Below are positions 1 to 36,680 of a DNA stretch of 36,680 nt, in pieces. How positions within the stretch are numbered: position 1 is the first letter of the stretch; each line of letters starts with the position of its first letter. The stretch lies in assembly GCA_905612405.1 (NCBI GenBank), contig CAJQRX010000030.1, positions 1 to 36,680 of the forward strand. The letters are read 5' to 3'. A program made the position numbers and the translations under genes. The notes under the pieces are model-generated. The model saw nothing but the letters and a program-made list of their open reading frames with translations, did not search any database and had not been told where the DNA came from. This stretch comes from an uncultured Candidatus Thioglobus sp. Lineage in GTDB: Bacteria; Pseudomonadota; Gammaproteobacteria; PS1; Pseudothioglobaceae.

Positions 1-1
1 C

Positions 2-208
2 AATGCAGCAGGTGTTGGTGCTAGTGCTGCATTATTAGATGTTAATAAGCGAAAAATAATTATTGATGCAGTAGACAAAGTTGTTAAAATTGAAACTGCT
101 ACTGAACCAAAATTCCAAGACTATTTTGTTGACGCAATGAAATTCAGTGTATCACCAGTAAAACAACAGCAAACCAATAAAGTTAGGCGCCGTAAAAGAG
201 CGCCTTAG
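2..208 (+). CDS. C-terminal fragment of a RACo-like / DUF4445 (ASKHA-type) corrinoid-activation ferredoxin protein; 5' end lies outside the window
   Basis: Open frame from the window edge to TAG at 206-208: NAAGVGASAALLDVNKRKIIIDAVDKVVKIETATEPKFQDYFVDAMKFSVSPVKQQQTNKVRRRKRAP. The GNAAGxGAxxALL...ExxxxPxFQxxFVxAMxF pattern is typical of the C-terminus of DUF4445/RACo proteins. It sits next to an MttB-family gene. Confidence 0.7.
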   Translation, partial: NAAGVGASAALLDVNKRKIIIDAVDKVVKIETATEPKFQDYFVDAMKFSVSPVKQQQTNKVRRRKRAP

Positions 209-230
209 TTATAAATTAGGAGAAATTGTA

Positions 231-1775
231 ATGGCTAGAGAAAGAAGAAGACGTAGAGGAGGGGCAGATGATTCTGATGCACAAGAGGCAGCTAAAGCGC
301 CTGCATATATAAAGAGAAAAATACCACATTACAGCATTCTCAGTGATGATGATCTTAGTATTATTGAAGAAAATGCGGATACTATTTTAGAAGAGATTGG
401 GATAGTATTTTCTGAAGACCAAGAAGCTCTTGATATACTTGAAAAAGCTGGTGCCAGTGTTGATGGAGAGCGAGTTAGGTTTCCAAAAGGAATGTGCCGC
501 AAACTAATACAAGATAACGCTCCAAAGCAGTTTACTCAATTCGCTCGTAATCCTGAGAGAAATGTTGAAATTGGTGGTGATAATATGGTTTTAGTTCCTG
601 CTTATGGCCCTCCATTTGTTCATGATCTTGATGAAGGTCGACGTTATGCAACAATAGAAGATTTTAGGAATTTTATAAAACTTGCTTATATGTCAGATAA
701 TATTCATCACTCTGGCGGAACTATTTGTGAGCCAGTAGACTTGCCAGTTAATAAACGTCACTTTGATATGGTTTATAGTCACATCAAATACTCAGACAAG
801 GCCTTTATGGGTTCTGTTACTTCAGCTGAGAGAGCTCAGGATACTGTTGATATGGTTAAAATATTATTTGGTGATGATTTTGTTGATAAAAATTGTGTAC
901 TTATAAGCTTAATTAATGCAAGCTCACCAATGTCGTTTGATGCTACTATGCTTGGGGCCCTTAAGGTCTATGCAAGAAACAATCAGGCAACAATTGTAAC
1001 CCCGTTTATTGTCGCTGGCGCGATGGCTCCAACAACCGCAGTAGGTGTTGCAGCTCAAAGTCTTGCAGAAGGACTAGCAGGCATGGCATTTGCTCAACTC
1101 ATTAGGCCCGGTACGCCTGTTATTTATGGAAATTTTGTTACTGCAATGTCTATGAAATCTGGCGCTCCAACTTTTGGAACTCCTGAGGCTGGCCATATGA
1201 TGAATATTTCTGGAGCCTTAGCTAGAAGACTTGGTGTTCCGTTTAGAAGTGGTGGAGGCTTTAATGGCGCTAAGATGCCAGATGCCCAAGCTGGTTATGA
1301 AGCTGCAAATACAATGCAAGCAACTATAAATGCGAGTGTTAATTTTAATTTACATACAGCTGGCTGGCTAGAAGGTGGCTTGTGTATGAGTTATGAAAAA
1401 TTCATAATGGATGCCGATCAAGCGGGAATGATGAGAGTATCTGCAGAGGGAATTGATATGACTGAAAATGGTCAGGCTATGGATGCAATTCGTGAAATTG
1501 GAAGTATGTCCGACGATACGCCAAAACATTTTTTAGGATGTGAGCATACTAAGAAGAATTTTAAGAGCGCTTTTTATATGTCAGATGTTCTTGATGATAA
1601 TAGTTTTGAGCAGTGGGTTCAAGATGGTTCAAGAGATACTGCAATGCTTGCTAATGGTATCTATAAAAAAATGCTATCTGAATATGAATTTCCGCCACTT
1701 GATCCAGCTATAGATGAAGCTTTATTAAAATATATTAAAGATCGTAAAGATAGTTTTGAGGATTCAAATATCTAA
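231..1775 (+). CDS. Trimethylamine methyltransferase (MttB) superfamily protein, non-pyrrolysine type
   Basis: 514 aa. MttB-family features throughout (e.g. GGTICEPVDLPVNKRHFDMVYSHIKYSDKAFMGSV, GFNGAKMPDAQAGYEAANTMQATINASVNFNLHTAGWLEGGL). SD AGGAG precedes the ATG. No in-frame TAG. Confidence 0.88.
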   Translation: MARERRRRRGGADDSDAQEAAKAPAYIKRKIPHYSILSDDDLSIIEENADTILEEIGIVFSEDQEALDILEKAGASVDGERVRFPKGMCRKLIQDNAPKQFTQFARNPERNVEIGGDNMVLVPAYGPPFVHDLDEGRRYATIEDFRNFIKLAYMSDNIHHSGGTICEPVDLPVNKRHFDMVYSHIKYSDKAFMGSVTSAERAQDTVDMVKILFGDDFVDKNCVLISLINASSPMSFDATMLGALKVYARNNQATIVTPFIVAGAMAPTTAVGVAAQSLAEGLAGMAFAQLIRPGTPVIYGNFVTAMSMKSGAPTFGTPEAGHMMNISGALARRLGVPFRSGGGFNGAKMPDAQAGYEAANTMQATINASVNFNLHTAGWLEGGLCMSYEKFIMDADQAGMMRVSAEGIDMTENGQAMDAIREIGSMSDDTPKHFLGCEHTKKNFKSAFYMSDVLDDNSFEQWVQDGSRDTAMLANGIYKKMLSEYEFPPLDPAIDEALLKYIKDRKDSFEDSNI

Positions 1776-1883
1776 GAATTTTCTATTTTCATATTTATTA
1801 TAATTCAAGCAGTTATGAATTTAATTATTAAAGAACGATTGATTTTCTAAGATAATGTTCCAACTATAATATATATAAACCTT

Positions 1884-1935
1884 AAAGAGCTATTTTCACT
1901 TGAAAATTTCAGGTGTTATCGCCCTTTGTTTTTTT
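1884..1935 (+). promoter_or_regulatory. Imperfect stem-loop followed by a T tract in the fhs leader (possible attenuator, or the mttB terminator)
   Basis: Outer arms AAAG-a-GC (1884-1890) and GC-c-CTTT (1921-1927). Inner arms CACTTGA (1897-1903) and TCAGGTG (1909-1915), one G-U wobble. T7 run at 1929-1935. Confidence 0.5.
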
Positions 1936-1960
1936 ACTTTCGTGAGATTTAGGAGAAAAA

Positions 1961-3640
1961 ATGAGTGAGTATAAGACAGATATTGATATTGCAAGAGAAG
2001 TTACCGGTGAACACATTAATGACATTGGTGCTAAACTCAATATCAATCAAGCTGACTTGGTGCCTTTTGGCCATGATAAGGCAAAAATTTCATGGAGTGC
2101 AATAGATGCGGTTCAAAAGAATAAAAATGGTAAGCTCATCCTTGTTACTGCCGTAACTCCTACTCCAGCTGGTGAGGGTAAAACAACTACTTCTGTTGGA
2201 CTCACAGATGGCCTTAATAAGATCGGTAAGCAAACAACTGTTTGTCTTCGTGAACCAAGTCTAGGACCATGTTTTGGTATGAAGGGTGGTGCTGCTGGTG
2301 GTGGTTATGCTCAAGTAATTCCAATGGAAGATATTAATCTTCATTTTACTGGTGACTTCCACGCAATTACTTCAGCGCATAGCTTACTTTCTGCAATGAT
2401 TGATAATCATATTTATTGGGGAAATTCAACAAATATAGATAGTAGGAAAGTAGTATTTCGTCGTGTTGTTGATATGAATGATCGCTCCCTTCGGACAATT
2501 ACTTCTTCTTTGGGCGGCTCTACAAATGGTTACCCGCGTGAAGATGGTTTTGATATTACTGTTGCTTCTGAAGTCATGGCTATTTTCTGCTTGTCCCAAA
2601 ACCTGATAGAGCTTGAAGAAAAATTGGGAAATATTATCATTGCTTATACTCGTGATTTAACGCCAGTAAGAGCAAAACAAATCAATGCTCACCATGCAAT
2701 GACAGTTCTATTAAAGGACGCATTTAGACCAAACTTAGTGCAAACTTTAGAGGGCAATCCTGCACTGATTCATGGCGGTCCATTTGCAAATATTGCTCAT
2801 GGCTGTAATTCAGTTATTGCTACAAAAACAGCGCTAAAATTATCAGATTATGTTGTAACAGAAGCTGGATTTGGAGCTGATTTAGGTGCAGAAAAATTCT
2901 TTGATATTAAATGCCGTAAAGCGGGCCTTGCTCCAGATGCAGTTGTTTTGGTCGCAACAGTTAGGGCTCTTAAGCATCAAGGCGGCGTTGCTAAAGCAGA
3001 TTTAAATAATGAAAATACTGATGCGCTTGGTAAAGGATGCGTGAATCTTGGGAGACATATTCGCAACCTGAGTCAATTTGGTGTTCCACTTGTAGTTGGT
3101 ATTAATAAGTTTGTATCTGATACAGAAGCTGAATTTCAAGTAATCAGAGATTATTGTGAGCAGTTTAATGTAGAAGTTAGTGTTACTAGTCACTGGGAAC
3201 ATGGTGGTGATGGTGCAATTGACCTGGCAGAAAAGGTGGTTAGGTTAGCTGACTCAGGCACTGCACAATTCAAAACATTATATGATGATGAGCTTTCTCT
3301 TCTTGAGAAAGTAGAAACCATTGCCAAAAAACTCTATGGTGCGGATGAGGTTTTAGCTGATAAAGTTATTAGAGCAGAGCTTAATAGGTATCAAGATAAC
3401 GGGTTTGGTCATCTACCAGTTTGTATAGCTAAGACTCAATATAGTTTTTCCACTGATCCACAATTATTAGGTGCTCCTTCAGGACACTCAATGTCGATTC
3501 GAGAAGTTAGACTTTCAGCAGGTGCTGAGTTTGTTGTAGTGGTTTGTGGTGCAATTATGACTATGCCCGGATTACCAAGAGTTCCAGCTGCAGATAAGAT
3601 TAAATTGGATGAAAATGGACTAGTGCAAGGACTTTTTTAA
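1961..3640 (+). CDS. fhs: Formate--tetrahydrofolate ligase
   Basis: 559 aa. Nucleotide-binding [57 protein letters not shown], and C-terminal [15 protein letters not shown]. Confidence 0.97.
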
Positions 3641-3643
3641 ACT

Positions 3644-4489
3644 ATGACTATTAGTGATACAGTTGACTATGACATTCACAGGGTTGAGAATTCAACTCTA
3701 GAGGAGTCAAGTGACTGCATTGCTATTGAAGAGCCACTAGAAATTGCTATTCGTTATTTTAAGAATGATGAGTGGATTACAGATCCGCTCATGGTTACAA
3801 TGAGAACGCCAGGGGATGATAATGCTTTAGTAAGTGGGTTACTATTTTCTGAAGGAATTATCCAAGATAAGGATGCTATAGATACTATAGATGTCAATGG
3901 TGAAAATAAGGGCAAATATGATGTTGATAACTCACTAATAATTACTTTAGCAAAAGGGAACAAATTAGATTTGAAGAATTTACAGCGTCATTTTATGGTT
4001 AATTCGAGTTGCGGTGTTTGTGGGAAAGGCACTTTAAATGCTATTGAAATTGCCTATGAGCCAAACATTGATAAAGCTGGTCCAATTGTAAATATTGATT
4101 TGATTACAGAGCTGCCTGATATATTAAGAGCGAAACAGGAGCAATTTGCTAATACTGGAGGGGTACATGCCAGTGCATTATTGACTGAGAGTGGGAAGGT
4201 TCTGCATTTGGCAGAAGATGTAGGTAGACATAATGCACTTGATAAGCTGATAGGTCACGTAAGATGTAATGATATGTTGAGACCGATTGAGCAATTTGTT
4301 ATGTGCTCTGGTCGATTGGGATTCGACATTATACAAAAAGCAGTAATGTCTAGAATAGGAATGATAGTTGGTATCGGAGCTCCAACTTCATTAGCACTTG
4401 ATTTAGCGGAAAAATTTGATATTACTTTGATAGGTTTCATTAAAAAAAACAAATATAATATATACACGGGTGCTTGGCGCATTAGTTAA
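3644..4489 (+). CDS. fdhD: Formate dehydrogenase accessory sulfurtransferase FdhD
   Basis: 281 aa. CxxC motif in NSSCGVCGKGT, plus TGGVHASALL, AEDVGRHNALDKLIG and CSGRLGFDIIQKA. Starts 3 nt after the fhs stop. Confidence 0.95.
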   Translation: MTISDTVDYDIHRVENSTLEESSDCIAIEEPLEIAIRYFKNDEWITDPLMVTMRTPGDDNALVSGLLFSEGIIQDKDAIDTIDVNGENKGKYDVDNSLIITLAKGNKLDLKNLQRHFMVNSSCGVCGKGTLNAIEIAYEPNIDKAGPIVNIDLITELPDILRAKQEQFANTGGVHASALLTESGKVLHLAEDVGRHNALDKLIGHVRCNDMLRPIEQFVMCSGRLGFDIIQKAVMSRIGMIVGIGAPTSLALDLAEKFDITLIGFIKKNKYNIYTGAWRIS

Positions 4490-4506
4490 AGATCTTAGGA
4501 GATTAA

Positions 4507-6147
4507 ATGTCTAGAAATATTAGTTTATTGTCAGGAAAAAAGGACGATAAAAATAGCTTATTTGGAAAGATTTCGGTTAGCCCAACAGATGCTAGTGATT
4601 CAAAGCTAGCAGCTGAATATAACCTAGGTGTTTCTACGGTTCATAGTGCTAAGAGCTTTTATGACTTTCTTAATGAAGACTTTAAAAGTAAAAAAGCCTA
4701 TCTATGTACTGGAAGTGCATGCCTTTGTAGGGGTACTCAAGATGAAGTCTCAGATAAGCTGAATCAAAAATTTGGTGAAGAGAACGTTGGTGAGATGATC
4801 TGCCTTGGAAGGTGTTATGAAAATAGTGCATTTAACTATAACGGTGAAAACTATTCAGGCGATGACATCAATAAATTAGATCAAATTATTGCTGGAAAGC
4901 ATTCTAGCCCAGCTTACACAATGAAATCATTTTCAAAAATCCCATTCTTAGTGGAGGAAAGTGTTTTTTCTACTTATGAAGACTTTAAAGATTTACTTGA
5001 GGTATGTTTTGCAACTGAAAAAGACGATTTAATAGCGTCTTTGAAAGATTCAGGTCTTCGTGGACGAGGAGGCGCAGGGTTTCCAACTGGAATGAAATGG
5101 GAGTTTTGTAAAGATCAAGAAGTTTCAACGAAGTATGTTGTCTGTAATGCAGATGAAGGAGATCCTGGAGCATTCTCTGATAGATATTTGATGGAAGAGC
5201 AGCCACTTAAAGTTTTATTTGGTATGGTAATCTGCGCTTATATTATTGGCTCAAAACAAGGTTTTTTATACATTCGGGGTGAGTATCCAGAGTCTATTAC
5301 TATTACCAATGATTCATTAGCAAGGCTTCGTGAATTAGGATTACTGGGCAATAATATTTTAGGTACCGGTTTTGACTTTGATATGAATGTTGTTGAAGGT
5401 CAAGGCGCTTATATTTGTGGTGAAGAAACTGCACTTATTGCATCTATAGAAGGCCGTCGTGCAGAAGTTGATGTGCGACCTCCTTTTCCAGTTGTTGAAG
5501 GTTTATATAAAAAGCCAACTGTAGTTAATAATGTTGAAAGCTTAGCAGCGGTTGCTGCAATATTTAAACTTGGAAGTGAGGCTTATAAAACTATTGGAAA
5601 CGGAAGATCATTAGGCACAAAATTAATCTCTCTGGATGGTTATTTCAACAATCCAGGCCTCTATGAAGTCGACTTGGGAACGCCAATTAGCTTTATTATT
5701 GATAAGATTGGTGGTGGTTTCAATGATGATATCAAGGCTTTACAGATTGGTGGACCACTAGGTGGCATTGTTCCAGTGGATATCTTAAAAACTTTAACGT
5801 TAGATTTTGAAGCTTTCTCTGAGGGTGGATTCCTACTTGGACATGCTAGTTTTGTATGTATTCCTAAGTCATTCTCTGCAGTCGAGTATGCGAAACACTT
5901 ATTTGCTTTTACTGCTCATGAGTCATGCGGTAAATGCTTCCCTTGTAGATTGGGTTCTACTCGTGGCAAAGAAATGCTAGAATCAGCTATAGAAGGTAAA
6001 CAAAAATTTTCTGAAGAATTGATTTATGATTTATTAGAGACAATGGAAGTAGGGTCGTTATGCGCATTAGGCGGCGGTCTTCCTCTTGCAATTAAAAATT
6101 TACTCGAGCACTGCGGTGACGAGTTCCAACCTATGATGGAGAAATAG
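4507..6147 (+). CDS. fdsB: NAD-dependent formate dehydrogenase beta (diaphorase) subunit, NuoE-like domain fused to NuoF-like domain
   Basis: 546 aa. N-terminal thioredoxin-like 2Fe-2S pattern (CTGSAC...CLGRC). FMN/NADH-site GLRGRGGAGFPTGMKWEF. C-terminal 4Fe-4S ESCGKCFPCRLGS. Confidence 0.9.
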   Translation: MSRNISLLSGKKDDKNSLFGKISVSPTDASDSKLAAEYNLGVSTVHSAKSFYDFLNEDFKSKKAYLCTGSACLCRGTQDEVSDKLNQKFGEENVGEMICLGRCYENSAFNYNGENYSGDDINKLDQIIAGKHSSPAYTMKSFSKIPFLVEESVFSTYEDFKDLLEVCFATEKDDLIASLKDSGLRGRGGAGFPTGMKWEFCKDQEVSTKYVVCNADEGDPGAFSDRYLMEEQPLKVLFGMVICAYIIGSKQGFLYIRGEYPESITITNDSLARLRELGLLGNNILGTGFDFDMNVVEGQGAYICGEETALIASIEGRRAEVDVRPPFPVVEGLYKKPTVVNNVESLAAVAAIFKLGSEAYKTIGNGRSLGTKLISLDGYFNNPGLYEVDLGTPISFIIDKIGGGFNDDIKALQIGGPLGGIVPVDILKTLTLDFEAFSEGGFLLGHASFVCIPKSFSAVEYAKHLFAFTAHESCGKCFPCRLGSTRGKEMLESAIEGKQKFSEELIYDLLETMEVGSLCALGGGLPLAIKNLLEHCGDEFQPMMEK

Positions 6148-6148
6148 T

Positions 6149-8863
6149 ATGTCAGAAAACCCGCAAGGTGTATTTATTGATGATGTTGAGTTCCCGTTTG
6201 ATGACTCATCATCTATTCTAGCGTTTACTGATAAGGCTCTTGGAGACAAAATTATTCCAACCCTTTGTAACGACGATAATCTTCAGCCATATGGGGCTTG
6301 TAGGGTTTGTTCTGTTGAAGTTCAACAATCAGAAGATGGGCCAAAGAGAACAGTAGCATCATGTCATACGCCGATTGTTCCAGGTATGCGAATTCATACA
6401 AATTCTACTAGTATTAAAAAACTGCGTAAGAATATTGTTGAGCTAGTTTTAAGTGATCATCCACCTGATTGTCTAACTTGTGAGGTAAATGGTAACTGTG
6501 AATTACAAGATGTAGCGGCAAGTGTAGGTGTGCGACAAATACGTTATGCAAAAGGTGAAAACCATTGTGATCGTGAAAAAGACTTGTCTCATGCTTATAT
6601 GAGAATGGACCTGTCGAAATGTATCAACTGTTCAAGATGTGTCCGTGCTTGTGATGAAGTTCAAGGTCAATTTACGTTGACGATGACAGGAAGAGGTTTT
6701 GAGTCTCGTATTACAACAGATAATGACATGCTTTTTGGAGACTCTTCATGTGTCTCTTGCGGTGCCTGTGCACAAACTTGTCCAACATCAGCAATCTCTG
6801 ATGTATTTCAGTCAAAATCAGTTGAAGCTGACAAAACAGTTAGAACGACATGCTCATACTGTGGAGTAGGCTGTAATCTAGAAGTTGCGGTAAAAAATGA
6901 TGAAGTGTTATCAATCCGAGCACCTCAAGATGCTGTTAATGCAGGACATACCTGCTTAAAGGGGCGCTATGCATTTAAATTTTATAACCACGAAGACAGA
7001 CTAACATCACCACTTATTAGAAAAAATGGGGAGTTGGTTCCTTGTTCTTGGGATGAAGCTTTAGATTTTATTAAAGGCAAATTTGAATCAATCAAAGAGA
7101 ATCATGGTCCAGATGCAATAGCTGGTATTTCTTCTGCACGTTGTACTAATGAAGAAAACTATATGTTTCAAAAAATGATTCGTCAAATAGTTGGTACTAA
7201 TAATATTGACTGTTGTGCCCGTGTTTGCCATTCACCTACTGCTTGGGGAATGCAACAAAGTTTTGGAACTGGTGCTGGTACTAATTCAACTGCAGATATT
7301 CCTCTAGCCGACTGTATGATGGTTATTGGTGCAAATCCAACTTCTGCACATCCTGTAACTGGTGCAAAAATTAAGCAGCAAGCCATGTCTGGAGCTACCC
7401 TTATCGTCATTGACCCAATTCGTACTGAGTTGGCACGGATGGCTGATCACCACTTACAACTTAAACCTGGAACAAATGTTGCGGTATTAAATATGTTTCA
7501 GTACTTCATAGTAGAGGCTGGCCTTCTAGATCAGGACTTTATTAAAGAAAGATGTGAGGGTGGTGAAGAGTTTATTGAACAAATTAAAAAACTTGATGTT
7601 GATGCAATGGCTCAAATTAGTCAGCTTGATAAAGATGATGTTAAAGCAGCAGCGATTGCATATGCTTCTGCAAAAAGTGCAATGGAGTTTCATGGCCTAG
7701 GTGTAACTGAGCATTCTCAGGGTACAAAGACAGTTATGTTAATTTCAAATCTGGCAATGATGACAGGTAATCTTGGTCGTCCTGGTGTTGGTGTTAACCC
7801 ACTTCGTGGTCAGAATAACGTGCAAGGTGCAGCAGATATGGGCTGTCAACCTCATCATGGTCCAGGGTACTTATGGATGGATCAAAAAGAAGTTCAAGAT
7901 TTCTATGAAGATAAGTTAGGACTTCCTTCGCCCACAACTGCAGGTAGAAAGATTCCTGAAATGTTTGATGGTGCAGTAGATGGATCCCTTAAAGCGCTAT
8001 GGATTTTTGCTGAAGATGTTGTTCAAACAGACCCAAATACACATCATGTTGTTAAGGCTATGCAAGGCCTTGACTTACTTGTTGTACAAGAAATCTTTAT
8101 GAGTGAAACAGCTAAAATGGCTGACGTAGTTTTGCCAGGCACAACATTTCTTGAAAAGAGTGGTACGTTTACAAATACTGAGAGACGAATTCAGCAGGTT
8201 AATGCTGCAGTTAAGCCACTTCCAGGAACAAAAACGGATGGTCAGATTATTGTAGAAATGATGCGTAAATTGGGCTTTGAGCAGCCTGATTTTAATGCTG
8301 AGATTGTTTTGAAAGAAATAGCCAGTGTGGTTTCATTTTTTGAGGGCGTAACTTGGGAGGGACTGCGCGCAAGTCCAATGGGCTTACAATGGCCTGTTAA
8401 TAAAAAAGGTGAGGACACTCAAATACTACATATTGGTGAATTTAAGCGAGGCAAGGGTAAGTTTCATTATCATGACTGGAAGGAAAGTGAAGAGCTTACT
8501 AAGCATAAGAATGAGTATCCATTTATTCTTACTACCAGTCGTGAGCTTCAACACTACAACTGCGCAACTATGACTAGGCGAACATCTAACGTAAAAATCT
8601 TGACAAAAGATGTGATTATGTTAAACCCAAAAGATGCAAGAGCGAAAGATCTTACAACTGGTGATCGTGCAACTTTGAAATCTGATAGAGGTGAAATTAC
8701 TCTTGACGTTGAAGTTACAGATCGGGTCAAAAGAGGCGTTATAAGAACTACTTTTCATTTCCCTGAAGTATTAATTAATGAAGTAACAAGTGCCGTTACT
8801 GATGAAGAGACTAAGTGTCCAGAATACAAAATTGTAGCTGTAGACATCTTAAAAGCTTCTTAG
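6149..8863 (+). CDS. fdsA: NAD-dependent formate dehydrogenase alpha subunit, molybdopterin or tungstopterin type, cysteine-containing
   Basis: 904 aa. N-terminal 2Fe-2S and 4Fe-4S ferredoxin motifs (CRVCSVEV, CINCSRCVRAC, CVSCGACAQTCP), CSYCGVGC cluster site, and CCARVCHSPTAWGM with Cys at the expected metal-ligand position. Confidence 0.93.
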   Translation: MSENPQGVFIDDVEFPFDDSSSILAFTDKALGDKIIPTLCNDDNLQPYGACRVCSVEVQQSEDGPKRTVASCHTPIVPGMRIHTNSTSIKKLRKNIVELVLSDHPPDCLTCEVNGNCELQDVAASVGVRQIRYAKGENHCDREKDLSHAYMRMDLSKCINCSRCVRACDEVQGQFTLTMTGRGFESRITTDNDMLFGDSSCVSCGACAQTCPTSAISDVFQSKSVEADKTVRTTCSYCGVGCNLEVAVKNDEVLSIRAPQDAVNAGHTCLKGRYAFKFYNHEDRLTSPLIRKNGELVPCSWDEALDFIKGKFESIKENHGPDAIAGISSARCTNEENYMFQKMIRQIVGTNNIDCCARVCHSPTAWGMQQSFGTGAGTNSTADIPLADCMMVIGANPTSAHPVTGAKIKQQAMSGATLIVIDPIRTELARMADHHLQLKPGTNVAVLNMFQYFIVEAGLLDQDFIKERCEGGEEFIEQIKKLDVDAMAQISQLDKDDVKAAAIAYASAKSAMEFHGLGVTEHSQGTKTVMLISNLAMMTGNLGRPGVGVNPLRGQNNVQGAADMGCQPHHGPGYLWMDQKEVQDFYEDKLGLPSPTTAGRKIPEMFDGAVDGSLKALWIFAEDVVQTDPNTHHVVKAMQGLDLLVVQEIFMSETAKMADVVLPGTTFLEKSGTFTNTERRIQQVNAAVKPLPGTKTDGQIIVEMMRKLGFEQPDFNAEIVLKEIASVVSFFEGVTWEGLRASPMGLQWPVNKKGEDTQILHIGEFKRGKGKFHYHDWKESEELTKHKNEYPFILTTSRELQHYNCATMTRRTSNVKILTKDVIMLNPKDARAKDLTTGDRATLKSDRGEITLDVEVTDRVKRGVIRTTFHFPEVLINEVTSAVTDEETKCPEYKIVAVDILKAS

Positions 8864-8874
8864 TAGCTTAAATA

Positions 8875-8897
8875 AAGTGAGCCTTTATGGCTCACTT
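8875..8897. terminator. Hairpin between convergent fdsA and ppsR, possible bidirectional terminator
   Basis: Perfect 9-bp stem AAGTGAGCC-TTTAT-GGCTCACTT in the 41-nt gap between convergent genes. No long T tract on either side. Confidence 0.6.
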
Positions 8898-8904
8898 ACA
8901 TAAC

Positions 8905-9717
8905 CTAATAGCGCCTTTCTAGCTTACTTTTTTGTAGTATCCGGCCCGCTATTTCTTCAATTGAAATGTGACTTGTATCTATAAAAGGTACATCATTTTG
9001 TACATACATATCTTCTGCTCTTCTAACTTCCTTTTGACACTGTTCAATAGAGGCATAGCCACTATTAGATCTCCTCTCATCTCTTATATTCTGAAGTCGA
9101 ACAGGATTTATGCTTAACCCATAAAGTTTATATTTAAATGGCTTTAAAACACTCGGAAGTTTAACTGAATCTAAGTCCTCATCTATTAATGGGTAATTAG
9201 CAGCATATATTCCGTATTGAAGGGCTAAAAAAAGACAGGTAGGCGTCTTGCCTGATCTTGATACACCAGTAAGAATTATGTCCGCATGCTCATAGTTTTT
9301 GGTAGATAAACCATCATCGTTATTGAGTGCAAAATTTATGCTATCAATTCGACCTGAGTACGTATTTTTATTTCCTACTCCATGAGAAAGCCCCATTTCA
9401 TGAGATGATTTAGTTTTTAGAGTATTTTCCATTTTTGAAATAAAAGTTTCAAAAAAATCAAAAATAATCCCGCCACTATTTTCAAGCAGATGGGAATATT
9501 CAGCTGATACTTGGGTGCTGAAAATCAAAGCAGGTTCGCCATCAGTTTCTGAGGCCTCTTTAATTAATAAGGCAGCTGTCTGAGCTTTTTTTTGCGTATC
9601 TATAAATGCTAGATTAACCCGCTTAAAATTTATTTCAGGGAATTGTGTAAGAAGACTGTTGCCAAGTGCTTCAGCTGTAATACCCGTTCTATCTGAAATA
9701 AAAAATACAGTTCTCAT
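8905..9717 (-). CDS. ppsR: PEP synthetase regulatory protein (bifunctional kinase/pyrophosphorylase, DUF299 family)
   Basis: 270 aa. MRTVFFISDRTGITAEALGNSLL N-terminus and P-loop GVSRSGKTPTCLFLALQYGIYAANYPL. Adjacent to ppsA. Confidence 0.93.
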   Translation of the reverse strand: MRTVFFISDRTGITAEALGNSLLTQFPEINFKRVNLAFIDTQKKAQTAALLIKEASETDGEPALIFSTQVSAEYSHLLENSGGIIFDFFETFISKMENTLKTKSSHEMGLSHGVGNKNTYSGRIDSINFALNNDDGLSTKNYEHADIILTGVSRSGKTPTCLFLALQYGIYAANYPLIDEDLDSVKLPSVLKPFKYKLYGLSINPVRLQNIRDERRSNSGYASIEQCQKEVRRAEDMYVQNDVPFIDTSHISIEEIAGRILQKSKLERRY

Positions 9718-9726
9718 ATTGATGTT

Positions 9727-12090
9727 TTAAAGCTTACCAAGTTTATTCCAAGTTTCAACTACAGTATCAGGGTTTAGGGAGATGCTAGTTATCTCTTGTT
9801 CTAACAGCCACTCTGCAAAATCAATATGGTCTGAAGGTCCTTGACCACATATACCAATATATTTTCCCTGACGATGACATGCCTCAATAGCCATGGTAAT
9901 TAATTTTTTAACTGCATCATTCCTTTCATCAAATCCTTCAGCTATTAGGCCAGAGTCTCTATCCATGCCAAGTGTTAATTGTGTCAAATCGTTTGAGCCA
10001 ATAGAGAATCCATCAAAATATTGTAAAAAATCATCGGCTATAATAGCATTTGATGGAAGTTCACACATCATGATTATTCTTAAACCATCTTTTTCTCGCT
10101 CCAGCCCATTTTCTTTTAAGAGTTCGATTACTTTTGAAGCTTCAGTGGTCGTTCGAACGAAAGGAATCATTATTTCAACATTTTTAAAACCCATTTCATT
10201 TCTAACATTTTTAATTGCAAGACATTCTAGTTCAAAGCACTCTCTAAAATCTGAAGAGATATATCGAGATGCACCCCGAAAGCCGATCATTGGATTTTCT
10301 TCATGTGGCTCATATAGCTCACCTGCAAATAAATTTGAATATTCATTAGATTTAAAATCAGACATTCTAATAATCACTGGTGATTTGGAAAAGCTTGCAG
10401 CAATTGTTGAAATGCCTTCAGTTAATTTTTGGATATAAAAATCTATAGGAGATTTATAGCAGGAGGTTCTTTTTTGAATTTCATCTTTGAGATCTTTTGG
10501 AAGGTTGTCAAAATCAAGTAAGGCTTTAGGATGAATACCAATTGTATTATTAATAATAAATTCGAGTCTAGCAAGACCTACTCCCGCATTTGGAATGCTT
10601 GAAAAATCAAATGCTCTAGAAGGATTGCCTACATTCATCATAATTTTTACAGGAATTTCTGGCAGATTACTTACTTCAGAGAATGTATGCTCAAATTTTA
10701 AAGTTCCTTTATAGACTTTTCCTGTATCACCTTCAGCACAAGATGCTGTAATCACTTTAGAGTCTTTAAGTATTTCAGTTGCATTGCCCGTCCCAACAAT
10801 TGCTGGTACACCAAGCTCTCTAGCTATAATTGCTGCATGACAGGTTCTACCACCACGGTTTGTAATAATTGCAGATGCAAGTTTCATGACAGGCTCCCAA
10901 TCAGGGTCAGTCATATCAGTTACTAGAACATCACCCTTATTAACCAGATCCATTTCTGATAAGCTTTTAATTATTCTAATTTGACCAGTTCCAATTTTTT
11001 GTCCAATTGCACGGCCTTCTATGAGAACTTCAGAGGTTTCAAGGAGCTTATAACGCTCAATTCTCTGTATGCTTTGTCGACTTTTTACAGTTTCAGGCCT
11101 TGCTTGAACAATGTAAATTTTTCCATCAGATCCATCAAGAGCCCACTCAATATCCATAGCTCTTCCATAATGTTTCTCAATTTTCATTGCATATTCAGCT
11201 AGCTCTTCAATTTGAGCGTCATTTAAACTAAATCTTAGTCGCTCTTGTGAATCAACTTCAATAGTTGTAACTGGGGAGCTTGATTTTGCATCTGAATAAA
11301 TCATTTTTATTGACTTAGAGCCAAGGCCTCTAGACAAAATTGCTGGCTTTCCTGATTTAAGTGTTGGTTTATGAACATAAAATTCATCTGGATTTACAGA
11401 TCCTTGTACGACAGTTTCTCCTAATCCATAAGCAGAGGTAATAAATACAACTTCATCAAATCCAGATTCAGTGTCTAGCGTAAACATTACTCCACTTGCT
11501 CCAATATCACTCCTAACCATCTGCTGGACTCCTGCAGAAAGAGATACCATTTCATGTTCAAAGCCCTGGTGAACTCTATATGAAATTGCTCGATCATTAT
11601 AAAGTGATGCGAATACTTTTTTAATAGAAGTCAAAATATTATCTATACCGCTAACATTAAGGTAGGTTTCCTGCTGACCAGCGAATGATGCTTCAGGTAA
11701 GTCTTCTGCAGTAGCTGATGAGCGAACCGCAAAAGTTACAGAAGAGCCATATTTTTCAGTTAATTTTTGGTAACTTTCAACAATAGATTTATGAAGATCT
11801 TCTGGAAATGGAGCTTCTTCAACCCACTGACGAATTATTGCGCCAGTTTTGGTGAGCTCTTTAATATCAGTAATATCAAGAGAAACAAGAAGCTCATTAA
11901 TCTTAATTTTCAAATTTGAATGATGTAAAAAAGATTCAAATGCTTCAGCTGTTGTTGCAAAGCCTCCAGGAACCCTAACACCCTGAGAGCTCAGCCCACT
12001 AATCATTTCACCTAGAGAGGCATTTTTGCCGCCAACTTTTTCAACATCAGACATACCAACATCATCTAGCCAGATTACATTTTCAAACAT
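9727..12090 (-). CDS. ppsA: Phosphoenolpyruvate synthase
   Basis: 787 aa. [10 protein letters not shown], phospho-His motif [21 protein letters not shown], and C-terminal [16 protein letters not shown]...GICGQGPSD. Confidence 0.96.
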
Positions 12091-12365
12091 GAAAATCCTT
12101 ATATATATCTATTAGCTCAAGATTTGATAAAGTAGCACTCAATTTGTCACAAAATGTATTACAAGAGTTTTTCATCAAAAGTATAATTTTAATACATTAA
12201 AAAAGAAGTAATTATAGATTACAAAGTATTTCATAATTTGATAAAGATACTATACTTCAATTGAATATTATTCCTGATATTTGCTTTTATATGGGCTTTT
12301 TGACGATAGAAAAGTATAAAAAAATGTATAATTTACAGTTCATGATATTTTCAAGGGTTTAAACA

Positions 12366-14354
12366 ATGGCGACACAAATTGAACTAGCAAATGCTATCCG
12401 TGCCTTGAGTATGGATGCGGTGCAGAAAGCAAACTCTGGACACCCCGGCGCCCCAATGGGAATGGCTGATATTGCAGAAGTTTTATGGAATAAACACTTA
12501 AAGTTTAATCCGTCAAACGCAAATTGGTCAAATAGAGATCGATTTGTTCTATCAAATGGTCATGGATCAATGCTTATTTACTCATTACTTCATTTGGCTG
12601 GTTTCGATTTAAGTATCAATGATCTAAAAGATTTTCGTCAACTTCATTCCAAAACACCTGGGCATCCAGAATATGGTTATGCTGATGGAGTTGAGACAAC
12701 GACAGGCCCACTAGGTCAAGGTATTTGTAATGCAGTTGGCATGGCTATTGCGGAAAGAACTCTTGCTGCTCAATTTAATAAGCCAGGCCATTCTATTGTA
12801 GATCATCATACGTATGCTTTTATGGGCGATGGTTGTCTTATGGAGGGGCTGTCTCATGAGTCTTGCGCGATGGCTGGAACTCTTGGACTAGGGAAATTAA
12901 TAGCATTCTGGGATGATAATGATATTTCAATCGATGGACATATTGGAGATTGGATGGAAAAAGGTGTCCCTGGCCGCTTTAAATCTTACAACTGGCATGT
13001 TTTATCTGATGTTGATGGTCATGATCCTGAAGCTATTAATGCTGCTATAGTTGAAGCTAAAGCAATGAATGATAGGCCCACTTTAATATGCACTCGTACT
13101 GTAATTGGTTATGGCTCTCCTAACCTAGCAGGTTCTCATAACTGTCATGGTGCACCTTTAGGTGATGAGGAAATTGCAAAAACACGAGAAAAACTTGGTT
13201 GGAATTATGGGCCATTTGAAATTCCTGAAGAGATTTATAAGGGGTGGGATCATAAGGCTGAAGGCGCTGAAGTAGAAGACGAATGGAATGAAAAATTTAA
13301 AGCTTATAGTGGTAGCTTTCCAAGCGAAGCTGCTGAATTTCTGCGTCGAATTTCTGGAAGCTTACCAGATAATTTTGGCTCAAAAATGGATGACTTTATT
13401 GCTAAGACGCAGCAAGACATGCCTAATATAGCTTCACGAAAAGCTTCACAAAATACAATCGAAGCTATGGGCCCAATAGTTCCTGAATTATTTGGTGGAT
13501 CTGCCGATTTAACTGGCTCAAATTTGACCAATTGGTCTGGAAGTGTTGTAGTTAATGCTGAAAATGCAAATGGAAACTATATTTCTTGGGGAGTGCGTGA
13601 ATTTGGTATGGCGGCAATGATGAATGGTATGGTTCTGCATGGTGGCTTTAAAGTTTATGGCGCAACATTTCTTATGTTCATGGAATATATGAGAAATGCT
13701 CTTCGAATGTCTGCAATGATGAAGATTGGAACAATTTTTGTTTATACACATGATTCAATTGGTCTTGGTGAAGATGGTCCAACTCATCAGGCTGTCGAGC
13801 AGATAGCAACTATGAGAGTCATACCTAACTTTCAAACTTGGCGAGCTTGTGATGCCATTGAGTCTGCAGTTTCTTGGAAAATAGCTATGTTAAGAGGTGA
13901 CGCGCCAACCGCATTAATTTTCTCTAGACAAAACTTGACTCCAATGGAGCGAACCATTGAGCAAGTGAATAACATTGAGAAAGGTGGATACACTCTTAAA
14001 GATTGTAGCGGTGATGCTGACATAATTTTAATTGCTACTGGCTCAGAAGTTTCATTGGCAGTTGATGCTGCAAAAATGATGAGTGATAGGAAGGTTCGTG
14101 TTGTATCAATGCCCTCCACAAATGTTTTTGATGAGCAAAATCAAGCATATAAGGATGCCGTATTAACACCTGGAGTTAAGCGCGTTGCTATAGAAGCTGG
14201 CGTTGCAGAGTCTTGGTATAAATATGTAGGCCTTGAAGGAGGGATAGTTTCAATGACCACATATGGTGAATCAGCGCCAGCAGGAGAGCTATTTAAACAT
14301 TTTGGGTTTACAGTAGATAATGTAATTTCTACTGTTAACAGAGTTTTAAGTTAA
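12366..14354 (+). CDS. tkt: Transketolase
   Basis: 662 aa. ThDP motif [41 protein letters not shown], and [15 protein letters not shown]. Confidence 0.97.
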
Positions 14355-14373
14355 TTTTTAATAGGAGTTTAAG

Positions 14374-15372
14374 ATGACAATAAAAGTTGGAATTAATGGT
14401 TTTGGTCGAATTGGTAGAATGGTTTTTCGTGCAATTGATAAAGATTTTGATAATTTAGAAGTAGTTGGAATTAATGACCTGCTTGATAATGATTATCTAT
14501 CTTATATGCTCAAATATGATTCAGTGCATGGAAGGTTTGGTAAAGATGTCACAGTTGAAGGAAATAATTTTGTCATTGATGGGAAAAAGATTCGCTTAAC
14601 TGCTGAGCGTAATCCTGCAGATTTAAAGTGGGGAGAAGTTGGAGCAGATTTAGTTATCGACTGTACTGGTTTTTTCTTAACAGAAGAGCTTTGTCAGGCC
14701 CATATAGATGCAGGTGCTAAAAAAGTAATACAGTCAGCGCCTTCAAAAGACCACACACCAATGTTTGTCTATGGCGTCAACCATGACGCATACAATGGTC
14801 AAGCGATAGTATCAGCTGCTTCATGCACAACAAATTGTTTAGCTCCAATTGCCAAAGTACTTAATGATGAATGGGGTATTAAGCGTGGTTTGATGACTAC
14901 AGTTCATGCAGCTACAGCAACTCAAAAAGCCGTTGATAGCCCTTCTTTGAAAGACTGGCGTGGTGGCCGAGGCATATTAGAAAATATTATTCCATCATCC
15001 ACAGGCGCTGCAAAAGCGGTGGGTAAAGTTCTACCTGAACTTAATGGTAAATTAACTGGGATGGCTTTTAGAGTGCCAACTTCAGATGTTTCAGTTGTTG
15101 ACTTAACTGTTGAGCTTAATGATGAGTCTGATTATGAGGCTATTTGTGCTGCAATGAAGTCAGCTTCTGAGGGCCCAATGAAAGGCGTTTTAGGCTATAC
15201 AGATGAAAAAGTTGTTTCGACAGACTTTGTTGGAAGTACTTTTGCTTCAATATTTGATGCTGAGGCAGGCATGTCAATGGACTCAACATTTGTTAAAATA
15301 GTCTCTTGGTATGATAATGAATATAGTTATACGTGCAACCTGTTGCGTTTAGCTGGACACATTTCAAAGTAG
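14374..15372 (+). CDS. gap: Glyceraldehyde-3-phosphate dehydrogenase, type I
   Basis: 332 aa. [15 protein letters not shown], active site [28 protein letters not shown]. Confidence 0.97.
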
Positions 15373-15397
15373 TTTTAATTTGACTTGGAGGTATTTG

Positions 15398-16570
15398 ATG
15401 AATTTACTTAAGATGACTGATCTTGATTTAAGTGGAAAGAGAGTTTTAATTAGACAAGATTTAAATGTCCCAATAAAAAATGGTGAGATTACTAGTGATA
15501 CCCGTATTGTAGCTTCATTGCCAACTATTACTCACGCACTTAAAGCTGGCGCCAAGGTAATGATAATGTCACACCTTGGAAGGCCAAATGCTGGTGAGTT
15601 CGATGAAAATTATTCGCTTAAACCAGTAGCTAAGCATCTCTCTGATTTACTAGGACAGCCAGTAACTCTTCTATCAAACTGGCTTGATGGTGTTGAGATG
15701 AATTTTGGTGAAGTTGTGCTTTGTGAAAATGTCAGATTTAATGAGGGTGAAAAAGAAAATGATGAGGCCTTATCAAGAAAAATGGCATCTTTATGTGATG
15801 TTTGTGTTCAAGATGCTTTTGGGACTGCGCATAGAGCTCATGCTTCAACCTATGGCGTTGCTGAGTTTGCGCCTATTGCTTGCGCTGGACCCCTACTCAT
15901 TGGTGAACTTGAATCTCTTGGGAAGGCGCTGGAAAATCCAAAAAGACCAATGGTTGCGATTGTTGGAGGATCAAAAGTATCAACTAAATTAACGGTTCTT
16001 GATTCACTTTCTAAAATTGTTGATCAGTTAGTGGTTGGTGGAGGTATTGCCAACACATTTATTGCGGCTCAGGGCTATAGTGTTGGACAGTCCTTGTGTG
16101 AGCATGATCTTATCCCTACAGCTCAAGCATTAATGGAGCATTGCCAAATCCCTATCCCTGGCGACGTAGTTTGTGGAAAAGAATTCTCTGAGTTTGCAAC
16201 CGCAGAAAGTAAAAATTCAAGTAGCATTGCTTCTGACGATATGATTTTTGATATTGGACCTAACTCTGTTGATGAGTTATGTGAAATTATGAAAAATGCT
16301 GGAACAATAGTTTGGAATGGGCCTGTGGGGGTATTTGAATTTGAGCAATTTGCAAATGGTACCGAGAAAATAGCGCATGCAATTGCAGATTCAGACGCTT
16401 TTTCAATTGCGGGCGGCGGTGACACCTTGGCAGCTATTAGTAAATTTAATATTGAAGATAAAATATCCTATATTTCAACTGGTGGAGGCGCATTTTTAGA
16501 GTTTCTAGAAGGGAATACACTTCCAGTTGTGGAAGTTTTAGAGAAAAGAATGCAGGAGCAAAATAATTAA
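15398..16570 (+). CDS. pgk: Phosphoglycerate kinase
   Basis: [52 protein letters not shown]. The ATG at 15398 has a good SD (GGAGG at 15387-15391) and is preferred to the upstream TTG at 15380. Confidence 0.96.
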
Positions 16571-18011
16571 TAGAAGAACAAAAATTTTAGCTACTCTTGG
16601 GCCTTCAACTGATGACCCTAAAGTTTTAAAAGGAATTTTAGATGCTGGCGTAAACGTTATTCGAATTAATTTTTCGCATAATAATGAAAAAGAACATTTA
16701 GAGCGAATTGCTCAAGTCAGAAAGTATGAAAAAGAAAATGATGTTTTTATTGGAATCTTGATGGACCTCCAAGGCCCAAAGATTAGAATTTCTTCTTTTA
16801 TAGATAATAAGATAGAGCTTAAAAATGGAGACCAATTTACTCTTGATGCTGAATTGGCAACATCTGAAGGTAGCCAGAGTGCTGTTGGAGTAGCTTATAA
16901 ACAGCTTCCAAATGACTTAATTGCTGGAAACACCTTGCTCTTAGATGACGGAAAAATTATTCTCAAAGTTTTACATATAAAGGGCCCAAAAATTTTAACT
17001 GAAGTCTTACAGGGCGGAATTTTATATAATAATAAAGGAATAAATTTACGTGGCGGCGGTTTAAGTGCCAGTGCCTTGACTGAAAAAGATAAGCAAGATA
17101 TTCTTATTGTAGCTAAGGCAGATGCTGATTATGTAGCTATTTCTTTTCCTATCCATGCAGACGATATTCGTGAAACCAAGAGGCTCCTTAAGGGGGCTGG
17201 ATCGAATGCTAGTGTTATTGCAAAAATTGAGCGAGCTGAAGCATTGCAAGAGGATGTGATTAATGAGATTATTCAAGAATCTGCAGGAATTATGGTTGCA
17301 CGGGGAGATTTAGGTGTTGAAATTGGAGATCCTCAGTTACCTGCCCAACAAAAACGCCTAATCTTATTGGCTAGGGCGAATGATAGATTTGTTATTACAG
17401 CAACTCAAATGCTGGAATCAATGATCACTAGTCCTATACCAACTAGAGCAGAGGTTTTTGATGTTGCAAACGCAGTTTTAGATGGTACTGATGCAGTGAT
17501 GCTTTCTGCAGAAACTGCAGTAGGTGCTCATCCTATAGAAGCAGTAAAAACAATGAATGATGTCTGTTTGGAAACTGAGAAAAGCCCAACAGCAAAAGTA
17601 TCTCATCATAGGCTTCATGAGCATTTTGAAGGTATTGATGAAACAATCGCTATGAGTTCTATGTATGCTGCTAATCATTTGGGTGCAAAAGTAGTAGCAA
17701 CCTTAACTCAAACCGGAAAAACAGCACTCTGGATGTCAAGAATTAGTTCAAATATCGCAATTTTTGCAATGTCTGATAATTACAAAACTTTAAAAAAAGT
17801 TACTATTTATAGAGGAGTTTATCCTTGCTATATAAATAAAACAAGTGCGGATGACTGGAATCATGTCAATACCCATGTTATCGAAAATTTAGAAAATAAA
17901 TCTCAAGTTGAAAAAGGTGATATTGTTATTGTTACAAAGGGGATGCATAAAGATAAATCGGGCGGCACAAATCTGATGAAAATTTTGCGTGTCGGTGATG
18001 GAAATTATTAA
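16566..18011 (+). CDS. pyk: Pyruvate kinase, with an inferred non-canonical ATT start at 16566
   Basis: The conserved pyruvate kinase N-terminus [37 protein letters not shown] is encoded upstream of the listed ORF start (16758), in frame. Downstream [45 protein letters not shown]. See findings for the start codon. Confidence 0.88.
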
Positions 18012-18035
18012 AAGTAAAATAAAAAGGTGAAAATT

Positions 18036-19097
18036 ATGATAAATAATCAAGAAGAATTAAGACAAACTGCAAATCAATTGGCTACTGGAGGCAAAGGTCT
18101 TCTTGCAGTAGATGAGTCTACTCCAACAATAGGCAAACGTCTTGCTGGCATTAATATTGAGAATACAGAAGAAAATCGTCAAGCCTATCGTGGAATGCTC
18201 TTTACTACTGAAGGTATTGGTGAATATATTAGTGGAATAATCCTTTTTGAAGAAACACTTTATCAAAACCACCTTGATGGTGAAACTATGGTTTCAAAAA
18301 TTAATAAGCTGGGAATAATTCCAGGTATTAAGGTAGATAAAGGATTAAGTCCATTAGCTGGTGGGCATGAAGTAGAGACATGGTGTAAGGGTTTAGAGGG
18401 TCTTGCTGAGAGAACTGCTGAGTATTATAAACAAGGAGCACGTTTTGCAAAATGGCGCGCTGTGTTACAAATTACTGCTGATGGGTGCCCTACAAATCTT
18501 GCAATTAAAGAGAATGCTTGGGGTCTTGCAAGATACGCAAAAATTTGTCAAGAGTCGGGACTTGTCCCTATTATTGAGCCTGAAATTTTAATGGATGGAG
18601 ATCATACTATTGAGAAGACAGCAGAAGTGCAAGAGAAAGTCTTAGTTGAAGTCTACAAAGCTTGCTCAGAAAATAACGTTTTCTTAGAGGGAACACTATT
18701 AAAGCCTTCAATGACTGTTTCTGGCGCCGATAATTCAAATAAAGCTAGTTCAGAGGAGGTTGCTAAGATGACCGTTCGCACAATGAATCGTTGCGTGCCA
18801 GCAGCAGTTCCAGGAATTATGTTTCTGTCAGGTGGGTTAACAGAAGAAGATGCCTCTGTTTATCTTAATACTATGAATAGTATCGAACATAAGAGCGCAA
18901 CAAGTTTGACATTTTCTTATGGAAGAGCTTTGCAGCAATCATGTTTACAAGCCTGGAAAGGTAGTGATATTGAAGCAGGCCAAAAGGCATTAATGGCAAG
19001 ATGCCAAGCTAATTCAGAGTCTTCTACTGGGGATTATGTTGCTGGCTCTCAGCCTTCGTCTCAAGAGACTTTATTTGAAGCTGGTTATAAGTATTAA
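18036..19097 (+). CDS. Fructose-bisphosphate aldolase, class I
   Basis: GKGLLAVDESTPTIGKRL, KVDKGLSPLAG, EPEILMDGDHTIE, LLKPSMTVSG, PGIMFLSGG: class I (Schiff-base) aldolase. ATG at 18036, with an in-frame GTG at 18027. Confidence 0.94.
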   Translation: MINNQEELRQTANQLATGGKGLLAVDESTPTIGKRLAGINIENTEENRQAYRGMLFTTEGIGEYISGIILFEETLYQNHLDGETMVSKINKLGIIPGIKVDKGLSPLAGGHEVETWCKGLEGLAERTAEYYKQGARFAKWRAVLQITADGCPTNLAIKENAWGLARYAKICQESGLVPIIEPEILMDGDHTIEKTAEVQEKVLVEVYKACSENNVFLEGTLLKPSMTVSGADNSNKASSEEVAKMTVRTMNRCVPAAVPGIMFLSGGLTEEDASVYLNTMNSIEHKSATSLTFSYGRALQQSCLQAWKGSDIEAGQKALMARCQANSESSTGDYVAGSQPSSQETLFEAGYKY

Positions 19098-19156
19098 TCT
19101 TTGCTTTAATCGGGTTTAGACTTAAGAATTTAGTCTAAAGCTTAGAGAGTATAATT

Positions 19157-19185
19157 AAAGGCCCGAATTATTTCGGGCCTTTTGT
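19157..19185 (+). terminator. Rho-independent terminator after the tkt-fba operon
   Basis: AAAGGCCCGAA-TTAT-TTCGGGCCTTT: 11-bp GC-rich stem flanked by A and T runs. Confidence 0.85.
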
Positions 19186-19201
19186 ATTGAAAAACAAAAA
19201 A

Positions 19202-21073
19202 ATGAATAAAAGTAAATATTATCCTGTAATTGTTGTTGGTGGAGGCCATGCTGGCACAGAGGCAGCTCTTGCATCAGCTAGAATGGGCGTTGATACATTA
19301 CTAATAACTCATAATGTTGAGACATTAGGCCAGATGAGTTGTAATCCTGCGATTGGCGGCATTGGTAAGGGTCATCTCGTAAAAGAGATCGATGCAATGG
19401 GCGGCATAATGGCAAAAGCTATTGATGTGTCAGGTATTCAGTTTAGAACACTCAACGCATCCAAAGGTCCAGCTGTTAGGGCAACTCGAGCTCAAGCAGA
19501 TAGAATATTATATAAAGCAGCAATAAGAAGCAAAATTGAAAATCAAGAGAATCTAAGTTTATTTCAGCAGCCAGTTGATGATTTAATTATTGAAAATAAC
19601 AGAGTTAAAGGCGTTATAACGCAAATGGGTTTGGAATTCTTTGCAGATAAGGTCATCTTAACTTCAGGCACTTTTTTGGGCGGAATTATACATATTGGTA
19701 AACAAAATTATCAAGGAGGAAGGGCTGGTGATGCCCCAGCTAATGTTTTATCTGAACGATTACGCTCCTATGATTTAGGTGTAGGAAGACTAAAAACAGG
19801 AACACCACCTCGCCTTGATGGGAGAACAATTAACTATAACATCTTACAAAAACAAGAGGGTGATACTCCATTACCAACCTTTTCATTTATGGGGAGGTTA
19901 GCTGATCACCCACAACAAATTCCATGTTTTATTACTCATACGAACGCAAAAACTCATGAATATATTACTAATGGCCTAAAAGATTCACCACTCTATAGTG
20001 GAAAAATTGAAGGTGTTGGTCCTCGATATTGCCCTTCAATTGAGGATAAGGTTGTTAGATTTGCAGAAAGAGATTCACATCAAATATTCGTTGAACCAGA
20101 AGGTCTTACAACTCATGAAGTATATCCAAATGGTATCTCAACCTCGCTAGCATATGAAGTGCAAGAAGATTTTGTCAACTCTATAAAAGGCTTTGAAAAT
20201 GCAAAGATCATTCGTCCAGGATACGCTATTGAATACGATTTTTTTGATCCTAGAGGGTTGAAACAAACATTGGAAGTTAAGAAAATATCAGGTCTTTTCT
20301 TTGCAGGACAAATTAATGGAACTACTGGTTATGAAGAAGCAGCTGCGCAAGGTTTATTAGCTGGAATTAACGCTGCATTACAGGTTCAAGAGAAGGATCC
20401 TTGGACGCCTAAAAGGGATGAGTCTTATATAGGCGTTATGGTTGATGATTTGACGACCAAAGGAGCATCAGAGCCTTATCGAATGTTTACCTCTCGAGCT
20501 GAATATCGACTTTTACTTCGAGAAGATAATGCTGATGAAAGATTAACCCCACAAGCTAGAGAAATGGGACTTATTGATGATCTACGCTGGCTTTCTTTTA
20601 ATGGAAAATATGAGCAAGTGGCGAATGAAAAAAAACGTTTAAAGTCTTTTTGGGTTCAATCAGGAGATGTCCAAGCCGAAGAAGTTTTGGGGATAAAGCT
20701 CAGTCATGAATATAGTTTAGAAGCCTTACTAAAAAGACCAAATATCGACTATAAATTGCTTAGTAAAATTGAAAATGCAAAACCTTTTCTGGAAGATAGG
20801 ATGATTATTGAGCAAGTAGAAAATCAAATTAAATATGAGGGATATATAAAACGACAATTAGATGAAATTGAAAAATATCGTAAAAATGAGAATACCAGAC
20901 TTTCATCCGATATCAATTACAGTGAGATTAAAGCCCTATCAAATGAGGTTAGGCAAAAGCTTAATGAATACAAGCCCGAAACAATTGGTCAAGCTAGTAG
21001 AATTCAGGGCGTAACCCCAGCATCAATTTCTATATTATTGGTTTTTTTGAAAACTTACAAAGCCCTATCATGA
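19202..21073 (+). CDS. mnmG: tRNA uridine-5-carboxymethylaminomethyl(34) synthesis enzyme MnmG
   Basis: [69 protein letters not shown] at 19202 is preferred to the TTG at 19187. Confidence 0.97.
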
Positions 21074-21681
21074 ATGAAAATGAGAGGCTGCTCTGCGAAG
21101 GCGCAGAGTTAATGAATATTGTCCTCTCGGAGTTTCAAGTTCAGCAACTCCTTAAGTTCCATGGATTAATTATTAAATGGAATAAGGTATACAATTTAAG
21201 TGCCATACGCGACCCCTTAGAGTCAATTAAAAAACACTTTTTGGATAGCCTTTCAATATTAAGTTTTATAAAGCCTGGATTATTACTAGATGTTGGCTCT
21301 GGAGCCGGCTTGCCTGGAATCATCATTGCAATTATGATGCCTAAAACTAGCGTTTTTGTCATTGATAGTGTTGGTAAAAAATGCCGATTTATGCAAACTG
21401 TAAAAACAGAACTGTCTTTGACTAATTTAACTGTAGTTAATAGTAGGGTGGAGTTATTTAATTACCATCAGTCTTTTCCTCAAGTAACTTCTCGAGCATT
21501 TGCAGATGTAGCTACTACGATTGAAAAAGTGAAACATTTAATAGCAGATGATGGGCGTTACTTAATGATGAAGGGCGACAATATTAATGAAGAGAAGATG
21601 CAAAAAATGAAGTCAAAAGTACATATTTTAAAAGTTCCATTTGTTTCAGATAATCGCTCACTTTTGGAAATTCAGCTATAA
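21070..21681 (+). CDS. rsmG: 16S rRNA (guanine(527)-N(7))-methyltransferase RsmG
   Basis: [44 protein letters not shown] overlap with mnmG. Confidence 0.94.
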
Positions 21682-21690
21682 TTTTTGACT

Positions 21691-22461
21691 ATGGAAATAA
21701 TAGACTCTCATTGCCACATAGACCGAGTTGACTTAGATGCTTTCGGAGGAAGTATTGAGTCAATGCTCAAGCACGCCAGTGAGCTCTCTGTAACGAAGTT
21801 CCTGTGTGTCTGTATCGATTTGGAACATTTTGATCAAGTCCATGATCTTGCATTAGCCTATTCTAATATTTATTCATCAGTTGGCGTTCATCCAACAGAA
21901 ACTAATTGTAAAGACCCAACTACACAAGAATTACTAGAATATGCAAAAAGTGACAGAATAATTGCAATTGGTGAGACTGGTTTGGATTATTTTCATGTTA
22001 AGGAAGATCAGGCTGACTGGCAAAGAGATCGCTTCCGTAGGCATATTAAGGCATCCAATATTTGTGGAAAGCCTCTGATTATTCATACTAGAGAAGCTAA
22101 ATCTGACACTATCAAAATTCTCTCTGAAGAGAAGGCTGAGTCAGCCGTTATGCACTGCTTTTCTGAGGACTGGGAAACTGCCAAAGCAGCATTGGATCTT
22201 GGTTATTACATTTCTTTTTCGGGTATTTTGACGTTTAAAAGTGCTCAATCTTTGCGTGATGTTGCAAGAAAAATACCTGCCGATCGCCTTTTAGTTGAAA
22301 CAGATTCACCATATTTAACCCCTGTTCCTAATAGAGGAAGGCCTAATAGTCCAGCTTATACATACTATGTAGCAGAAAAGCTTGCAGAAATTCGTAATAC
22401 GAGTATTTCTGAGATTGCTAAAACCACCACTGAGAACTTTAATCGGCTATTTTTTTCGTGA
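21691..22461 (+). CDS. TatD family metal-dependent hydrolase (YcfH-like)
   Basis: IDSHCHID, SVGVHPTE, AIGETGLDYF, LIIHTREA, HCFSEDWE, VETDSPYLTPVPNRGRPNSP. Confidence 0.93.
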   Translation: MEIIDSHCHIDRVDLDAFGGSIESMLKHASELSVTKFLCVCIDLEHFDQVHDLALAYSNIYSSVGVHPTETNCKDPTTQELLEYAKSDRIIAIGETGLDYFHVKEDQADWQRDRFRRHIKASNICGKPLIIHTREAKSDTIKILSEEKAESAVMHCFSEDWETAKAALDLGYYISFSGILTFKSAQSLRDVARKIPADRLLVETDSPYLTPVPNRGRPNSPAYTYYVAEKLAEIRNTSISEIAKTTTENFNRLFFS

Positions 22462-22465
22462 TCTT

Positions 22466-23389
22466 ATGACTACTCATGATGCTCCAAGGTTTATAACTGT
22501 TGATGAGTTTTCAATTGGGCAGCGACTTGATAATTATCTAATTAAGCAGCTTAAAGGTGTGCCAAAGTCCCGTATTTATCGAATTATTAGAAAAGGTGAA
22601 GTCCGCGTTAATAAAGGTAGAAAAAAAGCAGACTATAAGCTTGTTTCTGAAGATGTTATTCGAATTCCACCTATTAGAACCTCTACTGAAAAGGATATCA
22701 ATCCATCTGATGGACTTCTTAAATTGCTTAATTCTTCAATTCTTTATGAGGATAAAGGCTTATTAGTACTTAATAAGATACATGGAATGGCAGTTCACGG
22801 CGGAAGTGGAGTCACTATTGGAATTATTGAAGCACTTAAAAGCCAATACAAAGAGCCGATTGAACTTGTCCATCGACTTGATAGAGGAACATCAGGATGT
22901 TTAGTTCTTGCTAAAAAACGATCAGTATTAAAATCATTCCATGAGCAGTTAGTCAATCATCAAGTGGAAAAGCGTTACATTGCACTTGTTAAAAATAGCT
23001 GGAGTAAGAAAAAGCATACTATTGATGCGCCGATTTATCAAAACTCAAGGAATAGTGTTATTGATTCAAAAGGAAAAGACTCAGTGAGTCATTTCCATCC
23101 AATCAAAAATTTTCTTATGGATGATGAAAGCGCTTCACTAGTTGAAGTAGCTATAGAAACTGGAAGGACTCATCAAATTAGAGTCCATGCAAAGTATGCT
23201 GGTCATCCAGTAGCCCAAGATGATAAGTATGGTGATAATAGTTTTGATCAATTAATGAAAAAGAAAGGGTTGAATCGACTTTTTTTACATGCTAAATCAA
23301 TTGTTTTTACAAACCCTATTACTAATGAGATACAAAAAGTAACAGCTCCCTTGCCTAATGATCTTGAAGAATTTTTAAATAAACTATGA
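22466..23389 (+). CDS. rluC: RluA family 23S rRNA pseudouridine synthase, RluC-like
   Basis: S4 domain (IGQRLDNYLIKQLKGVPKSRIYRIIRKGEVRVNKGR) and catalytic HRLDRGTSGCLVLAK, TGRTHQIRVHAKYAGHPVAQDDKYG. The internal ATG at 22466 is preferred to the listed start at 22382, which overlaps tatD. Confidence 0.92.
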   Translation: MTTHDAPRFITVDEFSIGQRLDNYLIKQLKGVPKSRIYRIIRKGEVRVNKGRKKADYKLVSEDVIRIPPIRTSTEKDINPSDGLLKLLNSSILYEDKGLLVLNKIHGMAVHGGSGVTIGIIEALKSQYKEPIELVHRLDRGTSGCLVLAKKRSVLKSFHEQLVNHQVEKRYIALVKNSWSKKKHTIDAPIYQNSRNSVIDSKGKDSVSHFHPIKNFLMDDESASLVEVAIETGRTHQIRVHAKYAGHPVAQDDKYGDNSFDQLMKKKGLNRLFLHAKSIVFTNPITNEIQKVTAPLPNDLEEFLNKL

Positions 23390-24228
23390 ATGCATATATT
23401 CGCTTAATGAGGCTTGATAAGCCTATTGGGTCATTATTACTTTTATGGCCAACTTATTGGGCTTTATTTCTAAGTGCAGATGGATGGCCTGATTTAGATA
23501 TATTAATTATTTTCACTTTGGGAGTTTTTATAATGAGAACTGCTGGGTGCGTTATTAATGATTTTGCTGATCAAAAAATTGATAAACATATAGTAAGAAC
23601 TCATAAAAGACCTCTTGCTACTGGCGAGATTTCATCCAATTCTGCATTAATATTATTTGGTCTGTTATTACTCCTTGCATTAGGCTTAGTTCTGCAAACT
23701 AATCTCTTAACTATTAAATTGTCTTTAATCGCGCTTTTACTGGCAACTTTATATCCTTTTACAAAGCGCTGGACTAATTTACCACAACTAGTTTTAGGCG
23801 CAGCATTTGGAATGAGCGTGCCTATGGCTTTTAGTGCTCAATCTGAAGCGATACCTTCCACTGCTTGGCTAGTTTTTATTGCAACTCTAGTTTGGACGTT
23901 GATTTATGATACTTTTTATGCAATGGCTGATCGCGATGAAGATTTAAAGATTGGAGTAAAGTCAACGGCAATTCTTTTTGCAAAATACGATCAAATTATT
24001 ATCACTTTATTGCAAATTTTACTAATTATTGTGTTTGTATTAATTGGCAATAGTTTCGATTTAGGGTTAATTTATGACTTTTCTTTAGTTATTATTGCAT
24101 TTTTTATGATTTACCATCAATTTTTACTGAAAAAACGCCAAAAAGAAGAATATTTTAAGGCATTTATTAATAATAATTTCATTGGTATGACCGTATTCTT
24201 AGGAATTTTTCTGTCTGTAGTAACCTAA
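23386..24228 (+). CDS. ubiA: 4-hydroxybenzoate polyprenyltransferase (UbiA)
   Basis: RLDKPIGSLLLLWPTYWALF, MRTAGCVINDFADQKIDKHIVRTHKRPLATGEIS, YDTFYAMADRDEDLKIGVKSTAILF. Confidence 0.95.
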   Translation: MNAYIRLMRLDKPIGSLLLLWPTYWALFLSADGWPDLDILIIFTLGVFIMRTAGCVINDFADQKIDKHIVRTHKRPLATGEISSNSALILFGLLLLLALGLVLQTNLLTIKLSLIALLLATLYPFTKRWTNLPQLVLGAAFGMSVPMAFSAQSEAIPSTAWLVFIATLVWTLIYDTFYAMADRDEDLKIGVKSTAILFAKYDQIIITLLQILLIIVFVLIGNSFDLGLIYDFSLVIIAFFMIYHQFLLKKRQKEEYFKAFINNNFIGMTVFLGIFLSVVT

Positions 24229-24313
24229 GCTTTAATTCTGTTGTTTTTTTGCAACATTTGAGCAAATTTACGTCATTTTGGCCTTTTTTTTGGCTTTTTT
24301 TCATCAAGAAAAC

Positions 24314-24340
24314 TTGACACTCTGTTTTTGTTACTATAAA
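24314..24340 (+). promoter_or_regulatory. Sigma70-like promoter of small-protein gene copy 1
   Basis: TTGACA (24314-24319) and TATAAA (24335-24340), 15-nt spacer, conserved in copy 2. Confidence 0.7.
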
Positions 24341-24395
24341 AAGTCCATCAATCAGCAAGAATGTTGGTTATCTTAAAAACAAATGGAGAGAAAAT

Positions 24396-24617
24396 ATGTT
24401 AAGTAATGTAACTGGTTGGATAAAAAAATTAACTGAAGCTGGTGTTGGTCTTGTAGCACTTGCAGTTGTTGTTCAAGTAATATTTGGTTCAAATGCTCCA
24501 TACCTACCTGGTGATGTAGTTGCTAGGCTTACGGATATGATCGGTGCTCTAGGTGGTGCTGGCTTAGTTGGTTTAATTACAGCAGGATTGTTGTATACAA
24601 TCTTTTCTTCTAAGTAA
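24396..24617 (+). CDS. Small hydrophobic protein of unknown function (73 aa), two predicted membrane segments
   Basis: MLSNVTGWIKKLTEAGVGLVALAVVVQVIFGSNAPYLPGDVVARLTDMIGALGGAGLVGLITAGLLYTIFSSK. Strong SD GGAG, own promoter and terminator, and a nearby paralog. Confidence 0.9.
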   Translation: MLSNVTGWIKKLTEAGVGLVALAVVVQVIFGSNAPYLPGDVVARLTDMIGALGGAGLVGLITAGLLYTIFSSK

Positions 24618-24633
24618 TACGTATTAACTCAAT

Positions 24634-24662
24634 AAAAAACCCGCCTAATGGCGGGTTTTTTA
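24634..24662 (+). terminator. Rho-independent terminator of small-protein copy 1
   Basis: AAAAAACCCGCC-TAAT-GGCGGGTTTTTTA. Confidence 0.9.
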
Positions 24663-24725
24663 TTAGCTGAATAAAATTCCTCATGATGAAGTTAGCTAAT
24701 TTAAGTCACTAGATATCTAGAAAAC

Positions 24726-24752
24726 TTGACACACTCATTTTGATACTATAAA
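24726..24752 (+). promoter_or_regulatory. Sigma70-like promoter of small-protein gene copy 2
   Basis: TTGACA (24726-24731) and TATAAA (24747-24752), same 15-nt spacer as copy 1. Confidence 0.7.
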
Positions 24753-24760
24753 AAGTTTAT

Positions 24761-24782
24761 CAACCAGTAGAGAATCTGGTTG
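24761..24782 (+). promoter_or_regulatory. Leader hairpin upstream of small-protein copy 2
   Basis: CAACCAG-TAGAGAAT-CTGGTTG, perfect 7-bp stem. The equivalent in copy 1 is AATCAGC (24350-24356) / GTTGGTT (24363-24369). Confidence 0.65.
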
Positions 24783-24806
24783 TCTTAAAACAAATGGAGA
24801 GAAAAT

Positions 24807-25025
24807 ATGTTTGATAATATAATTGGTTGGGCAAAAAAATTAACTGAAGGCGGCGTAAGTATTATTGCACTTGCTGTTGTTGTTCAAATAATTTTTGGAG
24901 ATCAAGCTGCATTCCTACCTGGTGATGTTATTGGGAGACTTACAGATATTATTACTGGGCTTGGTTCTGCAAACTTAGTTGGTTTAGTTGCAGTTTTTTT
25001 GTTATACAAAACCTTTACTAAGTAA
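24807..25025 (+). CDS. Small hydrophobic protein of unknown function (72 aa), paralog of the preceding gene
   Basis: MFDNIIGWAKKLTEGGVSIIALAVVVQIIFGDQAAFLPGDVIGRLTDIITGLGSANLVGLVAVFLLYKTFTK. About 60% identical to copy 1 by hand alignment. Confidence 0.9.
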   Translation: MFDNIIGWAKKLTEGGVSIIALAVVVQIIFGDQAAFLPGDVIGRLTDIITGLGSANLVGLVAVFLLYKTFTK

Positions 25026-25041
25026 TTCATATTAACTCAAT

Positions 25042-25070
25042 AAAAAACCCGCTTTTAGGCGGGTTTTTTA
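25042..25070 (+). terminator. Rho-independent terminator of small-protein copy 2
   Basis: AAAAAACCCGC-TTTTAG-GCGGGTTTTTT. A/T symmetry suggests it may also serve dapD-side convergent transcription. Confidence 0.88.
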
Positions 25071-25088
25071 TTACTTTGAAAGATGTAA

Positions 25089-25904
25089 TTAAATTCCTCG
25101 TAGTAGCTCATTAATTCCAACCTTAGATCTTGTTTTAGCATCAACTTGTTTAACTATAACGGCGCAATAAAGTGAATAGCTTCCATCTGCTGACGGAAGG
25201 TTGCCAGAAACTACCACAGAGCCTGCAGGTATTCGGCCATATGTTACTTCACCTGTCATTCTATTAAAAATTTTAGTTGATTGACCAATATAAACACCCA
25301 TTGAAATAACAGCACCTTCTTCAACGATAACGCCTTCAACTACTTCTGATCTAGCTCCAATAAAGCAGTTATCCTCTATGATTGTTGGGCTCGCTTGTAA
25401 TGGTTCCAGTACTCCACCAATACCTACGCCACCTGAAAGGTGAACATTTTTGCCAATTTGAGCACAAGAACCTACAGTAGCCCATGTATCGATCATTGTT
25501 CCAGAATCAACATAAGCACCAATATTTACATAAGATGGCATTAAAACAGTATTTGACGCTATATAAGATCCTCTCCTAGCAGTTGCTGGAGGAACTACTC
25601 TTACGCCTGATGCTTGAAACTCTTCAGCTGTTGTATTTGCATACTTGGATGGCACTTTGTCATAGTACTGCGTAAAACCAGATTGCATAGGGACGTTATC
25701 TGCAAGTCTAAATGAAAGCAATACCGCTTTCTTTAACCATTCATTAACATGCCAGTCACCAATCCCTCTTTGCTCTGCAACTCTAGCTTTTCCTGAATCG
25801 AGGAGATGGATTGCTTCATCAACAGCCTGTTTAATTTCTTTGCTTGCAGAATCAGGAATAATATGCGCTCGATCTTCGAATGCGGCTTCAATAATATCTT
25901 TCAT
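25089..25904 (-). CDS. dapD: 2,3,4,5-tetrahydropyridine-2,6-dicarboxylate N-succinyltransferase
   Basis: 271 aa. Hexapeptide-repeat protein with [58 protein letters not shown]. Confidence 0.96.
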
Positions 25905-25959
25905 AATTGTAATAATAAAAAAAAAGTAATTATATCATTTAGAGTCTATTTGGACTCGT

Positions 25960-26679
25960 CTAATGATCGTGCTGATGGTTATGATGATGCTCATAAGTAG
26001 CCATCAATTCATGGATTTGATCAGCAAATAAGTCATTGAATTGAGCATCTTTTAATATGGATTCAGGGAGTCCCTCGCAGCAGATATGATGGTAAAGACA
26101 TAGAACTTGAGTTGATTCTTTCATTACTCTATGAAGATCATGGGAAACCATAAGTACAGCACAGTTTTGTTTTTGATGAATGTTCTGAATTAATTTATAA
26201 AGCTGCATTTGTCCATCAACATCAAGATTTTGTGCTGGTTCATCCAAAATCAACACATTAGGCTTATTTAGAAGCGCTCTTGTTAATAAGATTTTTTGCA
26301 ACTCGCCACCTGAGAGATTTTTGAGTGGCATTTCAAGTAAATCTTCAATGCCAGTAAGCTCACATGTTTGACTCGTAAAATCATGATCTAATTTCTGATT
26401 TAAAGTCAAAAAATCTATAACAGATATTGGAATGTATGGATTTGCTGTAAATGATTGAGGTGTATATCCAAGTTTTAAATCTCCACTATGAATAATTTCT
26501 CCAGCATCCTGCTTAATAACTCCTAAAAGAATCTTAATTAATGAGCTTTTTCCGGCACCATTAGGCCCTATTAAGGTAATAAATTCACCTGGATGAAGTT
26601 TAAAGCTGACATCATCAAGAATATTTTTCCCATTATGACTAAGGCTAATATTGTTTAGAGTTATGAGGGCGTCTGACAT
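25960..26679 (-). CDS. znuC: Metal (probably zinc) ABC transporter ATP-binding protein, ZnuC-like
   Basis: 239 aa. Walker A GPNGAGKSS, signature LSGGELQK, Walker B VLILDEPAQNLD, His-rich C-terminus YEHHHNHQHDH. Confidence 0.8.
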   Translation of the reverse strand: MSDALITLNNISLSHNGKNILDDVSFKLHPGEFITLIGPNGAGKSSLIKILLGVIKQDAGEIIHSGDLKLGYTPQSFTANPYIPISVIDFLTLNQKLDHDFTSQTCELTGIEDLLEMPLKNLSGGELQKILLTRALLNKPNVLILDEPAQNLDVDGQMQLYKLIQNIHQKQNCAVLMVSHDLHRVMKESTQVLCLYHHICCEGLPESILKDAQFNDLFADQIHELMATYEHHHNHQHDH

Positions 26680-26791
26680 TAGTATATTTTATCTAACAAT
26701 TCATGCGTAAGCTCAAAATATAATGGTTGAAAGTTTAAATTCCTCAAGTAGTTTCCAATAAAAAAACTTGGTTTAGAGGTAAAATTTAGGA

Positions 26792-29524
26792 ATGAATCAG
26801 CAACTCATTTTAGTAGACGGCTCAGCGTTTTTATTTCGCTCATATTTCTCAACGCTATCTCAAAACTTGACAAACGAAAGTGGCTTCCCTACTGGAGCTA
26901 TGTTTGGTGTTGTAAATGCGATAAAACATTTACAAAGAAAGTATCAGGGCGCAAAGATTATTATGATTTTTGATGCAAAAGGTTCAAATTTTCGTCATGA
27001 AATGTTTCCAGACTACAAAGCAAATAGGAGTCCAGCAGAGGATGATTTAGTTATTCAGATTGAGCCCCTTTATAGAATAGTAAGAGCAATGGGCTTTCAT
27101 TTTTTATGTGAAAAAGGAGTCGAAGCAGACGATGTTATTGCAACGCTAGCTAAACTTGCTCGTGAAGAAGGCATTGAAACAATTATTGCTAGTGGCGACA
27201 AAGACCTTTTCCAACTAGTCGGTGGCAATATTAAGCAGCTTGATATGAAGGGTAAGCTCTATGGTGAAGAAGAGGTTAAAGAGAAGATGGGAGTTAATCC
27301 TCACCAAATATTAGATCTTCTGGCTTTAACGGGTGACTCAGCTGACAATATACCTGGAGTACCGAGTGTTGGGCCAAAAACTGCGTCAAAGTGGCTTGAA
27401 CTTTATGAAGATATTGAAGGTGTGAAGGCTAATGCAGAAAAGATCGGCGGTAAGGTTGGTGAAAAACTAAGGGAATCTTTTGAGATATTGGATCTTTCTT
27501 ATAAATTAGTTCAGCTTAAGTTTGATGTAGAACTTCCTTTAAATATTCTATTGGAAGAGCCTGGAGAAAATAAAGAGGAATTACTAGAGCTTTTTAGAGA
27601 GTACGGTTTTTCAATGTGGCTTAAGCAGTTAGGTGAAAAGATATCCCCTAGAGCTCCTGAGAATGAGGAGCAAGTGACTGATGAAATTCCACGCCCTATT
27701 GCTAGTATCTCTCTTGAAGGATATTCTCAAAATCTTATACTCTCAGAAGAAGATTTTTCTGGATTGCTTACTAAGCTGTCTAATAGTAAATCTTTTGTAT
27801 TTGATTTAGAGACGAATAGTCTTGATTATATGGAGGCTGAGATTGTTGGTCTTGTTTTTCTTATTGAGAAAGATAGTTATTATTTACCAGTTGCTCATGA
27901 CTACTTAGATGCGCCAGTTCAGTTAGCTAGACATCATGTAATGTCATCTTTAAAGCCCTTACTTGAGAACGAAACTATAGGTAAAGTTGGACAAAACTTA
28001 AAATACGACGCTCATGTGCTTGCTAATATTGATATTAGTCTAAATGGCATTATTGACGACACCATGTTGAAATCATATTGTTTGAATTCAGTTGCAAGCC
28101 GCCATAATATGGATGATTTAGCCTTACATTATTTGGGGCACAAAACAATTCATTACGCAGATGTTGCTGGCAGTGGAAAAAAACAATTAACCTTTAACCA
28201 GGTTAATATTGATGAAGCAATGCCTTATGCGTGTGAGGATGTCATTGTAACAAATGAGCTAAATAATGTTCTGGAATCAAAGCTTCAAGATTATCCTAAA
28301 TTGATGCTGCTTTATAAAAGTATAGAGGTTCCATTAATAAAAATTATGTTGAAATTAGAAAGAAATGGTGCATTTGTAGATGAAACATCACTCTTTAATC
28401 AACAGATTGAAGTTAAAGCTGAAATGATGAAGATTCAGACCCAAGCATTTGAAGTTGCAGGCGATGAATTTAATCTTGAATCTCCAAAGCAAATTCAGCA
28501 AATTTTATTTAGTGAGGAAGGTTTTGACTTAGAGCCAAAGAAGAAAACAGCAAAGGGTCAGCCATCAACAAATGAAGAAGCTCTAAAGTTGCTTGATCAT
28601 CCGTTAGTTGATTTAATAATGTCTTATCGAACTTTAACAAAACTAAATTCTACTTATTTAGAGGCGCTGCCAAAACAAATTAATAGAAAGACTGGTCGAC
28701 TTCACACTTCATACCATCAAGCAGTAACTGCAACTGGAAGGCTTTCTTCTTCAAAACCTAATTTTCAAAATATTCCAATTAGAACAGAGCGAGGCGCTCA
28801 GATTAGATCAGCATTTATTGCAAATAAAGATAATGCAATACTTGCTGCTGATTATTCTCAAATTGAACTCAGGATAATGGCCCATATTTCACAGGATAAG
28901 AGCTTAATTGAGGCTTTTAATAATAATGTTGATGTTCATAGTGCAACAGCCTCTCAAGTTTTTGATACTGAACTTTCAAATGTTACTAAAGATCAACGAC
29001 GAAAGGCTAAGGCAATAAACTTTGGCTTAATTTATGGGATGAGTGCCTTTGGCTTGGCAAAACAAATAGATGTCTCAAGGACTGAAGCTAAGCAATATAT
29101 TGATGGTTATTTTGAGAACTATCCTGGAGTCTTAAGATTTATGGACGAAACTAAAGAAAGAGCTAAAGAGCAGGGATTTGTAGAGACAATTCTAGGCAGA
29201 AGGCTTTATTTGCCTCAAATCAATGCTAAAAATAAAATGTTACAACAACATGCACTAAGAACTGCAATTAACGCTCCTATGCAAGGCTCATCAGCAGATA
29301 TCATAAAAAAGGCTATGCTTGATATCCAGTCCTGGATCGATAGAGAAAAAAATGGAGTTAAGATGATTATGCAAGTTCATGACGAACTTGTATTTGAACT
29401 TCAAGCCGATAAAGCTAAAGAGTATGGTGAAATTATAAGGACTATGATGTCAGATACTTTGAAGTTAAGTATTCCTTTAGAGGTTGATGTAGGAATTGGC
29501 TTAAACTGGCAAGAGGCACACTAA
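26792..29524 (+). CDS. polA: DNA polymerase I
   Basis: 910 aa. 5'-3' exonuclease domain (LVDGSAFLFRSYF), 3'-5' exonuclease motif FDLETNSLDYM, polymerase motifs DYSQIELRIMAHIS, RRKAKAINFGLIYGMSAFGL and MQVHDELVFE. Confidence 0.97.
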   Translation: MNQQLILVDGSAFLFRSYFSTLSQNLTNESGFPTGAMFGVVNAIKHLQRKYQGAKIIMIFDAKGSNFRHEMFPDYKANRSPAEDDLVIQIEPLYRIVRAMGFHFLCEKGVEADDVIATLAKLAREEGIETIIASGDKDLFQLVGGNIKQLDMKGKLYGEEEVKEKMGVNPHQILDLLALTGDSADNIPGVPSVGPKTASKWLELYEDIEGVKANAEKIGGKVGEKLRESFEILDLSYKLVQLKFDVELPLNILLEEPGENKEELLELFREYGFSMWLKQLGEKISPRAPENEEQVTDEIPRPIASISLEGYSQNLILSEEDFSGLLTKLSNSKSFVFDLETNSLDYMEAEIVGLVFLIEKDSYYLPVAHDYLDAPVQLARHHVMSSLKPLLENETIGKVGQNLKYDAHVLANIDISLNGIIDDTMLKSYCLNSVASRHNMDDLALHYLGHKTIHYADVAGSGKKQLTFNQVNIDEAMPYACEDVIVTNELNNVLESKLQDYPKLMLLYKSIEVPLIKIMLKLERNGAFVDETSLFNQQIEVKAEMMKIQTQAFEVAGDEFNLESPKQIQQILFSEEGFDLEPKKKTAKGQPSTNEEALKLLDHPLVDLIMSYRTLTKLNSTYLEALPKQINRKTGRLHTSYHQAVTATGRLSSSKPNFQNIPIRTERGAQIRSAFIANKDNAILAADYSQIELRIMAHISQDKSLIEAFNNNVDVHSATASQVFDTELSNVTKDQRRKAKAINFGLIYGMSAFGLAKQIDVSRTEAKQYIDGYFENYPGVLRFMDETKERAKEQGFVETILGRRLYLPQINAKNKMLQQHALRTAINAPMQGSSADIIKKAMLDIQSWIDREKNGVKMIMQVHDELVFELQADKAKEYGEIIRTMMSDTLKLSIPLEVDVGIGLNWQEAH

Positions 29525-29613
29525 ATCTTAAGTGTAGAATTTGAGCACGAGTTTGTAGGCGTGTTAAATTAAAATAGGTTCTAAAATCAAAAAAGTAATA
29601 ACGAGTTAATTAT

Positions 29614-31362
29614 ATGAAAGAGCAACTGCAAAATCTATTGACTAAATGTATCCATGATTTAATAGATCAAGGATTGCTTAGTGAGATGCCTTCAAAAGTT
29701 CGTCTAGATCATACCAAAGATAAAAGTCATGGTGATTATGCGACAAATATAGCTTTGATTTTAGCAAAGCAGGCTAAAACTAATCCACTTATCTTAGCAC
29801 AAACTATTATTGACCAATTAGATGGTGCTGATTTTATTGAAAAAACAGAAATTGCTGGCCCAGGATTTATTAATTTCTTTCTTTCAGATAAGTCAAGTGC
29901 TGCGGTGATAAATGAAATTATTGAAGGTGGTGATGGTTATGGGACATCTAATATAGGAGCAGGCCAAAGTATCCTTTTAGAGTATGTTTCAGCGAATCCA
30001 ACTGGCCCTCTTCATGTTGGACATGGAAGAGGGGCTGCTTACGGGGCAACTGTTTCTAACCTACTAAGATCTTTAGGTTATAAAGTTGATAATGAGTACT
30101 ATGTAAATGATGCAGGGAGGCAGATGGATATCTTATCTGTAAGTATTTTCCTGAGATATTTGACGCTTTGCGGAGAAACAATAAGGTTTCCTGATAACGG
30201 CTATCAGGGAAAGTATATTAAGGATATTGCCAGTAATATTATGGAGATACATGGCGTCATTTTTCATAAAGAATCAGCATTAGTTTTTGAGGGAATCTGC
30301 AAAGATGAGCTTGAAGGAGGTAACAAAGAGTCTCATATTGATGAGTTAATTTCACGATCAAAAGAGTTGTTAGGTGAGGGCTTTAAATCTATCTTTACAG
30401 TAGGTATTGAAAGTATTCTAAGTGGTATCAAAAAAGATCTAGCTGAGTTTGGAGTTGTTTTTGAAAAATGGTTTTCAGAGCAATCATTAATTGATAATGG
30501 ACTTTCAGAGGCTAGTATTAAACGACTTCAAGACAGTAAGCACGTTTATAAAAAAGATGGCGCTCTTTGGTTTAAAACAACAGATTATGGGGATGAAAAA
30601 GATCGTGTTGTAGTCCGTGATAATGGAAATCATACTTACTTTGCTTCAGATATTGCCTACCACCTTGAAAAATTTGAGCGAGGATATGATAAAGTAATTA
30701 ATGTTTGGGGGGCTGACCATCATGGCTATATTGCGAGAGTTAAGGCCTCAATTGCTGCGTTTGATCATAACCCTGAAAAATTAGAAATCCTTTTGGTTCA
30801 ATTTGCCAACCTTTATAGAGGTGGAAAAAAAGTACAAATGTCTACTAGAAGTGGGTCTTTTGTGACCCTAGAGGATTTAAGAAATGAGGTAGGAAATGAT
30901 GCTGCACGTTTTTTTTATATCCTTAGAAAGTCAGAGCAGCATATGGATTTTGATCTAGACTTAGCAAAATCAAAGACAAATGAGAATCCAGTTTTCTATA
31001 TTCAATATGCTTATGCTCGTATTAATTCTGTTTTCAAGCAAGCACAAGAAAAGGGTGTGGTGTTTAATTATAAAGATGCTGATTTAGGGTTATTAACAGA
31101 AGAGAGTGAAAAAACAATGCTAAGAGAGTTGAGCCGTTATAAAGGTGTCATAGAATCCTCTGCAATGCAGTATGAACCTCACCAACTTGCATACTATTTA
31201 CGTGAATTGGCCTCTCAATTTCACAGTTACTACAATGTCTGTCCTTTCATATTAGATGATAAAGAACTTACGCAAGCTAGATTGACAGTAATCCATGCAA
31301 CCAAACAAGTTCTTTATAATGGGCTGTCTATTCTAGGGGTTAGTGCGCCAGAGTCAATGTGA
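29614..31362 (+). CDS. argS: Arginine--tRNA ligase
   Basis: 582 aa. [62 protein letters not shown]. Confidence 0.97.
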
Positions 31363-34300
31363 ATGATCAGAAGCAAAGAGATCAATCACTAAATATAAGT
31401 GATTCTTTCATTGTTCAGGCTCCTGCTGGTTCAGGAAAAACTGAACTAATTACACAGCGTTATTTAAAATTACTTGGCACTGCAGATGTGCCGGAAAATA
31501 TTTTAGTTATGACATTTACCAACAGGGCGGTAGATGAGTTAAAGCATCGAATAATTAGCTCACTTAATCGAGCAAGATTGCATCCACCTGAGGAGCCACA
31601 TAAGCTCAAAACCTTTGATCTTGCCAACAAAGTATTAGAACAATCCAATCTGAAAGAGTGGGATTTACTTAATCATCCCTCACGAATAAAAATAATTACT
31701 ATTGATTCGCTTTCAAGTTTAATTGTTTCAAGGTATCCATCTATTGATCAATTGATTCCTCCTCAAACAATGATCAATACTTATGAGTATGAGCAAATTT
31801 ATCAAGAAGCAGCTGAAAATACACTATTACTTATTGAGGAGGATGAGTATCAAGCTAGCATTTCATCTGTTTTGTTATATCTTGATAATCATGTAGATAG
31901 GTTCTATCGGCTCATAGTACAGATGCTCTCAAAGCGAGAGCAATGGCTACCAAAACTTTATATAAAGGGCGTTCTTGATATTAGTTTATTAGAAGTACTA
32001 GCGCAAGAATTAATTGTTGAATATCTTGAAACCTTAAGAAACGCTGCTTCTGAAATACTAGGAAAATCTTTTTTTAATTTATTAGAAATTAATACTAGGG
32101 ATGATATTTCTAAAATTAATAAATTACCAGGCGCAACCATCGAAGATTTAGGAGATTGGCAAACTATTTCTGAGTTACTTTTAACTAAAAGTACTGGAAA
32201 CTGGAGAAAGAAAATTGATGCCAACATTGGATTTCCAGCTGAGCTTAAAGAAGAAAAAATGGTATTTAAAGAAATATTAGCAGACTTAGATTCTGAAGAT
32301 GAATTCAAAAAAATACTTAATAATTTAGCCAACTTACCGAGTGCATATTTTCCAGAATCAACGAGTAAAGAGATCAATGATATTGCTCAAGTTTTAAAGT
32401 TAAGTGTTGCAGAATTGAAGATGATCTTTAAAGAAAAAGGTTTACAAGATTTTTCAGAAGTCGTTATGCAGGCTATTAATGCACTTGATAGTCGTGAAGA
32501 GGTAAGTGATATTGCCCTATTATTAGACTATCAGATTAAGCACCTATTAATTGATGAGTTTCAAGACACTTCATATTCACAATTAAGCTTAATAGAGAAG
32601 CTTGTTGATGGTTGGCAAAAAGGAGATGGAAAGTCAATCTTTTTTGTAGGTGATCCAATGCAATCAATTTATAAATTTCGTGAATCCCAAGTTGGAATAT
32701 TTCTTGAGATAATGAAAAGTGGCATAGGAAGCCTCAAAATTAATTCATTAACATTAAGCTCTAACTTTAGGTCAAATAAAAGTATTGTTGAGAAAAATAA
32801 TAAGATTTTTTCTCAAATATTTCCAAATAAAAATAATTTACTGTTAGGTGCTATTCATTATTCTCAATCTAATTCTGCTTCACAAGTTGAGCAAAATGAC
32901 GCGGTTACTTTTTATCCATTTAGTGCAGATCAAGACTTTGAAGAAGCTGAAATGGTAGTTAAAATTATTAAAAACTCTATCTCAAATAATCCAAATCATG
33001 AGATTGCAGTCCTTGTAAGGTCTAGATCACATTTAAAGGCTATTACATTATTGCTGCAGGATAGCAGTATCAATTTTGAAGCCTTAAAAACGGAGCCATT
33101 AAGGTCTAACCTTTTTACAAGAGACCTTCTAAGTCTAACTAGAGCTTTACTTAGCTTGGCTGATCGCCTGGCTTGGCTTTCTATTCTCAGAGCTCCATGG
33201 TGCGGCTTAAAGTTAGAAGATTTGTTAGCTTTTGGTGAGTCAACAGATAAGACAATTTTCAGTCAGTTAATCGATGATGGTATAGCCCAACATATGAGCG
33301 CTGATGGTGCTGTACGTTCTAGGCATTTATTCCTAGCGATTGAAGAGGCTATTTATAGTGAAGGTAAGTTTTCTTTTGTAGAGCGTTTTTCTTATTCTTT
33401 AAGTCAGTTATGTAATGAGATTGAATTAAATGAGCAAGAGAAAAGTATTAGATCTCAATTTCTCTCATTACTAAATCATTGTGAACAAAACCAAAGTTTA
33501 GATATCAAGACAATTGAGTTGATGGTTAAAGATTTATATGCTCCCTCTCAGTATGCCTCTGTTAAGTTAATGACAATTCATCAAGCTAAAGGTCTGGAAT
33601 TTGATACTGTAATTATTCCTGGCCTTGGTAAAAAAGGAAAAAGTGACACACTTCCTTTAATGCAAATTCAAGAGTTCTCAAATAAGAATATTTTGCTAGC
33701 ACCTATAAAATCTTCCTATGAAGACTCTGAGAGTAAAACATATCTTTATTTACAGTATTTACAAAAACAACAGGCACACTTTGAATTAATGAGAGTGCTC
33801 TATGTAGCAATGAGTCGAGCAAAAGATAAGATTCATTTGTTAGGTGGCATTTCAAAAACTGGTAAGGCTGTTAGTGGCTCACTACTATCATATTTAAGTA
33901 ATTATTTTCAAAAATCTATTGATGACATTCCGATTCAAGATTCAACCGTTTCAGTAGAAACTTCCTTACCAAAATTTCAGCGTAATAAAATACTCTCAGC
34001 TTTGACTAATAGAGGCATTAATGATGCTGTGCAATCTAAAAATATGCCTAGCAATATTGATTTAATTTACCAAAGTGCATTAGGCTCAATAGTTCATTAC
34101 TTTCTAGAGCATAATTTATTTGAACCATTAATTGAAAGCATTGAGGCAAGATTTAGAGAGTTTGGATTGCCCCCGAAACTAATTCAGTCATATTCTAAAA
34201 CTGCCTCACTTTTGCTTCTTAATACAAGCCGTGATAAAGATTTTGAATGGCTATTTAAATATCGAAACTCTACCGAAGTCGAAGCTGAGTATAGTAATTC

Positions 34301-34535
34301 AACCAGAACAGTAATAATTGATAGATTATTTGTTGAAGATGCTACTCTATGGATTATAGATTTTAAGACAGCATCACTTAATGAGGGCGAATCTATCAGC
34401 TCATTTATTGAACGGCAAAAACTGTCACATCAAAAACAAATCAAAACATATCAAGAGGTTCTTGAAGATTTTTTTAAGCTCCCTTCCAAGGTTGCCCTTT
34501 ACTGCCCAGCTGTTAGTCAGTTGATATTAATTTAA
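31359..34535 (+). CDS. UvrD/RecB-family helicase-nuclease (AddA/RecB-like exonuclease subunit)
   Basis: 1058 aa. Walker [76 protein letters not shown]-terminal RecB-type nuclease signature [10 protein letters not shown]...LWIIDFKTA...[12 protein letters not shown] start with GTGA overlap to argS. Confidence 0.9.
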
Positions 34536-34616
34536 TTTTTTCTTGTATTTAAAAATGCTGGACAAATGTTGTAATTGTAATTATGATGATTTCCAATTTG
34601 TTAAACCTATAAATAT

Positions 34617-35783
34617 ATGACTAAGAAAAATGATAATGTGGGATGGATTGATTACACCCAGAAATATGGGGACAGAAAAATAAGAACTATTAATCCTGAT
34701 GTTCAGAGTGGCTCAACGGTTCTATTTAATGATTTTGAAGATATGCAGTTAGCTATGGATAATAATTATCCTGGAGTTGACTATGGAACACACGGGCTTT
34801 CTACTCAGAAAGCCTTTGAAGAGGCGATGTGTAAGCTTGAAAATGGCCACGCTTCTTATGCATTTCCTTCTGGCATTAGTGCTATTACAAATACCCTTAT
34901 GGCATTTACTAAAAGTGGAGATGAAGTCTTATTATGTGATAATGTTTATAGCCCCACTGCAAGTTTTTGTCATAATATTCTTGAAAAATATAATGTTAAA
35001 ATAACTCATATAGAATCGAATATAGGCGCTGAAATTAGTCACTACATTAACGATAAAACAAGATTAATTTTTTTAGAATCTCCTGGCTCTAATACATTTG
35101 AAATACAAGATATTTCTGCAATTGTTAAAGAGGCAAAAAAGGCAAATGTACTATCAATTTTAGATAATTCATGGGCTACACCTCTTTTTTTAAAGCCTTT
35201 GGATCTTGGTATTGACATCACGATTCAATCTGTTACTAAGTATATTTGTGGCCACTCTGATATCTTATTGGGCTGCGTAACAGTTAATCAAAAATATGCT
35301 GATGAGTTTTCTAAATATTTTGAAACTGTTGAAAACTACGCCAACCCTCAGGATTGTTACCAAGCTTTAAGGGGGCTAAGATCACTAAAGGTACGTCTAG
35401 ATGCGCACCAAAAAACAGCCTTTGAAGTTGCAAGATGGCTTGAGAGTAATGATATTGTTGAAACTGTTATTCATCCAGGTCTTGAGTCACACCCTCAGCA
35501 TGACTTATGGAAGAGAGATTTTAGCGGCGCATCAGGATTGTTTGCTTTCACATTCAAAAAGTCATATTCAGCAGAAAAAATTGCATTATTTGCTAATTCA
35601 CTTGAAGCATTTGCCCTTGGTTTTAGTTGGGGTGGCTATAAAAGTCTTTTAACTGCTAGGCCTTACAAGAGAGATGGAGAATGGGTACATGATGGAAAAC
35701 ATTTAGTACGATTAAGTATAGGGCTTGAAGACTCAAGTGAGTTAATTGAAGATCTTGAGCAAGGCTTTAGCATACTTGAGTAG
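34617..35783 (+). CDS. metC: Cys/Met metabolism PLP-dependent enzyme, probable cystathionine beta-lyase
   Basis: 388 aa. YGTHGLSTQKAFEEAMCKLE, LDNSWATPLFLKPLDLGIDITIQSVTKYICGHSDILLG (PLP lysine), and VRLSIGLEDSSELIEDLEQGF. Confidence 0.85.
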   Translation: MTKKNDNVGWIDYTQKYGDRKIRTINPDVQSGSTVLFNDFEDMQLAMDNNYPGVDYGTHGLSTQKAFEEAMCKLENGHASYAFPSGISAITNTLMAFTKSGDEVLLCDNVYSPTASFCHNILEKYNVKITHIESNIGAEISHYINDKTRLIFLESPGSNTFEIQDISAIVKEAKKANVLSILDNSWATPLFLKPLDLGIDITIQSVTKYICGHSDILLGCVTVNQKYADEFSKYFETVENYANPQDCYQALRGLRSLKVRLDAHQKTAFEVARWLESNDIVETVIHPGLESHPQHDLWKRDFSGASGLFAFTFKKSYSAEKIALFANSLEAFALGFSWGGYKSLLTARPYKRDGEWVHDGKHLVRLSIGLEDSSELIEDLEQGFSILE

Positions 35784-35786
35784 TAA

Positions 35787-36629
35787 TTAAGATTTATCCC
35801 TTTTATCATTTATAACTGTAACTCGCTGCATATGTCTGAACTCTGGTAAATAGTCAAAAACTGCATAATGTTGAGTAATTCGATTATCCCAAATAGCAAC
35901 AGAATTATCTTCCCAGTGAAATCTAACTTGGAATTCAGGTTTTGAAATATGCTGAAATAAGAATTGCAGTATATGATCACTTGGACCTTGGCTTTCATTG
36001 ACAATATTGCGAGTAAAGGATTGATTTACATTTAAATATTTGAGGCCCGAAATGGGGTGAGTCTCAATAACTTTATGAACCGCTGAGCCAACTTTCTTTA
36101 GAGCATTATTAACCGAATCGATACCACCTTCTTTGTAAAAGTCGTTTCTAAATGTACCCATATCGTGAATTGCTTCAAGTTCTTCTAGGTGTGCTTTCCA
36201 TCCATTTGGAAGCTTATCATATGCTGCACTCATACTTGCCCAAAGGGTATCACCACCCACTTTAGGAACCTTAACGCTATGTAATATACTTGCAAAGGGA
36301 GGGTTTGGTTTAAAAGTAAGATCTTTATGCCAGTCATTTGTATCTGGCCTATTATTTGCATTATTTTTCAGTAATACAATACTTTGATGCCCCTCAACAT
36401 GTGGGTAGACAGGGTGGCCTGGATCAATTTCACCAAGACTTTCTGCTAATTTCAGATGTGATTCTGGAGAGATATTTTGGTCTCTAAAAAAAATAACCTG
36501 ATGCTTAATAAGTGCAATGTATATTTGCTCAATAGTTTCACTATTTAAATCCTTATTCAGCGAAACATCTGAGATTATTGCTCCAATTGAAGGGGTTAGT
36601 GGCGTGACTTTTAACATCATTAGATCCAA
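35787..36629 (-). CDS. TauD/TfdA family 2-oxoglutarate/Fe(II)-dependent dioxygenase
   Basis: 280 aa. HxD motif in NDWHKDLTF, GGDTLWASM, distal His and Arg in VAIWDNRITQHYAVFDYLPEFRHMQRV. Confidence 0.9.
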   Translation of the reverse strand: MDLMMLKVTPLTPSIGAIISDVSLNKDLNSETIEQIYIALIKHQVIFFRDQNISPESHLKLAESLGEIDPGHPVYPHVEGHQSIVLLKNNANNRPDTNDWHKDLTFKPNPPFASILHSVKVPKVGGDTLWASMSAAYDKLPNGWKAHLEELEAIHDMGTFRNDFYKEGGIDSVNNALKKVGSAVHKVIETHPISGLKYLNVNQSFTRNIVNESQGPSDHILQFLFQHISKPEFQVRFHWEDNSVAIWDNRITQHYAVFDYLPEFRHMQRVTVINDKRDKS

Positions 36630-36680
36630 TAGAGTTTTAAAGAATTTTATTACAAAAATAATTAATAAGTATTAATTATT

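Follow-up and report, generated by a model that had tools for sequence, protein, structure and literature searches.

A family of small, predicted membrane proteins shared by marine Thioglobus relatives and phages, with a candidate structured RNA leader in the phages

The window, as the whole stretch of DNA analysed here is called, is 36,680 nucleotides long and comes from an uncultured Candidatus Thioglobus sp. (contig CAJQRX010000030.1). Between genes for a UbiA-type prenyltransferase (ubiA, 23386–24228, forward strand) and a DapD-type tetrahydrodipicolinate N-succinyltransferase (dapD, 25089–25904, reverse strand), both families being named from sequence, lie two short open reading frames on the forward strand. 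These are copy A (24396–24617) and copy B (24807–25025), predicted to encode two-helix membrane proteins of 73 and 72 amino acids, respectively, with 411 nt from start to start. The original prediction described two duplicated, self-contained cassettes with proteins about 60% alike and control regions at least as conserved as the coding regions, and all of this was borne out: both reading frames have a full set of signals, the proteins are 61% identical, and the DNA identity between the units is 84% over the upstream 92 nt and 81% in the 3′ region vs. 74% of nucleotides in the coding sequence. The alignment score of the two upstream regions lies about 14 standard deviations above that of shuffled sequences.

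In unit A, a promoter (24314–24342) is followed by a leader hairpin, AATCAGCA-AGAA-TGTTGGTT (24350–24369), a Shine-Dalgarno GGAG (24385–24388) and, beyond the reading frame, an intrinsic terminator, AAAAAACCCGCC-TAAT-GGCGGGTTTTTT (24634–24661). Unit B has the same layout, with its promoter at 24726–24754, the leader hairpin CAACCAG-TAGAGAAT-CTGGTTG at 24761–24782, GGAG at 24796–24799 and the terminator AAAAAACCCGC-TTTTAG-GCGGGTTTTTT at 25042–25069. All are on the forward strand and were read from the sequence; the promoters (among orthologs, for unit A) and the terminators are also conserved, the hairpins show covariation, and each terminator consists of a GC-rich hairpin and a T-run. The TTGACA and TATAAA hexamers originally proposed for the promoters are exact in both units (24314–24319 and 24335–24340 in A, 24726–24731 and 24747–24752 in B), but their spacing is 15 bp, and the true −10 element of both may be a shifted hexamer, TAAAAA/TAAATT, behind a 17-bp spacer (TAAAAA at 24337–24342 in A and 24749–24754 in B). 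The constant arrangement across 29 orthologous leaders is indeed TTGACA, about 17 nt, and TAAAAA or TAAATT.

A generic promoter and terminator scan of the window listed neither the promoters nor the terminators of A and B, since the promoter spacing is non-standard and the T-run of each terminator pairs with an upstream A-run. That the signals are not due to chance is argued by two observations. The unit of promoter, hairpin, Shine-Dalgarno, reading frame and terminator was found again in essentially all Thioglobaceae copies examined, and across the 29 host leaders 96% of the hairpin pairs are kept, with 17 double-change cells that were matched by none of 500 shuffles. The hairpin signal was destroyed by sliding the pairing partner. 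As far as sequence signals can tell, A and B are each a complete, terminator-bounded transcription unit with strong expression signals, as had been foreseen.

The lineage was correctly recognised as SUP05/Thioglobus, and the gene is at home there. It is present in 49 of 83 genomes of the window's GTDB family and in 25 of 29 genomes of its genus, counts that rest on draft genomes of varying completeness, and the named relatives that have it include Candidatus Thioglobus, Pseudothioglobus, SUP05, Ruthturnera and a Bathymodiolus symbiont. Copy number varies as anticipated: the window's genus usually has two tandem copies, with three in the complete genome G008, and SUP05 and related symbionts have a single copy, which in SUP05-type genomes lies at the same site. 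In the Thioglobaceae loci whose flanks were read, the copies directly follow ubiA and in most of them the reverse dapD comes next, with an extra gene intervening at the ubiA-dapD site in L061. One SUP05-type copy lies on a contig labelled Verrucomicrobiales (L079), probably through horizontal transfer or misbinning.

With medians of 0.18 (A) and 0.14 (B) and no value above 0.34, dN/dS is far below 1, which indicates that both copies are under purifying selection in the Thioglobaceae. The tree places the A copies in a single group and joins A and B in another that is supported, which is consistent with a tandem duplication in Thioglobus/Pseudothioglobus. Within the window's lineage the gene is inherited vertically as a core gene, duplicated into A and B. 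It was not found in group g5 of the family (0 of 12 genomes) nor in 11 of the 12 g8 genomes, and is thus dispensable in some lineages; two g9 genomes, G065 and G069, have copies interrupted by stop codons. Judging from their genome size and their named relatives or members, the g5, g8 and g9 groups look like animal symbionts.

The expectation of membrane-type proteins from an undescribed family also held, as no credible match was found in searches of Pfam, NCBIfam, PHROGs and the PDB, and no profile of a characterised family claimed the proteins. An AlphaFold2 model of copy B (mean pLDDT 89.9, pTM 0.62) has helices at residues 2–30, 41–54 and 58–71, and its Foldseek search returned no match at E ≤ 10 in the PDB or BFVD, a search in which a 72-residue helical model has little power. 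Mean charges of −1.0 for the loop, +1.5 for the C-terminus and near zero for the N-terminus suggest a topology of two helices with both termini inside and an acidic outer loop. The family has no conserved histidine, cysteine or glutamate that would hint at an enzyme. Sub-threshold NCBIfam matches to Na+/H+ antiporter subunit G and malonate decarboxylase (at most 17.5 bits against cut-offs of at least 149) and weak Pfam matches such as PRD1_DD (15.9 bits against 46) were set aside as chance. Homology to the channel MscL (PF01741) is plausible by eye, as both have an N-terminal amphipathic helix, then two membrane helices and a superficially similar ...LAV...FG...D[IV]I string, but the family protein is half as long, hhalign gave probabilities of 0.5% and 0.3%, and there was no Pfam or PDB match, so this candidate was rejected. 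MscL itself was found in none of the 83 Thioglobaceae genomes, with 10 of 14 control genomes positive.

Profile searches also recovered distant cellular homologs. Other gammaproteobacterial families have tandem pairs (G113, G363, G420, G184 and G300), and G307 has a single homolog with a long Lys/Thr-rich tail, 183 amino acids in all (L034, 1150–1701, reverse strand). Marine Rhodospirillaceae and other alphaproteobacterial metagenome-assembled genomes carry the gene as well; in L090 it is followed by a second paralog with a significant score (E 1e-6), and in L082, L084, L086 and L088 by a gene of similar size and appearance (E 0.018–0.78) that is a candidate paralog. A phylum-wide sample gave no further convincing match. 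In L032 and L033, which belong to two different families, a tRNA-like sequence, recognised by eye, comes after the tandem pair on the opposite strand.

The more interesting part of this work is the phage side, with its hundreds of homologs and with leader RNAs in host and phage, none of which figured in the original prediction. In IMG/VR, at least 546 viral contigs encode a relative of the gene, and a second profile found 108 contigs that partly overlap with the first set; these contigs are predicted viruses, mostly fragments, and their host assignment is indirect. Together with the distant paired homologs, they show that the description of A and B as orphan reading frames was wrong. Five different queries against 50,697 GenBank phage records gave no match, and neither did a viral scan with an f103-type query.

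Phage hallmark genes lie near the family gene, including those for tail tube, tail sheath, head closure, terminase and portal, and homologous genes are thus found in both phage and host genomes, as would be expected of a phage auxiliary or moron gene. The phage copies occupy at least seven unrelated neighbourhoods, marked by nrdA/nrdB, dsrC, a permuted tmRNA, terminase, an MscS-like gene, a porin and a lysozyme, many of these neighbours having been identified by eye. In the nrdA-[gene]-nrdB context, some contigs also have an Fe-S assembly gene (about 40) or, immediately before the family gene, dsrC (four: L148, L151, L152 and L153), and in most records tested a permuted tmRNA lies just downstream. 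The latter was recognised in T4-like marine phage contigs as tmRNA* by ARAGORN and as Rfam RF04321, at 4105–4437 in L148, 5372–5681 in L151, 5273–5605 in L152, 5318–5635 in L162, 2073–2274 in L332 and 4263–4465 in L356.

In other phages, the gene stands before the terminase gene, preceded in some of them by an MscS-like gene (13) and by an ammonium transporter (5; PF00909). The MscS-like gene is short and has a stretch that resembles the MscS beta domain (PF00924; E 0.0012, slightly short of the curated cut-off); it precedes the family gene and terminase in L319–L322, L324, L328, L354, L358, L359, L361, L362 and L365, sometimes itself following the transporter. Six contigs have the family gene before a porin-like gene, of which cluster n17 was named from sequence, with no Pfam match, and the porin in L109 has a Pfam match. 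Further contexts lie between a gene of unknown function and a 5′-3′ exonuclease gene, next to the tail tube gene, and, in five contigs, directly before a T4-type lysozyme (PF00959), and a sub-threshold GTA_holin_3TM-like gene is nearby in about 19 loci. On the whole, the phage neighbours are metabolic or membrane genes rather than lysis modules, and pore-type neighbours (MscS-like, porin) are seen in only some phage groups. A second, more diverged copy is present in two of 38 phage records (G830, 46122–46334; G831, 219202–219414).

On the tree, the phage label must change three times or more if well-supported branches alone are counted, and six times in the best tree, although few forks are resolved on the roughly 73 columns used and the direction of transfer is inferred. 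Repeated transfer is likely on account of those supported changes, and marine phages have thus likely captured the gene several times as an auxiliary, moron-type gene.

Many phage copies also appear to bring their own control signals. T4-late-type TATAAATA sites lie no more than 220 nt ahead of the gene in 14 of 78 loci of one phage set and 31 of 79 of another, against about 2 expected in each set (1.9 for the first set of 78 loci, from 0.024 per window searched); for sigma-70-type promoter pairs the counts are 32 of 78 and 21 of 79. Any promoter-like site was present at 46 of 78 and up to 52 of 79 loci, the overlap in the second set being uncounted. A strict terminator test was passed by 28 of 158 phage copies, compared with 14 of 2000 random windows.

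A strict pattern, a short hairpin and then AAACTANTTT at 31–35 nt before the start codon, occurs in 66 of 159 phage loci. In each of 29 distinct leader sequences all four inner pairs are formed, with up to four pair types, and there are 38 double-change cells (reached in 0 of 500 shuffles); the outermost pair is unsupported. A covariance model of the leader gave 31 matches in 644 kb and 49 in 528 kb, 80 over the 159 phage loci together, and all of them lie just upstream of a start of the family gene; the apparent exception, in L169, precedes a partial second copy broken by N in the assembly. As the model was built from these leaders, their recovery is by construction, and the informative part is that there were no matches elsewhere. 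The model had no significant match in the window or the host loci, and the leader had no match in Rfam. It is described as a new candidate structured RNA leader, phage-only and gene-specific, with a 4–5 bp stem, a YGNRAN-like loop and then AAACTANTTTT, 31–35 nt before the start. A pattern scan of viral contigs with AAACTATTTTTTAA alone was of no use, returning unrelated contigs, as the pattern is too short to be specific.

What might such a protein do? The reading that we favour, at a little under an even chance, is that of an abundant, oligomeric inner-membrane protein that supports the permeability or integrity of the membrane and is supplied by phages during infection; an oligomeric membrane or structural component was among the roles first suggested, is possible, and is our leading guess. 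The protein would work as an oligomer in the inner membrane, A and B perhaps together. A phage would drive its copy with a promoter and leader of its own, and by supplying the protein would keep up or raise a host membrane function during infection, in the manner known for psbA in cyanophages. That the membrane protein should form an oligomer, and that the oligomer should bear on permeability, is drawn from the size, the topology, the lack of enzyme-like residues and some of the phage neighbours, and the membrane topology, high abundance and benefit to the phage are likewise inferred. Literature searches on expression of the gene in SUP05 found nothing specific. Cyanophages carry psbA as a captured host membrane-protein gene that is run from phage signals, and the present family is alike in being a host gene for a putative membrane protein found in marine phages behind phage signals. 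However, psbA has a known function and turnover, whereas the repeated capture proposed here comes from a tree of short alignments.

That phages carry the family suggests that viruses take over a membrane function. The broader proposal, that an undescribed core gene of abundant marine bacteria has been captured repeatedly by phages, often behind a gene-specific RNA leader, and that a host membrane property is thereby taken over under RNA-level control, is put forward tentatively and could well prove wrong. Annotation of microbial and phage genomes is poorest for small membrane proteins, and free-living SUP05/Thioglobus are a major player in the carbon and sulfur cycles. This family is uncatalogued in every curated library searched, yet it is present in those free-living bacteria and in the hundreds of ocean virus contigs noted above. 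If phages do capture the gene repeatedly, it would mark some process at the membrane by which infection of these hosts is limited, and which process that is could be approached directly through the conserved leaders.

The main rival, itself rather unlikely, is superinfection exclusion or phage resistance, in which the inner-membrane protein would block incoming phage DNA, with hosts expressing it constitutively as a defence and phages using it to exclude competitors. The moron-like architecture in phages, with its own promoter- and terminator-like sites, fits this, as do the sigma-70-type promoters and the small size and predicted inner-membrane location of a phage-encoded protein. So does the distribution, the gene being kept in most free-living-type genomes and missing or interrupted in the g5, g8 and g9 genomes described above, which, as possible animal symbionts, may have less exposure to phages. 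HK97 gp15 is a small inner-membrane protein. It is a phage moron with bacterial homologs, the YebO proteins (PMC6379469), and resembles the present case as a phage-carried gene with relatives in bacterial genomes. The present family differs in occurring in hundreds of contigs from several phage groups, with structured leaders. On the other side, the stable position as a core gene beside housekeeping genes and the T4-late-type promoters, rather than early expression, do not suit exclusion, and PHROGs gave no match to a known exclusion family. Exclusion factors also usually diversify, whereas the sequence of this family is very conserved.

It is improbable, though possible, that the protein is a class II holin-like lysis protein, which would make holes at the end of infection and of which the cellular copies would be relics or regulated lysis proteins. 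The size of about 72 amino acids, the two helices, the predicted topology and the basic C-terminus recall the S21 pinholin of phage 21; the loop and C-terminal charges fit, and the N-terminal charge is near zero. The lysozyme neighbour, the GTA_holin_3TM-like gene and the late-type promoters in some phage loci point the same way. Against this, there was no match to a holin family in Pfam or PHROGs, most phage contexts are without a recognisable lysis gene (as judged with few profiles and by eye), and the GTA_holin_3TM-like neighbour may itself be the holin. For the cellular copies the idea is disfavoured, as two conserved, apparently constitutive chromosomal copies with a strong promoter and under purifying selection in streamlined cells are not what such a protein would lead one to expect. 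The bacteriocin-like peptide first suggested is unlikely as well, because a tandem chromosomal gene behind a strong promoter has no immunity or export gene adjacent to it.

That the protein serves sulfur oxidation or some other respiratory complex, as a small subunit or an assembly factor, is very improbable, and a sulfur-oxidation component was rejected, for although dsrC lies directly upstream in the four phage contigs, DsrC is found in 7 of 38 phage records and DsrA in 4 of 6 gammaproteobacterial carriers outside the Thioglobaceae, the latter is not significant (binomial about 0.08, by hand) against a DsrA baseline of 111–117 of 369 in the same class sample, and the gene does not follow dsr/sox in its distribution, with G007 (a complete genome of the window's genus) and the carriers G113 and G363 being without DsrA and SoxY, and G033 having both without the family gene.
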